Shown here piece by piece: positions 1-64,000 of a DNA stretch of 64,000 nt. Each line of letters begins with the position of its first letter. Position 1 is the stretch's first letter. The notes beneath the pieces were generated by a model, which was not told the DNA's origin, ran no database searches, and worked only from the letters and a program-made list of their open reading frames with translations. The stretch is from Oceanobacillus sp. FSL K6-2867 (GTDB lineage: Bacteria; Bacillota; Bacilli; Bacillales; Amphibacillaceae): NCBI RefSeq assembly GCF_037963145.1, contig NZ_CP150144.1:2108001-2172000 (forward strand), in the 5' to 3' direction. A program made the translations under genes and the position numbers.

Positions 1-268
1 ACTATTAGCGGGAACAGCAGTAAGTGTGGCAGGACTGATTGGCTTTGTAGGGCTTGTCGTCCCCCATATTATTCGGCTTATCTTCGGCGAGGATTATCGA
101 TTCTTACTGCCACTTTCGGCGTTGGGAGGAGCAGTACTTGTTGTCTTTGCAGATACGCTAGCTCGTACCCTGTTTGATCCAATTGAACTCCCGGTTGGGA
201 TTTTACTAGCATGTTTAGGAGCTCCTTTCTTCCTATATTTATTAAAAAAGCGGGGAATGATGGTATGA
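1..268 (+). CDS. FecCD-family iron/heme ABC permease, C-terminal part
   Basis: This is the 3' end of an ABC importer permease of the FecCD/BtuC family, which carries siderophores, heme or cobalamin across the membrane. The reading frame is open from base 2 with no start, so the gene begins left of the window. The visible ~88 residues contain the family's C-terminal block: [15 protein letters not shown], then FADTLAR, then LPVGI with a final hydrophobic helix and KKRG tail. The stop overlaps the ATG of the following ATPase (ATGA), so the two are translationally coupled. The neighbouring heme oxygenase gene suggests a heme or siderophore substrate, but the binding protein that would decide this is not in view. 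Confidence 0.93.
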
Positions 269-1077
269 ATCAAGTGATTACGACGAAGGATCTTTCACTC
301 CAAGTTGGCTATTTTACACTGAAAGATATTACGGTACAAATTCCAAAAGGGAAAATTACATCGATTGTTGGCTCTAATGGTTCTGGCAAATCAACACTAT
401 TAAAACTAATTGCTAGACTCCTTGAGCAAGATAGTGGCCATGTGATTGTAAACAATAAACGTTCCAAGCAATATAAGGCAAAGGAATTTGCTAAGGTCTT
501 GGCAATGATGCCACAGTCGAAGCAGTCGCTGCCAAATTTAACCGTAGAGGAGTTAATTGCGTTTGGGCGTTATCCATATAAAAAACGCTTTGAAACAAGA
601 ACTTCAGAAGAAGACAGAAATGTTATTCAATGGGCAATGGAAGTAACCAATACGAAAAAATATCAGGATCGGATGTTTTTAAGCCTGTCAGGAGGTGAAC
701 AGCAAAAAGTTCGAATTGCAATGGCGCTTGCTCAACAGACAAATATACTCTTATTAGATGAGCCAACCACATACCTTGATATTGCCCATCAATTTGAGGT
801 GATGGATTTACTGCAGGAGATTAACCAACGGTATGGCATTGCCATCATCATGGTGAATCATGAATTGCAACAGGCTGCTACGTATTCCGACTATTTAATC
901 GCAATGAAGCAAGGGGAAATTGTAGCTGAAGGAACTCCAGAAAACTTATTAACGTCCACGTTTCTCGAAAAAGTTTACAATATTTTCGCAACCGTTAATT
1001 ATATCGATGGCTACCCAATTATTGTTCCGAATAGGCGAAAAAGGGAGTCAGATGAGAAATTGAAGGCGGTTTTCTAA
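265..1077 (+). CDS. Iron/heme ABC transporter ATPase (FecE/FhuC type)
   Basis: Cytoplasmic ATPase that powers the permease encoded just before it. Of 270 residues, the first ~225 form the nucleotide-binding domain: Walker [11 protein letters not shown]-loop MMPQSKQ, signature LSGGEQQKV, Walker [13 protein letters not shown] and switch His in MVNHE. I take the ATG at 265, which overlaps the permease stop, rather than an upstream in-frame ATG at 211 that lies deep in the permease gene. The last ~40 residues end in a basic [10 protein letters not shown] stretch. Family membership is clear. The exact substrate (heme, siderophore) is inferred from the adjacent isdG and Isd operon. Confidence 0.93.
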
Positions 1078-1119
1078 TAAAGTAATGTAAAAAATTATTT
1101 CATATAGGGGGTATCTAAC

Positions 1120-1470
1120 ATGTTAATTGTGACAAACACATCAAAAATTACAAAAGGTGATGGAGAAAAGCTCATTAACCGATTTAAGAAAGTCGGCATG
1201 GTTGAGCAAATGTCTGGTTTCCTTGGCTTAGAAGTTATGTTTACGAAGAATCTTCGTGATTATGATGAAGTATCTGTTGTGACACGCTGGAATTCCATGG
1301 ATGATTTTAAAAACTGGACCAAAAGCGACGCATTCAAAAAATCCCATCGCAAGCGGGAGATTCCAGAATATATTATTGAAAATAAAATAACATACTATGA
1401 TGTAGAAGTCGTTCGCCATCCGATTTCGGCAAATGCAGAAGCGCCAGTGCAGGAGCAAGCGACAGTGTAA
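1120..1470 (+). CDS. isdG: Heme-degrading monooxygenase, IsdG/IsdI/HmoA family
   Basis: Small cytoplasmic ABM-fold enzyme that opens the heme ring and releases iron. The protein has 116 residues, and the catalytic triad known from IsdG/IsdI falls at N6 (MLIVTNT), W66 (KNWTKSDAF) and H76 (KKSH), the same positions as in IsdI. A strong ribosome-binding site (AGGGGGT) lies before the ATG. It follows the transporter ATPase by 42 bp and probably belongs to the same transcript. It converges on the Isd operon across a shared terminator. The ~15-residue tail after VEVVRHP is Ala/Glu rich and beyond the catalytic core. The organism would thus import heme with the flanking transporters and degrade it with this enzyme. 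Confidence 0.93.
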
Positions 1471-1512
1471 TTAAAAATAAGAAGCGGTATGTATACTGCT
1501 TCTTATTTTTAA
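1471..1512. terminator. Bidirectional rho-independent terminator
   Basis: A 13-bp perfect stem (arms 1473-1485 and 1498-1510) with A-rich and T-rich flanks on both sides lies between isdG (+) and srtB (-), two convergent genes. It can serve both strands. Confidence 0.85.
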
Positions 1513-2303
1513 TTCTGCTTCACCAATTTTCCATGAATGACAAGGCGTCCTTCATTTGGATCGAGCAAATAATCACAGGTGGATAATGTAATGATTTGGT
1601 CTTTTGCACTTAATTCAATATCTGTTGTAACTTCAGAACGTTTTTTAATATCATCTAAAAAAGTACGATACGATTCGTCACTTTCGAAATCAGTTTCAAT
1701 ATAATAAAAATCGGTTGTTGTATGGTATACAGAGAAAATTTCTACCTCGTAGCTACCATATAGTGTATCAAAGTAAAAATGCTGATGTTCCTGAAGAAAG
1801 TCTTCATCTAGAAATCGCTTCATTTGTCCGAACATCGAGCCATCCTTCATATTATGCCCGTATAATATAATATTCCGATCTTGTTGTGTTATATCATTAC
1901 GATAGTCCATGAAAATACTCCCGGCCCGTGAATCCTCTTCTTTATAATTTCGCTGCAAATAATATGCATTATCTTCTGCTTGCAGAATTGGATAATCCAC
2001 CATTGTTCCGTCCATCGTGACCCACCCGACCATATCGCTGTTAATGGCAAGGATATCACGGAAGGAAGAACGAATCGTGGCTGCAGAGTCAGTTGGCCCT
2101 ATTTCGATCTCATCTTCCTTGCTTTCCCGATATACATCTTGAATATCTGCTAATACTTGACGATTGGTATAGTAGTCGTATAAGGCATCTACTAAGTAAA
2201 AAGCGGAAGCGATAAAGATCACGAGGCAAACGATCGTAATCAGTCGCTGTATGATGCTTTTCAGTTTGTTTTTATGCTGTTTCTGTTTGCTCAATGTCTC
2301 CAC
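1509..2303 (-). CDS. srtB: Sortase B
   Basis: Membrane-anchored class B sortase that attaches surface proteins to the cell wall. Of 264 residues, a short basic N-terminus is followed by one membrane segment (about residues 20-42), then the extracellular catalytic domain. The catalytic residues are visible: H150 in ILYGHNM, C243 in TLSTC and R253 in EGRLVIHG. It is the last gene of the leftward Isd operon, 28 bp after the ATPase gene, as in Isd loci of Bacillus, Listeria and Staphylococcus, where SrtB anchors IsdC. Its probable substrates are IsdC and the six-NEAT protein encoded upstream, which end in NPPTS- and NAKTG-type motifs. Confidence 0.95.
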   Translation of the reverse strand: METLSKQKQHKNKLKSIIQRLITIVCLVIFIASAFYLVDALYDYYTNRQVLADIQDVYRESKEDEIEIGPTDSAATIRSSFRDILAINSDMVGWVTMDGTMVDYPILQAEDNAYYLQRNYKEEDSRAGSIFMDYRNDITQQDRNIILYGHNMKDGSMFGQMKRFLDEDFLQEHQHFYFDTLYGSYEVEIFSVYHTTTDFYYIETDFESDESYRTFLDDIKKRSEVTTDIELSAKDQIITLSTCDYLLDPNEGRLVIHGKLVKQN

Positions 2304-2331
2304 TTCCCACTTTTAGATTTAACTGTTCCAT

Positions 2332-3102
2332 TTATTTAGCAATTGGAATTACATAAAGGCCAGTATCTTGATCGTTTTTTAAAACAACATCTACATTATA
2401 AATTTCCTTCATGGATTTTTTTGAAATAACGTCCTCTGTGGCTCCCTGCATCACCAATTCACCATGCTTCATAACCATCAAATAGTCGCTGTAGCGAATG
2501 GCTTGATTAATATCATGTAAGACCATCACGATCGTCATATTAAATTCTTCATTTAGCTGCTTAACAAGCTCTAAAATCTCTAATTGATAGTAGATATCCA
2601 AATAGGTTGTTGGCTCGTCAAGAAAGAGGATTGGCGTATGTTGTGCTAATGCCAGTGCAAGCCAAACACGCTGCCTTTCACCACCTGATAACTGCTGGAA
2701 GGGAGTGTGGCGCTTATCTATAAGATTTGTTCGTGCTATAGCAAAGTTAATAGCCTGCTCGTCTTTATCCTTATCTTGTTTTAAAAAGCTTCGATATGGA
2801 ATCCTGCCATAATGGATTAACTTTTCTACGATTAAATCATTGGGAGCATCATTTTCCTGATGAACCATGGCTAGCCTTTTTGCAAAGTCTTTAGCGTTAT
2901 ATTCCTGAATTGCTTTGCCATCCATAATGATATTGCCTTGAGACGGTACTAGATTACGAGACATGACACCAAGCAAGGTCGATTTTCCAGAGCCGTTTGG
3001 TCCGATGATTGTTGTAATTTTCCCTTTTATAATCTCAGCTGAAATATTTGATAATTGGTTGCCCATGCCTTTGTAGGAAAAGGAAATATTATCGAGTTTC
3101 AT
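2332..3102 (-). CDS. Heme/iron ABC transporter ATPase
   Basis: ATPase of 256 residues for the Isd heme importer. Motifs in order are Walker A GPNGSGKST, Q-loop MVHQEND, signature LSGGERQRV, Walker [13 protein letters not shown] and switch His VLHDI. Its start overlaps the end of the permease gene by 14 bp, so the two are coupled. It is the second FecE-type ATPase in the first 4 kb. The two share the LDEPTTYLD motif and are paralogues serving separate permeases. The role in heme import is inferred from the operon (isdC, NEAT protein, isdE-like, permease, ATPase, srtB). Confidence 0.93.
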   Translation of the reverse strand: MKLDNISFSYKGMGNQLSNISAEIIKGKITTIIGPNGSGKSTLLGVMSRNLVPSQGNIIMDGKAIQEYNAKDFAKRLAMVHQENDAPNDLIVEKLIHYGRIPYRSFLKQDKDKDEQAINFAIARTNLIDKRHTPFQQLSGGERQRVWLALALAQHTPILFLDEPTTYLDIYYQLEILELVKQLNEEFNMTIVMVLHDINQAIRYSDYLMVMKHGELVMQGATEDVISKKSMKEIYNVDVVLKNDQDTGLYVIPIAK

Positions 3103-4078
3103 TGAGTTTATCCTCCCTTCTTAATAAGAAAATCAAGAATGGTCCACCGATAATGGCCATGATGATGGAGGCGGGAATTTCATTCGGTGCGATAATTGTT
3201 CTTCCTAATGTATCCGCCAGTAATAATAGTAAAGCCCCAGCAACTGCTGAGAAGGGAATAAGCAGCTTATGATCATTACCGACAAGCTGCCGGCCGATAT
3301 GCGAGATAAGAATACCAATAAAAGCAATCATTCCTGCAACGGCACTGGATGTGGCAGCGAGCAAAACGGCGACTGCTGCAATAAAAATTCGCAGACGCAT
3401 CACAGGGACGCCGAGGCTTTTTACGGTTTTATCCTGCAGTGCTAATAGGTTGCAAGAGGCAAACGTAAGGAAAGCAAGAACTAGCCCAATTCCGCCGAAA
3501 ATAACCATAATTTCAACATCATTCCACGTTTTCATACTTAATGTAGAGGTTGTTGCAGAGCTAATGCTTGTTACCGAATAAGAGCCTCTGAAGTTAAAGG
3601 ATTCTGTTAATCCGGTAAATACAGCGTTAATGGCCACACCAATTAAAATTAACCGTAATGGGTGAAGCCCAGATTTCCAGGAAAGACTGAAAACAAGAAA
3701 ACAAGCGATTCCTCCACCTATAAATGCAAAGAGTGGTGACCAGAAGTATAGTGTTGGAAATAACGTGACACCAAAAATATATGTAAACTGGGCACCTGAT
3801 GAAATCCCAATAATCCCTGAGTCTGCTAGTGGATTTCGCATAATTGCTTGTAAAAGCACCCCTGCAACAGCTAGTGCGGCTCCAGCAAACATAGCAATGA
3901 TGATTCGCGGCATACGTAAGTCTTTAATGACGATTACATCTTCGTTATTACCAGTAAAAAGACCTTGAATAAGTTCTCCAAAGCTGACTCGGATACTCCC
4001 GGCCATCATGGAGAATAGCAGAACTGCAATTAGTAGAATCAGTGTTACGATAAAACTAATTATTTTCCGATTTCGCAT
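3089..4078 (-). CDS. isdF: Heme ABC transporter permease (FecCD family, IsdF-like)
   Basis: Polytopic membrane protein of 329 residues, the usual size for FecCD permeases. It has an N-terminal helix, the conserved LRMPRII segment followed by AVAGVLLQAIMRNPLADSG (the coupling and pore signature of this family), and C-terminal GMIAFIGILISHIGR. It lies between the IsdE-like binding lipoprotein gene (22 bp upstream) and the ATPase gene (overlapping 14 bp), giving a complete importer. Heme as substrate is inferred from the neighbouring NEAT-domain proteins. The symbol is by operon analogy. Confidence 0.93.
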   Translation of the reverse strand: MRNRKIISFIVTLILLIAVLLFSMMAGSIRVSFGELIQGLFTGNNEDVIVIKDLRMPRIIIAMFAGAALAVAGVLLQAIMRNPLADSGIIGISSGAQFTYIFGVTLFPTLYFWSPLFAFIGGGIACFLVFSLSWKSGLHPLRLILIGVAINAVFTGLTESFNFRGSYSVTSISSATTSTLSMKTWNDVEIMVIFGGIGLVLAFLTFASCNLLALQDKTVKSLGVPVMRLRIFIAAVAVLLAATSSAVAGMIAFIGILISHIGRQLVGNDHKLLIPFSAVAGALLLLLADTLGRTIIAPNEIPASIIMAIIGGPFLIFLLRREDKLNETR

Positions 4079-4100
4079 GATTTATCCCTCAACTATCCGA

Positions 4101-5018
4101 TTAAAGTTCTGGATAGAGCATCTCGACAAGCGCATCCATCGCTTCGACAATTTTTAAATTTCCTGTCGTTCCAAATAGCGGTTCAGGTAAGTCGTATACA
4201 CGATCATTTTTTACCGCGTCAAAATGCTTCCATATATCATTTGTTTTAAATTCTTTATCAAACATCTCTACTACTTCATCTGGCATACCATGGGCGGCAC
4301 GTAAGATAATATCTGGGTTGGACTGCTGTAAATACTCGGTATTGGAGGCCAAGTACTCGACATCCTCTCCATGTACAACGTTTTCACCGCCAGCTCGTTT
4401 AACGAGATCGCCGATGTAGGAGTGTTCTGTTGCAACAAGATAGCTCCCTGGAACTCCCATCAGGACTAGGACAGATGGCGTCTCTTTTCCGGAAGCAGCT
4501 TCTTCTATTTCAGCAAAACGCTGTTCAATATTAGACACTACTTTTTCAGCTTGTTCTTCACGATTAAATTTTTCACCAAGATTAATCAGCTCCTGTAGCA
4601 CACTATCAACACTTTGCAAATCCATAAAGGTGCCATCGATATCGACATTATGAAAAACATCCTCTAAATCAGTCTGTAAAGTTGTTACCGAATAAACCTC
4701 GGTGGGATTTAGCGATTTAATAAGTTCCATATCCGGGCTCATTGGATTTCCGATCTCTGTTAAGTCGTCATAACGCTCTGGCAAATCCTTATAGCTAGTA
4801 GGGATTCCGATTAGATCTAACTCCAGTGCATCAAACATCTCTGTTGCAGCTACAGTTGTTGCAACAATTCGGTGTTCTTCTTCTACCTCAGCATCTACCT
4901 CTTCATGCTCGTTATCTATCGCAGCTTCTAATTGTGCGGGATCACTCGCATTTGAGGAACAACCAGCAATGAGAAACAAGATGATGGCTATAAACAAGAA
5001 TGGTATACCTTTTTTCAT
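4101..5018 (-). CDS. isdE: Heme-binding lipoprotein, IsdE-like
   Basis: Substrate-binding protein of the heme importer, tethered outside the membrane by lipid. The ATG at 5018 is chosen because an AAAGGAGAGG ribosome-binding site precedes it; an ATG 18 bp further up would place that site inside the gene. The 305-residue product starts with a lipoprotein signal peptide ending in the lipobox LIAGC. An acidic linker (EHEEVDAEVEEEH) follows, then a PBP fold of the vitamin B12/heme type (IVATTVAATEMFDAL, LIGIPTSYK, long backbone helix, LYPEL end). It would accept heme passed from the NEAT proteins on the wall. A hairpin separates it from the NEAT gene upstream. Confidence 0.9.
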   Translation of the reverse strand: MKKGIPFLFIAIILFLIAGCSSNASDPAQLEAAIDNEHEEVDAEVEEEHRIVATTVAATEMFDALELDLIGIPTSYKDLPERYDDLTEIGNPMSPDMELIKSLNPTEVYSVTTLQTDLEDVFHNVDIDGTFMDLQSVDSVLQELINLGEKFNREEQAEKVVSNIEQRFAEIEEAASGKETPSVLVLMGVPGSYLVATEHSYIGDLVKRAGGENVVHGEDVEYLASNTEYLQQSNPDIILRAAHGMPDEVVEMFDKEFKTNDIWKHFDAVKNDRVYDLPEPLFGTTGNLKIVEAMDALVEMLYPEL

Positions 5019-5061
5019 TACTTCCTCTCCTTTCATTTGGCAATTTTTTTGAAAAAGTTAA

Positions 5062-5126
5062 AGGATACCCCGAAGCTCTTGCATTAGGCACAACTGTGTC
5101 TGCGTCTATTTGCTTTGGGGTATCCT
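5062..5126. terminator. Intercistronic hairpin between the NEAT gene and isdE
   Basis: Near-perfect 15-bp inverted arms (5062-5076 and 5112-5126, one mismatch) enclose a 35-base loop right after the NEAT gene stop. On the minus strand only an interrupted T-run follows. It may act as a partial terminator or mRNA-end stabiliser that lowers transporter expression relative to the wall proteins. The role is inferred. Confidence 0.5.
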
Positions 5127-5134
5127 CTCTTATA

Positions 5135-8100
5135 TTACAGTCTTCCTAAACGATATTTTCTAAACAAAATGAAGGCGGATGCTCCAAGTAATACGATGAA
5201 TATAACGAAGTTTGCTGTATCACCAGTTTTTGCATTCGTTGTTTTCGTATTGGTCGTCAAATTTTTAGAACTAGAGTCATCTGTTTTATTTGTATCCCCA
5301 TTGCGATCATAGGTAAGTCCATCATCATTATTTGGCTTGTTTTTCGAATCATCTGTATTCGTTGGATCATTTGTATTAATTGGATTCGGATTTGGATCTT
5401 GATCTACATCTGGATCATCCGTGTAAACTGCTTTCATGCTAGTTTCATCAAATGCGAATTGAACCGTATAGTAGTTGTCATATTCGAATCCTGGAATGTC
5501 TTCAATAACAACATGTGTATAGGCATCTAACTTGCTGGAAAGATCTTCTACAGGGAATCGAACGGTACGTGTATCTGCATCCGTATCTTCAGCTACAACT
5601 TCTGCGTCAACGAATGTCCCGTTCTGATCTGTTTGGAACAGCTTAATCCAATTGCTGCTTGTTAATGTTAATTCGATAAATTGAGCAGCATCTTCAACAA
5701 AAAGCTTGGCAGGCTTAAGCGTATAGCCATCCATTACCGAAATATCATCGGTCCCATCTTTATGGACTTCGAAATCGATCGTGTAGTATGCGATTTCTTG
5801 TTCATCACCTGGTTTTTCACTAGGATTTCCAGGTTTAGTAGGGTCTTTATCTCCGTCACCTGGTTGCTCGGGATCTGTTGGATTATTGTCTTCGTCCCCT
5901 GGCTGTTCCGGATCAGTCGGCTCATTATCTTCCTCCCCTGGTTGCTCAGGGTCAGTAGGCTCAATATCTCCATCGCCGGGCTGTTCAGGTCCTTCTGTGT
6001 CTACTGGCTCCATACTAGCTTCATCAAATGCGAATTGAACGGTATAGTAGTTGTCATATTCGAACCCTGGAATGTCCTCAATAACGACATGTGTATAGGC
6101 ATCTAACTTGCTAGAAAGATCTTCTACAGGGAATCGAACGGTACGTGTATCTGCATCCGTATCTTCAGCTACAACCTCTGCGTCAACGAATGTCCCGTTT
6201 TGATCTGTTTGGAAAAGCTTAATCCAATTGCTATTTGTTAACGTTAATTCTACAAATTGAGCAGAATCGCCAACAAAAAGTGTTGCAGGCTTAACCGTAT
6301 ATCCATCCATTACCGAAATCTCATCGGTCCCATCTTTATGAACTTCAAAATCAATTGTATATGCTGTTACCTCTGTTTCCTCATCTTCTTCTGGATCCTC
6401 AACTATAGTTTCAAATACCCCATAAATACTAAAGTGAGAAACATCTGCTGTAACAACACCATTATCACGATCAATCGTTGTTTGTAGTACTTCTTTTTCA
6501 TCTGTATCATTGATATAAGCGATATGAACATTGTCCCAGTTGCCTACTTTGTCTGTATCAACTGTAAATGTTAAGCGGACGGCTTCATCGAATGTATGAA
6601 TCGCCTCATCATCAGCTTTTAATGTTATATCATAGACGTTACTTAAGGCGTCTGGATAATCACTTGTGATATCTGTGAAATCAATGACAAGTGTTTCAGA
6701 AGACCCAAGTTGGTTTAATAATTCCTGTATAGCGAAAGTGGCAGTTACCCCACCTTTACCAGTGATTACTAGGTTTGCATTTACATCTAATTCTGATAAA
6801 ATAGCCTTGCCGATGTGAACATTTTTAGCCTCATAATCTAGTTCATAAGAGTTGTCAGCCTCTTTATGGTTAAAATTGTTTACGTCGGTTACTTTTACGG
6901 TAATATTACCGTCTTCATCTTCTTCAATAATCGGTTCTTTAGGTTCTTCTGGTTCACTAGGAACTTCTACTTCCGTAACGGTGTCCAGATCAAGCGAAAT
7001 TCGGAACGGTTGAGACCCTTTATGATTAGCAGCAGGCACCTCATAGTCAACTTGAGCAGAAATGATAGTGGAATTACCATCAATTGCAAATTGCTCTACT
7101 CGACTTAGCGTATCCGGATCTTCACTAATCAGAACTCCATCTTCTAACTCACCATTGTTTTCTAAAAGAAGCTCGGTAATCAATTGTCCCGGCTGTTCAA
7201 GAATGGTAAGATCGATCAGAATATTTCCATCTTCAACAGTTAATGTTGCGGTAGAATCAAAGTATCTTGCCATAGAGGAAACTTTGTCCTCGCTAGCATG
7301 CAGTGCATCAAATTTAACCGTATATTCACCATCGTCTAATGTGATTGGCGTTTTTTCCTCGCCAGGTTGTTCTGGATCGTTATTTTCGTTATCATCATCG
7401 TCCCCAAGATATTCTGGTTCTTCTGTTTCGAATGGCTCTACACTCGTCTTATCAAATTGGAATTGAACAGTATAATAGTTGTCATAATTGATAAATGGAA
7501 CGACAACATGTGTGTAAGCATCAATCTTGGCAGAAAGATCTTCTACTGGGAAGCGGACGGTGCGAGTATCTGCTTCTGTGTTTTCATCTACAACTTCCGC
7601 ATCAACGAATTCTCCGTTTTGGTCTGTCTGGAATAATAGAATCCAATCACTATTTTTCAAGGTTAGCTCAACGAAGTTACCAGATTCTTTAACAAAAAGT
7701 GTCGCAGGCTTTTCTGTATAGCCATCCATCACAGAAATATTGTCTGTACCATCTTTAAGCACATTGAAATCGATAGAATATGTTCCAACTTCAATTTTCT
7801 CTTCTGGTTCACTAGGAGTCTCTATCTCAGAAATAGTATCTAGGTCAAGTGAAATCCGGAATGGCTGAGAACCCTTATGATTAGCAGCAGGCACCTCATA
7901 GTCAACTTGAGCAGAAATGATAGTGGAATGACCATCAATTGCAAATTGCTCTACTCGACTTAGCGTATCCGGATCTTCACTAATCAAGACTCCATCTTCT
8001 AACTCACCATTGTTTTCTAAAAGAAGCTCGGTAATCAATTGTCCCGGCTGTTCGAGAATGGTAAGATCGATCAGAATATTTCCATCTTCAACAGTTAATG

Positions 8101-9055
8101 TTGCGGTAGAATCAAAGTATCTTGCCATAGAGGAAGCTTTGTCCTCGCTAGCATGCAGTGCATCAAACTCAACCGTATATTCACCATCGTCTAATGTAAT
8201 CGGTGTTAGTTCATCACTCGGATTTTCAGGCGCATTGCCCTCATTTTCGCCATCACCCGACTGGTCAGGCACATTGCCTTCATTTTCATCGCCATCGCCC
8301 GGCTGCTCAGGTTCGTTGCCTTGATTTTCGTCGCCATCACCCGGCTGTTCAGGCTCATTGTCTTGGCTTTCGTCGCCATCACCCGGCTGTTCAGGCTCAT
8401 TGTCTTGGCTTTCGTCGCCATCACCCGGCTGTTCAGGCTCATTGTCTTGATTTTCGTCGTCATCACCCGGCTGTTCAGGCTCATTGTCTTGATTTCCGTC
8501 GCCATCGACAGGTTGTTCCGGTTCGTTGCCTTCATTTTCATCCCCGTCGCTCGGCTGCTCTGGCTCCTCAACTTCTACAGGGACAATACTTGTTTCGTCA
8601 AAAGCAAGCTGAACCGTATAGTAGTTGTTATAATTAAAGCCTGGAATGTCTTCAATATGAACATGTGTGTATGCATCTAATTTCTCAGATAAATCTTCTA
8701 CAGGAAATCGGACAAGCCGCTTGTCTGCTGCTGTATCCTCGGAAACAACTTCTGCATCAACAAATGTGCCATTTCGATCTGTTTGGAATAATTTAATCCA
8801 ATGACTATTTGTTAACGTGAGTTCAATGTGCTTGGTATCACCATCAACAAATAATGTTGCAGGTTTTGTCGTATAGCCATCCATTACAGATTTATCATCT
8901 GTGCTATCCTTATGGAATTCGAAATCGATTGTATATTGCCCGTCAGCAAGTGGAGCTTCCTCTGCATAGATGACCGTACTAGGAAGAATTGCTGTTAATA
9001 CAAGGACAAATACGGAAAAAAGCGATAATAGTTTATGCCACTGTTTTTTCACCAT
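5135..9055 (-). CDS. Six-NEAT-domain cell-wall heme/hemoprotein-binding protein
   Basis: Secreted wall protein of about 1306 residues. I start at 9055, where GGGAGGT stands 6 bases before the ATG; the in-frame ATG 18 bp upstream has no such site. Layout: signal peptide (1-33); NEAT1 (~36-155); 14-residue acidic/proline repeats (~160-280); NEAT2 (~280-405); NEAT3 (~420-540); NEAT4 (~570-693); an unassigned beta-rich domain (~708-885); NEAT5 (~895-1017); linker; NEAT6 (~1088-1212); Asn/Asp/Thr linker; sorting signal NAKTG (~1273) with hydrophobic helix and KYRLGRL tail. NEAT1, 3, 5 and 6 keep both heme-contact motifs (SVMDGY and YxNYY). NEAT2 and 4 keep SSMARY but lack the tyrosine pair, so may bind hemoprotein or nothing. 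SrtB anchoring is inferred. Confidence 0.92.
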   Translation of the reverse strand: MVKKQWHKLLSLFSVFVLVLTAILPSTVIYAEEAPLADGQYTIDFEFHKDSTDDKSVMDGYTTKPATLFVDGDTKHIELTLTNSHWIKLFQTDRNGTFVDAEVVSEDTAADKRLVRFPVEDLSEKLDAYTHVHIEDIPGFNYNNYYTVQLAFDETSIVPVEVEEPEQPSDGDENEGNEPEQPVDGDGNQDNEPEQPGDDDENQDNEPEQPGDGDESQDNEPEQPGDGDESQDNEPEQPGDGDENQGNEPEQPGDGDENEGNVPDQSGDGENEGNAPENPSDELTPITLDDGEYTVEFDALHASEDKASSMARYFDSTATLTVEDGNILIDLTILEQPGQLITELLLENNGELEDGVLISEDPDTLSRVEQFAIDGHSTIISAQVDYEVPAANHKGSQPFRISLDLDTISEIETPSEPEEKIEVGTYSIDFNVLKDGTDNISVMDGYTEKPATLFVKESGNFVELTLKNSDWILLFQTDQNGEFVDAEVVDENTEADTRTVRFPVEDLSAKIDAYTHVVVPFINYDNYYTVQFQFDKTSVEPFETEEPEYLGDDDDNENNDPEQPGEEKTPITLDDGEYTVKFDALHASEDKVSSMARYFDSTATLTVEDGNILIDLTILEQPGQLITELLLENNGELEDGVLISEDPDTLSRVEQFAIDGNSTIISAQVDYEVPAANHKGSQPFRISLDLDTVTEVEVPSEPEEPKEPIIEEDEDGNITVKVTDVNNFNHKEADNSYELDYEAKNVHIGKAILSELDVNANLVITGKGGVTATFAIQELLNQLGSSETLVIDFTDITSDYPDALSNVYDITLKADDEAIHTFDEAVRLTFTVDTDKVGNWDNVHIAYINDTDEKEVLQTTIDRDNGVVTADVSHFSIYGVFETIVEDPEEDEETEVTAYTIDFEVHKDGTDEISVMDGYTVKPATLFVGDSAQFVELTLTNSNWIKLFQTDQNGTFVDAEVVAEDTDADTRTVRFPVEDLSSKLDAYTHVVIEDIPGFEYDNYYTVQFAFDEASMEPVDTEGPEQPGDGDIEPTDPEQPGEEDNEPTDPEQPGDEDNNPTDPEQPGDGDKDPTKPGNPSEKPGDEQEIAYYTIDFEVHKDGTDDISVMDGYTLKPAKLFVEDAAQFIELTLTSSNWIKLFQTDQNGTFVDAEVVAEDTDADTRTVRFPVEDLSSKLDAYTHVVIEDIPGFEYDNYYTVQFAFDETSMKAVYTDDPDVDQDPNPNPINTNDPTNTDDSKNKPNNDDGLTYDRNGDTNKTDDSSSKNLTTNTKTTNAKTGDTANFVIFIVLLGASAFILFRKYRLGRL
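8211..8570 (-). repeat. Coding minisatellite: 42-bp units (14-residue acidic/proline repeats)
   Basis: Between NEAT1 and NEAT2 the gene carries seven full 14-codon units of the form EPEQPGDGDENQDN, one 13-codon unit (VPDQSGDG-type) and a partial unit. Neighbouring units are almost identical in DNA, so copy number is likely to vary between strains. The product is a rigid, negatively charged spacer. Confidence 0.9.
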
Positions 9056-9076
9056 TGTATACCTCCCACCCATAAT

Positions 9077-9790
9077 TTATGTTAATCTTCTAATGACAAC
9101 TCTTGAAATAAGATATAGCCCTGAAACAGCAAGTAAAAGGGCAGCCCATGTTATTAGACTTGAATCACTTGTAGGTGGGTTTTCAACGGTTTTACCTGCA
9201 CCTGTTTCGTTTGATTTTGTTGTACTTTCGCTTGTGTTACCGTTATCATTAGAATTTTCATTCGTAGCATTTGAATCAGTAGAACCTGTGCTTTGATCAG
9301 AATCATCTTCGTCAGATTCGCCTCCACTAATAAGTGTCGCGCTGTTTAGATCAAATGAATGGCGAATTGTGTAATTATGGTCGTAGTCAATGTCAGGAAC
9401 GATTACATGAATTTTTGCAGGGATAATTTCTGCCAGGTTGTCTACTGTAAATTCGACTACCCTTGTGTTATCCCCTGGTTCAGCGTTTCCTTCATTTGTA
9501 CTGACAACGCGAACATCAGAGAAGCCGCCTCCACTAGGTGCCTGATATTCTGTAATCCAAGTACTGTGATTAAGCGTCAGCTGTACAGTTGTTGTATCTC
9601 CGTCAATTGTGACAGTAGCTGGTTTATTCCAATAATCATTTGCGATGGAAGCAGAATCATTATCAGCATGCAGAATCGTATAATCGACGGTATAAGTTCC
9701 ATCCGCTAAGTCTGTTGCAGCACTAACGTCTATGGAATGGCTAAAAAATGCAAAACAAATAATAAGCAATACTGTTAAGACTCGTTTCAT
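9077..9790 (-). CDS. isdC: IsdC-like single-NEAT heme-binding wall protein
   Basis: First gene of the Isd operon, encoding a 237-residue wall protein. It has a signal peptide (1-24) and one NEAT domain (~28-150) with the first heme motif SIANDY in SASIANDYWNKPA and the second in DYDHNYTIRHSFD. A Ser/Asn/Thr/Asp-rich spacer follows, then NPPTS, a hydrophobic segment and a basic tail VVIRRLT. The NEAT core closely resembles what I remember of Bacillus IsdC (DGTY start, NHSTWITE, KIHVIVPDIDYDHNYT). In such systems IsdC is the buried wall relay that receives heme from outer NEAT proteins and gives it to IsdE. NPPTS is an unusual sorting motif but is close to the NPxTx motifs used by class B sortases. 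Confidence 0.92.
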   Translation of the reverse strand: MKRVLTVLLIICFAFFSHSIDVSAATDLADGTYTVDYTILHADNDSASIANDYWNKPATVTIDGDTTTVQLTLNHSTWITEYQAPSGGGFSDVRVVSTNEGNAEPGDNTRVVEFTVDNLAEIIPAKIHVIVPDIDYDHNYTIRHSFDLNSATLISGGESDEDDSDQSTGSTDSNATNENSNDNGNTSESTTKSNETGAGKTVENPPTSDSSLITWAALLLAVSGLYLISRVVIRRLT

Positions 9791-9825
9791 AAATACAAAT
9801 CCTCCTTGTTATGGTATATTAATAA

Positions 9826-9840
9826 TGATAATCATTCTCA
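9826..9840. promoter_or_regulatory. Fur box upstream of isdC
   Basis: TGATAATCATTCTCA matches the 7-1-7 Fur consensus TGATAATNATTATCA at all but one position. It lies about 36 bp before the isdC ATG, over the expected promoter, so the operon should be derepressed in iron starvation. Confidence 0.85.
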
Positions 9841-10008
9841 TTGGAAAAACTAAAAAAAATGCAGACACTGTACGTATCTCCTAAACTTGAATAGAATTCA
9901 ATATATTTAGACTTTTCGTTTGACAATGATTGCGAAAAGTTCCATCTTAAACCTTCTTCATTTTGGACGCCCCCCTACTTATGTAATGGAAAAATATTCT
10001 CATACAAC

Positions 10009-10040
10009 ATTATACTAATCTAGTTGATAATGATTGTCAA
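10009..10040 (-). promoter_or_regulatory. Leftward promoter with a second Fur box
   Basis: Read leftward, TTGACA (10035-10040) is followed 17 bases later by TAGTAT, or 20 bases later by TATAAT (10009-10014). A Fur box at 10025-10039 (TGATAATGATTGTCA, one mismatch) covers the -35 and spacer. Transcription from here would give isdC a ~210-base leader. A G-rich ribosome site with a 4-codon ORF (ATG AAG AAG GTT TAA) lies near 9950-9965. A weaker Fur-like match lies at 9921-9935. Confidence 0.65.
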
Positions 10041-10173
10041 TCTCAATTAGGGTAAATATTCCTATAGTTAGTTATTTTAATAAGGAAGACCAGGTTTACA
10101 GTTCGCAGATGTGTTTATCATTTGTTCCAATTCAAATTGATTGGATCTTTTTTACTAGACTATTTACATAGCA

Positions 10174-10225
10174 CTAAAAAAAATAACCCCGGAAGTTAGA
10201 TTTATTTACTCTAACCTTCGGGGGG
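10174..10225 (-). terminator. Terminator of the sulfate assimilation operon
   Basis: On the minus strand after cysC, a G/C-rich stem (arms about 10187-10200 and 10210-10225, with a small mismatch) is followed by a run of T residues (A-run 10174-10183 on the plus strand). Confidence 0.8.
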
Positions 10226-10268
10226 CGGTACCATATCAAAATTCCAGGAGTGTCTTTAATACTTGCAT

Positions 10269-10874
10269 TTATTTAGATAAGTACTTATTAATTTCCAGGT
10301 ATTTAATAATTGTCTGTATGGAATCTTCTAATGACTCTTTTTCAGTGTCTATGAGAATCTCTGGGTGAACAGGCTCTTCATAGGGGGCATCTATTCCTGT
10401 AAAATCCTTGATTTCTCCGGACCGTGCTTTTTTGTATAAACCTTTCGGGTCGCGTTGTTCACATGCATCCAGACTGCATTTTACGAAAACCTCAATGAAT
10501 TCATTTTCATCGAGGATTGCCCTTACCTTATCCCGATCTTCTCGGTATGGGGAAATAAAGGCAGTTAATGTTACAATTCCAGCATCGACCATCAGTTTTG
10601 AGACTTCTCCGATACGGCGAATATTCTCTGTACGATCTTCCGGGCTAAAGCCTAAGTTTTTATTCAAACCGTGGCGTACATTATCACCGTCTAAACGATA
10701 CGTATGAATCCCTAAATGATAGAGTGCTTTTTCCAATGCAACCGAAAGTGTGGACTTTCCCGACCCCGATAAACCAGTAAACCATATGACGACACTTTTA
10801 TGTTTCTTCTGGTTTGCTCTTTCTGCTTTCGTGACACTGGATTCATGCCAAACAATATTCTCAGGTATATGCAT
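10269..10874 (-). CDS. cysC: Adenylylsulfate kinase
   Basis: Phosphorylates APS to PAPS with ATP, the second step of sulfate activation. The protein has 201 residues from the ATG at 10874, which has AGGAGGG five bases upstream; the longer frame up to 10907 lacks a site. Visible motifs are P-loop GLSGSGKST (~35-43), [18 protein letters not shown] (the APS-kinase substrate signature), [20 protein letters not shown] and FTGIDAPYE. It is the last gene of the leftward cluster, just after the SLC13 permease whose coding end (10885) it almost touches. The presence of both this kinase and a reductase of the iron-sulfur type is discussed under cysH. Confidence 0.96.
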
Positions 10875-10884
10875 AATTTCCCTC

Positions 10885-12663
10885 CTAATACCACCAGTAG
10901 TATACAATTGAAACAGCTATTGCCATGACAACTAAACTTAGTGGAGTTCCTATTTTTATAAAATCCGTAAACTTGTAACCACCTGGTCCATATACAATCA
11001 TATTTGTCTGGTAGCCGATTGGAGTAATGAAACTTGCTGAAGCAGCAATGGCGATAAGAACAGCAATTCCAAGCGGTTCGAGTTGTAGACTTGTCGCCAT
11101 TTCTATTCCAATAGGAATCATGAGAATAGCTGCTGCACTATTTGTAATTAATTCGGTGAAAATATTTGTTAAAACATAGATCAATAGTAGAACTGCAAAT
11201 AATCCTAGCGGCCTACCTACTGTTAGTAAGCCCTCCGCTATCCAACCAGCAAGGCCCGTTTTGGACATAGCAAGCCCAATGCCAAAAGAACTGGAAATTA
11301 GAAGCAGGACATCAAAATGAATATAACCCTTAGCTTCACTAGGGGTGATTACATTGGTTAATAATAATAGAATCACAGCTAGAGCCATGCCCTTGAACAT
11401 GCTCAACACGCCAAAGGTAACCAATAAAATAATACTAATAAATAAACCGATAGAGAACCAAGCCTTTATTGGATCACGCTTTAGTTCAACAGGGGTGTTC
11501 AAGGGAGTAAGGACATAGAAATCACTAGAATGATTATACTTTTCCACGAAGTTTTCCCTTGAAAGTAATAAAAGTACATCTCCTGGTTTAAGAATAATGT
11601 CACTAACTTTACTTTTAATACGTTCATTTTTACGATGGACGGCAATGATACCCGCATCATATTGCGAACTGAATTTTAATTGTTTGATTGACTTTGATTG
11701 CAAGCTAGATTGATGGGATACGACTGCTTCTACAATATTGGCATTGTCTTTTTTCAGTTCATTAAATTCTAAATCCATGCCTGTTCTTAATGTTAGGCCT
11801 TTTGTCATCTGGACATCTCGCAATGTAGATATTAATCCGGAAAAAATAAATCGGTCACCTGCTTGGATGATTGTTGTAGGACGAATGGTTGTTAGACGTT
11901 TATTTCCACGAATAATCTCAAGGCCTTTTAAATCTTTTAATCCAGCTTTCATAACACTCTGATTAATAAAAGGAAATGATGATTTAACGACCAGCTCTGC
12001 AATATATTCCCTGGTGTCTTCTTTCATCTGTTGCTGAAAGTCATTACGTTCAGGCAGTATTCTATATCCAATTGTAAAAATATAGATTAGTCCTGCGATT
12101 GTAATCGGAACACCGATGATAGCAAACTGAAATAAAGAAAATCCTGGATAGCCGTAATCAATCAACATACCGTGCACTACCAGGTTTGTCGAAGTCCCGA
12201 TTAAAGTAATCGTTCCACCAAGAATCGTGGCATAGGATAAAGGAATCAAAAATTTTGACGGTGCAATTCCATGACCTTCACACCACTTCTTTACTATTGG
12301 TGTGAAGGTGGCAACGATTGGTGTATTGTTTATAAACCCAGAAAAGGCAGAAATCGGTACAAAAAAACGCATCATGAAGCCAGCTCGTGTCCTGCTTCCA
12401 GAAAGCCACGTATCAATTGTTTTTTCAATCAAACCGCTCTTTTGCAAAGCTCCAGCTATTATAAAGAGCAGGGCTACAGTTAGCATGCCTTCATTAGAAA
12501 ATCCACTCAGTGCTTCCTTTGGGTGTAGGATATCCGTAATTAAAAAAATAGTAAGCACCATAAATACAATAATGGAAGGACTGCCAAGTTCAAACAATAA
12601 TACGGTCAACATGATGATAACCATGATTAGTACAAAAAGCATTTCAACGGTCAATGCAAACAC
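10885..12663 (-). CDS. SLC13-family permease with RCK-C domains, probable sulfate transporter
   Basis: Membrane transporter of 592 residues of the DASS/SLC13 fold. Two hydrophobic halves (~1-185 and ~390-592) flank a soluble region with two TrkA-C (RCK_C)-like modules (~215-385; GDRFIFSG and [12 protein letters not shown] are the module ends). Family marks are [18 protein letters not shown], the STNLVVHG helix-hairpin motif, and [13 protein letters not shown] plus [16 protein letters not shown] in the second half. This layout (SLC13 split by TrkA-C domains) is known in sulfate transporters of algae and cyanobacteria and in many bacteria. Its place between sat and cysC makes sulfate, or a related oxyanion, the probable substrate. 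Confidence 0.85.
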
Positions 12664-12666
12664 CCT

Positions 12667-13854
12667 TTAATTCGAATTGTTCTGTTTCATCCCTTTAATA
12701 AGAACCGCTGCGACTTCAGGACGTGAAAATTGCTTCGGGAGTGCTTCCCCATTTCGAAGCTTCTCGCGTACTTTCGTTCCACTAAGATGGACATGGGATT
12801 CCTTCCCATGTGGACATGTTTTTTCTGTCCCCATGTTTTCGCATTTGGTGCAATAAAAAGCATGCTCAAATTTAAAAATTTGAATCCCCAGCTCTTCTTC
12901 ATATAAGGAAATCAATTCTTGTGCTTCATAGGTGCCATAATAATCTCCGACACCTGCATGGTCACGACCAACAATAAAATGTGTGCAGCCGTAGTTTTTT
13001 CGGACAATTGCATGTAAAATCGCCTCTTTTGGTCCCGCATAACGCATTGCTGCTGGATAGATAACAAGTCTTGTTCGATTTTCCGGATAGTAGTTTTTTA
13101 AAATAACCTGATAGCTTTCCATTCTGATTGCTGCTGAAATATCATCCGATTTTGTTTCGCCAACTAATGGATTTAATAATAATCCGTCCACAGACTCCAG
13201 TGCGCACTTTTGAATATATTCATGGGCACGATGCACTGGATTGCGTGTTTGGAAACCAACAACTGTTTTCCAACCTAAACGAGCAAATAATTCTCTTGTT
13301 TCCTTCGGATCTAAATAAAAATCTTTAAAGTCAGCATGGTCCGGCCGTTTCAATAAATAAATTGGACCTGCTAAATAAACATCTCCTTTTTCGTAAATCT
13401 TTTTCACGCCTGGATGTGTTTTATCTGTCGTTCCATATACAAGTTTAGCTTCCTTTTCTTTGTTATACGTATACGTTTCTTGTAATTCAAGAACGCCATA
13501 GAAAACATCATCGTCACCGATAAGTGCAATAGTTGAACCAATTTCAAATGACTTGGCTTGTTCATTAGAAACCGGCAAAGTGATAGGGATGCTCCAGATC
13601 GTTCCATCCTTTAAGCGCATATCTTCAATAACGCTTGTATAATCTGCCTCTCCCATAAATCCGATTAACGGGCTGAATCCGCCAATTGCAATAAGCTCCA
13701 GGTCTGATAAACTCCAGGCATCCAGTCTAAGTGAATTTAACGTATTGAGTTGATTTACATATGCTTCTCTTTGGGCACCAACTAATTCTCTTTGAATGAG
13801 CTCACCGCCGTGTGGTAAAATCGTTTCAATTTTCTTCCGCTTTGTTACTGGCAT
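12667..13854 (-). CDS. sat: Sulfate adenylyltransferase (ATP sulfurylase)
   Basis: Makes APS and pyrophosphate from sulfate and ATP, the entry step of assimilation. I start at 13854 (MPVTKRKK), where AAGGAGGT lies 7 bases before the ATG; the frame stays open a further 84 bp without a good site and would run into hemD. The product has 395 residues, close to the Bacillus enzyme. The nucleotide-binding motifs are present: [12 protein letters not shown] (~185-196) and [29 protein letters not shown] zinc-type loop, as in the bacterial monomeric enzymes, lies near the C-terminus. Only 3 bp separate its stop from the downstream permease ATG, so the two are coupled. Confidence 0.96.
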
Positions 13855-13900
13855 TTTTAAAACCTCCTTAGAATATCGATCTTTAACTAAATCGGACTTT

Positions 13901-14704
13901 CTATTTAAGGCTTGCTTTATAGTAATCTCGAAGTTCAATTACCATTGCTCCCATTTTTTGATTCGCTGGATAAAATACATCGGATATTCCATGCTGCTCC
14001 AGTTCAGCTGCAGTTACTTTTCCTACTGCAGCTGCTATCACGTTATTATTGAAAGCATCCACCATTTCTTTTGTTTTGTTACCGTAAAAGAGATTTTGAA
14101 CCTGTGTTTTACTCGTAAAGATGACTGCATCGAGTGTTTGCTCCACAATATGCTGCCTCAGTCTTCGCAGAATTCCCGGATCAGGCTTTTTATATTGATA
14201 GGGTTTTGATAAATACACGGTATAGCCTAAGTTCTCTAGTTTTTCCTTTAGAAAGTCATCATCTTGGTTATATGCTTGTAAAAACACATGGGGATGATCG
14301 TTGAATTTTTCAGAAGCCAATGTATCCAATAAATTTTCCATCATGCCATCTCCAGCAATATAGGATGGGGTTAAAGCATGCTTTTTCAGCCAATTTAGTG
14401 TCTTGCTGCCACGCACTGCCAATGGTGTGCGTTCTAACTTTCCAATAAATTCTGGCACACGGTCCATTTGGCGGGCGGCCTTTTCCAATGTTTCCGCTCC
14501 AATTCCAGTTGTTAAAAGGATTAATTGAAATGCTTCGGTGAATAGGTGGGATAGATCCTGCTCACATGTTGCTTTATTTAAGACTTGTTCTCCTTGGATT
14601 GAAAAAGTGGATGCCGTCCCACCATTTTTTTCAATAAGTGCAGCAATCATATCTGATCGACGGGCGGCTGCAATTCCAATTCTTTTGCCTTCGAACCCCT
14701 TCAA
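13901..14704 (-). CDS. hemD: Uroporphyrinogen-III synthase (HemD-like)
   Basis: Predicted to close hydroxymethylbilane into uroporphyrinogen III, the precursor of siroheme. The 267 residues show the two-lobed HemD pattern: [24 protein letters not shown] at the start, LLTTGIGAE (~88-96), FLQAYNQDD as the middle strand, [15 protein letters not shown] (~200) and [17 protein letters not shown] near the end. Sequence identity within this family is always low, so the call rests on pattern and place. It sits between the siroheme gene sirC (12 bp) and sat, in a cluster whose sulfite reductase needs siroheme. It could be a cluster-dedicated paralogue of a housekeeping hemD elsewhere. Confidence 0.85.
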
Positions 14705-14716
14705 TGTACATCCTCC

Positions 14717-15331
14717 TTATGAAAAAAAGCTGTTCAGCCATGCAATTGTTTGCCGTTGCTTACTTGGGTCTAGAAATACTTCAGAAAGCAGTTCTTTTAA
14801 CAATTGCTTTTGTTCCATTTTATTTAGTACCGACCGTTTAATTAATTGGCGGCTTTCAAATAAAAATTCAACGTACGTTTCATAATTCTCGTTATAGATG
14901 GTTTGCAGCTGTTCTTTAATCTTGCGAGTAAGCTGTGGACTGGCGCCATTGGTTGATATACTGATGGCCAGTTTTCCCCGTCTGAAAGCAGAGGGGAATT
15001 CTACATTACCTTTTACAGCATCTGCTGCAGCATTGACGAGTGCATTTGGAGGGGCTGCCAGAATAATGGACTGGTTCACAATTGGATTATTGGTAGCGAC
15101 GATGATAAGAAATGCTCCATCAAGATCATTTGGTTCAACGTGCTTTTGAATCCACTTTATCCGTCCCTTTTCCCAGTGAACGCGAACTTCTTTCCCGATC
15201 TCTGGACTGATAACAGTAAGCTGCGCACCGCTCTCCAGAAGCGTTTGAATTCTTCGGCCAGCTACATAGCCGCCTCCAACAAGAACAATGTTTTTGCCGC
15301 TTAAATTAACCATGAGCGGTGTTAATGGCAT
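14717..15331 (-). CDS. sirC: Precorrin-2 dehydrogenase (siroheme synthesis)
   Basis: Oxidises precorrin-2 to sirohydrochlorin with NAD+. The 204 residues begin with a Rossmann fold (LVGGGYVAGRRIQTLLESGAQLTVISP, with the GGGxVA nucleotide loop at ~18-23), then FLIIVATNNPIVNQ and the Ser/Thr-rich LAISISTNGASPQLTRKIKEQL stretch typical of this family. A helical C-terminal dimerisation region follows. Length fits the stand-alone Bacillus enzyme (YlnF type) rather than the fused CysG. An AAGGTG site lies 7 bases before the ATG. It lies between sirB and hemD, and the product of CobA is its substrate. Confidence 0.92.
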   Translation of the reverse strand: MPLTPLMVNLSGKNIVLVGGGYVAGRRIQTLLESGAQLTVISPEIGKEVRVHWEKGRIKWIQKHVEPNDLDGAFLIIVATNNPIVNQSIILAAPPNALVNAAADAVKGNVEFPSAFRRGKLAISISTNGASPQLTRKIKEQLQTIYNENYETYVEFLFESRQLIKRSVLNKMEQKQLLKELLSEVFLDPSKQRQTIAWLNSFFS

Positions 15332-15349
15332 TTTTGTGCACCTTCTTAT

Positions 15350-16093
15350 TTAAATTTGATAATTGCTAATGACTGCTTCATATGCCCGTTCCTTTAGTGC
15401 ATCCACCATATATGGATGATCACCAAGCTGCCGGCATAGTAGAACGTCAGTGCTGTTCCCGGGTAGATTATTTATTTCCTTTTCTAAAAAACGCATGAGT
15501 ACACCGGTAAACCATAGGTATGGTACTACAATGATTTTTTGATAACCTTCCTTTAAGGAACTCTCAATTGCTTCATGAAAAGAAGGTTCACAGACTGCTA
15601 GATAACAAGCTTCAACTGGCATATCTACCTTTTCCTGTAATGCATTGCCGATTTCCTCTATATCCAGCATAGTTTGTGGGTTACGACTGCCGCGGCCAAC
15701 GAGAAGCACCTTTGCATGCGAATGATTTGATGTATACACCTCTTCGATTCGTTCTGTTAAAATAGCTGCAAAACGCTTCTGTACACCTAGTGGCTTTCCG
15801 TAGGTGAAGGTGATCGTTTTGTGTATAGCTCTCGCTCGGTTGATTTCTTCAGGTATGTCTGTATAATAATGGCCGGCACTTAGGAGCAATACAGGCACAA
15901 TTGATATCCTTGTAGCACCTTGTGTAACTAAGCTTTCTATTCCCTGAGATAAATTCGGTTCGGCCAGCTCTAGAAAACAAATTTCCTGGAGCTCGACATT
16001 AACCAATCTTTTTACTTTGGCAATGCAAGCAATCGCTTCGGAGATTGCTTCCCTGTTTCGGCTGCCATGGCTTACATATAGAATTGCTTGCAA
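15350..16093 (-). CDS. sirB: Sirohydrochlorin ferrochelatase
   Basis: Inserts iron into sirohydrochlorin to finish siroheme. I place the start at the TTG at 16093 (product begins QAILYVSHGSRNREA), because GGAGGG stands 7 bases upstream and family members start there. The longer frame from 16162 runs into cobA. The resulting 247 residues form two CbiX half-domains. The first has the metal-site motif YVSHGSRN and LLLSAGHYYTDIP; the second has LLVGRGSRNPQTM and VVPYLWFTGVLM. It overlaps nothing after this choice and follows cobA closely. Confidence 0.9.
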   Translation of the reverse strand: MQAILYVSHGSRNREAISEAIACIAKVKRLVNVELQEICFLELAEPNLSQGIESLVTQGATRISIVPVLLLSAGHYYTDIPEEINRARAIHKTITFTYGKPLGVQKRFAAILTERIEEVYTSNHSHAKVLLVGRGSRNPQTMLDIEEIGNALQEKVDMPVEACYLAVCEPSFHEAIESSLKEGYQKIIVVPYLWFTGVLMRFLEKEINNLPGNSTDVLLCRQLGDHPYMVDALKERAYEAVISNYQI

Positions 16094-16109
16094 TGCTGAT
16101 CCCTCCAGT

Positions 16110-16886
16110 TCATCCGATAATTGCTTGTGGGGTAAAGTGCTTTTCAATGGAAGCTTCCTCAAACCATCTTAACTGCTTTCTTAATGTGACAACCTCCCCA
16201 ATAATAATCATGGAAGGGTTTTGAAAGGTAAGCGCTTGTTCTGCAATGTTTGCAAGTGTACCGGTTATTGTCTGCTGCTGTTCTGTTGTCCCCCAGTGAA
16301 TCAAGGCAACTGGGGTAGAGGTTGCACGGCCATATCGAATCAGCTTTTCACAAATGTCTGGCAGGCTTTTAACCCCCATATAGATGCAAAGTGTATCAGA
16401 TCCTTGAGCTAGGTTCTTCCAATATTTTTCATTGGATGGACCATTTTTACTTACGCCGGATATAAAGGATACGGATGAGCTATAATCTCGGTGTGTTAGT
16501 GGAATGCCTGCATAAGCAGGTGCGGCAGATCCAGATGTGATTCCTGGGATAACCTCATAGTCGATGTCATTTTGTTTCAGGACTTCTGCCTCCTCGCCGC
16601 CTCTGCCAAAAATAAATGGGTCTCCACCCTTTAAGCGTGTAATAACCTTACCTTCGCCAGCATAATCCAGGAGTAATTCATGTATCGTTTCTTGTGAAAT
16701 AGAAGGATGATCAGGACTCTTTCCACAATAGACCAATTCCGCATAATCGGGAGCCTCATCGAGTAATGCTTCATTAACGAGACGATCATATAAAATAACA
16801 TCGGAGCTCTGAATCGCCTTCAATCCTTTTACGGTTATCAAATCCGGATCACCAGGTCCGGCGCCAACTAAATAAACTTTTCCCAC
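16110..16886 (-). CDS. cobA: Uroporphyrinogen-III C-methyltransferase
   Basis: Transfers two methyl groups from S-adenosylmethionine to uroporphyrinogen III, giving precorrin-2. The 258 residues carry the family signatures in order: VYLVGAGPGDPDLITVKG (SAM site, 4-21), LYDRLVN, YCGKSPDHPS, VITRLKGGDPFIFGRGGEE (~76-94), VIPGITSGSAAPAYAGIPLTHR, and the late MIIIGEVV strand. It is the first siroheme gene after cysI, with 34 bp between, so siroheme supply is tied to sulfite reductase synthesis. Its need for SAM fits the SAM-sensing riboswitch at the head of the region. Confidence 0.96.
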   Translation of the reverse strand: MGKVYLVGAGPGDPDLITVKGLKAIQSSDVILYDRLVNEALLDEAPDYAELVYCGKSPDHPSISQETIHELLLDYAGEGKVITRLKGGDPFIFGRGGEEAEVLKQNDIDYEVIPGITSGSAAPAYAGIPLTHRDYSSSVSFISGVSKNGPSNEKYWKNLAQGSDTLCIYMGVKSLPDICEKLIRYGRATSTPVALIHWGTTEQQQTITGTLANIAEQALTFQNPSMIIIGEVVTLRKQLRWFEEASIEKHFTPQAIIG

Positions 16887-16920
16887 AAGGTCACTTCCTT
16901 TCTTTAATTCAGGTTGCTAT

Positions 16921-18654
16921 CTACTTTTGAGCAGCTGACGTTGCATGGAAGTCAAGCCCGGAATGGACCTTCTCAACGTATCCTGCCCGAATGACAAAGT
17001 CACCAAAATGTTCTCCTTTATATCGTTCCTTCGCATATTGGAAAAGAATTGGACGAAGGGAATCTAAAATTTCTTTTTCTCCGATATTTTCCTTGTAAAG
17101 CTTATTTAAGCGGCTGCCATTGAAGGCACCACCAAGGTACATATTATATTTCCCAGGTGCTTTCCCAATGAAAGCAATCTCTGCAAGACCTGGTCGGGAG
17201 CAGCCATTCGGACAGCCTGACATACGAATAACGATTTCTTCTTCATGGAGTCCAGCTTCATCCAGAATTCCTTCCATTTTATCCAGCAAAACTGGGAGAT
17301 ATCGCTCTGATTCAGCCATCGCAAGGCCACAAGTCGGTAAAGCAACACAGGCGATCGAGTTTCTTCGCAGCCCTGATAAATGCCTTCCTTCAGTAAGGTG
17401 ATATGTTTCAACCAAATCGGTAATTTCCTGTTTCTTCTCGTCTGTAACATCCGCGATGATAAGATTTTGATTGGCTGTAATTCGAAAATCGCCTGTATGG
17501 ACTTTGGCAATTTCCCGTAACCCAGTCATCAGCTCATATCCTTCAATATCTTTCACTCGTCCATTTTGAATAAACAATGTCAGATGCCAACTGTCTTTGC
17601 CTTTCACCCAGCCATAGGTATCGCCATTTGATTCAAAATGATAGGGACGTGGCGCCTCCAGGTTCCATGTCAACCTTGAGTTCAATTCATCCTTAAACCA
17701 GTCAATCCCTCTCGCATCAATCGTATATTTGAAACGAGCATTTTTTCGATTGGAGCGGTTGCCGTAATCACGCTGAATCATCACGACATGCTCTGCCACC
17801 TCTGTGATCTTCTCTGGCGCACAGAATCCAATTACACGAGCGATTTGTGGGTAAGTTTTGGTGTCACCATGTGTCATTCCCATCCCACCACCAACAGCTA
17901 TGTTAAACCCTTGCAGTTTTTCATTTTCGATAATGGCAATGAAGCCTAAATCCTGTGAATAGATATCGACATCGTTAGAAGGCGGTATAGCGACACCAAT
18001 TTTGAATTTTCTTGGCAAATAGGTCGGCCCATAAATTGGCTCTGTTTCCTTTATTCCGCGGCTATCGACTATTTTTTCATCATCCAGCCAAATCTCATGA
18101 TATGCATTTGTCTTTGGTAATAAATGATCACTGATCTTCTTGGACCATGCATAGACCTCTGAATGGTAATCCGATTGCGCCGGATTTACATTACACATCA
18201 CATTTCTGTTTATATCCCCACAAGCTGCAATGGTTGTCATAAGGGCTTGATTCATTTCCTGCATTGTTTTTTTCAAATTTCTTTTTAAAATTCCGTGCAA
18301 TTGATAGGTCTGTCTAGTCGTGAGCTTCATTGTCCCATTTGCATACTTTTGTGCAAGCTCATCCATGACGAGCCACTGCTCAGATGTTGTTACGCCACCA
18401 GGTGTACGTACGCGAATCATAAATTGGTATGCAGGCTCCAATTTTTTCCGCCTGCGCTCATCCCTTATATCTCGGTCATCCTGCTGATAGCTCCCATGAA
18501 ACTTTAGCAGTTTGTTATCATCATCAGAAATTGCTCCTGTAATTGGATCCTCCAGTCCTTCAGCAATCGTTCCTCTTAAAAAATTACTATTCTCCTTCAC
18601 CTGTTCCAATCGATCTAACGGACCGTTCTGTTCTGCTAGCTTATTTTTATCCAT
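16921..18654 (-). CDS. cysI: Sulfite reductase (NADPH) hemoprotein, beta subunit
   Basis: Reduces sulfite to sulfide with six electrons at a coupled siroheme and 4Fe-4S centre. It has 577 residues, the normal size. Binding motifs seen are [15 protein letters not shown] (~165-179), [13 protein letters not shown], the cluster cysteines in [12 protein letters not shown] and [16 protein letters not shown] (~475-490), and [15 protein letters not shown] after them. It follows cysJ by 34 bp; the two products form the alpha-beta enzyme. The genes for its siroheme cofactor come next in the same direction, consistent with one transcript. Confidence 0.97.
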
Positions 18655-18688
18655 CCCCTAATTCTCCTCCTCTTAACCTTCATTGCTT

Positions 18689-20512
18689 TTAATACACGTC
18701 ACGTTGATAACGCTTTTGCCTGCGCATTTCGTTTAAGGCAAGCTCTGCTTCATCGTGGCTTAAGTGACCTTCCTGCTCGAGAATGGTGACCAATGTTGTA
18801 TGAACATCGCTGGCCATATGCCTTTCATCCCCACAAACATAGATATGTGCTCCATCTGCAATCCATTGATAAATGTCCTTGCTCTTTTCCAGCATGCGAT
18901 GCTGTACATATACCTTTTCATCTGTATCCCGGGAGAACGCAACATCCATTTTCGTTAATACGCCTTCCTTGAGCCATCGTTGCCATTCCACTTGATAAAG
19001 AAAATCGGAATCAAAATGCTGATCTCCGTAGAATAGCCAGGTTTTGCCGTTGTGTCCGATTTCCTCACGTTCCTCTAGGAAAGAACGGTAAGGGGCAACC
19101 CCTGTTCCAGGACCAATCATGATTACGGGTGTATCTATATCGGCAGGGAATTTAAAATTCGGGTTCCGATGGATATATACTGGAATCTGCTCACCAGGCT
19201 CTACACGATCAGCGCATTGCCCCGAGCAAACCCCAGCTTGAATTTGTCGATGTGCAGGATATTTTACGGCTCCAACAGCAATATGAACCTCGTCAGGGTT
19301 TGCCTTGTAGCTGCTTGTAATCGAATATAGCCGAGCCGGAATCTTCCGCAGTATTTGAATGAACTCAATAGGAGCAATGTTGTTCGGGCGATAATCCCTA
19401 ACGAGATCAAGCAAATCTCTGCCATTGATATATGTTTTTAGGTTTTCTTCATTATCCGGCTGCAGTAAATCTTTTAACCTATCATGATTAAAAAGCTGTG
19501 CAGCTTTTTGCAGTAAAGACTTTGTTAATCTGGAAATTTCATAATTGGTTAATAGAGCTTCCCTTAGGGCACGCACCTCGCCTTGCTTATTGATTTGGAC
19601 GCTTGTTTGAGGATCCCAGCCCATCTCTGCAATTAAATCATCTACTAAAGCAGGATTGTTTTTCGGAAAAATACCAAGGCTATCACCAGGCTCGAACTCG
19701 AACTTTGACCCTTCCAGTGACAATTCAAGATGGCGCGTCTCCTTATTCGAACCGCGTCCGTTAAGGTTTAAATTTTCGAGCACTTCGGCATGGAATGGGT
19801 TTGCTTTGGAATAGATAGGCTGTTCAATTATGGATGTCTCGGATAACGAATCTGCCTGTGTTGTTTCATGTGTATCTTTCATTTCCTGTAAGATGCCTAG
19901 TACACCATCCATCCATTCTGCTGCAGGCTCATCAAAGTCCAAATCACAATCGACTCGGGGATAGAGCCTTTCACCTCCCAATTCCTCCAATCGCTTATCA
20001 AACTCTTTACCGGTTTGGCAAAAGAATTCATAGGATTCGTCACCGAGAGATAAGACTGAATATTGTAGATCCTTTAATTGTGGTGCCTTTCTGCTATGAA
20101 GAAATTCATGGAATGTTCGAGCGTTATCTGGTGGGTCCCCCTCTCCATGGGTAGCCGTGATAATGAATAGATCTTGAACTTTTTTTAAGTCTTTTGGTTT
20201 AAAGTCATCTAAAGCAGCAATTTTGACTGGGAAGTCTTGTTCCTTAATCCTCTGTCCAAAGCGTTCAGCAAGTGACTGTGCATTCCCTGTTTCAGATCCA
20301 AAAAGAATGGTAACCTGCCTCAGTTCTGTTTGATTTTTGGCATTATGGGATTGACCGAATGAATCAATGATAAAACTTGATTGGGTGTTTTGAGGGACGG
20401 TTAAGTATCCGCTCAGCCATATTCGTTGTTCGTCGGTTAATGTTGAGAGAATATGATTCAATTTCTCCGACTGTTCTTGACTAAAAGGACTATTAGTAAC
20501 TTGTAACTGCAA
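18689..20512 (-). CDS. cysJ: Sulfite reductase (NADPH) flavoprotein, alpha subunit
   Basis: Moves electrons from NADPH through FAD and FMN to CysI. Of 607 residues, the order is: N-terminal helical leader (~1-60), flavodoxin domain (~67-210; FMN loop FGSETGNAQSLAERF, then ATHGEGDPPDN), a connecting domain, the FAD site RLYSITSSYKANPDE and GVCSGQCADRV, and the NADPH domain (VIMIGPGTGVAPYRSFLEER, LFYGDQHFDSDFLYQ, VYVCGDERHMASDV-type end, here IYVCGDERHMA). The tail YQRDVY is the usual end. It follows cysH by about 140 bp without a clear terminator, so it may be read from the cysH promoter, its own, or both. Confidence 0.97.
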   Translation of the reverse strand: MQLQVTNSPFSQEQSEKLNHILSTLTDEQRIWLSGYLTVPQNTQSSFIIDSFGQSHNAKNQTELRQVTILFGSETGNAQSLAERFGQRIKEQDFPVKIAALDDFKPKDLKKVQDLFIITATHGEGDPPDNARTFHEFLHSRKAPQLKDLQYSVLSLGDESYEFFCQTGKEFDKRLEELGGERLYPRVDCDLDFDEPAAEWMDGVLGILQEMKDTHETTQADSLSETSIIEQPIYSKANPFHAEVLENLNLNGRGSNKETRHLELSLEGSKFEFEPGDSLGIFPKNNPALVDDLIAEMGWDPQTSVQINKQGEVRALREALLTNYEISRLTKSLLQKAAQLFNHDRLKDLLQPDNEENLKTYINGRDLLDLVRDYRPNNIAPIEFIQILRKIPARLYSITSSYKANPDEVHIAVGAVKYPAHRQIQAGVCSGQCADRVEPGEQIPVYIHRNPNFKFPADIDTPVIMIGPGTGVAPYRSFLEEREEIGHNGKTWLFYGDQHFDSDFLYQVEWQRWLKEGVLTKMDVAFSRDTDEKVYVQHRMLEKSKDIYQWIADGAHIYVCGDERHMASDVHTTLVTILEQEGHLSHDEAELALNEMRRQKRYQRDVY

Positions 20513-20651
20513 AGCTAATCACCTCTCAAGAATATTTTTAATTTAGTCTACTGATGTTATTTGCCTATCAACAATATAACCAATGTATACATAGCTGTTT
20601 ACTATGTTTAATGCCTGGGATTATTGCTCGTATTCCGATATAAGATACGAT

Positions 20652-21386
20652 TTAATCGTTTTGAGTTGTAGAAGTATGGAGACCACACTCTGTTTTATTG
20701 AATCCGGACCATCTTCCTGTACGAGAATCGCCTTGGTCCATAACTTGTGATGTACATGGAATACAGCCTATACTTGGATAATTCTGGTCGTGCAATAGAT
20801 TATAATCCAGCTTATTTTCTTGGATATAATCCCACACATCCTTCCATGTCCAATGGATCAATGGGCATATCTTTATCGATTGAAACCGCTCATCCTTATT
20901 TATAAAATCAGTCTTGCTTCTTGAAGGGGACTGTTCCCTGCGAAGACCTGAGATCCAAGCGGGAGCACCACTTAGAGCTTCTTCAAGCGGTTTTATTTTT
21001 CGGATATAGCAGCATTGATCAGGTTTTCGCTTCCATAATGCGGATCCATGTTGCTTAGCCTGTTCTTCCAAGGTTAATTCGGGTTTCTTTAAGTGAATAC
21101 GAAGGTCTGGATACTTTTTCTTCACCTTGTCAATCAAATCGTATGTTTCCTGAAAATGCAGATCCGTATCGAGAAAAACAATAGCGGCATCTTTTTGTAT
21201 CTTGGAAATCAGATCTACCAATATAACGCCTTCAGCACCAAAACTACAAGCATAAACAACACGGTCACCATAAGTCTCGTAGGCCCACTGTAAAATCTTC
21301 AAAGCGCCTTTGGTCGAATCCGCAGGTAACCAATTTTTAAAAGGATCTCCATTGAAATTCGTATAGCTAATCGAATAATTATCCAT
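20652..21386 (-). CDS. cysH: Adenylylsulfate/phosphoadenylylsulfate reductase
   Basis: Reduces activated sulfate (APS or PAPS) to sulfite with thioredoxin. I start at 21386 ([11 protein letters not shown]), which has GGAGGG upstream; the in-frame ATG at 21401 contains that site. The 244 residues show the ATP-pyrophosphatase-like fold ([36 protein letters not shown]) and [13 protein letters not shown]. The cysteine pairs CC ([11 protein letters not shown]) and CxxC (GCIPCTSQ) hold a 4Fe-4S cluster in APS-type reductases, and ECGLH carries the redox cysteine. The cluster cysteines favour direct use of APS, while cysC in the same cluster makes PAPS; the Bacillus enzyme is known to accept both. 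A SAM-I riboswitch precedes it. Confidence 0.95.
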
Positions 21387-21401
21387 CCTTAAACCCTCCA
21401 T

Positions 21402-21441
21402 AAAAATAATAATCCCTCTTCTTTTATGAAAGAAGAGGGAT
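21402..21441 (-). terminator. Riboswitch-controlled terminator before cysH
   Basis: On the minus strand a perfect 12-bp stem (21413-21424 with 21429-21440) is followed by a T-rich run ending next to the cysH ribosome site. It is the expression platform of the SAM riboswitch. Confidence 0.88.
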
Positions 21442-21477
21442 ATGAATTTTATCCTGACTAGGACTGGAATTCACTCT

Positions 21478-21582
21478 TCTTATCTTTCAGACTATCCGTC
21501 TGTAGGAATTGGCACAGTATTTGTTTAAACCTGTTGCCGAGGTTTCAAAGGGCCCTTCCCTCCACCTCTCTGGATAAGAGTA
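21478..21582 (-). ncRNA. SAM-I riboswitch (S-box) aptamer
   Basis: Read leftward from 21582, the sequence shows the S-box landmarks in order: CTTATCCAGAGAGGTGGAGG, the GGGCCCTTTGAAACC segment, CGGCAACAGG, GTGCCAATTCCTACAG and closing GAAAGATAAG, which pairs with the first block as P1. A terminator hairpin follows at 21402-21441. By analogy with known S-boxes, SAM binding should favour termination, so cysH (and possibly the genes beyond) is on when SAM is scarce. I recognised it by motif order, not by a covariance search. Confidence 0.93.
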
Positions 21583-21871
21583 TAATTAATCCGAGTAATA
21601 TAATCTAAATTATGTGTATTATATATGATTAAAAATCCAAAATCAACCATTTTTTGAAAAAATAAATTAATTTCAAAAGAAACACTAATCAGAATGGGGG
21701 GCCATATCTTTGCTTAAAAAGTAAATACCTGGTTGCAATAATACAATTTCTTTACATTATTCGACAATCCATTTTTAAACCTATAGAGCTATGGTAGATT
21801 GATAGAATGAGTTTTATAAAAATGCCATAGTGCTTTATATAGATTTACATGATTAAAAGGAGAACTAGAAA

Positions 21872-23365
21872 ATGTTTTATCATACAAGTACGGAAAAGAA
21901 ACTAGAAGCAATAAAACGTAAACGGAAATGGAGCTTTTTAAGCAAGACGGCAATAATGACATGTTTAGGATTTGGGATTACCTTAAACCCTGTACAGGCA
22001 GAGGACAAACTGGAAACAATATATCATGTGTACATAGATGGCGAGCATCTTGGAAAGGTTGATGATCAGGATCTTGTTCAGCAAGCAATTGATGATAAAC
22101 TGGCTAAGCATCAGAATAATTATGATGCTATTGAGTTAACCATTGGCGAGGACGTCACCTTCATCCCTGAAATGGTTTTTAATCCGAAATACAATAACGA
22201 AAAAGCAGCAAAAAGGCTGGACGAGCACTTAACCGTAATGGCAGATGCAGTGGAATTGAATATTGCAGATGAAACTGTTGGTTATTTTAAAGATGAAGAA
22301 GCGGCTGAAGCAGTTCTTGATGCATATACGACAAAGTATGCGGATGAAGACGAATGGGAAAAAATCGAAGCTGACAAGCAAAAGGCTGCAGCTGATAAAG
22401 AAGCAAAAGAAAAGCAAGTTCAAGATAAAAAGGTTCCTGATGTTGGAGAAACACTTGTTACAGATATTGCATTATCGAAAGAGACTGTTATCTCCGAGGA
22501 AACTGCAGATCCAGATGAAATTTTAACGGAAAAACAAGGTATAAAAAAGCTGGAAAAAGGGACGCTTCAAGACAAGGTGCATACCGTTAAAGAAGGAGAA
22601 GTGCTAGGGGAGATTGCTGAAAAGTATGATCTATCGACGAAAAAATTGCTGGAGCTGAATTCTGATTTAGCAGATGAAGCTGTATTGAAAATTGATCAGG
22701 AAATCAACGTAATGGAATATAAGCCATTTGCACAAGTTGTAGTGACAGAAGAGCAGACAGTTGAGGAATCAATTGCATTTGAAACGGAAGTAATTGAATC
22801 AGAGGATATGTATAAAGGCGAAGAAAAGGTAAAACAAGAAGGCGAAGAAGGGAAAAAAGAAGTTCTATATGAAATAGAGAAACGAAATGGCAAGCAAGCA
22901 GCAAAAGAAGTTCTGGATGAAACGATCACAGAAGAGCCTGTAAATAAGATTGTTATCAAAGGCACTAAAGTGATTTCGTCACGAGGAACTGGGGATATGG
23001 CATGGCCAGCAGTCGGTGGATATATTTCTAGTCATTTAGGAGAGCGCTGGGGGAAAATGCATAAAGGAATTGACATTGCACGCCCAAGCAATCGCAATAT
23101 TTTAGCTGCCGATAATGGTGTTGTCGAGTCTGCTGGCTATAATAACGGCGGATATGGCAATAAGATTGTGATTAATCATAATAACGGCATGAAAACAGTC
23201 TATGCCCATTTATCCTCTATCGATGTCAAAGTCGGGCAGGTTGTCGAAAAAGGCAGCAAAATTGGCGTGATGGGTTCAACGGGAAATTCGACAGGAATTC
23301 ACCTTCATTTTGAAGTATATAAAAGTGGAAGTCTCGAGAATCCGACAGAATATGTAAGTAAATAA
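21872..23365 (+). CDS. Secreted M23 endopeptidase with LysM and G5 domains
   Basis: Peptidoglycan hydrolase of 497 residues. Layout: signal peptide (~1-44, ending PVQA), an all-helical/mixed N-terminal region with acidic coiled stretch (~150-185), LysM module (~243-288; HTVKEGEVLGEIAEKYDLS), G5 domain (~290-367), and a zinc peptidase M23 domain (~400-497). The metal ligands are visible in HKGIDIA (H and D) and HLHFEV, plus the YAHLSS histidine. It lies just upstream of walRK with a terminator between. The WalRK system controls wall hydrolases, so this gene is a plausible regulon member. A signal-peptide and ribosome-site (AAAGGAG) start at 21872 agrees. Confidence 0.93.
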   Translation: MFYHTSTEKKLEAIKRKRKWSFLSKTAIMTCLGFGITLNPVQAEDKLETIYHVYIDGEHLGKVDDQDLVQQAIDDKLAKHQNNYDAIELTIGEDVTFIPEMVFNPKYNNEKAAKRLDEHLTVMADAVELNIADETVGYFKDEEAAEAVLDAYTTKYADEDEWEKIEADKQKAAADKEAKEKQVQDKKVPDVGETLVTDIALSKETVISEETADPDEILTEKQGIKKLEKGTLQDKVHTVKEGEVLGEIAEKYDLSTKKLLELNSDLADEAVLKIDQEINVMEYKPFAQVVVTEEQTVEESIAFETEVIESEDMYKGEEKVKQEGEEGKKEVLYEIEKRNGKQAAKEVLDETITEEPVNKIVIKGTKVISSRGTGDMAWPAVGGYISSHLGERWGKMHKGIDIARPSNRNILAADNGVVESAGYNNGGYGNKIVINHNNGMKTVYAHLSSIDVKVGQVVEKGSKIGVMGSTGNSTGIHLHFEVYKSGSLENPTEYVSK

Positions 23366-23402
23366 TAAGAAGGTCGGCTCTGCCTGAGCCGGCCTTCTTC
23401 CT
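23366..23402 (+). terminator. Terminator after the M23 peptidase gene
   Basis: A strong G/C-rich hairpin (GAAGGTCGGCTC paired with GAGCCGGCCTTC) follows the stop directly and ends in a T-rich tract. It separates this gene from the wal operon. Confidence 0.88.
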
Positions 23403-23506
23403 TTCGACAAAATAAGTAAAAGGATAGACGTTTCCTAGGTAAAGACAGATGAGCAAAAGTACGGTAGAATAGAATGAAGGAATGGATAAAAAGGAAGTGA
23501 AATTAG

Positions 23507-24208
23507 ATGGCACAAAAAATACTAGTTGTAGATGATGAGCAACCAATTGCAGATATATTAAAATTTAATTTAGAAAAAGAGGGCTATCAAGTAATCATAG
23601 CAAATGATGGTGATACAGCTATCGAGCTTGCTGAAAGTGAGAACCCTGATTTAATTCTATTGGATATTATGCTGCCAAATAAAGATGGAAATGAAGTACT
23701 TCGTGAAGTGAGAAAGACACAGACAATGCCAGTTATTATGTTGACGGCAAAGGATTCAGAAATTGATAAAGTGCTTGGACTCGAGCTTGGTGCAGATGAT
23801 TATGTGACAAAGCCGTTCAGCAACCGGGAGCTGATTGCACGCGTAAAAGCAAATCTGCGCAGGCAGCAGGTTCCAGATGATACGGTGAAGGCAACAAAGG
23901 ATATTGTTATTGGAGATCTTGTTGTTCACCCGGATGCATATGTGGTTTCGCGAAAAGGCGAACAAATCGAGTTAACGCACCGTGAATTTGAACTATTGCA
24001 TTATTTAGCTCGCCATATAGGACAAGTAATGACAAGAGAGCACTTGCTTGAAACTGTTTGGGGCTATGATTACTTTGGAGATGTCCGCACGGTTGATGTT
24101 ACCGTACGCAGACTTCGTGAGAAAATTGAGGAGAATCCGAGTAACCCAATGTGGATCGTGACAAGACGGGGTGTAGGATATTATTTACGCAATCCTGAGC
24201 AGGAGTAG
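23507..24208 (+). CDS. walR: Response regulator WalR (YycF)
   Basis: Essential OmpR-type regulator of cell-wall metabolism. Its 233 residues hold a receiver domain (1-120) with the acid pair at the start (VVDDEQP), phosphoacceptor D53 in [10 protein letters not shown] in MLTAKD and K in YVTKPF. A winged-helix DNA-binding domain (~135-230) ends [27 protein letters not shown] precedes the ATG. It heads the tightly packed walRKHIJ operon; walK starts 5 bp after its stop. Confidence 0.97.
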
Positions 24209-24213
24209 TTGCG

Positions 24214-26043
24214 ATGAATAAAGTTGGTTTTTTTCGTTCGATACAATTAAAGTTTATTATTATTTATATCTTATTATTGCTGCTTGCAGTTCAGGTGATT
24301 GGATCATTCTTTAGCATCAGACTGGAGGATGATCTAATGGGAAGCTTTAAAACTTCCATTAATGAGCGGGTGGAGCTCTTAAGCTATAACCTCGAACAAG
24401 CTTTTGAACGAGAGCGAAATGAAGAGGATGGTGACATACCTTTACAGCAAGAGGTACAGCAAATTGTTGAAGATATAAGTACCGATAATGCAGCTACAAC
24501 CGTACAGGTAATTGATAATCAGCGGCGTGTTTTGGGAACGAATAGAATTAATGAAATGGACGAGATTGGAAAAAAATCAACACAGCCTCTAGTTCAGCAG
24601 GCATTATTTTTTGATTCCCAGCAGAAAAATGAGTTTGAAGATAATGGAGAAAGTGTGTATGTCCAGGTAGAACCAATATTTGATTCAGAAGGCTTGGCTG
24701 TTGGGGTTATTTATTTTCAATCCTCATTGGAAGGCGTATACGATCAAGTAGAAGGCATTAATCGCCTCTTTTTCCAAGGATCTGTACTGGCAATTACGAT
24801 ATCAGCAATCCTTGGGGTGCTTGTCGCACGTACCATTACAAAGCCGATTAAGGAAATGAAAGAGCAAGCTCAGATCATGGCAAATGGGGATTTCACACAA
24901 ACACTTAATATATATGGGAAAGACGAAATCGGCCAGCTGGCTGAGACCTTTAATGATTTGAACAGCCGGCTGAAGCATTCGTATGCAACGATTGAAGAGG
25001 AACGGAGAAAGCTAAGCTCCGTCCTTTCCAATATGTCCGATGGTGTTATTGCCACAGATAATAGTGGGGCGATTACATTAATGAATGAAGCTGCAGGAAG
25101 ATTGATCGGTAATAATCCAGAAGAAGTTATTGGCGACTTTCTATTGGACATTCTGCAGCTCGAAGGTAAGATTATCGATATAACGGATTTGCAAGATAGT
25201 GGATCAATGATTATCGATTTCAGTGATGATGATAGTCCTTTCCTGATTCGGGCAAACTTTTCAACTGTATTGGATGACGAAGAGGAAATAACCGGATTCA
25301 TTACGGTAATTAGTGACGTAACCGAGCAGGAAAAGGTGGAACAAGAACGACGTGATTTCGTATCCAATGTTTCGCATGAACTGCGGACACCATTAACAAC
25401 AATGAAAAGCTATCTGGAGGCACTTACCGATGGAGCTTGGGAGGATAAAGACATCGCTCCGAAGTTTCTAAGTGTTGCGCAAGGTGAAACAGACCGGATG
25501 ATTCGCATGGTAAACGATTTGCTTCAGCTTTCGAAGATGGATTCGGATGAGCTGCCGATGCATAAGGAACGCGCCGAATTCGCGGGCTTTTTCCATCATG
25601 TGATTGACCGGTTTGAAATGAATTCCCCTGAAAAAATAAAACTCGTTCGCGAAATTCCAGATGTACAAAGCTATGTATGGATGGATAAAGATAAAATGAC
25701 ACAAATTCTGGATAATATTATTTCAAATGCGATTAAATATTCCCCAGAGGGTGGATTAATACGTTTAAAACTTGAAGTAAAGCGTCATTATCTGCTTGTT
25801 AGCATCAAGGACCAAGGAATGGGCATTGCTTATGATAAGCTGGAAAAAGTCTTTGAACGGTTTTACCGAGCAGATAAAGCACGAGCAAGGAAATTTGGTG
25901 GCACAGGCTTAGGGTTGGCAATTACGAAAGAATTAGTGGAAGCACACCACGGGACAATCTGGGCGAAAAGTAAAGAAGGTGAAGGGACAACGATTCTCTT
26001 CACATTACCGCTTATGAATAAGAAGCGGAGGGGAGTCCGATGA
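24214..26043 (+). CDS. walK: Sensor histidine kinase WalK (YycG)
   Basis: Membrane sensor kinase partner of WalR, with 609 residues. Two membrane segments (~13-35 and ~183-203) enclose an extracellular sensor loop. Inside are a HAMP domain (~205-255), a PAS domain (~265-370; AITLMNEAAGRLIG), the phosphorylated H388 in VSNVSHELRTPL, and the ATPase domain with N box (DNIISNAIKYS), G1 (IKDQGMGI) and G2 (GGTGLGLAI). The last codons overlap the ATG of walH by 4 bp. By family knowledge it monitors wall synthesis and controls hydrolase genes. WalH and WalI encoded next are its membrane-bound modulators. Confidence 0.97.
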   Translation: MNKVGFFRSIQLKFIIIYILLLLLAVQVIGSFFSIRLEDDLMGSFKTSINERVELLSYNLEQAFERERNEEDGDIPLQQEVQQIVEDISTDNAATTVQVIDNQRRVLGTNRINEMDEIGKKSTQPLVQQALFFDSQQKNEFEDNGESVYVQVEPIFDSEGLAVGVIYFQSSLEGVYDQVEGINRLFFQGSVLAITISAILGVLVARTITKPIKEMKEQAQIMANGDFTQTLNIYGKDEIGQLAETFNDLNSRLKHSYATIEEERRKLSSVLSNMSDGVIATDNSGAITLMNEAAGRLIGNNPEEVIGDFLLDILQLEGKIIDITDLQDSGSMIIDFSDDDSPFLIRANFSTVLDDEEEITGFITVISDVTEQEKVEQERRDFVSNVSHELRTPLTTMKSYLEALTDGAWEDKDIAPKFLSVAQGETDRMIRMVNDLLQLSKMDSDELPMHKERAEFAGFFHHVIDRFEMNSPEKIKLVREIPDVQSYVWMDKDKMTQILDNIISNAIKYSPEGGLIRLKLEVKRHYLLVSIKDQGMGIAYDKLEKVFERFYRADKARARKFGGTGLGLAITKELVEAHHGTIWAKSKEGEGTTILFTLPLMNKKRRGVR

Positions 26044-27365
26044 AATTAGAAACAGCAAAAACGTTAATATTAATTGTTTTAATTGGAACAAGCTTACTTC
26101 TCACCCTTGGAACAGGAAGCTATAAGCCAAGTCAGACAGCATTAAATAATGAGACGATTGATGAGGTTGACATTGGCGGAACAGTAGAAGATAAACGGAG
26201 CATCATTGAGCCAATGGACATCATTTTACATGCGAATGGCAGTTATTATGGTTTTAAGGATCCAGCAAAGCGAGAGAGCCTATATAATCAGATGAATTCC
26301 TGGATTTTATCTGATATTACGATTCAATCCGTTACGGAACGTACGCCAAGTGATTATGAGGTAGAGCTGATATTTCCGAAAAGTTTCCCGGTGGAGCTGC
26401 TTGGGAGTATTTTCAAAGTGAATGATGAAAATGTCCAATTACCCGAAGGTGCGTTATTTGAAAGAATATATATTAAGTTTGATGCCGATACATCGACACT
26501 GCTTGTTGAGGTAGCTACTACTGATGGCAGGCTAGTGAATGCAAAAATAAACGATTCCAATGACTTTAATCATCTCTGGTCTTATATGAGCGGGTTTGAT
26601 TTGGATACATTCCGGCTGTATACGCTAATGGATGAAGGGGGTAAAGATATTTACTTGCCTACCGGTGAGATTGTGTTACCGAAAAAAACGATGTCCTTTA
26701 AACGAATTGATCCACCTGACATGCGAGATGTATTATTTGATACGCCATCTGTAGTCAGTGAGTCCAGAACGCCGGAAATTGGTGAGAGCTATTTTACGGA
26801 CAGTCGTCAAATGCGAGTGGATGAGGATGGTATTGCAATGGAATATGTAAACATTTTAACAGAGGATAATAATACAGATCCATTGCTCTCTCCAAAACTT
26901 TTATTGGATAGAAGTATTTCGCAAATTAATAATCATAAGGGCTGGACAAATGATTTTCGATTAGCAGAATTGGATATGACACAAGGTCTGATAAAATATC
27001 GGATGTATTTTGAAGGATATCCTGTCTTTAACCATGACAATATGGCTATGATCGAACAAAAATTGAACAGCCAGCAATTGGTTGAATACCGCAGGCCAAT
27101 GATTTTATTTGCTCAGTCTGTTATTAATGAAACACCTGTAGAGCTAGCCTCTGGAGAAGTTATTAAAAAGGATATCCTTGAATCCAAAGAAGGATATAAT
27201 GTAGAGAATGTACAGGCTGTAACACTTGGCTACCGGCTGAATATTGATACCGATTTTTCGTACAATGAAAATGTTGAGCTCGAACCAGTATGGTATATCA
27301 AATACAATGGTCGCTGGATTCAGCATGCCTTTAATGATTTAATAAACCCAGAAGGGGGAGATTGA
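26040..27365 (+). CDS. walH: Two-component system regulatory protein WalH (YycH)
   Basis: Protein of 441 residues with one N-terminal membrane segment (~8-26) and a large extracellular part, as in YycH. Recognisable pieces are RVDEDGIAMEYVN and the C-terminal VWYIKYNGRWIQ. In Bacillus it binds WalK through the membrane helix and restrains it, whereas in Staphylococcus it activates. Which applies here cannot be read from the sequence. It overlaps walK by 4 bp and the beginning of the walI frame, indicating translational coupling. Confidence 0.93.
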   Translation: MKLETAKTLILIVLIGTSLLLTLGTGSYKPSQTALNNETIDEVDIGGTVEDKRSIIEPMDIILHANGSYYGFKDPAKRESLYNQMNSWILSDITIQSVTERTPSDYEVELIFPKSFPVELLGSIFKVNDENVQLPEGALFERIYIKFDADTSTLLVEVATTDGRLVNAKINDSNDFNHLWSYMSGFDLDTFRLYTLMDEGGKDIYLPTGEIVLPKKTMSFKRIDPPDMRDVLFDTPSVVSESRTPEIGESYFTDSRQMRVDEDGIAMEYVNILTEDNNTDPLLSPKLLLDRSISQINNHKGWTNDFRLAELDMTQGLIKYRMYFEGYPVFNHDNMAMIEQKLNSQQLVEYRRPMILFAQSVINETPVELASGEVIKKDILESKEGYNVENVQAVTLGYRLNIDTDFSYNENVELEPVWYIKYNGRWIQHAFNDLINPEGGD

Positions 27366-27367
27366 GA

Positions 27368-28297
27368 ATGCAGTGGGGCCATATTAAAACACTATTTATT
27401 CTCAGTTTCCTTATTTTGAATATCTACTTATTGGTTCAATATGTTGATAGACAGCAGGATTCAGAACGTCCAGTCTTGGATGAAAGTAAAGAATCAAGTA
27501 TGGAAGAACGACTGGAATCGGAGAATATTACGATTCAAACAGAGCTTGAATCAGATGTTACCGAGTCTAATTATATTAGCGTTTCTCAAAAAAAATTTAC
27601 CGAAGAAGAAAAGGGCATGTTAAATAGCATCGAAAATTTAACAGCGGCGGTGATTGATGATGAGTTTATCGTAGCTCAGCTGAATGAGCCAGTCCCAATC
27701 CCTATTAATGCGAGTGACAGTCGAATTACAGAACTGCTGGCACCCAACCTAGCATATGCGGATGAATATACCTTCTGGGACTGGAATGAAGATTACAGGG
27801 TACTGATTTTCTCACAGTCCAAGGAAGGACGGCCAATATATCTGAATGGCAGTGCGATCATCCTCGCTTATTTAAACCAAGATAACGAGGTAACTCACTA
27901 TACACAAATGATGCTGGGAGAGTCGAGCAAGCAAGGGACGGCGCAAGCAATAAATCCGCCGATCCAGGCCATTGGAACGCTGTTTGAGCGGAATAACCTT
28001 ATACAGGATGATGTGGTCACCGAGGTGAAATTAGGATTCTTATCCCGTATCCCCGCAGAAGGCAGTCATGTGTTTGCACCGACATGGAAGGTAACGGTAA
28101 ACGAAAGCAGGAATTACTTTGTAAATGCGATTGAAGGGCTTGTGTATGCAGGAACGGATAAGGAATTTCTTAATGAGACAATCGAAAAGAATATAACGAG
28201 AATAGGAAGTTTACCAGAAGAAAGTGAGATAAAGGAATCCGCTCTACATGCTTTAGAGCAGAGTCTTGAGATAGGAAATCGGAGTGAAATAGAATGA
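27368..28297 (+). CDS. walI: Two-component system regulatory protein WalI (YycI)
   Basis: Partner of WalH, 309 residues: one N-terminal membrane helix (~8-24, [20 protein letters not shown]) and an extracellular domain. I use the ATG at 27368 (MQWGHIKT) behind GGGGGAG, because YycI proteins start M-x-W-x-x-x-K-T. A TTG two codons upstream would also work. It acts with WalH on the WalK sensor at the membrane. Its stop overlaps the walJ ATG. Confidence 0.92.
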
Positions 28298-29079
28298 CAT
28301 TACGTTTTAGTGTATTGGCATCTGGAAGTACGGGGAACGCGTTTTATATCGAAACAGACAAACAGCGGTTTCTGGTAGATGCTGGATTAAGCGGGAAGCA
28401 AATGGACCAGTTATTTAGCAAAATTCAGATTGATCCTGCTGCCCTTTCCGGAATTTTAGTGACTCATGAGCATAGTGATCATATTAAGGGGTTAGGGATT
28501 ATGGCAAGGAAATATAATCTCCCAATCTATGCAAATGAAAAGACCTGGAAAGCAATGGAGAATTCGCTAGGAAAGCTTACGACAGATCAGAAATTACTGT
28601 TTGGCATGAATGAAGTGAAGTCGTTTGATGATTTGGATATTGAATCATTTGGTGTATCTCATGATGCTGCAGAACCAATGTTTTATACTTTCCGCCATGA
28701 TGGGAAGAAAGTCGCGCTTGTAACAGATCTTGGCTATGTTTCGGAGAGAATTAAGAAGACAGTAGAGGATGCGGATGCATATGTTTTCGAGTCGAATCAT
28801 GATGTAGAGATGCTGCGAATGGGACGTTATCCATGGAGTGTAAAGCGTCGTATATTAGGTGATTCTGGTCACGTTTCAAATGAGGATTGTGGTTTAGCGC
28901 TTGCGGATATAATTAGTAACCGTACGAAGCGAATCTATCTTGCCCATTTGAGCTTGGATAACAATATGAAAGACTTGGCCCGAATGTCAGTGCAAAGTGT
29001 TCTCCAGGAAAGAGGCATTCAAATCGATTTACACGATACAGATCCTAAAGAGCCGACCCCTTTATTTGAGGTTGTATAG
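28294..29079 (+). CDS. walJ: MBL-fold hydrolase WalJ (YycJ)
   Basis: Cytoplasmic metallo-beta-lactamase-fold protein, 261 residues, last gene of the wal operon. Metal ligands are visible: [10 protein letters not shown] (HxHxDH motif, ~58-67), D in TDLGYV, H in ESNHD and the late LAHLS. It starts [19 protein letters not shown], the usual beginning. In other Firmicutes it acts as a nuclease linked to mismatch repair and to coordination of wall growth with division. The substrate here is not shown by the sequence. Confidence 0.94.
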
Positions 29080-29141
29080 TTAATTTTTCAGGCGATATCC
29101 CTAGATATATTTGTTTAATAATTTCCGGTTTAAGGTAATAC

Positions 29142-29282
29142 TATAGTATGTGTTCAAAAGAAGGAAAAAGGAAATTTCACTTTGGATTTACACATGCTTT
29201 TACTGGCAGCAAGACGTGACGGCAGTTAGTCGAATGTACGCTTCTCGATTTCTGTTGGATCTTTTGAACAATATATACTATA
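29142..29282. repeat. Palindromic-ended intergenic element (MITE/REP-like)
   Basis: Between walJ and htrA, an 11-bp perfect inverted repeat (TGTTCAAAAGA at 29151-29161 and its complement at 29260-29270) is extended outward by ATAGTAT/ATACTAT blocks. It encloses about 98 bases that encode no protein. The shape suggests a small mobile repeat or a folded RNA. No second copy was seen in this window. Confidence 0.45.
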
Positions 29283-29308
29283 TATCATATCAATAAGGGG
29301 ACTAAGAG

Positions 29309-30511
29309 ATGGGATATTATGATCAGAATTACCGGACATACCACAAGCGAAAAGGGAGATGGCTCCCGCCGCTTATTATAGGAATTGTAATTGGTATCGT
29401 ATTTATTGGTCTTGTTATGCCTGAATTTATGAATTCAACAAATGATGAAGGTGACGCTCGTGATCAAGTAACGATTGAGAAGAATGAGCAGGATGGCGGT
29501 CAAAGCCTTAATACATCGGTAACTGTTGATGTGACCACGCAGATTACGAAGGTAGTGGAAGATGTAACTCCGACGGTTGTAGGGATTACGAATATTCAGC
29601 AACGGTCAGATTTCTTTAATCAGCAAGAAGGGGTAGAAGCTGGTACAGGTTCCGGCGTTATTTATAAAAATGACGATGGAACTGCTTTTGTTGTAACAAA
29701 CCATCATGTTATCGAAGGTGCTGACACAGTAGAAGTGGTTCTCTATGATGATACTCATGTTGAGGCAGAAATTGTTGGAAGTGATCTCTTCTCGGATTTA
29801 GCTGTCCTGAGAATGGATGGGGGAGCTGTGGATAAGGTGATTGAAGTTGGTTCATCAGATAGTATTAAGGTTGGAGAGCCAGCAATCGCCATTGGAAATC
29901 CATTAGGTCTTTATCTCTCAAGTACGGTAACGCAAGGAGTAATCAGTGGAACAGAGCGCACCATTCCACAGGACTTTAACCAGGATGGACGGTCGGACTG
30001 GCAAGCAGAGGTTATTCAGACAGATGCTGCGATTAACCCTGGAAATAGTGGTGGCGCACTTATTAACATTTATGGGCAGCTTATTGGAATTAATTCGATG
30101 AAGATTAACCAGGCAGCTGTTGAAGGGATTGGTTTTGCGATTCCAATTGACCACGCCTTACCAATCATTGAAGAGCTGGAAACGACAGGAGAGGTAACAC
30201 GGCCATATCTAGGTGTTGAGATTTATTCGCTTGATGAAGTACCGCAAACAGAATGGAATGAGACGCTGAATCTGCCTTCTGAAGTGGATGGCGGTGTATA
30301 CGTTTGGAATGTAGAGCCATTGTCCCCGGCGGATCAGGCTGGATTAGAACGCTTGGATGTTATTACAGAGCTTGACGGAAATCCAGTTATGAATATGATT
30401 GATTTGCGAAAAGTATTGTATCAGGAAAAAGAAATTGGCGATACAATTGAAGTAACATATTACCGAGATGGTGAGCGCGTCGAAACGAGCATAAAACTTG
30501 GAAGCCAGTAA
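29309..30511 (+). CDS. htrA: HtrA/DegP-like membrane serine protease
   Basis: Surface quality-control protease of 400 residues. A short cytoplasmic N-terminus with YKRK-type basic patch precedes one membrane segment (~22-42), then a Ser/Thr-poor linker, trypsin-like domain (~75-290) and one PDZ domain (~300-395). The catalytic triad is visible: H in TNHHVIEGAD, D in SDLAVLRMD and S in NPGNSGGALINI. It follows the wal operon as htrC/yyxA does in Bacillus. The 229-bp gap and repeat element before it suggest its own promoter. Confidence 0.95.
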   Translation: MGYYDQNYRTYHKRKGRWLPPLIIGIVIGIVFIGLVMPEFMNSTNDEGDARDQVTIEKNEQDGGQSLNTSVTVDVTTQITKVVEDVTPTVVGITNIQQRSDFFNQQEGVEAGTGSGVIYKNDDGTAFVVTNHHVIEGADTVEVVLYDDTHVEAEIVGSDLFSDLAVLRMDGGAVDKVIEVGSSDSIKVGEPAIAIGNPLGLYLSSTVTQGVISGTERTIPQDFNQDGRSDWQAEVIQTDAAINPGNSGGALINIYGQLIGINSMKINQAAVEGIGFAIPIDHALPIIEELETTGEVTRPYLGVEIYSLDEVPQTEWNETLNLPSEVDGGVYVWNVEPLSPADQAGLERLDVITELDGNPVMNMIDLRKVLYQEKEIGDTIEVTYYRDGERVETSIKLGSQ

Positions 30512-30518
30512 GCGGTAT

Positions 30519-30558
30519 GAAGGCTATCTTCTGTAAAAATAATAGAAGATAGCTTTCA
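30519..30558 (+). terminator. Terminator after htrA
   Basis: Inverted arms GGCTATCTTCT and AGAAGATAGC around an A-rich loop lie directly after the htrA stop. Confidence 0.75.
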
Positions 30559-30566
30559 GTGTGTAT

Positions 30567-30823
30567 TGTGGATATTTTTAAAATGTGTAAAGCATAGTAA
30601 TTAGTTGCCTTACTGTGTATAATCTGTATTATTAAAAAAAGTAATCCACAGAAAACGAAAGTTATGCACAAATAGTGGATAATTTATAATGTAAAATCAA
30701 TATATGGGGAAGAAATTAATATTTAAAACAAAATATCTACGAACATTTGTGCATATGTGCATAAAGATGTGGATAACTTAGGGTTATACCGGATTAATTG
30801 TCGTTATACACGAGTTATCCACA
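30567..30823. promoter_or_regulatory. Cluster of DnaA boxes
   Basis: This AT-rich, gene-free stretch contains four exact TTATNCACA sites: 30662-30670 (+), 30756-30764 (-), 30768-30776 (-) and 30815-30823 (+). Five or so one-mismatch sites lie at 30567-30575, 30642-30650, 30674-30682, 30748-30756 and 30804-30812. This density is far above chance. Bacillus chromosomes carry DnaA-box clusters outside oriC that titrate DnaA or regulate initiation. It could also be an ancillary origin region, but no dnaA or dnaN is near. Confidence 0.75.
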
Positions 30824-30857
30824 GTTAAATTCCTCCCTTTGTTGATTGCTTGTAAAG

Positions 30858-31226
30858 TCAGGATGCTACTCGTCTACGAGCATATTGCCAAATTATCAGC
30901 AGCATGATAACCAAAACGATATCTAATCTTGCTTGAAAGGCAAAGTTAAGAACCCCAGTTGTCCCGATTAAGGGTACCTTTGTAAAATAAAGTGCTCCAA
31001 GCATTATGAATAGAAGAGGCGCTACCGCAATATTCATATGCATTCTGCTGGCAACCAACATCCCACAACCAAGTTCGATAAGAGCAACAAACAGTAACAT
31101 AACCTCAGGAAATGGCAATCCAACGCCCGCAAAAATTTCTTTAAAATCAGGATTGATTAACTTCATCATGCCAGAGATAATAAATACGTAACCTGTCGCA
31201 TAACAAATCCATTTCATTACATGCAT
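30858..31226 (-). CDS. DoxX-family membrane protein
   Basis: Four-helix integral membrane protein of 122 residues. The DoxX pattern is seen in GYVFIISGMMKLINPDFKEIFAGVGLPFPE and in IELGCGMLVAS, with a final helix and a basic tail ARRRVAS. An AGGAGGG site lies 11 bases before the ATG at 31226. DoxX proteins are membrane parts of redox or detoxification complexes, but the role of this short type is not known. It is divergent from the ABC exporter gene, sharing a 211-bp gap with a Fur-like site. Confidence 0.8.
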   Translation of the reverse strand: MHVMKWICYATGYVFIISGMMKLINPDFKEIFAGVGLPFPEVMLLFVALIELGCGMLVASRMHMNIAVAPLLFIMLGALYFTKVPLIGTTGVLNFAFQARLDIVLVIMLLIIWQYARRRVAS

Positions 31227-31383
31227 CCCATGTACTCCCTCCTAAAATACCAACTGCTATATTCCTATGCAGCAGCATGGACAATCTTTCTCATATTAGA
31301 TAAATACAAAGGCGGCATTTTGGCTGGTGGTGCTGTATTTTTATAGACCGAGCTATCTTCCGAACGAACCTGTGAATTGCAAT

Positions 31384-31398
31384 TGCGAATGATTCTCA
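31384..31398. promoter_or_regulatory. Possible Fur box
   Basis: TGCGAATGATTCTCA matches the Fur consensus at 12 of 15 positions, and ATTATAATC continues the palindromic pattern to the right. It lies 40 bp before the ABC exporter start. It is weaker than the isdC boxes. Confidence 0.4.
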
Positions 31399-31437
31399 TT
31401 ATAATCAAGGTTAGATTAAAAAAAGGAAGTGCAGTGA

Positions 31438-33153
31438 ATGATCCGTCGATTTTTCTCGTATTATAAGCCGCATAAGCGGTTATTTATTGTTGATTTTACA
31501 TCAGCAGTCATCGTTGCCATTCTCGAGCTTGCGTTTCCGGTGGCGGTACAATGGTTTATTGATACATTACTTCCAGGCAATAACTGGAACTTAATTATCA
31601 CAGTTAGTGTACTCTTATTATTCGTCTATTTATTAAGTACATATCTGCATTATATCGTGACCTATTTAGGTCATAAGCTCGGGATATATATCGAGACAGA
31701 TATGAGGCGTGACCTGTTTCATCATGTGCAGAAGCAATCATTCAAGTTTTTTGATAACACAAAAACAGGTCATATTATGAGCCGAATTTCCAATGATTTA
31801 TTTGATATTGGAGAGCTTGCCCACCATGGACCTGAGGACTTTTTCATTGCAATTATGACCTTTATTGGTGCATTTATCATTATGTTTTCAACCAACCTGC
31901 AATTATCATTGATTATTTTGATTGCTGTGCCAATCCTTGTGTTTCTGATTTCATTCAGTAATATTCGGATGAGCAGAGCATGGAAGAAAATGTACGAGGA
32001 CATTGCTGGGGTTAATGCACAGGTGGAAGATGCTGTATCAGGAGTACGCGTTGTTCAAGCTTTTACAAATGAAAAGCATGAAATGAAACGTTTTGCTGTG
32101 AATAACAATAGCTTTTTAAAGGCAAAAATCGCTGCATATAAAGTAATGGGTGTTGTTAACTCCAATATTTATATGATGATGCGCCTAATCACATTGCTCG
32201 TCCTAGTTGTCGGCGCATGGATGACGTTTAATGGACGATTAAGTGCCGGAGAGCTAGTATTTTTTGTATTAATGATGAACGTATTATTTAGTCCAATTCA
32301 AAAGATCAGTGCGTTGTTAGAACTGTATCCAAAGGGGATGGCTGGCTTCAAACGCTTTACACAAATGTTAGATGTGGAACCAGACGTTCAGGATCGTCCG
32401 AATGCTGTACACGTAAAGGATCTTAAGGGAGACATTGCATTTCAGGATGTTTCGTTCAGCTATGAGGAGGCTCACGGCCCTGTCTTAAACAATATGAGCT
32501 TTAATATTCATGCCGGTGAGACAGTAGCATTTGTTGGACCATCTGGTGCTGGCAAAACGACGATATCCGCTCTAATCCCGCGTTTCTATGATGTCAATGC
32601 TGGAAGTATTACAATTGACGGGATGGACATTCGCGATATGACGAAGGAATCGCTTCGTCAGCAAATCGGCGTTGTGCAACAGGATGTATTCCTCTTTACA
32701 GGGACGCTTCGGGAAAATATTGCATATGGCAAGCTTGATGCAACTGATGAGGAAATTGAAACTGCAGCAAGAAATGCCCATATGGAGGAATTCATTAAGG
32801 AACTGCCAAACGGATATGAAACCCAAGTTGGAGAGCGTGGCTTGAAGCTATCAGGTGGACAGAAGCAGCGAATTGCGATTGCAAGAATGTTCTTAAAAAA
32901 TCCTCCTATCCTAATTCTTGATGAAGCGACCTCAGCCTTAGATACAGAAACGGAAATGATTATCCAGAGAGCATTGAATGACCTTGCAAAAAATCGGACA
33001 ACCCTTGTAATTGCGCATAGACTCGCAACAATTAAAAACGCAGATCGTATTATGGTTGTCACGAAAAAAGGTATTGAAGAAGAAGGAAGTCATGAAGAAT
33101 TATTGAAACAAGATGGTTTATTTGCGCATTTGCATAATGTGCAAATGAACTAG
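31438..33153 (+). CDS. ABC exporter, fused membrane and ATPase domains (MsbA/Sav1866 type)
   Basis: Half-transporter of 571 residues that should work as a homodimer. Six membrane segments lie in ~1-305. The ATPase domain (~330-571) has Walker A GPSGAGKTT, Q-loop VVQQDVF, signature LSGGQKQRIAIARMFL, Walker B ILILDEATSALD and H-loop VIAHRLATI. It resembles the Sav1866/LmrA-type lipid or drug exporters. The substrate cannot be told. The Fur-like box before it raises the possibility of a link with iron, for example export of a siderophore or heme relief. GGAAGTGCAGTG precedes the ATG. Confidence 0.92.
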   Translation: MIRRFFSYYKPHKRLFIVDFTSAVIVAILELAFPVAVQWFIDTLLPGNNWNLIITVSVLLLFVYLLSTYLHYIVTYLGHKLGIYIETDMRRDLFHHVQKQSFKFFDNTKTGHIMSRISNDLFDIGELAHHGPEDFFIAIMTFIGAFIIMFSTNLQLSLIILIAVPILVFLISFSNIRMSRAWKKMYEDIAGVNAQVEDAVSGVRVVQAFTNEKHEMKRFAVNNNSFLKAKIAAYKVMGVVNSNIYMMMRLITLLVLVVGAWMTFNGRLSAGELVFFVLMMNVLFSPIQKISALLELYPKGMAGFKRFTQMLDVEPDVQDRPNAVHVKDLKGDIAFQDVSFSYEEAHGPVLNNMSFNIHAGETVAFVGPSGAGKTTISALIPRFYDVNAGSITIDGMDIRDMTKESLRQQIGVVQQDVFLFTGTLRENIAYGKLDATDEEIETAARNAHMEEFIKELPNGYETQVGERGLKLSGGQKQRIAIARMFLKNPPILILDEATSALDTETEMIIQRALNDLAKNRTTLVIAHRLATIKNADRIMVVTKKGIEEEGSHEELLKQDGLFAHLHNVQMN

Positions 33154-33267
33154 CGGATTGAGTGTGTGGAATGGGAAAGACAACTTGGAAAGCAGAGTGA
33201 ATCATAACAAAAGGGTCCGTTTTGAGGTGCATATTCAGAAAAACCTTAAATGACATAAAAATGGAAG

Positions 33268-33303
33268 ATAAAAGCCGTCTAAATTAAGACGGCTTTTATT
33301 TTT
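33268..33303. terminator. Terminator after the ABC exporter
   Basis: An 11-bp stem (AAAGCCGTCTT type arms, 33270-33280 and 33287-33298) is flanked by A and T runs. It lies about 115 bases after the stop. Confidence 0.8.
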
Positions 33304-33370
33304 AAAATCACAAGGATTTCGTTAAGTATTTTTAAAATCACAAGGATTTCGTTAAGTATTTTTAAAATTA
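33299..33370. repeat. 30-bp tandem repeat, 2.4 copies
   Basis: Two exact copies (33299-33328 and 33329-33358) and the first ~11 bases of a third begin inside the T-run of the terminator. No function is seen. It looks like a slippage or duplication product. Confidence 0.9.
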
Positions 33371-33450
33371 CTAATATATGGTAAGGTGAATTCGTGAAAT
33401 ATTATACTTAAATTAAAGAGGTATTTATGTTTAACAAGGAGGTTATTTAA

Positions 33451-33981
33451 ATCACTTTACATCATTTCTTAGGGGCAAATATAGAACTTCCTATTGGTAC
33501 TTTTGGTAGGAACCCAACATATAAAACTCTGTCAGAATTGGGAATAAAAGGGATAAATTTAGATAAGTATTTGAAGAAGAATAATGGTTCGAAGCTCGTT
33601 ACGGTCTATGAAACAGAAGAAGATTCAAGTGGAATTAATGTTTCTAATTTAGATTCTGGGTATGAACCAGTAAGAGATAAATTTACTACACCTTTCATAT
33701 ATGAAGTAGAAGGATACTTACACAATAACAATACAGCAAGTCATCGTAAATCTATCAAGGCACTTTTTAATTTTATTGATGTTCACTTATTAGAAGGGGA
33801 TTTAATTGAAATATATTCTTGTTGGGATCGACATGAGGGTAAAGAGAAAGATGACAGTAAAGATGTAGTTATTAACCTCAGCACATTCCAATTTGGAAAA
33901 CATTTAAAGCTAAAAGACATAAATCATCTTTGCGAAACATTCTTTTTAGAAGATAAGCAATATGTGTTGGTAAAGAAGTAA
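33451..33981 (+). CDS. Hypothetical protein with a non-standard start
   Basis: I do not recognise this family. A perfect AAGGAGG site (33436-33442) stands eight bases before 33451, where the frame opens right after a TAA with ATC, not ATG. The first ordinary start codon in frame is the TTG at 33538, which has no ribosome site. Read from 33451 the product has 176 residues. It would begin with a plausible folded segment (LHHFLGANIELPIG), followed by NLDKYLKKNNGSK and VEGYLHNNNT, and end VLVKK. It may use ATC, or its ATG may have mutated, making it a decaying gene. It is cytoplasmic with no membrane segment and no close operon partner. The size suits an immunity-type or accessory protein, but nothing supports that directly. 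Confidence 0.5.
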   Translation: MTLHHFLGANIELPIGTFGRNPTYKTLSELGIKGINLDKYLKKNNGSKLVTVYETEEDSSGINVSNLDSGYEPVRDKFTTPFIYEVEGYLHNNNTASHRKSIKALFNFIDVHLLEGDLIEIYSCWDRHEGKEKDDSKDVVINLSTFQFGKHLKLKDINHLCETFFLEDKQYVLVKK

Positions 33982-34150
33982 AAGAGATTACACTATTTAA
34001 GTAACTGTTGCTTTAATACAATAAGGGACTACAAATAATAGTAGTTTTTTCACTCAAGGAGTAGAATAGTTTAATAAATGAGAGATATCTAGGTCTTTTT
34101 TAAAGGGGGAATTTGTTCTGAGGGAAAATAAACTAGCTCTGTATTTCAAT

Positions 34151-34381
34151 ATGATTTTGGGTACAATCGGCACCTTACTTATTGCCTTAGCAGCAATGAG
34201 GTATCTAGTTAAAGAAAATGATAATTTAGGATACCCAATTATACTTTTTGGTTTTATATTAACGATGGGTTATATAAATTACTTAGAGAAAAGAGCAGAA
34301 ATAAGTAAAAAATTGACTTGGATTAGAGTTATTGTATGTATAATTTTATTTATTTCTTTTTCGTATTTCTTATATTTCTAG
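34151..34381 (+). CDS. Small membrane protein, unknown
   Basis: Product of 76 residues with three hydrophobic segments (~1-18, ~28-42 and ~57-76). It is unrecognised. The ATG at 34151 has no ribosome site. AAAGGGGGA (34102-34110) stands 7 bases before an in-frame CTG at 34118 that would add 11 residues (LRENKLALYFN). As with the gene before it, the expected start codon seems replaced by a non-standard one. It lies in an AT-rich accessory patch between the ABC exporter and the SMR pump. Confidence 0.4.
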   Translation: MILGTIGTLLIALAAMRYLVKENDNLGYPIILFGFILTMGYINYLEKRAEISKKLTWIRVIVCIILFISFSYFLYF

Positions 34382-34412
34382 TTATTCCTCGTTCAATTAA
34401 ACTACCTAATAG

Positions 34413-34742
34413 TTGTCAATAATCTTCACTAAAATCTTCTCATTTTGGCTTAATCTTGGTAGTCTAGTACTTGGAATAATTGCTTGGATACTTCCAGCCA
34501 TTAGTATCTTGAGATATGAAAAGCGCTCTGGAAATTGGGTTATCTTATCTATTTTAAGTCTTAGTGCTTGTTCTATTTCACTGTTTTTTCAGATTTGCAG
34601 TTTCTATGAAAACGGAAAGGCTGAGGCTTGGATTGCTCTTATGGTTACAATGAGTGTTATCGCATCTATTCCAGCAATTCTTCTTGGTACAGTCATATTA
34701 AATGCTATTACATTGTATCTGTACCGTAATAAAACAGCGTAA
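34413..34742 (+). CDS. Small four-helix membrane protein, unknown
   Basis: The frame from TTG at 34413 gives 109 residues with about three or four hydrophobic segments. The part from FWLNLGSLVLGIIAWILP onward looks like a normal small Bacillaceae membrane protein: RYEKRSGNWVILSILSLSAC, then a middle loop, then TVILNAITLYLYRNKTA. No ribosome site is visible before 34413, and the true start may lie near the FWLNLGS segment at ~34440. It is the third ORF in a row with an unclear start. No function is assigned. Confidence 0.5.
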   Translation: MSIIFTKIFSFWLNLGSLVLGIIAWILPAISILRYEKRSGNWVILSILSLSACSISLFFQICSFYENGKAEAWIALMVTMSVIASIPAILLGTVILNAITLYLYRNKTA

Positions 34743-34762
34743 GATTCGCAGGGATTAGGTTG

Positions 34763-34800
34763 TAAGAAAAAATCCTTCTGCATGAAGGATTTTTTTCTTA
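34763..34800. terminator. Bidirectional terminator
   Basis: A hairpin (AAAAAATCCTT with AAGGATTTTTT around a short loop) lies between the converging membrane-protein gene (+) and the SMR gene (-), with A and T runs on both sides. Confidence 0.85.
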
Positions 34801-35175
34801 TTCTGCTTCTGCATCGATTGTAAGATTTTCACCTTTTTCATGACTGGATTCTTCATGCCCTGGGCCAAATAAGTTCAAGATTACTACTCCAGCAAGTATC
34901 AGTGTTATTCCTGCAATGCTTGCCATGTTCATTTTTTCTTTCCAGATTAAAACGGAAATAATTGCAGTAGCAACAAGCCCAAGCCCTGACCATATTGCAT
35001 ACGCAGTATTTAAAGGAATTGTTTTAAGTGATAGTGATAAGAAGAAAAAGCAGCTGACAAAGGCAGCAATTAACCCTAATGTAGGGTAAAGCTTTGAAAA
35101 TCCTTCAGACGCTTTTAGCAGAGAAGAACCAATAAGTTCCCCAATAATTGCGAGTGCTAAATACAGGTAAGCCAT
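34798..35175 (-). CDS. SMR-family multidrug efflux protein
   Basis: Four-helix small multidrug resistance transporter, 125 residues, acting as a dimer driven by protons. The essential membrane glutamate is E13 (AIIGELIGSSLLKASEGF). Other family marks are LSLSLKTIPLNTAYAIWSGLG and AGITLILAGVVILNLF. The C-terminus has an extra acidic/His tail (GHEESSHEKGENLTIDAEAE) beyond the usual ~107 residues. Its gene starts 1 bp after the TetR gene stop, so the regulator and pump share a transcript. Substrates are probably cationic compounds such as quaternary ammonium or guanidinium; which one is not shown. Confidence 0.93.
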   Translation of the reverse strand: MAYLYLALAIIGELIGSSLLKASEGFSKLYPTLGLIAAFVSCFFFLSLSLKTIPLNTAYAIWSGLGLVATAIISVLIWKEKMNMASIAGITLILAGVVILNLFGPGHEESSHEKGENLTIDAEAE

Positions 35176-35176
35176 T

Positions 35177-35725
35177 TTAATCCTCCTCTATCATGTTAAT
35201 TAGTTCACGATAAACATTTGTTTGCAATTCCTTATTTAATGGCTGCATTCCAAATATTTCGGAAAACCACAAACCATCTATTGATAATCTGGCAATTGTT
35301 GTTTTGATTGGATCAACCCCATCATTTACTAGCTTTGTAAGTAAATTATCATATTCTCGCCGGAATTCATTTAATAAATCCGGATTAAAAAACATTGCAG
35401 CCATTATTGCAGAATTCATAAGTTTATTGTTATCAAAATCAGAATAGGTAGATTGAACATAGGCCCTAATCCATTTTCCCAGCTCTTTTTTATCATTTTT
35501 AGCCATTGTTATAATGCTTTCGAAATAATTACTTTTCCAATCCTCCACCATCCCTTTGATTAACGCTTCCTTACTGGGGTAATGGTATAATAACCCACCT
35601 TTACTTACTCCTGCTCTATGGGCGACCGCCTCTAATGTGAGTTTCACAACACCTTCTTCTTTTACAATTTCAGCAGCAGCAATCAATAAGTTTTTTTTCT
35701 TATTCGTCCTTTTTGAAGTAGGCAT
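35177..35725 (-). CDS. TetR-family repressor of the SMR pump
   Basis: Regulator of 182 residues. The N-terminal helix-turn-helix (~10-55) reads KEEGVVKLTLEAVAHRAGVSKGGLLYHYPSKEALIKG, a typical TetR DNA-binding unit. The rest is the ligand-binding helical domain. It is transcribed with the SMR gene behind it, and a near-perfect palindrome lies just upstream of it (35757-35774), so it most likely represses its own operon until the pumped compound binds. Confidence 0.93.
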   Translation of the reverse strand: MPTSKRTNKKKNLLIAAAEIVKEEGVVKLTLEAVAHRAGVSKGGLLYHYPSKEALIKGMVEDWKSNYFESIITMAKNDKKELGKWIRAYVQSTYSDFDNNKLMNSAIMAAMFFNPDLLNEFRREYDNLLTKLVNDGVDPIKTTIARLSIDGLWFSEIFGMQPLNKELQTNVYRELINMIEED

Positions 35726-35756
35726 AGTGACCTCCGTAATTTTTATATCTTTTACT

Positions 35757-35774
35757 ATACCGTCTGGACGGTAT
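35757..35774. promoter_or_regulatory. Palindromic operator for the TetR repressor
   Basis: ATACCGTC-TG-GACGGTAT has two perfect 8-bp arms with a 2-bp centre. It lies 32 bp upstream of the TetR ATG, in the promoter position, and resembles known TetR-family operators controlling SMR pumps. Confidence 0.8.
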
Positions 35775-36011
35775 TTTAGTCAATCAAATCATTTCCTATG
35801 CAGTAGCACTGTATAGGAAATGATTGGAGCAGTTTAGCAATATAGGATTATGGTAAAATTGGAAAGGATAGGATACTTGTGCTCATGAAAGTATTCAAAA
35901 GGAATTGGATAAAGGAATGCTAGATTTCAAATGCAAATATGAAAGATGCGAAATTTAGCCTCGTACGATTGGTTTCTATTTTTGAAAATAAATAGTAAAG
36001 GGGTAATTCTA

Positions 36012-36410
36012 ATGGAAAAGGTAACACCATTTTTAATGTTTCAAGATGGAAAAGCAGAGGAAGCGATGAATTTTTATACATCTCTTATTGAGGATTCCAG
36101 GATTATAGAGATTGTGCGGTATGGCGCCAACGAAGCTGGGGAAGAAGGGACAGTGATGGCAGCGAAGTTCACGCTTAAAGGTCAAGAATTTATGTGCATT
36201 GACAGCAATGTAAAGCATCAGTTTTCCTTTACACCTTCGTTCTCCATATATGTTACTTGTGATACGGAAGAAGAACTTGACAATGTTTATCAACAACTTA
36301 AAGAAGGCGGACAAGAACTTATGCCTTTAGATGATTATGGTTTCAGTAAAAAATTTGGATGGATAAACGACCGTTTTAGGGTTTCATGGCAATTAGATCT
36401 ACCTAAATAA
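36012..36410 (+). CDS. VOC-family protein (PhnB/3-dmu-9_3-mt type)
   Basis: Cytoplasmic protein of 132 residues from the ATG at 36012, behind AAAGGGGT; the frame extends upstream without a good start. It has the two beta-alpha-beta-beta-beta halves of the vicinal-oxygen-chelate fold: VTPFLMFQDGKAEEAMNFYTSLI at the start, FMCIDSNVKHQFSFTPSFSIYVTCDTEEELDNVY in the middle, and YGFSKKFGWINDRFRVSWQLDL at the end. Members are often annotated as PhnB-like or glyoxalase-like, and their reaction is usually unknown. It has no evident operon partner. Confidence 0.85.
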   Translation: MEKVTPFLMFQDGKAEEAMNFYTSLIEDSRIIEIVRYGANEAGEEGTVMAAKFTLKGQEFMCIDSNVKHQFSFTPSFSIYVTCDTEEELDNVYQQLKEGGQELMPLDDYGFSKKFGWINDRFRVSWQLDLPK

Positions 36411-36457
36411 TATGTGATTAGCTTTATGTATAAAATTATCATTTGGAGGCTAAAAAA

Positions 36458-37069
36458 ATGAAACAAATGCCATTCGAACCACCAACACCGTACTATAACG
36501 ATAAAATCAAATCAATTGATGAACAAATATGTGACTTAATCAGACGGCGAAAGGATCTATCAAATAATGATCCTGGTTTTCCAACCAAGGAATTGATCAC
36601 CAATTGGGCTGGAAAATACAATATGCACGAAGAATACTTAAATAGTGTTTTCAGTCATTTTTTAAGCGAGGAGATATATCGTCCTATCATAGAGCCGAAA
36701 GGGTTTCTTAAAACTATCCAAATTTTAAAGTCACTTGAAAAAAATGATTGTTTTTACACCGTAACTTTTATACGCCAATATAAAAACGCCAGTGTGATTC
36801 ATTTTACGGTGGATACAGATATTTCCGATGAAGAACATGAGGCATTTCCGGAGCATAAGTTTTTCGAGCTTTCGATTGTTGGTGGTGAGATTGAATACGA
36901 CTGCCGCAATGAAGGCGGCGGAGGCTCCGGCTGTCATACTGCATATACATTTGTTGTGTCACCACCTTTACCTGATGATGTTTCGGGATATGAATTACAG
37001 TTTTCCAAGTCTAAAATGTCTTATCATCAGAATTCAGGCGGTTCAACATTTGTTATAAGCATAAAATAG
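36458..37069 (+). CDS. Hypothetical protein
   Basis: Not recognised. The ATG at 36458 has TGGAGG at good distance and gives 203 residues; an upstream TTG at 36443 overlaps that site. The N-terminal third is helical and charged (YYNDKIKSIDEQICDLIRRRKDLSNN, similar in character to a chorismate-mutase-type helix). The rest alternates beta strands, with a glycine-rich loop DCRNEGGGGSGCHTAY and an end HQNSGGSTFVISIK. There is no signal peptide or membrane helix. It is next to the VOC gene by 47 bp and may be co-transcribed. Confidence 0.65.
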   Translation: MKQMPFEPPTPYYNDKIKSIDEQICDLIRRRKDLSNNDPGFPTKELITNWAGKYNMHEEYLNSVFSHFLSEEIYRPIIEPKGFLKTIQILKSLEKNDCFYTVTFIRQYKNASVIHFTVDTDISDEEHEAFPEHKFFELSIVGGEIEYDCRNEGGGGSGCHTAYTFVVSPPLPDDVSGYELQFSKSKMSYHQNSGGSTFVISIK

Positions 37070-37609
37070 TGAACATAATAGGGGGCTGGTTGCTCCCTAA
37101 AAGCAGTTATCCACAATCTCTGGATAACCTGTTAATATATTAGAAAATTTACTAAAAATCAACAATTCACAATTCCTCCATGTCATATATTTCGCTTTAA
37201 TGGGAAATATTATTCCATCCCCTAATAATAAGAATATACCATCTGTAAAACATGGATATGGTGAACAGTACTTTATCAAAATTTGTCGATATTCCCCGGG
37301 AAATAATTCTGGAAATGAAAAACAAATATCTCCGAAGACTCACATTCTCCCCCCTTTGTGAGCAATCGAAAAAATCCAAGCATAATTAAAAATATGGTCA
37401 ATATAATTTAGAAGGTGATGTAGTTCCTCTGCACTATCGGACAAGATTCATCCATCACTGAAAAGGAAACAGCTTTGAATATGGCTCGCAATCTGTTTCA
37501 TAGGAAGAATGAATGAGGGAAAGGAGGCCTTTCTTTTATGAAAAAGAAGCGGCAGATATAGAGCTGTTTCAGGCTTTTCCTATTGTATAGATAAAAGGGG
37601 GAAAAGAAG
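37070..37609. other. Gene-poor gap with a possible gene remnant
   Basis: A palindrome GTTATCCA/TGGATAAC (37106-37113, 37121-37128) contains a single exact DnaA box (37107-37115). On the minus strand a frame of 81 codons (37339 down to 37097) ends in IVDNCF. It is preceded by a G-rich ribosome-like site and an ATG immediately followed by a TGA in frame, which looks like the end of a broken small gene. Small inverted repeats lie near 37465-37505 and a 7-codon ORF behind AAGGAGG near 37539. None is convincing. Confidence 0.3.
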
Positions 37610-38983
37610 TTGAAAAAATTATTTACTGGCAGAATGATGGTGTTATTTGTCGTGATGCTTATGGTTGCCTTTGTGGCTGCTTGTTCATCAAATGATGATC
37701 AAGATGATACAAATGAAAAGCCAGAAGAGCAGACAGACTCGGGAAAACCTTCCGGTGACGACGCAGACGGTGCCATTTCAGGAGACTTAGAAATTCAGTA
37801 TTTTGTTGGTGGCTATGGTGATGCTTGGTGGAAGAAAGTTATTGCAGATTTTAAAGAGAAATACCCAGACGTCAACATAATTGAGCATGCTGGTCCAAAT
37901 ATTAACGAGGAAATGCGGAGTCGCTGGGTTTCCAATGATCCACCAGATGTCGTATACATTGATGGAGCCGGATCCAGCGAAACACAAATGGTGGAAGATG
38001 GTCAGTTGATGAATTTAACTGAATGGGTAGAAGGTATTGAGCTAGAGGGCGGCGACAAGTTAATGGATAGTTTCATTGTTGAGCCAGGCACATTTGACGG
38101 CGAAATTTATTCCTTGCCGCTAGTTTTTGATACATGGGGTACATGGTATGACAGAGCATTGTTTGAAAAAAAGGGTTATGAAGTGCCAACAGATTTTGAA
38201 AGCTTAATGGATTCGATGGCAGAGATTAAAGAAGCGGAAGGAATCGACCCTTATGTAACAAGTGGACAGCACCCATATTACTTCCTGCGCGGAGCACTTT
38301 ATCCGGCATTTGGTGCAGCAGGTGGAGAGGAATTGCTGGCTGATCTAATCACTGGTGCAGAAGGTGCTTGGATAAGTGAACCGGTGTTAGAGGTTATGAA
38401 GCGCGTAGAAAGAATGCAGCAGGAAGGAATGTTTGACTCAGGACTTGGTGCATTAAACCATACCCAATCACAAATGAATTTCTTGCTGCATGAAAATGCC
38501 TTTATTCCAGTCGGGTTCTGGCTGCCAAACGAAATGGCAAACGATATCCCGGAAGGTTTTGATTTTGGCTTTATTCCTTCCCCGATGCAGGCTGAGGATG
38601 AGAGCTATGCAATTGTACCAGACCTTCGTCCATTAGCAATTGCCGAGGAGGCGGAGAATCCGGAGGCGGCAAAAGCATTCGTGGAATTTGCATTTACACG
38701 TGAATATGCGATGTCATTCTCCGAGCATACGGGTGCCATGATGAATATTACTGGCGTGGACTTAACGCAAAACGAAAATGTTCCTGCATATCTAACGGAA
38801 GCAAATGCAATGATTAATGATCCAGACCAAGTGACGATTTATAATAAGCCACATCCAATGAGTGCTGATTTAGAGGTCCCTGTTGGAAATGCACTTATGT
38901 CACTCATGCTTGGAAATATGACTGCAGAGGAATTTGTTCAAGAAGCAGAAAAAGCTGCAGCTGAATATCGCGGCAGTAATTAA
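37610..38983 (+). CDS. Sugar ABC transporter substrate-binding lipoprotein
   Basis: Extracellular lipid-anchored sugar-binding protein of 457 residues, family 1 (MalE/UgpB-like). It starts with TTG behind AGGGGGAAAAG. The signal peptide ends in the lipobox VAAC (~24-27), followed by an acidic low-complexity linker (~30-60). The PBP core includes WWKKVIADFKEKYPDVNI, PDVVYIDGAG, LVFDTWGTWYDRALFEKKG and PEAAKAFVEFAFTREY. It is followed by two permease genes but no ATPase; such importers often borrow a shared MsmX-type ATPase. The downstream muropeptide-degrading enzymes suggest amino sugars or their disaccharides as cargo, by inference. Confidence 0.92.
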   Translation: MKKLFTGRMMVLFVVMLMVAFVAACSSNDDQDDTNEKPEEQTDSGKPSGDDADGAISGDLEIQYFVGGYGDAWWKKVIADFKEKYPDVNIIEHAGPNINEEMRSRWVSNDPPDVVYIDGAGSSETQMVEDGQLMNLTEWVEGIELEGGDKLMDSFIVEPGTFDGEIYSLPLVFDTWGTWYDRALFEKKGYEVPTDFESLMDSMAEIKEAEGIDPYVTSGQHPYYFLRGALYPAFGAAGGEELLADLITGAEGAWISEPVLEVMKRVERMQQEGMFDSGLGALNHTQSQMNFLLHENAFIPVGFWLPNEMANDIPEGFDFGFIPSPMQAEDESYAIVPDLRPLAIAEEAENPEAAKAFVEFAFTREYAMSFSEHTGAMMNITGVDLTQNENVPAYLTEANAMINDPDQVTIYNKPHPMSADLEVPVGNALMSLMLGNMTAEEFVQEAEKAAAEYRGSN

Positions 38984-39064
38984 ATAGTTATCTATCAGCA
39001 GGGGTTCTGAATCTCCTGCTGATAGATTTATTGGATTCTATTAAAAAGGCGGGAGGTGGATTAA

Positions 39065-39958
39065 GTGGTACAGTCTAAAAAACAAAAGTATTTGTTCCTA
39101 GCTTTTTGTTTAATTCCGACCTTTATCTTATTTGCTGTGTTTACCTTATATCCATTGTTTAGCGGGTTGTATTATTCCTTCTTTGATTGGTCGGGATCTT
39201 CGCAAAACAAGGAGTTTATTGGGTTGGCCAACTACATAAAATTAGCAAAGGATGCAATTATCCCAAATACCATTATGCATGATTATTTTCTGGTCGTAAC
39301 GAAAGTAATTGGGATTATGATTCTAGCACTGTTTTTTGCAGTTGCTTTAACCCAGTTAAAAATTAAAGAAGCACCTTTCTACCGAATTGTATTTTTCTTT
39401 CCTAACATTATGTCTGTTGTCGTTATTGGAATCCTATGGACATTTATTTATAATCCTAGTCTTGGATTGATTAACTCCGGCCTGGAATTTATCGGCTTGG
39501 AAAGCTTGGCAAAGCCATGGCTCGGCGATGAAACATGGGCGCTGCCAAGTCTTGTGCTCCCTTCCATCTGGGCTGGGATTGGTTTATTTATGCTCATGCT
39601 GATTGGAGGGATTTCCAATATTTCCAAAAGCTATTATGAAGCAGCAGAAATTGATGGGGCAAGTGAGTGGCAGCAATTTTGGAAGGTCACACTGCCATTG
39701 ATCTGGCCGCAAATTAAAATTTCAATTCTTTATATCGTCATTACAACGTTAAATGGATCGTTTATTATTGTCCAGGTAATGACGGGCGGCGGACCAAATA
39801 ATGCAACACATGTAATGGGATCATACCTCTATCAGCAAGCATTTGTCCAATACAATTTTGGCTACGGGGCAACCATTGGCGTCATGATTTTAATTCTATC
39901 CCTGATAACCGTGCTTATTCTCCAGTTCTTTATGCGTCGCGATAAAATTGAATATTAG
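39065..39958 (+). CDS. Sugar ABC transporter permease (MalF/UgpA type)
   Basis: First permease of the sugar importer, 297 residues with six membrane segments. It has a GTG start after GGGAGGTGG. The ATPase-contact motif is YYEAAEIDGASEWQQFWKVTLPLIWP (EAA-x3-G-x9-I-x-LP, ~190-215). It starts YLFLAFCLIPTFILFAVFTLYPL, as UgpA-like proteins do. It lies 81 bp after the binding protein and 70 bp before the second permease. Confidence 0.93.
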   Translation: MVQSKKQKYLFLAFCLIPTFILFAVFTLYPLFSGLYYSFFDWSGSSQNKEFIGLANYIKLAKDAIIPNTIMHDYFLVVTKVIGIMILALFFAVALTQLKIKEAPFYRIVFFFPNIMSVVVIGILWTFIYNPSLGLINSGLEFIGLESLAKPWLGDETWALPSLVLPSIWAGIGLFMLMLIGGISNISKSYYEAAEIDGASEWQQFWKVTLPLIWPQIKISILYIVITTLNGSFIIVQVMTGGGPNNATHVMGSYLYQQAFVQYNFGYGATIGVMILILSLITVLILQFFMRRDKIEY

Positions 39959-40028
39959 CGTCCTCATAAGCAGGATAGACGAGAGTTTTTGAATAGATTC
40001 TATACTAGCAGAAAAGGAGGAGTAGCTT

Positions 40029-40871
40029 GTGAAGCGGAGTGTCGGACAAATTCTGGGAAGAGCAGGAATTCGCATCCCGTTAATTCTCTGGACAATAGCT
40101 GTATTGTATCCGATTTTCTGGATGTTTCTTGGTTCGTTTAAATCAAATGCTGAAATCTACCGCAACCCATGGGGCTTTCCAGAGTCATTCAGCCTCGACA
40201 ATTTTATGACAGCATGGACAAACTACAATATCGATACAAGTGTGTTTAATAGCTTAATGGTTACGGTTATTGGAACGGCTCTTACGTTAGTGCTCGCAAT
40301 TCCAACCGCTTATGCAATTGAACGGATTCAGTTTCGCGGCAGCAAGGCGTTGTTTCTATTATATATTTCAGCGATGATGATTCCGATGGTATTAGGCTGG
40401 ATTCCATTATTCTTTCTCTTAGCCGAACTTAATCTCTTGGACAATATTTATGGATTAGCAATCGTCTATGCGGTAAGCCAGCTTCCGTTTACGATATTTG
40501 TGTTAACGAGTTTTATTAGTACAATTCCGAAATCATTGGAAGAATCAGCTGCAATGGACGGTATGTCACCATATATGGTTTTATGGAAAATCATTACGCC
40601 ATTAAGTATGTCCGGGATTATTACCGTTACGATTATGAATGCAATCCAATTCTGGAATGAATATTTTATGGCATTAATCTTTTTGAATACAAGTGATAAC
40701 TATACCCTGGCATTGGCAATTGACTTTATTAGCAGTGAAGCACAATATACGAATGCATGGGGGACATTGTTTGCGAGCCTGGTGATTGCCATTATTCCAG
40801 TTATTGTTCTTTATGCGATTTTCCAAAGACGGATTGCGAAAGGTTTAACGGAAGGAGCAATTAAAGGATAA
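40029..40871 (+). CDS. Sugar ABC transporter permease (MalG/UgpE type)
   Basis: Second permease of the importer, 280 residues. It has a GTG start after AAAGGAGGAG. Six membrane segments are present, with the EAA-like loop LEESAAMDGMSPYMVLWKIITPLS (~175-198) and the family ending RRIAKGLTEGAIKG. It completes the membrane channel with the protein encoded before it. A terminator follows, so the importer forms its own transcription unit ahead of the secreted-enzyme cluster. Confidence 0.93.
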   Translation: MKRSVGQILGRAGIRIPLILWTIAVLYPIFWMFLGSFKSNAEIYRNPWGFPESFSLDNFMTAWTNYNIDTSVFNSLMVTVIGTALTLVLAIPTAYAIERIQFRGSKALFLLYISAMMIPMVLGWIPLFFLLAELNLLDNIYGLAIVYAVSQLPFTIFVLTSFISTIPKSLEESAAMDGMSPYMVLWKIITPLSMSGIITVTIMNAIQFWNEYFMALIFLNTSDNYTLALAIDFISSEAQYTNAWGTLFASLVIAIIPVIVLYAIFQRRIAKGLTEGAIKG

Positions 40872-40902
40872 CAGTGGAGTTTATAACAAAAAATAAACAG
40901 GA

Positions 40903-40938
40903 TACGACAATCCATTACGGGTTGTTGTTTTTTTATGT
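40903..40938 (+). terminator. Terminator after the sugar importer
   Basis: A hairpin (ACAATCC, loop, GGGTTGT) is followed by a T-run of seven. It ends the ABC transporter unit. Confidence 0.75.
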
Positions 40939-41378
40939 AGAAAAACGGCATCTTTATTAGTCTTTCCAGCGTTTCTAATAAACGTCATTATGCTGAAAGT
41001 GTATGAAAACAGGCTTAATTTTATACATTATTAGGCTCATATCCATCCTCTTCGTCCAACCAATTTCCTATGCTATGCGTAATTTAATACTGTTATTCTG
41101 GGAATAAATATTCATTTTTATCAAATAATTCATTTTTTACATAATAGAACAACATTTTTAAATGGGGTTTGCTATTGTCTAGTTAATCTAAATTACTGCA
41201 CGGTTTTAACACCACTGTATCAATCACGGAAGGAGTGGCAGGTTATATAGGAGGACAGGCTATTATTGATTCACTTTTTTACAAATAATTGGCAAGCACC
41301 TGGTTATAACGTGTTGAGGTGGAAAATCCTCTCTACGGTTTTAATGCTGCAATTGAACGGAATAAAGGAGGAGTAGGT
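40939..41378. other. Non-coding gap before nagZ
   Basis: About 440 AT-rich bases without a convincing ORF. They should hold the promoter of the nagZ-tapA-sipW-tasA-hydrolase unit. I see no clear binding-site palindrome or riboswitch. Confidence 0.5.
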
Positions 41379-43412
41379 GTGAAGTTAAAATACGTGTTAA
41401 CCACTTTATCACTGACACTGCTTGTCGTCAGCATTCCCCTTTCCAGCTTGGCAAATCAGACAGGTGAAGCAGGAAACCATGACGCAATGATTCGGGAAAT
41501 TATGGAGGATATGACGATAGAAGAGAAGGTTGGTCAGCTATTTATTGTACATGTCTATGGTAAAACACCGACAGATCCAGCTTACGAGTTGATGAACATT
41601 GCGAATAATCGTGGAGGGAAAGACTTTAAGGAGGTTATTGAAAACTATCATATTGGCGGTGTGATTTATTTTAACTGGACCGACAATATTGGAACACCAC
41701 TTGATGTCGACCAAGTTAATGGATTATCAAATGGATTACAGGATATTGCGTTAGAACAAGACCAGGAAATTCCACTGTTTGTTTCCACAGACCAAGAGGG
41801 TGGGATTGTCCAGAGAGCAACGAGTCCTGCCACTGTCTTTCCAGGGAATATGGCACTTGGTGCGGCGAGACTGGATAATTATGCTGCACAAAGCGGAGGT
41901 ATTCTCGGAAAGGAGCTGGATGCCCTTGGCATTAATATGAACTTTGCTCCAACAGTGGATGTCAATATGAATCCAGAAAATCCGGTAATTGGTGTTCGCT
42001 CTTTTGGTGAGGACCCGGATCGTGTGTCCCGTCTTGGAGTTGCGCAAATCGAGGCACTCCAGAAAGAAAATGTGATTGCAACGGCGAAGCATTTCCCGGG
42101 ACATGGAGATACGGATGTTGATTCACATTATGGCCTGCCGATTATAGATCATGATTTGGAAACACTGCATGAAGTTGATTTGAAGCCTTTTAAGGATGCA
42201 ATCGATGCAGGTGTAGATGCCATTATGACAGGACATATTGTTGTTCCAGCATTGGATGACTCCGGTCTTCCAGCTACTTTATCTGAACCAATCCTTACTG
42301 ATTTATTACGTGATGAGATGGGATTTAAAGGTTTAATTATTACCGATAGCCTTGATATGTCTGGTGCAAATGTCTTGCCTCCCGAAGAAGTTCCAGTAGA
42401 GGCATTTAAAGCAGGAGCGGATATTCTATTAAATCCAGCAAATGTGGAGGAAGCTTATACGAGCATGCTTGAAGCTGTACAGTCTGGCGAAATTGGTGAG
42501 GAACGGTTAAATGAATCGGTTTATCGTATTCTACTGGCAAAAGCAGAAAAAGGCTTATTTGAAGATTCTTATGCAGAACCAGCGAATGTAGAAAATATCG
42601 GAACAGGAGCCAATTTGCAAACAGCTAAGGAGATCGCTGAAAAAAGCATCACGCTTGTTAAAAACGAGCAGGAAGCTTTGCCTGTATCCGATGGAGAAAC
42701 AGTGCTTGTAACTGGGCCATCAGTCGCGAAGCCTGACCTGATAGCAGAATTATTCGATGAAAAAGGAATAAGTGGGGATAGCTTTGCAACGGCAACAAAT
42801 CCGACAGCAGGGCAAATTGATCGTGCTGTGGAGCTTGCTGAAGCAGCGGACAAAGTGATTATCACGACCTACACGGCAAACACAAGTAGTCAGCAGCAAG
42901 CATTGGTTGAAGCATTGCAAGCTACTGGGAAGCCAATTATTGTATCTGCTCATCGGAATCCATATGATGTGATGGCCTTTCCAGATGTGGATGGATATGT
43001 GGCCAGCTACAGCTATTTAGATGTATCCATAGAGGCAGTTGCCGGTGTGCTGGCAGGTGAAATTAATCCATTTGGGAGCTTACCTGTCACAATCCCGGGG
43101 CACTATGAAATGGGAGATGGGCTGGACTATGTTGATATTCCACATAGTGCTGCTGGAATGAAGCAGCTTGTCGATCAATTGGATGAAGCTGGAGAAATAT
43201 CGAATGAAGAAGCAGGCCGTGCACTGAAGCTGCACTTAACTGCAGTAGCCCAATATGAGGATCGCAAGCTGCCTGATAAGGTGGTTAAACATTTGGAAGG
43301 CTTTCGAAAACTGCTCGATCAGCAACAGGATAGTGAGGCAATTTCAAAGAAAGCTCATAGTTATTTAGATACAGAGGGATTGCGATTAATTGAACATTGG
43401 ATAAAAAATTAA
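41379..43412 (+). CDS. nagZ: Secreted beta-N-acetylglucosaminidase NagZ (GH3) with FIMAH-like C-terminal domain
   Basis: Removes terminal GlcNAc from peptidoglycan fragments outside the cell. Start is GTG at 41379 behind AAAGGAGGAG, giving 677 residues; the longer frame to 41319 lacks a site. Layout: signal peptide (~1-26), GH3 barrel (~30-400) with KHFPGHGDTDVDSH (~237-250, general acid/base H250) and nucleophile D323 in IITDSLDM, the second GH3 domain (~400-590), then an ~82-residue helical module (~595-677) shared with three enzymes downstream. No wall-anchor motif is seen, so that module may be the targeting part. The tapA-like gene follows after 36 bp. Confidence 0.93.
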   Translation: MKLKYVLTTLSLTLLVVSIPLSSLANQTGEAGNHDAMIREIMEDMTIEEKVGQLFIVHVYGKTPTDPAYELMNIANNRGGKDFKEVIENYHIGGVIYFNWTDNIGTPLDVDQVNGLSNGLQDIALEQDQEIPLFVSTDQEGGIVQRATSPATVFPGNMALGAARLDNYAAQSGGILGKELDALGINMNFAPTVDVNMNPENPVIGVRSFGEDPDRVSRLGVAQIEALQKENVIATAKHFPGHGDTDVDSHYGLPIIDHDLETLHEVDLKPFKDAIDAGVDAIMTGHIVVPALDDSGLPATLSEPILTDLLRDEMGFKGLIITDSLDMSGANVLPPEEVPVEAFKAGADILLNPANVEEAYTSMLEAVQSGEIGEERLNESVYRILLAKAEKGLFEDSYAEPANVENIGTGANLQTAKEIAEKSITLVKNEQEALPVSDGETVLVTGPSVAKPDLIAELFDEKGISGDSFATATNPTAGQIDRAVELAEAADKVIITTYTANTSSQQQALVEALQATGKPIIVSAHRNPYDVMAFPDVDGYVASYSYLDVSIEAVAGVLAGEINPFGSLPVTIPGHYEMGDGLDYVDIPHSAAGMKQLVDQLDEAGEISNEEAGRALKLHLTAVAQYEDRKLPDKVVKHLEGFRKLLDQQQDSEAISKKAHSYLDTEGLRLIEHWIKN

Positions 43413-43448
43413 ACAATAATCGTAAAACGAGCCGGGGAGGGATGCAGC

Positions 43449-43913
43449 TTGAGTTATTTTTTGCGAATTGGAGTGCGGCTATTTGCGCTTTTCTATCTGA
43501 TTTTTTTGATCATACACCAGGTGCATTCCCCGACAACGGCTTTGTTTACCGATACCACCAAGGTTGCTGGAAATATAAAGGCGGGCAGCTATCAAGTGGA
43601 AGAGATGGAAACGAATGAAGAGACGAAGGAGGAGCAGGCTGAAACAGTTGAAGAAACAGCAGACAATGAAGAAGCAGTAGAAGCAGATGATTCAGAAGAA
43701 GAGAGAGCTGATACGGAGAACGAGCAAGGGGAAAATGAGGGGTCATCAACCGGAGCGGCTGAGTCAACAGAGAAAGAGGATGAGCAAGAAACGAACGATG
43801 AGGAATTAGAAAAGGAATCTGATGATGATGAAAAAGAATCAAAACAGGAAGAAGATATGAATGAAGATGAAATGGGAGAAGCAGTGAGCCCACCTGAGCA
43901 AGGGAGTGAATAG
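43449..43913 (+). CDS. tapA: TapA-like matrix fibre assembly/anchor protein
   Basis: Product of 154 residues from a TTG behind GGGAGG. It has an N-terminal membrane/signal segment (~4-24), then TTALFTDTTKVAGNIKAG (~29-46). This resembles the post-cleavage start of SipW-processed TasA/CalY proteins (compare FAYFSDTETTNNTFAAG in the tasA gene below). The remaining ~105 residues are almost all Glu, Asp, Ser, Asn and Thr. It is far shorter than Bacillus TapA and lacks its folded core, so it is a TapA-position analogue more than a clear orthologue. It is followed after 5 bp by sipW. Confidence 0.65.
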   Translation: MSYFLRIGVRLFALFYLIFLIIHQVHSPTTALFTDTTKVAGNIKAGSYQVEEMETNEETKEEQAETVEETADNEEAVEADDSEEERADTENEQGENEGSSTGAAESTEKEDEQETNDEELEKESDDDEKESKQEEDMNEDEMGEAVSPPEQGSE

Positions 43914-43918
43914 AACAA

Positions 43919-44482
43919 ATGCGTATAAAAAGTATATTAAAAAAATGTACTAGCTTTCTATCAACTATTTTATTTATCGTCTTGTTATCTGTCCTTTTTC
44001 TCTCTCTTGCGTCTAAAGCAGCAGGGAATGAGGTAAATCTGTTTGGATACCAAGTAAAGTCTGTGCTGTCGGGTTCCATGGAGCCTGATATTCAAACAGG
44101 ATCGCTTATCGCAATTCAAACAGGAGGGGAAGGAGAACGATTTCAGGAAAACGATGTGATTACATTTCAAACAGAAGAAGATGTATTGGTAACGCACCGA
44201 ATTGTCGAAGTAAAGCATGACGGACAGCAATATGTGACGAAGGGCGATGCGAATAATGGGGTAGACCGAAATCCAGTGCTGGCAGAGAACATTGTCGGGC
44301 AATATACCGGGATTACGATTCCTTATTTAGGCTATGTCATGAATTTTACCAGCTCACGCGAAGGTGCAGCATTACTGTTTATTTTTCCAGGCATCCTATT
44401 GATTGGCTATTCCTTGATTACGATAAGAAGCACGTTAAAAGAAGTGAAACAGCTCATGAATGAAAAAGAAATCCGAGCATAA
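43919..44482 (+). CDS. sipW: Signal peptidase I of the SipW (ER) type
   Basis: Membrane protease of 187 residues that matures TasA-family proteins. Two membrane helices (~12-35 and ~150-170) enclose the catalytic domain. The catalytic Ser lies in VLSGSMEPDI (~52), and the second residue is histidine (VTHRIVEV) instead of lysine, which marks the SipW/ER class. The acid lies in TKGDANNGVD. Its partners are encoded on both sides (tapA-like, tasA-like), an order equal to the Bacillus tapA-sipW-tasA matrix operon. Confidence 0.94.
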   Translation: MRIKSILKKCTSFLSTILFIVLLSVLFLSLASKAAGNEVNLFGYQVKSVLSGSMEPDIQTGSLIAIQTGGEGERFQENDVITFQTEEDVLVTHRIVEVKHDGQQYVTKGDANNGVDRNPVLAENIVGQYTGITIPYLGYVMNFTSSREGAALLFIFPGILLIGYSLITIRSTLKEVKQLMNEKEIRA

Positions 44483-44512
44483 TCAGAACAAAAATTAGAG
44501 GAGGAATTCGGG

Positions 44513-45100
44513 ATGAATATTAAAAAAAAATTAGGGACAGGTATTATTTCGGCAGTGCTTGGTTTAACACTGGTTGGTGGAGGAACGTTTGCTTATTTTA
44601 GTGATACGGAAACAACGAACAATACATTTGCTGCAGGGACATTAGATTTAGCGGTGAATCCGACACAAATTATTGAGGTGGATAATATCAAACCAGGTGA
44701 TTCCATGATTCGCGACTTTGAACTACAAAACAATGGAACATTGGATATCGATAAGGTGCTGTTAGAAACAGAATATACGGTGAATGATGCGTCGGGTGAT
44801 AATACAGAGGACTTTGGCGAGCATATCCAAGTAGAATTTCTTTATAATGCAGACAAATTGGATGAGGTAATTTATGAAACGACGCTTGCAGAGCTAAAGT
44901 CGCTGACACCAGAGGCTGTAAATGAGAATGTCTTTTATCCGCTGCTTGGTGAAAATGGTTTGCAGGTTGACTCCATTGATGACTTAGTCGTTAAATTTAA
45001 CTTTGTTGATAATGGAGAAGACCAAAATCAATTTCAAGGGGATTCCTTGAATTTGGAATGGACATTTACTGCCACACAAACAGCTGGTGAAGATAAGTAG
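44513..45100 (+). CDS. tasA: TasA/CalY-family matrix fibre protein (camelysin, M73)
   Basis: Secreted fibre-forming protein of 195 residues. The signal peptide (~1-27, GIISAVLGLTLVGGGTFA) is followed by YFSDTETTNNTFAAGTLDLAV, the diagnostic start of mature TasA/CalY proteins, then NIKPGDSMIRDFELQNNGTLDIDKV. The rest is a beta-sandwich. It is shorter than TasA (261) and nearer CalY in size. It should be cleaved by the SipW encoded just before it. The gene lies 35 bp before the serine hydrolase gene, so the matrix genes and the wall-recycling enzymes probably share one transcript. Confidence 0.92.
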   Translation: MNIKKKLGTGIISAVLGLTLVGGGTFAYFSDTETTNNTFAAGTLDLAVNPTQIIEVDNIKPGDSMIRDFELQNNGTLDIDKVLLETEYTVNDASGDNTEDFGEHIQVEFLYNADKLDEVIYETTLAELKSLTPEAVNENVFYPLLGENGLQVDSIDDLVVKFNFVDNGEDQNQFQGDSLNLEWTFTATQTAGEDK

Positions 45101-45135
45101 TGAATGACGACCTCTATTAAGGGAGACGAGATGAA

Positions 45136-46617
45136 ATGAAGAATCGGTTACTGATGGTAATAACCATTTTAATGACGATTGTTTTATTATTTCCTCATGC
45201 GGAATTAAGCAATGCGTCCATTGCAGAATCAATAGTAGTTGAAGCAGACCGTGCCCAGATGCTCCAGCAGCCGCTGGATGATTTGGATGATGAAATAGAA
45301 GAAGCCTTGGCGGATAAGGTAATGCCTGGAGCTGTTGTATTAATTGCTAGAGATGGAGAAATCGTCAAGCACCAGGCATACGGATATGCAGCACGTTACA
45401 CGGACGATCAATTTACCGAGATGGATAATCCTGTTCATATGCAGGAAGAAACCATCTTTGATGTGGCCTCTATATCGAAGTTATTTACTGCAACAGCAAT
45501 TATGCAATTATGGGACCAGGGTGAATTTGAATTGGACGATCCTGTTTATTGGTATATTCCTGAATTTGCTGCACAAGACAAGGAGGATGTAACGATCCGC
45601 CATCTCCTGACACATACGTCCGGGTTTAGGCCGAGCACGACAGAACCGATTCATGAAATGGAAGGAACACGTGAAGAGCTGTTAGATTTTGTATTAAACG
45701 AGCCATTACAAAATACACCAGGTACAGCTTATTTATATAGCGATGTTGATTATATTACGTTGGGTGTATTAATCGAACGCGTTAGTGGCGAGCGGCAGGA
45801 TGACTTTGTGAGAGAGTTTATTACAGAGCCTTTAAACATGACGGATACGATGTATGCTCCATCAGCTGATTTACAGAACCGTATTGCGGCTACGGAATAT
45901 CAGCCGTGGACGAATCGCGGGATTGTTTGGGGAAGTGTGCATGATGAAAAGGCTTGGGCGCTTGATGGAGTAGCTGGACATGCTGGGGTATTCAGCAGTG
46001 CGCCAGATCTTGCTGTCTTCGCCGAGATGATGCTGAATAAAGGGAACCATGAAGGAACTCAAATTCTTTCAGAGGAAGCTGTCGAGCTGATGAATACGAA
46101 TTGGAATGAAGCATTTCCAGGCCAGGATCAAGGACTTGGCTGGGAACTTAATCAAGAATGGTATATGGATGATCTGGCAGAGTTGAATACGATGGGGCAT
46201 ACCGGCTATACCGGAACGTCGATTGTCGTTAGTCCAAATAAAAAATCGGTTACAATCCTGCTGACTAATCGCGTCCATCCGACACGTGATACGGTCTCAA
46301 CGAACACGATTCGCAAAAAAGCAGCAGAAAAGACGGCAGACTCCATTCATGCATGGAATGCAGCAGGGATGCAAATGATGGTGGAGCGGCTTGATGAAAG
46401 AGGTGCATTTAATCTGTCATCTGATGCCCATGCTCTCCAGCTGCATTTAACAGCAATTGAGCAATTTGAAAATAAAGGAGACCAAGCAAAGGTCATAAAG
46501 CATTTAGAAGGCTTGCAGCAATTAATTGATTATCTTTTCATACATGAGGGAATTGACAATGCGACATATGATGATTTACAACGAACAGCAGATTATTTAC
46601 TAGGAAAATGGCAGTAA
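45136..46617 (+). CDS. Secreted serine hydrolase (class C beta-lactamase fold, YbbE-like) with FIMAH-like C-terminus
   Basis: Extracellular hydrolase of 493 residues. It has a signal peptide (~1-27), then a penicillin-binding/beta-lactamase fold (~40-400) with S112-x-x-K115 (VASISKLF), the YSD variant of YxN at 201-203, and H355-T-G (GHTGYTG). The YSD form and overall start (VMPGAVVLIARDGEIVKHQAYGYA) recall YbbE-type esterases found beside nagZ and ybbC in Bacillus. It is likely a peptide- or ester-cleaving enzyme in murein turnover rather than a true beta-lactamase. The last ~85 residues (~408-493) are the same helical module as in NagZ, GGT and NamZ here. Confidence 0.88.
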   Translation: MKNRLLMVITILMTIVLLFPHAELSNASIAESIVVEADRAQMLQQPLDDLDDEIEEALADKVMPGAVVLIARDGEIVKHQAYGYAARYTDDQFTEMDNPVHMQEETIFDVASISKLFTATAIMQLWDQGEFELDDPVYWYIPEFAAQDKEDVTIRHLLTHTSGFRPSTTEPIHEMEGTREELLDFVLNEPLQNTPGTAYLYSDVDYITLGVLIERVSGERQDDFVREFITEPLNMTDTMYAPSADLQNRIAATEYQPWTNRGIVWGSVHDEKAWALDGVAGHAGVFSSAPDLAVFAEMMLNKGNHEGTQILSEEAVELMNTNWNEAFPGQDQGLGWELNQEWYMDDLAELNTMGHTGYTGTSIVVSPNKKSVTILLTNRVHPTRDTVSTNTIRKKAAEKTADSIHAWNAAGMQMMVERLDERGAFNLSSDAHALQLHLTAIEQFENKGDQAKVIKHLEGLQQLIDYLFIHEGIDNATYDDLQRTADYLLGKWQ

Positions 46618-46824
46618 TTTTATCGTGCAGCAAGGAAGTTGCTTTCTTGCTGCATGCATTTTTTTCAATATAATGTTCGTGCTTATGCTGTCTGGTGTGC
46701 TATATGGATGTGGATAAGGGGAAATGCTGATGTTTATAGGAAATCTGATATTCAAGGGAGTAATGCTGGAATTCACAATTAGCAGTGCGTGCAATGGGTG
46801 TTTGATTACAAAAGGAGGAATAAC

Positions 46825-49503
46825 ATGAACGGCAAACAAAAATTATTATCTATTTTCATGGTCTTATTACTATTCTTTAGCGTATGTATCCCTGTTTCTT
46901 TAGCTGATGCAGTTGATCCAGATGATAATACGGGATACGAGCCGGAAAACCCGGGTATTTTAGATGAACAAACCGATGAGGGTGACAAGGGGATGGTGGT
47001 TACTGCACATCCTCTAGCTTCTGAGGTTGGGGCAGATGTTCTAAGACGGGGTGGCAATGCAGTGGATGCTGCAGTAGCCATTCAATTTGCTTTAAATGTT
47101 GCAGAACCAATGATGTCGGGTATTGGTGGCGGCGGCTTTTTCATGTATTATGATGCCCAAACTGAGGATATATCGATTATTAATAGCAGAGAGCGGGCTC
47201 CTCAAGGGGCAACGCCGGATATGTTTTTAGATAAAGAGAATATTGTAACAGATCCAGGAAAATTTCATCTAGGTGCAATTGATATGAATCCAGATGGTGA
47301 GGATAAGCAATTTCATATTGGTGAAGTGAATGTTACCGATCTTGACGGATCAGATGAGGAAGCGACAGTTTTTGACTATGATTTTACTGGTGAAGCTGGG
47401 GAGCCATGGAATCCTGATAAGTTTTCCATACTTGAACGTGGAACAACTTTTCAGCTGGATGAAGATGGCGGTTTAATTAACTTTGGACCTCCAACTGGCA
47501 GTAATTCATCTTCTTATGGTCAAACAACAGCTGTGATGGACGAGGTTGAGGATAGTGAGCTTTTCATTCGCTTCCGTACCGACGATCCCGACGATGACCG
47601 ACGTTTGCGTTTATGGCTGCGATCTGATGAATACCGTTCTACTGGAACAACCTATGTCAAAAATGGCTACGGGGTTGAAATTAATACGAAGACAAAGGAA
47701 ATAAGATTAATTCAATCAAAGGATTCAACGAGCTCAACACTTGCTACATTTCCATATGAGGAAACAACCGATTGGCAATCGCTGCGTTTCCGTGTTGAAG
47801 GCGATGAATTAAAGGTTCGCTTATGGGAGGATGAATCTGAAGAGCCAGATGACTGGAATATCGAAACCTTTGCTGGTTCGGTAATTCCATTTTCAGAAAG
47901 GGTACAAAGTGGTAACTCTGTTGGTGTTCCGGGTACATTAAAAGGATTGGAAGAAGCTTTGGATAAATGGGGAACAATGGAGCTTGGTGAATTGATTCAG
48001 CCTTCAATAGACATGGCTGAGGAAGGAATCGAGGTTAATTGGGTTTTAGCAAATGCTATCGCAGGTAACCAAAGTAAATTAGAGCGTACAGCAGCAAAAG
48101 ATGTGTTTCTTCCAGATGGTGAGCCATTAGAAGAAGGAGAGACTTTAGTGCAGGAAGATTTAGCGAAAACATTTAAGCTGATACGCGATCAAGGGACAGA
48201 TGTTTTTTACAACGGGGAAATTGGTGAAGCATTAGCGGAAGCTGTTCAGGAATTTGATGGCAGCATGGTAAAAGAGGATTTAAGGAATTACGACGTGACC
48301 GAAGATGAAGCAGTTTGGGGAGATTATCTTGGCTATGATATTGCTTCCATGCCGCCACCAAGCTCTGGGGGATTAACGATGCTGCAGCTCTTAAAAATGT
48401 TTGAGCAGCTTGATCTCGCTGGACATGATATCAAATCACCGGAGAAATACCATTTCATGGCCGAAGCGATGCATCTTGCTTATGCCGATCGAGGAGCATA
48501 CATGGGTGATCCGGAATATGTTGAAGTGCCAAGAGATGGTCTGCTTCATCCGGATTATGTGGCAGATCGGATTGAAACCATCTCACCTGATCATGCTAAT
48601 GACAATGTACAACCAGGCGATCCGTGGGCGTATCAGGGAGGAAGTGCACCAACCATTGCCCAGCAGGTGGATGATAAACAAGAAGGACAAACAACCCATT
48701 ATACGGTAGCAGACCAATGGGGAAATTTAGTCTCCAATACGACGACAATTGAACAGCTATTTGGCTCAGGCATTATGGTGCCGGAATATGGCATTGTACT
48801 GAATAATGAATTGACCGATTTTGATGCTGCTCCAGGCGGTGCAAATGAGGTGCAGCCAAATAAACGGCCGCTAAGCAGTATGACACCAACGATTGTGTTA
48901 AAAGATGGCGAGCCATTTATGACGGTTGGTTCTCCAGGTGGAGCAACGATTATAACGTCTGTCACGCAGACAATTGCTAATGTTATCGGCTATGGCATGC
49001 CAATAAAGGATGCAATTGAAGAGCCGCGTATATACAGTAATAGTTACCCAACAATACGCTGGGAGCATGGCATTTCGGATACTGTACGGCAACTGCTTGA
49101 AGAGAAGGGACACGCCTGGGAGGAAAGTCCAACAGAGATCGGAAATGTTAATAGCATTGTTTTAGATGAAGGGACGTTTATTGGAGCAGCAGACTCAACG
49201 AGAGAAGGCACTGCAATCGGTTTATCTGCAGAGGATTTCCTTAGCATTGATGGCTTAAAATCCCGTGTTGAGCAATTACAAGCAGATGATGAAATCTACG
49301 AAGAGCATGTTGCGCGATTGCTTCTTACCCACCTAACGACAGTAGGTCATTATGAGGAAAAGGAGAAAATGGATAAAGCTATCAAGCATCTGGAAGGATT
49401 TAAGCAGTTGTTAGATCAGCTAAAAGATGCAGACTCTATTTCGGAGCATGCCCATGAGACGCTGGGGAGCAGTGCAGAGGAGTTGCTTGATATGTGGCAG
49501 TAG
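46825..49503 (+). CDS. ggt: Gamma-glutamyltransferase with inserted beta-sandwich domain and FIMAH-like C-terminus
   Basis: Secreted Ntn-hydrolase that cleaves or transfers gamma-glutamyl groups, possibly from muropeptide gamma-D-Glu links or glutathione. Start at 46825 behind AAAGGAGG gives 892 residues: signal peptide (~1-28), the first large-chain part (ending DMFLDKE, ~140), about 215 foreign residues (~142-358), then the family resumes at SVGVPGTLKGLEEAL. The autocleavage/catalytic Thr is T623 (TTHYTVADQWGN), with NNELTDFD, RPLSSMTPTIV and GSPGGATII beyond. The final ~83 residues match the shared helical module. The insert (WLRSDEY, KNGYGVEINTKTKEIRLI, WQSLRFRVEGDELKVRLW) looks like a lectin/LamG-type carbohydrate-binding sandwich. 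Confidence 0.9.
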   Translation: MNGKQKLLSIFMVLLLFFSVCIPVSLADAVDPDDNTGYEPENPGILDEQTDEGDKGMVVTAHPLASEVGADVLRRGGNAVDAAVAIQFALNVAEPMMSGIGGGGFFMYYDAQTEDISIINSRERAPQGATPDMFLDKENIVTDPGKFHLGAIDMNPDGEDKQFHIGEVNVTDLDGSDEEATVFDYDFTGEAGEPWNPDKFSILERGTTFQLDEDGGLINFGPPTGSNSSSYGQTTAVMDEVEDSELFIRFRTDDPDDDRRLRLWLRSDEYRSTGTTYVKNGYGVEINTKTKEIRLIQSKDSTSSTLATFPYEETTDWQSLRFRVEGDELKVRLWEDESEEPDDWNIETFAGSVIPFSERVQSGNSVGVPGTLKGLEEALDKWGTMELGELIQPSIDMAEEGIEVNWVLANAIAGNQSKLERTAAKDVFLPDGEPLEEGETLVQEDLAKTFKLIRDQGTDVFYNGEIGEALAEAVQEFDGSMVKEDLRNYDVTEDEAVWGDYLGYDIASMPPPSSGGLTMLQLLKMFEQLDLAGHDIKSPEKYHFMAEAMHLAYADRGAYMGDPEYVEVPRDGLLHPDYVADRIETISPDHANDNVQPGDPWAYQGGSAPTIAQQVDDKQEGQTTHYTVADQWGNLVSNTTTIEQLFGSGIMVPEYGIVLNNELTDFDAAPGGANEVQPNKRPLSSMTPTIVLKDGEPFMTVGSPGGATIITSVTQTIANVIGYGMPIKDAIEEPRIYSNSYPTIRWEHGISDTVRQLLEEKGHAWEESPTEIGNVNSIVLDEGTFIGAADSTREGTAIGLSAEDFLSIDGLKSRVEQLQADDEIYEEHVARLLLTHLTTVGHYEEKEKMDKAIKHLEGFKQLLDQLKDADSISEHAHETLGSSAEELLDMWQ

Positions 49504-49631
49504 CTAGCTGCTCGTTCTATTCCTTGTGCTTTAGCAGAGTGAGCAAATGCTGAAATTTAAAATTTGCAAATGAGGTTTAAGTCGGCATGCATTGAAATTA
49601 AAGATGGGATATCTAAAGGGGGGAAAGGCTG

Positions 49632-51155
49632 ATGAAAAGGCTGTTCTTAATAACAATTACGCTATTAGTTGTGCTAGGATCGTTAACTGCAATTGCAGCC
49701 AATCGGCTCAATGCTGATGTGGGTGACGACAGTGAAAGGTCACTCAAGCTTGGGGTAGAGGTTTTGCTTGAGCAGCAAAAGGACCTGATTGAAGGAAAAC
49801 GTGTCGGATTAATCACGAATCCAACAGGTGTGGATCAAGACCTAAATAGCATTGTTGATCGATTATTTCATGATCCGGATGTCGAGCTGACCGCTTTGTA
49901 TGGACCTGAGCATGGCGTGCGTGGGGATGCACAAGCAGGTGATTATGTCGAATACTATATCGATGAACAGACAGGTTTACCAGTGTATAGCTTATATGGT
50001 GAAACAAGGAAACCGACGCCAGAAATGCTCGAGGATATCGATATTTTACTATTTGATATTCAAGATGCAGGGGCAAGATTCTACACGTATATCTACACAA
50101 TGGCCTATGCGATGGAGGCTGCAGCAGAAAATGATATCGAATTTGTTGTACTCGATCGTCCGAATCCGTTAGGCGGCAATCATGTAGAAGGACCAGTACT
50201 TGATCCGGAATACGCTTCTTTTGTCGGGAATTACCCGATTCCGCTTAAGCATGGCATGACAGTTGGTGAGCTGGCATATTTGTTTAATGAGGAATTTGAA
50301 ATTGGAGCAGATTTAACCGTTGTCGAAATGGATGGCTGGAAGCGCGGTATGTATTATGATGATACTGATTTGGAGTTTGTGCTGCCCTCACCGAATATGC
50401 CAACGTTAGATACGGCGCTTGTCTATCCTGGAGCAGCGCTGATTGAAGGGACGAATATTTCGGAAGGACGTGGTACGACAAAGCCATTTGAACTTATTGG
50501 TGCTCCGTTTGTAAATAGCACCGAGTACGCAGCGGCATTGAATGAGTTGGAATTGCCTGGTGTCACATTTCGAGCAGCATCATTTACGCCGACCTTTTCC
50601 AAACATAGTGGTGAATTAAGTCATGGCGTACAGATTCATGTTACGGATAAACGAGCATATGAGCCTGTGATTACAGGACTCTATATTGTAAAAACGTTGC
50701 ATGACATGTACCCGGAAGACTTTGAATTCCGAGCAGAAAACAGCGCTGGCATCTCTTTCTTTGATAATCTCATCGGCAATGGCTGGATTCGTGAAGCGAT
50801 TGAAAATGGGGATTCCGTAGAAGAAATGGCAGCTGCTTGGCACGAGGATCACCAGGCATTTAAAGAGGTTCGCAGAGAATACCTTCTTTACACGATGAAC
50901 ACGGAGCAATTGAAGCAAAACATCGGTTCTCTTCAACAATCCGGTGATATTGAAAAGGAAGCGGAACGTAAATTGCTCCTGCATCTTACAGCTGTCGAGC
51001 AATTTGAGGAGAAAAAGACTGCAGATAAGATTGCTAAGCATATGCAAGGTTTTCAGCTGCTTTTAGATCAGCATAAAGACGCATCGAGCATATCAGATAA
51101 AGCATATCAAGCATTGAGCAGTGATACGACGGATATGATTGCGCAGTGGGATTAG
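49632..51155 (+). CDS. namZ: Exo-beta-N-acetylmuramidase NamZ (YbbC, DUF1343) with FIMAH-like C-terminus
   Basis: Removes terminal MurNAc from peptidoglycan fragments; YbbC-type proteins were shown to have this activity (family GH171). The 507 residues show a signal peptide (~1-23), then VGLITNPTGVDQDLNSIVDRL, the catalytic-region motif YGPEHGVRGDAQAG with E93, FDIQDAGARFYTYIYT, LDRPNPLGG and PSPNMPTLDTALVYPGAALIEGTNISEGRGTTKPFE. The last ~84 residues (~423-507) are the shared helical module. With NagZ it can strip glycan chains alternately to single sugars, which the upstream ABC importer might take up. Confidence 0.93.
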   Translation: MKRLFLITITLLVVLGSLTAIAANRLNADVGDDSERSLKLGVEVLLEQQKDLIEGKRVGLITNPTGVDQDLNSIVDRLFHDPDVELTALYGPEHGVRGDAQAGDYVEYYIDEQTGLPVYSLYGETRKPTPEMLEDIDILLFDIQDAGARFYTYIYTMAYAMEAAAENDIEFVVLDRPNPLGGNHVEGPVLDPEYASFVGNYPIPLKHGMTVGELAYLFNEEFEIGADLTVVEMDGWKRGMYYDDTDLEFVLPSPNMPTLDTALVYPGAALIEGTNISEGRGTTKPFELIGAPFVNSTEYAAALNELELPGVTFRAASFTPTFSKHSGELSHGVQIHVTDKRAYEPVITGLYIVKTLHDMYPEDFEFRAENSAGISFFDNLIGNGWIREAIENGDSVEEMAAAWHEDHQAFKEVRREYLLYTMNTEQLKQNIGSLQQSGDIEKEAERKLLLHLTAVEQFEEKKTADKIAKHMQGFQLLLDQHKDASSISDKAYQALSSDTTDMIAQWD

Positions 51156-51164
51156 GAAGGATGG

Positions 51165-51200
51165 AAAAAGCCTCAGGGATTATTCCCTGAGGCTTAAAGC
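51165..51200. terminator. Bidirectional terminator after namZ
   Basis: A 10-bp perfect stem (GCCTCAGGGA/TCCCTGAGGC, 51170-51179 and 51184-51193) with an A-run on the left lies between the convergent namZ and phosphatase genes. Confidence 0.88.
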
Positions 51201-51209
51201 TTACTTGTT

Positions 51210-51773
51210 TTAAGACAAATGCTCAACCTGATTAAAATCCTCTATCCTCCATTTATCTCCTTCAAAATGAAGATTGCTAATGCAGGCGTTTAATAAAGTT
51301 GTTTTTCCTGAACCAATCTCCCCATCGGAATAGACAGACAGAATCGCGTTAATGACAGCTCCATGTGCTACAAGCAAAACACGTTTATCCGGGTAGTTTT
51401 GCTGAACCTGTTCAACCGCTGTGATGACACGTTTATTAAAGTCAGCTCGCTTTTCTTGGTTCGGGAAGCCATCAAGATGCTTTTCTCTTTCTGCATATGT
51501 CTTCCCCTCTCCATCGCCAAACGAACGCTCCTGAAAGTCAGTCATCTCGACCATTGGCAATTGCAATTTTGCATTAATAATCTCCGCTGTTTCCTTCGCT
51601 CTTTTCAGTGGACTATGTATAAGCACATCGTAATCAGCCGCATGTAAATAGGCTGCACATTGCTCTGCCTGCCTTCTGCCGGTGTCATTTAATGGAATAT
51701 CGGTACTTCCCTGGATTCGTTTATTTAAATTCCAATCGGTTTCGCCATGGCGAATGAAACATATCCTTGTCAA
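51210..51773 (-). CDS. Histidine phosphatase family protein (phosphoglycerate-mutase-like)
   Basis: Cytoplasmic phosphatase of 187 residues. The phosphohistidine motif is at the start (ICFIRHGETDWNLNKRIQGSTDIPLNDTGRRQAE), the second-site arginine in HSPLKRAKETAEII, the acid in ERSFGDGEGKT and the late histidine in VLLVAHGAVINAIL. These are broad-specificity enzymes (YhfR/PhoE, CobC, GpmB types), so the substrate is not decided. It stands alone and converges with namZ. Confidence 0.92.
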   Translation of the reverse strand: MTRICFIRHGETDWNLNKRIQGSTDIPLNDTGRRQAEQCAAYLHAADYDVLIHSPLKRAKETAEIINAKLQLPMVEMTDFQERSFGDGEGKTYAEREKHLDGFPNQEKRADFNKRVITAVEQVQQNYPDKRVLLVAHGAVINAILSVYSDGEIGSGKTTLLNACISNLHFEGDKWRIEDFNQVEHLS

Positions 51774-51845
51774 ATAAATCCACTCCTTATTTCATATCAT
51801 AAAACAAATGCACCTGCGCATCCTAATAACAAAGGAGGAAGCACC

Positions 51846-52181
51846 ATGCGAAAATTATGTTTAGCTTTTAGTATTGCATTTGTATTTGTTTCTAGTTATA
51901 CCTTTCCATTACCTGAAGCAAATGCTGTGCCAAATGAAGGCGTCCCATCCTATGCGAAATGGGGAAAGGTTGCTGTTCAGGAAACAAAAGAAAAATACCC
52001 TTCTGCTCAAATTATTGACTACCTCCATGTCGGCAAGGAAACAACCGATGGTTCCACGGTTGAAAAATTTAAGCTATGGCTAAAAGGTGACACAAAAGAA
52101 TTCGGTGTTTTTGTCAACATTGAAATTAACCCAGAGACAAATGAGGTCATCCAAATTACATTTGAAGAGACGGATCGATGA
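51846..52181 (+). CDS. Secreted DUF3889-family protein (YqzG-like)
   Basis: Small secreted protein of 111 residues from the ATG at 51846, behind AAAGGAGGAAG; the longer frame overlaps the neighbouring gene. It has a signal peptide (~1-26, ending ANA), then the DUF3889 core: PSYAKWGKVAVQETKEKYPSA, DYLHVGKETT, EKFKLWLK and GVFVNIEINPETNEVIQI. Function is unknown. In Bacillus the DUF3889 protein YqzG is encoded next to tapA-sipW-tasA. Here another member lies about 7 kb from the same operon, a link worth noting though the genes are not adjacent. Confidence 0.82.
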   Translation: MRKLCLAFSIAFVFVSSYTFPLPEANAVPNEGVPSYAKWGKVAVQETKEKYPSAQIIDYLHVGKETTDGSTVEKFKLWLKGDTKEFGVFVNIEINPETNEVIQITFEETDR

Positions 52182-52233
52182 ATTTTAAATCGGTCTGCCT
52201 TGCTATAAAGCTGATTGGAGAAAGCTGGATAAA

Positions 52234-52788
52234 TTAGTTTCTTTTATTTTCAGCCCAATCACTTGCCAGTATCCCGTAAACAGCATGATCCACATAATGA
52301 TCATAAAGCCATTCCGATTGTCTGAGGATACCCTCTTCCTTAAACCCTAATCGTTCTGGTATTGCACGGCTCTTTTTATTGGTAAAAGCAGCACGTATGT
52401 CGACGCGATTCAGCTGTGCCTCTGCAAAAGCATAATCCGTTAGTGCGCGGACAACATTGGTAATGATGCCATACCCCTGATAATCCTCACCAATCCAGTA
52501 GCCGATATAGCCAATCCGGTTCGTCCAGTCAAACGCATTAAAGCCAGCGACCCCAACTAGCTTATTTTGATAAAAAATACCACCAGTCATCCCTTTTTTA
52601 GCCTCATAGGATTGCAGTATATGTTCAATGAAGGCACTCGAATCATCCAGTTTTACATTCATATCCAGCCAAGGGAGCCATTCTCGCAAATAGCTGCGAT
52701 TTTTATCAATGAGCTGAAACAATTGATTCGCATCCTCTAATTTCAGCTGCCGCAATGTAATATGCTCATCCACTTCGTATACAAACAT
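52234..52788 (-). CDS. GNAT N-acetyltransferase (RimJ/RimL, YdaF type)
   Basis: Acetyl-CoA-dependent transferase of 184 residues. RimL-type features are ITLRQLKLEDANQLFQLIDKNRSYLREWLPWLD at the start, IGYIGYWIGEDYQGYGIITNVVRALTDYAF (acetyl-CoA loop in the YQGYGI region) and VDIRAAFTNKKSRAIPERLGFKEEG. The substrate could be a ribosomal protein N-terminus or a small amine. It is unlinked to its neighbours. Confidence 0.92.
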   Translation of the reverse strand: MFVYEVDEHITLRQLKLEDANQLFQLIDKNRSYLREWLPWLDMNVKLDDSSAFIEHILQSYEAKKGMTGGIFYQNKLVGVAGFNAFDWTNRIGYIGYWIGEDYQGYGIITNVVRALTDYAFAEAQLNRVDIRAAFTNKKSRAIPERLGFKEEGILRQSEWLYDHYVDHAVYGILASDWAENKRN

Positions 52789-52924
52789 GAAAAATCCCCC
52801 CCTATTCTATTCGTTATCATAGCATGAATTTAGTCAGAAAAAACGAAATATAGCTCTTCTTTTAAAGTTGATAACTAAAATAATAGTTCTCAGCAAGCAC
52901 ATTCTAGTTTATGATAAGTATGAA

Positions 52925-53090
52925 TACTCCCACCACTTAATTCCCTTGGAAATTTGAAGTGTGGGTTTCTGAGGTATCGACCTTCTAGATGGCGATTAAC
53001 CACCAGTGGAGTTGACACATTAGTGTGCTAAAAACACCCAACCCCGCTATCCCTTTGGTCTTGCCTTTGGGATTACTTTTATTTTATTAC
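52925..53090 (-). ncRNA. Candidate omega RNA (reRNA) at the tnpB 3' end
   Basis: TnpB nucleases are guided by an RNA transcribed from the gene's 3' end through the element's right end. Here the ~150 bases after the stop are rich in inverted repeats (CCCAAAGGCAAGACCAAAGGG near 53057, a second stem at 52929-52968) and lie in the expected place and direction. The guide would be the host sequence just beyond the right end. Confidence 0.5.
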
Positions 53091-54365
53091 TAAAGCTACG
53101 GGCTTTAATAATGCTTCATTGCTCCAAAGAGGATTATTATATGCTTCCTTGATAACTTTCCGCATGATATTGGCAGCTCCATTTACATCAGCATTGATCA
53201 TTTTCCCGCTTTTCGACCGGTAAAGACCACGCTTGATTCGCTTACCTGAAAACGATTGATTTGACTCATTTTTGCCGTAAGCAGGAATCGGATCAAGATC
53301 AAGGAAACTTGCTTTGGAGGTATACGATTCTTCTGTAAGAATGACTCGAATGCCATGTCTTTCTGTTTTGTACGTTATCATTTGAATAAGTAAGCTGTGA
53401 GGAATCGTCGTAAAGGATTGGTTATTCACGTTGCCCGTACGTGCGTTTTGTTTCCAATCTTTATTTTGACCAATGATGATTGTGTCGATATCCTCTTCTA
53501 AAGCAATTTTCTCCACTTGAAAACTTGCTTTATGAAGCAAATCCTTGATTTGATTAAAACGCTTGCGAGCTATTTTTTCTAAGCGTTTTGATGTAAACGG
53601 ACCTTCGTTTGCTTGTTTTCCTTGTCGAAGAATACCTGTATAATGTGCTCTTTCCTGGTTATATCGTTGATTCACAGATTTGATATTTTTGCCCTTCACT
53701 AGAACCGGTCTCCTACCGGTATTCGTGACAATGGTTGCAAGATTATCAATCCCTAAATCGACAGCTATTAAACGGTTTTTCGATTCTTTCATTTCTGGTT
53801 CCCTAAGATCTTGAAAAATTAATTCCACGACATAATGGCCATACCTTGGAATCACTCGAATTTGCTTCAATTTCCCCTCAGTAAATCCCAGTTTACCAAT
53901 ATTTAATCGGTCTTTTGTTTGGGGAAACTTCAGGAATTTAGTTTCCTTGATGACACAATCCTGGTTTGAAAAGGAAACATCTTTTTCTTTTGCACGGCAA
54001 TACCCAGGAATATTAGGACGTGCTTTAAACTTCGATGGATTGGATTTATATTCCTGTAAAGCACCATAAAACGATTTCCAATTTTGAAATACGGTTCGCA
54101 TTATTGCTTGACTGGATTGTATTGGTAACGAACGATAATCGTTTTGTGAAATCGATTTAAAAAGTGCGTTCAAAAAATAGTAATCAACATATGGATTTAC
54201 TTCCGTAGGCGCACCAAATAAATGACAGTGGATTTTCTTTCGCTTCTCTACCGGTTTTGTTTCTTCTTTAGCTTTTTTCCTTTCATACGCTATCATTTGA
54301 TTATCGTTCATTTTAGGCAATTGTTTTTGAATGGTATTCAATACCTCTTTTTGAGGCGGTTGCAA
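53079..54365 (-). CDS. tnpB: TnpB RNA-guided nuclease (IS605 OrfB family)
   Basis: Ancestor-type relative of Cas12, 428 residues. The RuvC acidic residues are visible: D in LIAVDLGIDNLATI (~202), E in VILTEESYTS (~342) and D in INADVNGAANI (~400). The usual zinc-finger CxxC pair near the end is missing: after TSKASFLDLDPIP the sequence runs into GKNESNQSFSGKRIKRGLYRSKSG, as in a known zinc-less branch. The start is unclear: the frame extends upstream to a TGA at the place where a normal TnpB start (QVYTALTQEKEL) would be, with no ATG. The N-terminus may have lost its start codon, and TTG at 54365 is the first usable one. Confidence 0.85.
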   Translation of the reverse strand: MQPPQKEVLNTIQKQLPKMNDNQMIAYERKKAKEETKPVEKRKKIHCHLFGAPTEVNPYVDYYFLNALFKSISQNDYRSLPIQSSQAIMRTVFQNWKSFYGALQEYKSNPSKFKARPNIPGYCRAKEKDVSFSNQDCVIKETKFLKFPQTKDRLNIGKLGFTEGKLKQIRVIPRYGHYVVELIFQDLREPEMKESKNRLIAVDLGIDNLATIVTNTGRRPVLVKGKNIKSVNQRYNQERAHYTGILRQGKQANEGPFTSKRLEKIARKRFNQIKDLLHKASFQVEKIALEEDIDTIIIGQNKDWKQNARTGNVNNQSFTTIPHSLLIQMITYKTERHGIRVILTEESYTSKASFLDLDPIPAYGKNESNQSFSGKRIKRGLYRSKSGKMINADVNGAANIMRKVIKEAYNNPLWSNEALLKPVALVIK

Positions 54366-54797
54366 TTCCTTTTCTTGCGTTAAGGCTGTATAAACTTGTC
54401 AGATATAAAAGTTAGTCATGTTATGCAGATTCTTTGCGTATTGACACATTTTTTGAAAGTAATCATGCATCCGATGCCCTTTTTTCACCCAAATTTGTAT
54501 GCTTTTATAAGCTGGCATTTGACTTTCCCCTCCAAACATATGTTTCCTTTATTTTATAATACTAAGAAGGGGAGGAAAATTCAATTATTTGGGAAACTAG
54601 TATCCAAGCTTTTAGGTGGGATCTTCTTACATTTTTACAGAAAGTCTGAATTAACTGCCAACATATAAAACCGTCAATTTACCTCTCACCTAAAATTCTA
54701 TCTGATTTTCGAGGAAGGAGTCCTCTTGGCTTTAAAGATAGATTTGTATTAGAATGGAAGCATGGATAGTACCCGCAGTGAAGGAAGGTTAATACAT

Positions 54798-55964
54798 ATG
54801 ACCGAAGAAAATATAACCCGATTACATATAAACAATAAAGAATACATCCTGATTGGAACTGCACACGTATCGAAGCAAAGTGCTGAACAAGTGAAGGAGG
54901 TAATTGAGGCTGAAAGGCCAGATTCTGTTTGTATTGAACTGGATGAGCAGCGTTACCAATCAATTACAGAGGGAAATAAGTGGAAGGATACCGACATCTT
55001 CCAAGTGATTAAGGATAAAAAGGCAACCCTATTATTAATGAACTTAGCTATATCTTCCTTTCAAAAGCGAATGGCAAAGCAGTTTGACATTAATCCTGGA
55101 CAGGAAATGATTCAAGGGATTGAATCCGCAAAGGACACGGGTGCAGAACTAGTTCTGGCAGACCGCGATATTCAGGTAACTTTCTCCCGTGTATGGGGAA
55201 ACATTGGTATGAAAGGGAAGGCATTACTGCTAACGCAAGTCGTTGGAAGTATTTTCAGCAATGAAAAAATCTCTGAAGAAGAGCTGGAGAAGATGAAGCA
55301 GCAGGACACCATTAATGCGATGCTTCAGGAGTTTACAGATCATTTCCCGAAATTAAAAAAGCCGCTCATCGATGAACGGGATCAATATTTATCCCAAAAA
55401 ATTAAGGATGCACCTGGGGAAAAGATTGTAGCAGTGCTTGGTGCTGCGCATGTTCCTGGAATTACGAAGGAAATTAAAAAAGAGCATGATTTAAAGAAGC
55501 TAGCAGAGCGTCCGCCAAAATCCAAGACACCAAAGATTATTGGCTGGGCAATCCCAATCTTCGTACTCGCGCTCATCGCTTATACTTTTCTCACGAATCC
55601 AACTGCCGGCTTACAGCAGGCAATTAGCTGGTTCCTCTGGAATGGATCGCTTTCAGCAATTGGAACCATAGTCGCATTGGGACACCCATTAGCTGTGCTG
55701 ACAGCATTTATAGCAGCACCATTTACGTCACTGAACCCACTTCTTGCAGCAGGCTGGTTTGCAGGCTTTGTTCAGGCGTATATAAAGCGTCCAAATGTAG
55801 CCGATTTTGAACGATTATCGGACGATGTCCATAGTGTAAAAGGATTTTGGAACAATAAAGTAACTCGAATTCTGCTCGTAGTCGTATTCGCCAATATCGG
55901 GAGCTCGCTCGGAACACTCTTCGGCGGGGCTGACGTTATCCGGGTATTTATCGAGAATTTATAA
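54798..55964 (+). CDS. TraB/PrgY-family membrane protein
   Basis: Protein of 388 residues from the ATG at 54798 (GGAAGG site upstream). The soluble TraB/TikI-like part (~1-240) has the paired histidine motifs LIGTAHVSKQSAEQV and LGAAHVPGI plus VLADRDIQVTF, which may form a metal-hydrolase site. Then come about four membrane helices (~255-388; IIGWAIPIFVLALIAYTF, AIGTIVALGHPLAVLTAFIAAPFTSLNPLLAAGWFAGFVQA). In enterococcal plasmids PrgY limits a peptide pheromone. The chromosomal role in Bacillaceae is unknown. It stands alone and is followed by a terminator. Confidence 0.9.
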   Translation: MTEENITRLHINNKEYILIGTAHVSKQSAEQVKEVIEAERPDSVCIELDEQRYQSITEGNKWKDTDIFQVIKDKKATLLLMNLAISSFQKRMAKQFDINPGQEMIQGIESAKDTGAELVLADRDIQVTFSRVWGNIGMKGKALLLTQVVGSIFSNEKISEEELEKMKQQDTINAMLQEFTDHFPKLKKPLIDERDQYLSQKIKDAPGEKIVAVLGAAHVPGITKEIKKEHDLKKLAERPPKSKTPKIIGWAIPIFVLALIAYTFLTNPTAGLQQAISWFLWNGSLSAIGTIVALGHPLAVLTAFIAAPFTSLNPLLAAGWFAGFVQAYIKRPNVADFERLSDDVHSVKGFWNNKVTRILLVVVFANIGSSLGTLFGGADVIRVFIENL

Positions 55965-55975
55965 TGAATGGAGAA

Positions 55976-56003
55976 AAACACTTTCTAAATGAAAGTGTTT
56001 TTC
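55976..56003. terminator. Bidirectional terminator
   Basis: A 12-bp stem (AAACACTTTC/GAAAGTGTTT) with A- and T-runs lies between traB-like (+) and the Spo0E-like gene (-). Confidence 0.85.
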
Positions 56004-56011
56004 TGCTTGTC

Positions 56012-56170
56012 CTATCGGCTTTTTTCAAGGTTCTCCAGTTCGTTAAGTAACGTATCCAGCTCCTGTGATATTTCAATAACTTTGTCGTAATTTGAATTAC
56101 CTTCAATGGCATGGTACATTCTAGCTCTCAATTGCTCAATCCTTAATTCTAGTTTCTCTCTGTTTTCCAA
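56012..56170 (-). CDS. Spo0E-like sporulation regulatory protein (very small)
   Basis: A 52-residue helical protein from a TTG at 56170 with AGGTG 7 bases upstream. It reads as the two-helix Spo0E fold: a first helix ENREKLELRIEQLRARMYHA, a short turn with GNSNYDKV, then the signature IEISQELDTLLNELE (the S-Q-E-L-D motif of Spo0E phosphatases). By family knowledge these proteins dephosphorylate Spo0A~P and delay sporulation. A terminator follows at 55976-56003. This supports a spore-forming host. It is too short for most gene-finding cut-offs. Confidence 0.8.
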   Translation of the reverse strand: MENREKLELRIEQLRARMYHAIEGNSNYDKVIEISQELDTLLNELENLEKSR

Positions 56171-56404
56171 ATAAGAACACCTGCTCTCTCTTAATAGGTA
56201 TATTTCCCCTGATTTCCTTGTTGAAACCTTACATAGAAGGGCCTCCCACCTTCAGGAAAACATGCAGATTGCAGCTCTTATTATTTCCGAATCAATTCTG
56301 AATCGTTTGTCATATGACTATATATAGGTAAATTATACTATAAATAGGATAATCAATAAACCTTTGTTATACTTAAAAAAATAGAACGAAAAGGAATGTG
56401 CTTC

Positions 56405-56884
56405 ATGAAAATATCAATTGTTTCTGTCGGAAAGTTAAAGGAAAAATATTTAAAGCAAGGAATCCAGGAGTACTTAAAACGATTAAGTGCATATGCAAAG
56501 GTAGATATCATCGAAGTTGCCGATGAAAAAGCGCCTGAAAGCATGAGCGAAGCAGAAATGCTTGAGGTTAAACGCAAAGAAGGCGAGCGAATCCTTTCGC
56601 AAATAGCCTCAGACACGTATGTCATCACATTAGAAATCAACGGAAAAATGCTAAGCTCCGAGCAGCTGGCTGCAAAACTAGACGAACTTGCAACGTACGG
56701 AAAAAGTAAAATCGCATTTGTAATCGGTGGATCACTTGGAATAAGCGATGAAGTGCAAAAGCGAAGTGACTTAGCATTGTCGTTTTCTAAGATGACGTTT
56801 CCCCATCAATTGATGCGTTTGATATTGTTGGAACAGGTTTATCGAGGGTTTCGGATTAATCGGGGTGAACCTTACCACAAATAG
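56405..56884 (+). CDS. rlmH: 23S rRNA (pseudouridine1915-N3)-methyltransferase RlmH
   Basis: SPOUT-family methyltransferase acting on helix 69 of 23S rRNA. The 159 residues equal the Bacillus length. I start at 56405 ([20 protein letters not shown]), not at the GTG-led longer frame. The knot motifs are [10 protein letters not shown] (~105-114) and [27 protein letters not shown], and the end is GEPYHK. The gene is complete although a mobile element is inserted at its very end, so insertion regenerates the last codons. In staphylococci the same end of this gene (orfX) is the SCCmec attachment site. Confidence 0.97.
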
Positions 56885-58516
56885 GTAGCGGTTTTCTTTA
56901 AAATATAATCCCCTTAGGATGATTGGGGAGTTGTTAGTAACCATATTATGTAAGGAGGAGTCACTAGGACTCCTGCTTTCTGGAATATGTGCAATAAAAG
57001 AAAATTGAATATCTTTCAACTTTTTATTGACTACATCGATTCTTTCAATTGAAGCTACGAGAAGCTGCCTAAATTCCATTACATCTAATCGGTCTTTTAA
57101 TTCTAGGAATTCTTTTAGTTGCTCTCGTATAAAGTCTGTACGGACTTCTCTTACCATGTTGTTTTTAATTTCCTGTTCACTTTGTATTTTGGACAGCGAA
57201 TCTTTTAGGTTACTAACTTCCTCACGAATTTCAGTAATTCTTTCTTTAGCCTCTTGATGTGTATAGAAGCCTGATCCAGTCATTACGTCGTCTTGAATCA
57301 TTTTCTTCTGCGACTCAAGTTCTGTAATACGCTTATTTATTGTATTCGTTTCTTTGCTATGATCGTTAGTAGTATATTCTCTTCCGATTTGTTCATTAAT
57401 ACTTTGGGTGATAGCTTCGATAATTGATTCTGATTGAAGTGCATTTGAAAGTCTGTTGTAAACTGCCTTTTCAAGCTTATCTGCATTTACAGTATTTGGA
57501 TTACATACTGCTTTTCCACCATTATGGTATCGGCCGCAAACATAATAACGTAACTTAGTACCATCTTTTCGCTTCGATCCATACATACTTGTCATATATG
57601 ACCCGCATTCAGGACACTTTGCTATTGATGTCAGTGGAAATTTTCCAGTGTACTGTCTTGGTGTTCCGGTTGACCGGTGATTTATTAAAGCATTAGCTTT
57701 ATCCCAAGTTTCTTCATCAATAATTGGATCGTGAATTCCTTTAACTACTATGTGATTTGGATTTGTACCTTTTCTTCTTTTTCTCTCCCAGTCAATCACT
57801 TGGTTAAATCGTATATAACCTTTATATATTGGGTTTTTAAGAATTATATTTACAGTTGATTGGGCAAACTCTTTGTTGTTTTTCGTCCGTTTACCTATTT
57901 TGTTGAGGTAATTAGCAATTTTCTTTGTACCCCATTTTTCATTGACATACTTGTTAAATATCATTTGAATTATTTCAGCTTCCTGGGGGATAATTTTTAG
58001 TTCCTTATTTTCACTGCGATATCCAAGAACTCTACCACCGTTGAATTTTCCTTCTTTGGCTCTTTGTGTCATCCCCATTTTTACGTTTTCAGCAAGTTCT
58101 TCTCTTTGATATTGAGCTACTGATGATAAGATATTGAATTGCAAATTACCATGAGGTGTTCCATACTCACCTTCCTTTATGGAGACAAACCTTACATTAG
58201 AATTGTGGATTTCTTCCACAAGTGATAATGAATCTGAAAGGTTTCTACTTAATCTCGATACCTTATAAGTTATGATGGCATCCAGTTTTCCTTTTTTAAC
58301 ATCATGCATCATACGATTCAATTCATGTCTATCGTTTATAGATTTTGCGCTGATGCCTTCATCAACATAAAATCTTAAATCGACATTATCTCCATACAGC
58401 TTATGAGCGCTTTGAACTCCTTCTTCTTTTTGCCCCTCTAAAGAGAATCCAAGTTCTGCTTGTTTGCTAGTTGAAACTCTAATATATAAACCAACTGTTT
58501 TTATTTCGTTTCTCAT
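56771..58516 (-). CDS. Large serine recombinase (site-specific integrase)
   Basis: Recombinase of 581 residues that integrates and excises the element. Layout: resolvase catalytic domain (~5-150) with the nucleophile Ser in [20 protein letters not shown] and the E-helix; recombinase domain (~165-275, [24 protein letters not shown]); zinc ribbon (~295-345, CPECGSYM and [13 protein letters not shown]); long coiled coil (~385-460); C-terminal strand. Its last 37 codons are antisense to the end of rlmH ([19 protein letters not shown] onward), so the tail comes from the attachment site. In the excised circle the tail must differ. GAGGAG precedes the ATG, and a small ORF ends 3 bases upstream. Confidence 0.95.
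56860..56890. other. Probable attachment site (att) at the rlmH 3' end
   Basis: The last rlmH codons (GGTGAACCTTACCACAAATAG) match the position and sense of the staphylococcal SCC att core, which codes for the equivalent YHK end. Right of it begins AT-rich DNA with a recombinase gene. The second junction is not in the window. Confidence 0.7.
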
Positions 58517-58518
58517 GC

Positions 58519-58644
58519 TTATTCACGCTCCTCGTTTTGTTCAGAAAGCAACTTAATAGAAATAGCTTTATAAATAAGAGATGAAATGATTTCAATATTT
58601 CCTGCGTTCTCTGCTTTAGTAGTTTGATCAGTATCTTTGTTCAT
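58519..58644 (-). CDS. Small ORF upstream of the recombinase
   Basis: A 41-residue product (MNKDTDQTTKAENAGNIEII... ending EQNEERE) with an excellent site GGAGGG 6 bases before the ATG. Its stop is 2 bases from the recombinase ATG, and it carries the recombinase ribosome site inside its end, so the two are translationally linked. It is unrecognised. A small charged helical protein in this place might be a recombination directionality factor or simply a leader. Confidence 0.6.
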   Translation of the reverse strand: MNKDTDQTTKAENAGNIEIISSLIYKAISIKLLSEQNEERE

Positions 58645-58700
58645 ATCGAACCCTCCGAAATTAATTAATAAATTAAGTTACTGTCGGCGGGTACGCTTTC

Positions 58701-58739
58701 TAAGAGGGAGCCGGACCATTTAGGAGTGCCAAACTCTTA
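58701..58739. repeat. Structured motif, copy A
   Basis: A hairpin closed by TAAGAG/CTCTTA encloses GGGAG, two variable bases, GGACCA, then GGAGTGCC. The same framework recurs in copy B with a different closing stem. Confidence 0.6.
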
Positions 58740-59006
58740 TAAAAAAATAAAACGTTACCACGTATAAAATGACAGTTCTAGAAAAAGCAAAGTGTCTTAT
58801 ACGTAGAGTTACGTTTTATCATTAGGGTTTATTATATTTAAAAGAATATAATAATAGTGTGTATTATATTGTTAACCTAATTAATGTTCGAAATTAACGG
58901 ATTCGGATTTAACAAGTTTAGGAAATAGCAGAGTTGCTATATAGAGTGTGGATTATTGTAATAGCATTTTGTCTTAGTTGTGTAGAGGATATTCTTATGT
59001 CCTTTC

Positions 59007-59054
59007 TAAACTGAGGGAGTAGGACCAGTGAGGATTACCTTGCCCAGTTTTAAA
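59007..59054. repeat. Structured motif, copy B
   Basis: A hairpin closed by AAACTG/CAGTTT (59008-59013, 59045-59050) encloses GGGAG, two variable bases, GGACCA, then GGATTACC. An outer GATATT/AATATC pair (58988-58993, 59073-59078) extends it. The closing stem differs from copy A yet still pairs. Confidence 0.6.
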
Positions 59055-59313
59055 GTGTAAGACAGAGTGGAAAATATCTCTCGTTAATATTAATTTGATT
59101 TTATACAAGGTAAAATTTTTTGTCAATAAATAAATTTTTATGGAAATATTAACTCAATCTGAAAGTGGTTGATAAGTGAGCGATGTTTGCCTGGATTTTG
59201 ATTCTTAGATGTTTTTATGTTTGAACTTTAATAACAAGTATTTCCTTGACTGTGATACCACTATTACAGTTAACATTTATGTATAATCCTATAATTAAAT
59301 GGGGGATGAATTT

Positions 59314-60129
59314 ATGTCTAATAAATATAAAATGGCAGATGCGATTAAGTTATCGGGGGTAAATAAAAACCGGATTAATGTGATGATAAAACAGCAAGTT
59401 ATTAATCCGAAGAAGAACAATAGTGGTTATTATGTATTTACCGATGAACTAATAGAATTGATAAAAATGTATGATGGTTTAAAAAGAGATATAAAAATTC
59501 CATATACTGATATTAAATCGCTTGAAGCGTTTATCAATAATACATCTTCAAAAGTGAAATGTGTACAAAAGACTTTTGAAGTCCTAAGAAACTATGATTG
59601 TACAGCTAATAATGTTGCTACAAAACAATTCTTCTATATTTGTTGTCACAGCATTTTTGGATTATCAGATGAATATGAAGAATTACTTAATGAAATAACA
59701 GATGGTATCAATTTATATCCACATCAAAATGAAACATTGGAGGCCATGTATGATTATTATTTATATCAGGCCCATGTAATTGATTCAGTAATTGAACTTT
59801 CTACACTTGAACTGGAATCTGAAAAGGAATTTTGGGATCTAGATGTTGTAAAGGGGTATGAAGCTTTTATTTTCAACATTGATTTTAACAGAAACAGACC
59901 ATTTATTACTGAAAAGATTGATGAATTCATCATGTGTAGCCTAATGAGGGTTAAATATGATACTGAATCTAAAAGTAACCCCTTGATAAGAAAGCTGACT
60001 CTATTGTTAAAGGAACTCAATAAATTTCACGACGAAACTAGAATAGAATATGATACATGTCAACACATATTCTTACATGCTACTAAGCTGTTAAGTGTAG
60101 ATATTCATGACAATTTAGAAATAGTTTGA
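59314..60129 (+). CDS. MerR-like DNA-binding protein, unknown role
   Basis: Protein of 271 residues from the ATG at 59314, behind GGGGGATG. The first ~65 residues look like a MerR-type winged helix (KMADAIKLSGVNKNRINVMIKQQVINPKKNNSGYYVFTDELIELIKMY). The remaining ~200 residues are helical with scattered aromatic residues and no membrane segment, and I do not recognise them. It lies directly after the structured motif region, which it might bind. The DUF1385 gene follows by 21 bp, so the two are probably one unit. Confidence 0.6.
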   Translation: MSNKYKMADAIKLSGVNKNRINVMIKQQVINPKKNNSGYYVFTDELIELIKMYDGLKRDIKIPYTDIKSLEAFINNTSSKVKCVQKTFEVLRNYDCTANNVATKQFFYICCHSIFGLSDEYEELLNEITDGINLYPHQNETLEAMYDYYLYQAHVIDSVIELSTLELESEKEFWDLDVVKGYEAFIFNIDFNRNRPFITEKIDEFIMCSLMRVKYDTESKSNPLIRKLTLLLKELNKFHDETRIEYDTCQHIFLHATKLLSVDIHDNLEIV

Positions 60130-60150
60130 TTATGATCTTTGGAGGCTAAC

Positions 60151-60915
60151 ATGTCGATGATTAAAGGTGGTGCAGCAGGCTTTAATAGTGTGGTTTATTT
60201 TTCTGAGAATTTCAGCTCGGAAGCGATAAGAAAAAATGATGGAACTATTAATATTGAAGTTTCTAGGAGAAAGATAGCCCCTAAATTTGAAAGAACAATT
60301 AGTCGAATACCATTCATTCGCGGATTATACTTATTTGTAAGACCTATGATTGTTATGTGGAAAATCTACCTAATAGTTTTTTTTCTGCTTTTAACTTTTC
60401 TCTTGTTGGCAAGTCGTAGTAGTGAAAGGATCTCTGGAGGCTCCTCATTATCCCTTTTCTCGACTGTTGTTGAAGGAATCCAACACCACTTTCTATTGCT
60501 AGCAGCTATTGTATTGGTTGCTTTTGGAGTTATTATCAAACTTAGTAACCTTGGTAAGTATCATGGGGCTGAACATATGACGGATACATCGTATAATACA
60601 TTGTCTAGCCTAGATATATCAGATGTAGATAAACAGTCGAGGATCCACGCCCATTGTGGAACAAATTTTGTGGTCTTTTTATTTATTATCTTTTTCATAC
60701 TTTCCTTTTTTGTTTTCGACTTTATTGCATTAACTATACTTAGTATTTGTTTGGGATATGAAGTATTTCTTATTCAATCGAGAATTTTGGTACCTTTTTA
60801 TTGGCTCGGGGGCTTTTTCCAATACTATTTATTTACATCAAAGCCATCAAAAAAACATTTAGAAGTTGCTATAGCCTCATATGAAGCGCTTCTAAAAGCA
60901 GAAAGAGACTTATAA
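60151..60915 (+). CDS. DUF1385 (YqhQ-like) membrane protein on the element
   Basis: Membrane protein of 254 residues from the ATG at 60151, behind TTGGAGG. DUF1385 marks are present: an N-terminal GGAAGFNSVVYFSENFSSEAIRK, IPFIRGLYLFVRP, the histidine motif KYHGAEHMTDTSYN and RIHAHCGTNFVVF. About four membrane helices lie at ~72-92, ~110-132, ~172-192 and ~195-215. Chromosomal YqhQ is a conserved Bacillus protein of unknown function. A shorter, divergent member on a mobile element next to a DNA-binding protein is unusual. Confidence 0.82.
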   Translation: MSMIKGGAAGFNSVVYFSENFSSEAIRKNDGTINIEVSRRKIAPKFERTISRIPFIRGLYLFVRPMIVMWKIYLIVFFLLLTFLLLASRSSERISGGSSLSLFSTVVEGIQHHFLLLAAIVLVAFGVIIKLSNLGKYHGAEHMTDTSYNTLSSLDISDVDKQSRIHAHCGTNFVVFLFIIFFILSFFVFDFIALTILSICLGYEVFLIQSRILVPFYWLGGFFQYYLFTSKPSKKHLEVAIASYEALLKAERDL

Positions 60916-61068
60916 CAAGGCATAGTCACATACTTATTATAAATCCAATCCCAAAATGTATAATGGCTATCTACTATTGAAAAATAAAAAGTATTGACCT
61001 TTTGTGATAATTCTTGTACGATAAATTCCACGAATAGAAAAATTATATATTATAAAACACTTTTAGAT

Positions 61069-61151
61069 AAAACGCTCAGGCGTCAAGTATAGGTAGTCCA
61101 ACTCTTTCGTTGTGCTATCAACTATATATTGACGTACTGGGCGTTTTTTAA
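61069..61151 (+). other. Long compound hairpin before an XRE gene
   Basis: Outer arms AAAACGCTCAG/CTGGGCGTTTT with inner GCGTCAA/TTGACGT and TATA/TATA pairs enclose a second small hairpin (TAGTCCAAC/GTTGTGCTA). It ends in a T-run. It may terminate the DUF1385 unit or act as an attenuator for the XRE gene 30 bp downstream. Confidence 0.5.
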
Positions 61152-61180
61152 TGTAAAAATATCGAAGGAGGAAAGGTTAG

Positions 61181-61444
61181 ATGGAAAATAACTTTACAGA
61201 AAGTATGAGACAAAAGTGGATAGAGGAAGGTGAACACCTATTAGAGTGGCGAGAAAAGTTAGGATTAACAAAAGCATTTATTGCTCGAGAAACGGGAGTG
61301 GACTACGGAAGAATAACCAGGTTAGAGCACGGGGAGCCAGTCAAAGAAGCGAAGTTAATAATTCAGGTTTATGAGTTGACACTAGAAAAGGTAGAAACGC
61401 ATAGAGCCCTTAATAGATTACTAGAAAGTATTGGAATCAGATAG
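61181..61444 (+). CDS. XRE-type helix-turn-helix protein
   Basis: An 87-residue DNA-binding protein, mostly one HTH_3 domain: WREKLGLTKAFIARETGVDYGRITRLEHGEPVKEAKLIIQVYELTLEKVE (~23-72). A GGAGG site lies 8 bases before the ATG. It probably regulates element genes such as its own unit or the recombinase. A long compound hairpin lies in front of it. Confidence 0.85.
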   Translation: MENNFTESMRQKWIEEGEHLLEWREKLGLTKAFIARETGVDYGRITRLEHGEPVKEAKLIIQVYELTLEKVETHRALNRLLESIGIR

Positions 61445-61874
61445 TAAAGGGATAGTTAGATAACAGCCACCTTATGTTTTCTTAACTAATTCGGAGGGAT
61501 ATCCGCAGAATGATATTTAGGATAGTCCTGTAACAAAACGAAACAGATGTTAGCGGAAATACCCCTCAAACTAGGTGTAAACAGGGAAATTTGTATCGTT
61601 ATATAAAAACGAAGAAAACATGATAAAATCAACGTTTTTATAAAGGCGGAATTCAAGTGATAAATCCTTGAAAATAAAGGGATTATTAGACGTTGATTTC
61701 TCGACATCTATGAATCTTAAAAGCAAATGAATTTCTGAGCATGTAGAGATAAGCAAATTCCAGGGGTAATACTATTTATTTGCGATTCAACTAGCATTTT
61801 TCAAAAAAAACGTAGTATATAACTAAAAATCCGAGTAATAAACCTATTAGAAGCTAATGGAAGGATTTGATGTT
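61445..61874. other. Intergenic stretch between the two XRE genes
   Basis: No convincing ORF. It holds a long-range inverted pair (GAGGGATATCCGC at ~61495 and GCGGAAATACCCCTC at ~61553) and a small hairpin near 61660-61690 (AATCCTT/AAGGGATT). These may be operators of the flanking regulators. Confidence 0.4.
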
Positions 61875-62225
61875 ATGAAATTTAATCACAATAAGCTAAG
61901 AGAAGCGAGAGGACAAAAGAAACTAACACTTGAAGAAATGGCAAAATGTATGGATATGGATCTATCAGCATACTGGCGCTTAGAAACAGGAAAAACTAAA
62001 GTAAAGGCAGAGCAATTAATTATGTTCATGGAGATCTTTGATCGACCATATGCTTATTTCTTTAAGTCAAGTAATCCTATTCGTTCTATTAAGGTAGAGG
62101 TGGAGTGTATACCTGATAAACTACAGATTATATATGGTTTCCTTAAAGCACATCCAGGGATTATAAAGAACTGGGAACAAAACGTATTAAAGTTGGAACA
62201 AGAGATACATTCAAGTAGTTTTTAA
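61875..62225 (+). CDS. XRE-type helix-turn-helix protein
   Basis: A 116-residue protein from the ATG at 61875, behind GGAAGGA; an upstream ATG at 61857 is possible. The HTH domain (~3-58) reads LREARGQKKLTLEEMAKCMDMDLSAYWRLETGKTKVKAEQLIMFMEIFDRPYAYFF. A short helical tail follows. It is likely a phage/plasmid-type regulator. It precedes the replication gene by 176 bp, including a strong hairpin, so control of replication is plausible. Confidence 0.85.
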   Translation: MKFNHNKLREARGQKKLTLEEMAKCMDMDLSAYWRLETGKTKVKAEQLIMFMEIFDRPYAYFFKSSNPIRSIKVEVECIPDKLQIIYGFLKAHPGIIKNWEQNVLKLEQEIHSSSF

Positions 62226-62322
62226 GAAAGGGAAAAAATTATTAAAAAGCACTGAATAAAGCAAAGTAAAAGCGGTAAAGAAAAAAGAATCACAGTATGA
62301 TGCGAAAATTACCAACCATTAA

Positions 62323-62371
62323 TAAGAGTATTATTGCTGTATTTTCAAGGGTTACAGCGATAATACTCTTA
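62323..62371. repeat. Strong inverted repeat before the replication gene
   Basis: Two 19-bp arms (62323-62341 and 62353-62371, one mismatch; TAAGAGTATTATTGCTGTA type) surround an 11-base loop, 30 bp before the rep ATG. It is a candidate double-strand origin nicked by Rep, or an autoregulatory site. It has no T-run typical of terminators. Confidence 0.6.
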
Positions 62372-62401
62372 TCCGGATAATTTAATAATAGGGGTGATTA
62401 C

Positions 62402-63472
62402 ATGGTCCATACATTTGAATTGAACCACATAACCAACGAAACAAAGGTCATTAAGGTTCTTGTAGAACATTATGAGCTAAATGAAATACAAGAATTGCTT
62501 GTTAAGTCAAAGAGGAAGAAGAACACTATAGATATTCCTATAAGTATTCCTGGTTTGATAGCAGTGTCTATTTCTTATATTGGTAACGAATGTTACAGAT
62601 TTTACCTTAGAGTGGAACCTCAGTCTTTAATAGCTGGAAGGAGAACGATTAATGTCTTTGATTGTGCATTTGGTTCGGTAGAAAGGCTAAGACCAGTTTT
62701 AGATGAATCCATTGAAATTATATCAAGTACACTACCTCAATCAGATCGGTGGTTTGTCTCGCGTATAGATTTTACCAAGAATTTAACTTCTGAGTATGTA
62801 AGAGAGTGTGTCGAGTTAGCTAAGAAGGGAAAAGACCCATATCGTTTTAAAGAGACTATTGACAAGTCTGGAAGCTCGTACAGAAAGTCTAAAAGTGTGA
62901 TATTAAATTATTATGACAAGCTCGATCATATTACTAAAAAGGTAGATAACATCTCTTTTGATAACCATCTGTTAGAAGAAGCTCATAATATTTATCGTAT
63001 AGAAGTACAGTGCTTAAATCACAAAAAATTAAAGCATATAAGAGAAAAATTTGACTTACCTCGAAAAAGTAATTTATATGACTACTTACGTACAGATATT
63101 GCCGAATGGGCCTTTTTTTCTTACTACGACAAAGTGATTGGAAGAGGAGATTATTACTCATTAGCTCAGGTTTTAAAAAGAATAGAGTCAACAGATTTAG
63201 GTTCGAGGAAAAAGAAAAATATTAAGAACTGGCTCAAGCTGATTGCTCAGGCTAAGGGAATGACTAACGCAAAAAAGCAGTTTGTTGATGGAACAACATT
63301 AGGTCGCACACAAACAGTTGTTCAAGGCTGCTTGGATACTTTTAGAAGCTATGAAAAGGTCTGTGAAGAAATAGGAGTCAATCCTGTAGCGATTCCTAAG
63401 GACTGGGGAATCGATTATATCCCTAATCCGATAAATTCATTAGATTCTAGTAAGATAACCGAGAATAAATAA
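62402..63472 (+). CDS. rep: Rolling-circle replication initiator (phage gene II/X-like Rep)
   Basis: Protein of 356 residues resembling the replication initiators of the Phage_CRI/gene II-X group found in plasmids, filamentous phages and Gram-positive integrative elements. Supporting stretches are RWFVSRIDFTKNL (~118-130), the paired-strand tyrosine/lysine region SVILNYYDKLDHITKK (~162-177), NIYRIEVQCLNHKKLKHI (~196-213) and a C-terminal basic part. These enzymes nick one strand through a tyrosine and start rolling-circle replication. I cannot name the catalytic tyrosine with certainty. A strong inverted repeat stands just upstream. GGGGTG precedes the ATG. Confidence 0.75.
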   Translation: MVHTFELNHITNETKVIKVLVEHYELNEIQELLVKSKRKKNTIDIPISIPGLIAVSISYIGNECYRFYLRVEPQSLIAGRRTINVFDCAFGSVERLRPVLDESIEIISSTLPQSDRWFVSRIDFTKNLTSEYVRECVELAKKGKDPYRFKETIDKSGSSYRKSKSVILNYYDKLDHITKKVDNISFDNHLLEEAHNIYRIEVQCLNHKKLKHIREKFDLPRKSNLYDYLRTDIAEWAFFSYYDKVIGRGDYYSLAQVLKRIESTDLGSRKKKNIKNWLKLIAQAKGMTNAKKQFVDGTTLGRTQTVVQGCLDTFRSYEKVCEEIGVNPVAIPKDWGIDYIPNPINSLDSSKITENK

Positions 63473-63495
63473 TGAGTGTAGAAAGGATTGATAGA

Positions 63496-64000
63496 ATGTT
63501 TGAATATTTAATTGAGAAGGATCAGGTGAATTTAAAAAGGATTGTGAGCCGTTGGTTGAAGCAATTTATAATAGAACCAACTCTAATGCAACGCACGACA
63601 CCAGAATCATATTTAAAAGGGTTTAATCGCAAGAGAACAGCCGAAAATTGTTACGAGTATTTGGCTCTTATGAAAGAACTAAATAATTCTCTTTTACAAG
63701 TTGATAAGAAGAAACTGGTTAAGGATATCGCCATGTATATCGATCTTCGTACGCCCTTTATTTATAGCCATATGCACTTGAAAACACCTGAGTATCAAAT
63801 TGAGAAGCAGTTATTTGAAGAGGTGCCTTTCCACTATAAATCCAATAATAGCAAAGCTTTATCATTTATAAAAGAGGCTAAAAAGAGCATGGTGCTTAAC
63901 CATAAAACAAAATGGATTAGTGAGAAACCTACTGTGAGACAGATAAAGCTTATTGAGAATAAACTAAAAAAGAAAAAGCAAGTACTTCGAATAAATATAG
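63496..64000 (+). CDS. Unknown protein, cut by the window end
   Basis: The frame from the ATG at 63496 (GAAAGG site upstream) stays open for 168 codons to the edge. It begins MFEYLIEKDQVNLKRIVSRW and is rich in Lys and aromatic residues (HMHLKTPEYQIEKQLFEEVPFHYKSNNSK). It ends at the edge in VRQIKLIENKLKKKKQVLRIN. No signal peptide or membrane helix is seen. It begins 23 bp after the rep stop, so it belongs to the replication unit. I do not recognise the family. Confidence 0.7.
   Translation, partial: MFEYLIEKDQVNLKRIVSRWLKQFIIEPTLMQRTTPESYLKGFNRKRTAENCYEYLALMKELNNSLLQVDKKKLVKDIAMYIDLRTPFIYSHMHLKTPEYQIEKQLFEEVPFHYKSNNSKALSFIKEAKKSMVLNHKTKWISEKPTVRQIKLIENKLKKKKQVLRINI

Follow-up and report, generated by a model that had tools for sequence, protein, structure and literature searches.

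Two described systems of Bacillus subtilis are among the closest to the locus reported here: the muropeptide-rescue cluster, whose ybbC gene we take to be that of NamZ, and the matrix operon tapA-sipW-tasA. The available part of its description gives the former as murQ-murR-murP-amiE-nagZ-ybbC (PMC5061867), which agrees with the claim of an earlier sequence-only reading of the present DNA that wall-recycling and matrix genes are separate loci in Bacillus. As for the latter, TasA fibres have been studied as biofilm glue, TapA may supply the first donor strand (PMC9674648), and a secreted stretch of TapA, residues 44-57, is enough for biofilm in B. subtilis (PMC10151520), as stated in the accessible portions of these two papers. 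A third point of comparison is the FIMAH domain (PF22888), for which one solved structure was found, the four-helix bundle of N. novalis GH92 (7NSN); its function is called unknown in the available text, and deleting the bundle halved yeast-wall binding (PMC10167667), which suggests that it targets a carbohydrate or the wall.

The window analysed here, a stretch of 64,000 nucleotides, comes from Oceanobacillus sp. FSL K6-2867, whose genome is a single contig of 4.40 Mb. The sequence-only reading had seen in it a tapA-sipW-tasA-like operon inside a cluster of wall-degrading enzymes, and its coordinates and gaps are borne out on re-reading: nagZ, a tapA-like gene, sipW, tasA and amiE lie on the same (+) strand with gaps of 36, 5, 30 and 35 bp. 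The features of the locus are as follows.

37610..38983, + strand: sugar-binding lipoprotein of an NgcE-like ABC importer (PF01547, 83 bits; TIGR03851, 219 bits, below the cut-off of 400)
39065..39958, + strand: ABC importer permease (PF00528)
40029..40871, + strand: ABC importer permease (PF00528)
40904..40928, + strand: terminator-like hairpin 5' of nagZ (-13.1 kcal/mol; counterpart L021:4622-4646)
41319..43412, + strand: NagZ, GH3 beta-N-acetylglucosaminidase with C-terminal FIMAH (PF00933, 311 bits; PF01915)
43152..43394, + strand: FIMAH domain of NagZ (69.8-74.1 bits)
43449..43913, + strand: putative mini-TapA, with a possible SipW-type signal, a putative donor-strand-like N-terminus and an acidic tail, without the TapA fold (sequence features)
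43919..44482, + strand: signal peptidase SipW (NF046067, 232 bits against a cut-off of 190)
44513..45100, + strand: TasA/CalY-family protein, a predicted fibre subunit, in the FIMAH-linked clade (PF12389, 308 bits; tree; model and fold)
45136..46617, + strand: AmiE-like N-acetylmuramyl-L-alanine amidase of the beta-lactamase/PBP4B family with C-terminal FIMAH (PF00144, 262 bits; PBP4B model, 229 bits, below the cut-off of 385)
46363..46602, + strand: FIMAH domain of AmiE (62.7-66.5 bits)
46624..46656, + strand: terminator-like hairpin 3' of amiE, followed by a T-run (-21.9 kcal/mol; counterpart L021:10348-10378)
46789..49503, + strand: gamma-glutamyltransferase (GGT) with C-terminal FIMAH (TIGR00066, 592 bits against a cut-off of 358)
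49246..49488, + strand: FIMAH domain of GGT (72.5-78.7 bits)
49632..51155, + strand: NamZ exo-beta-N-acetylmuramidase with C-terminal FIMAH (PF07075, 309 bits; PF20732, 199 bits)
50904..51143, + strand: FIMAH domain of NamZ (64.5 bits; four-helix bundle, pLDDT 93.9)

NagZ probably starts at the GTG at 41379, downstream of AAAGGAGG, and GGT probably at the ATG at 46825. Terminator-like hairpins flank the nagZ–amiE unit on each side, both at equivalent places in the related contig L021, and no terminator-like site was found in the four gaps from nagZ to amiE, with two weak ones inside amiE itself. A 9-of-12 promoter-like site overlaps the gap between nagZ and the tapA-like gene; shuffled sequence yields such sites at least as often, and a clean promoter signal 5' of nagZ was dropped on the same ground. 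One transcript probably spans nagZ to amiE, leaving GGT and NamZ outside. The earlier idea of co-transcription with wall enzymes survives for the nagZ–amiE stretch, whose gaps hold no terminator-like site, while for NamZ it is not indicated, because the hairpin at 46624-46656 separates amiE from GGT and NamZ.

The same gene order recurs in six contigs (L021-L024, L026 and L030), with named records (L101-L106) from O. profundus, O. polygoni, V. salexigens, O. jordanicus, Virgibacillus sp. AGTR and O. manasiensis; GGT is absent from it in both Virgibacillus. Related genomes in which the two gene groups are never adjacent had been named as what would overturn the sequence-only reading, and this refutation fails because the linkage is repeated across relatives. 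Like the muropeptide-rescue cluster of B. subtilis, as far as its available description goes, the window brings together the catalytic domains of NagZ (PF00933), AmiE (PF00144) and NamZ (PF07075/PF20732), for which muropeptide activity is predicted. It differs from that cluster in that all its enzymes carry FIMAH, a GGT and an ABC importer are added, and TasA and SipW are inserted; a scan of neighbouring ORFs did not show murQRP.

What the four enzymes share is the FIMAH domain, which stands at the C-terminus of NagZ, AmiE, GGT and NamZ, above the cut-off of 24.8 bits in each, and is common to four unrelated enzyme folds in one cluster of a genome with only five FIMAH genes in total. A Pfam scan of the four found FIMAH and no dockerin domain. 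The 7NSN bundle matches FIMAH by sequence as well as by fold; fold matches to other four-helix proteins were set aside and only 7NSN was used, because helical bundles score high by chance. A protein search for a deeper FIMAH set returned only two matches, and a single-sequence PDB search with FIMAH no usable match. The notion that FIMAH is specific to the murein cluster proved wrong: elsewhere it sits on very mixed secreted enzymes, among them phosphatases, nucleases, peptidases and glycosidases, with up to at least 53 copies per genome (the counts are lower bounds in FIMAH-rich genomes, one set covering about 150 of 163 matches; among 20 genome stretches retrieved for FIMAH, one had no FIMAH match). 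The C-terminal FIMAH on all four enzymes of the window is a candidate mechanism by which fibres could hold or present them, as the sequence-only reading had supposed.

The names given earlier to sipW and tasA are sound (SipW, 232 bits against 190; TasA, 308 against a cut-off of 22.5). The window TasA is a full-length member of PF12389, 95-96% identical to the Oceanobacillus profundus and O. polygoni proteins, and the best PDB match of its model is 8aur, a TasA fibre of B. subtilis (Foldseek E 3e-10), the model itself reaching a mean pLDDT of only 66.7, with residues 1-42 disordered; the protein would form donor-strand fibres. A quite different role can be imagined, in which this TasA relative helps FIMAH proteins to fold, leave the cell or be processed, for example as the metalloprotease that camelysin was once taken to be, with FIMAH as the recognized tag. 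The placement of FIMAH is tag-like: in 152 of 162 proteins at most 25 residues follow it, and none of them has a second copy. However, the other 10 domains are followed by 219-516 further residues, in two proteins (both of L028) with an M28 peptidase, and therefore are not a cleaved end tag in those proteins; the idea of a sorting tag at the C-terminus, removed in every case, was dropped for this reason. In addition, the HExxH zinc-protease motif looked for in a camelysin-type metalloprotease is absent from the window TasA sequence, which has a single His, and the fold matches a fibre subunit (8aur). We consider such a helper role quite improbable.

The link between FIMAH and TasA extends well beyond the window. 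The 40 PF12389 genes of eight single-contig genomes include 19 with a FIMAH gene no more than 5 kb away, a count that none of 20,000 circular shifts reached (mean 0.89, maximum 10; kinship ignored); this test took eight of nine genomes, G090 being without PF12389, and excluded below-cut-off matches and the second half-match of one broken gene. Loci chosen purely by similarity to the window TasA have FIMAH within 8 kb in 67 of 75 cases, and four of the remaining eight are canonical tapA loci; these 75 distinct loci derive from the best 80 of 369 TasA matches in named genomes, with several per genome, some overlapping and some cut by contig ends. Seen from the amidase, TasA adjoins a FIMAH-bearing AmiE in 23 of 27 loci (22 of 26 when the window is excluded) and a FIMAH-free AmiE in none of 14, kinship again being ignored; six of these 14 genomes have no PF12389 at all and eight hold it elsewhere, and with these eight alone the comparison is 23/27 to 0/8. 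The AmiE sets comprise the full 26 further loci in which the match extends to the FIMAH end and 14 of the next 36, in which it stops earlier; here, as for the 75 loci chosen by TasA, locus labels were taken from best phmmer matches to window proteins, and TasA presence was counted from the resulting maps. Among the 23, L032 has a weakly matching TasA, and in L025 and L027 the neighbour comes from a different clade; in the other four of the 27 loci TasA was not found. NagZ, NamZ and GGT carry FIMAH in 49 of 51 cases in the FIMAH-AmiE loci against 0 of 17 in the FIMAH-free ones, and FIMAH in these AmiE loci is nearly all or none.

At the level of whole genomes, 159 members of the family divide into 68 with FIMAH and PF12389, 18 with FIMAH alone, 17 with PF12389 alone and 56 with neither (kinship ignored), and PF12389 is present in all 34 family genomes that have at least five FIMAH genes. 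The pairing recurs in two further families, murein set included (L196, L197 and L199), and the linkage persists through many gene orders. No SipW lies within 3.5 kb of 28 of 47 FIMAH-linked TasA genes, which would therefore need a SipW encoded elsewhere.

Moreover, the TasA proteins concerned belong largely together. In a tree of 83 TasA sequences, one clade (support 99/84) unites 44 of the 47 FIMAH-linked ones and a single other gene, and all 29 TapA-linked ones lie outside; the three FIMAH-linked sequences outside the main clade are those of L025, L027 and one of L028. When 17 genes were added, the core-set clade had a support of 100/94 and took in only the G157 gene; wider TasA clades that also hold G028b, G030a and G027a are supported at 99/93 and 99/78, with canonical genes outside all of them. 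TasA positions specific to the clade include E108, Y111, E118, E134 and D157. Loci L061-L100 were picked for their canonical or FIMAH context, and the tree therefore tests clade structure, not frequency. That FIMAH co-segregates with one TasA clade suggests that the fibres hold the enzymes.

A residue signature within FIMAH can be set beside this clade. We define it as H31, K46, H50 and L57 together, numbered from the NamZ copy. Among the retrieved loci with a TasA, 135 of 148 FIMAH domains have it, as do 123 of 146 additional domains from named genomes. At least 13 kb from any TasA, in genomes that have the clade, it is found in 17 of 22 domains and absent in five (20 of them hand-picked from a list, plus the fifth of the source genome and one of G028; G074 is placed in the TasA clade by its PF12389 matches only). 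Genomes without the clade show it in one of 54 domains (1/19, 0/16 and 0/18, plus L080; G049 and G054 are classed here by weak PF12389 E-values only, not by retrieved genes), and their FIMAH mostly keeps the core residues L28, L32, L75 and W86. G028 has the signature in the copy adjoining its TasA and lacks it in a remote one; G090, a genome without TasA, has one full-signature copy and G075 a near miss; and TasA-free loci of G057, G058, G104 and G154 have it in 7 of 11 domains, G104 being included whatever its TasA clade. In the alignment, the FIMAH of 7NSN is of the non-signature type, without H31, K46 and L57.

A signature that follows the TasA clade is what a docking surface would predict. 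Against docking, FIMAH and TasA inherited as a unit would yield the same statistics, and a co-inherited FIMAH subfamily the same signature pattern; K46 may pair with E39 in a salt bridge within the domain, and the signature may therefore mark a subfamily rather than an interface. Taken to its end, this argument has TasA, SipW and the FIMAH enzymes moving as cassettes, linked without joint function, and both the several close copies per genome (G153, G155 and G156) and the mixed cargo fit a mobile cassette. Nevertheless, the linkage is kept through many gene orders and FIMAH genes at least 13 kb away mostly keep the signature (17/22), and we give shared inheritance alone little credence.

The rule that FIMAH always needs TasA is wrong: a PF12389 gene is missing from 18 of the 86 family genomes that carry FIMAH and, outside the family, from 19 of 30 that do (two of the 30 with FIMAH below its curated cut-off), and in the 11 outside genomes with both, the two are adjacent in two (G466 and G376). 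The B. subtilis control genome, for its part, has PF12389 and no FIMAH. Because FIMAH occurs in genomes without PF12389, TasA docking cannot be its general role. The same genomes favour the possibility that the target of FIMAH is the cell wall or a glycan on the surface and that TasA is co-encoded for matrix life, with no physical contact between them, as do the halved yeast-wall binding of the 7NSN enzyme, in the available text of PMC10167667, and the InhA-MAM/F5-8-C-like C-terminal module that two FIMAH-free AmiE proteins scanned carry in place of FIMAH. However, wall or glycan binding leaves unexplained why the linkage is to a single TasA clade that is distinct from the canonical TasA, why none of the 14 FIMAH-free AmiE genes has a TasA neighbour and why the signature tracks the TasA clade at a distance; moreover, 7NSN has the non-signature type of residues. 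On balance, we regard binding to wall or glycan as an unlikely explanation of the pairing.

The sequence-only reading had named the gene at 43449-43913 tapA and the whole a matrix operon. The first name holds only in part: the gene scores 18.3 bits with the TapA model TIGR04087, below the cut-off of 80, and has no TapA folded domain. The second name, taken as that of the biofilm-matrix operon, finds no support, as a separate canonical tasA-tasA-tapA-sipW locus lies elsewhere in the genome, near 3.588 Mb, with a true TapA (L010:11543-12403, 115.3 bits with TIGR04087). With TIGR04088, the model of the SipW-type leader, the small gene of the window scores 15.9 bits (cut-off 19) and its relative in L097 28.8, with no match in L021; the score of its alignment with the TasA donor segment was reached by 79 of 5000 shuffles. 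It has no cysteine past residue 45 and a tail of 47% D/E, which does not fit the two-cysteine beta-sandwich of TapA. Ten such small genes are listed at FIMAH loci, nine without a cysteine after residue 45 and the tenth with one, within its leader, and the D/E content of the tail is 31-51% in all ten; the canonical TapAs listed have two cysteines in 13 of 13 cases (only genes ending near sipW and passing a loose motif filter are listed). From its putative leader, donor-like stretch and acidic tail, together with the TapA findings in B. subtilis, we read the small gene as a probable mini-TapA, which would look like a naturally occurring equivalent of TapA(1-57), the truncated form that, in the accessible part of that work, still supports biofilm (PMC10151520).

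One could still think of an ordinary tapA-sipW-tasA matrix operon that landed by chance among wall-recycling genes. Like the B. subtilis operon, the window has a genuine SipW and a genuine TasA-fold, SipW-type subunit with a donor-strand-like N-terminus, and a small, putatively SipW-type partner gene comes first in order. It differs from that operon in that the partner has no TapA fold, TasA is of a separate clade, the set is embedded with FIMAH enzymes and the genome has its own canonical locus elsewhere. The clade, the FIMAH genes that also adjoin 67 of the 75 related TasA loci and the failure of the small gene with the TapA model already contradict a chance insertion, which we find hardly credible.

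The reading that we prefer is that FIMAH docks the secreted enzymes on a dedicated TasA fibre, and we give it an even chance; that FIMAH and TasA are functionally coupled in some way we rate much higher. The locus would then encode a fibre-docked enzyme set harvesting muropeptides outside the cell. The dedicated TasA-family subunit, cut by its own SipW, would polymerize via donor-strand exchange, and the mini-TapA, reduced to a donor strand and an acidic disordered tail, would start and anchor the fibre. NagZ, AmiE, GGT and NamZ, exported by ordinary Sec signals, would attach to it through their shared C-terminal FIMAH helical bundle, and sugars and peptides would be freed beside the ABC importer encoded just upstream, for local capture. 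Elsewhere, the same FIMAH/TasA pair would carry phosphatases, nucleases, peptidases and glycosidases. It is tempting to generalize, with a confidence somewhat short of even, that FIMAH of the H31/K46/H50/L57 type is the docking module for this TasA branch in a general Gram-positive enzyme-display system, cellulosome-like and built on a donor-strand fibre, which would serve the harvest of peptidoglycan, phosphate, nucleic acid, protein and glycan across many Bacillaceae, with mini-TapA as a natural minimal fibre starter. The FIMAH-linked branch would thereby add a second job to TasA, that of enzyme scaffold. Because the signature tracks one TasA clade, it names both partners and the residues, and a long list of tagged enzymes therefore becomes directly testable.

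A full-text literature search, with most subscription papers outside its coverage, found no docking role for FIMAH among the matches listed, and a FIMAH–TasA link was not found in the titles or abstract openings of the matches listed, within the same coverage. Among known systems, sipW-calY-capP of B. cereus differs in that CapP is a different, larger protein, and the available part of its description does not mention FIMAH enzymes for it. The four-helix bundle of N. novalis GH92 differs by carrying the non-signature residue type. The cellulosome, in turn, is a cohesin-dockerin scaffold, and if docking is true the likeness would lie in a small, usually C-terminal module carried by many unrelated enzymes and in the scaffold that receives it. 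The contrast is that FIMAH does not belong to the dockerins, Pfam finds no cohesin domain in TasA, and the scaffold would be a self-assembling fibre.

The GGT of the cluster (46789-49503, + strand) shows, by profile match, an apparent insertion of about 200 residues near its N-terminal side, and the second stretch of the family-model match resumes at model position 71, which is residue 368 of the protein. Judged by eye, these extra residues look like a LamG-type sandwich. Close to the cluster lies another gene:

53079-54365, IS605 OrfB/TnpB-like gene

The genome of the window also carries a canonical matrix locus:

L010:8934-13643, two TasA genes, TapA, SipW, a 214-aa protein and a sortase-like gene

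The last two of these are labelled by eye: the 214-aa protein contains an LPTTA motif and is membrane-spanning near its C-terminus, and the sortase-like gene is on the opposite strand.

Among the loci collected for comparison, three with FIMAH (the four-helix-bundle domain that ends the enzymes of the cluster) and TasA (L111, L118 and L122) are in a record titled Bacillus subtilis DE0224. FIMAH is absent from the B. subtilis control genome, and the title may be a misnomer. At L028:11906-18135, an M28 peptidase is C-terminal to the FIMAH domain in two proteins, which differ in their N-terminal enzyme (M14 versus M6).

At L025, L027, L028, L079 and L091, TasA of a second clade adjoins a protein of 532-553 aa whose end, we presume, resembles an M4 neutral protease. 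A 500-aa Tat-type protein, in appearance presumably PhoX-like, adjoins TasA at L146, L150 and L164, two of these three loci having neither FIMAH nor a canonical TapA. TasA relatives may occur beside secreted enzymes on a broader scale.
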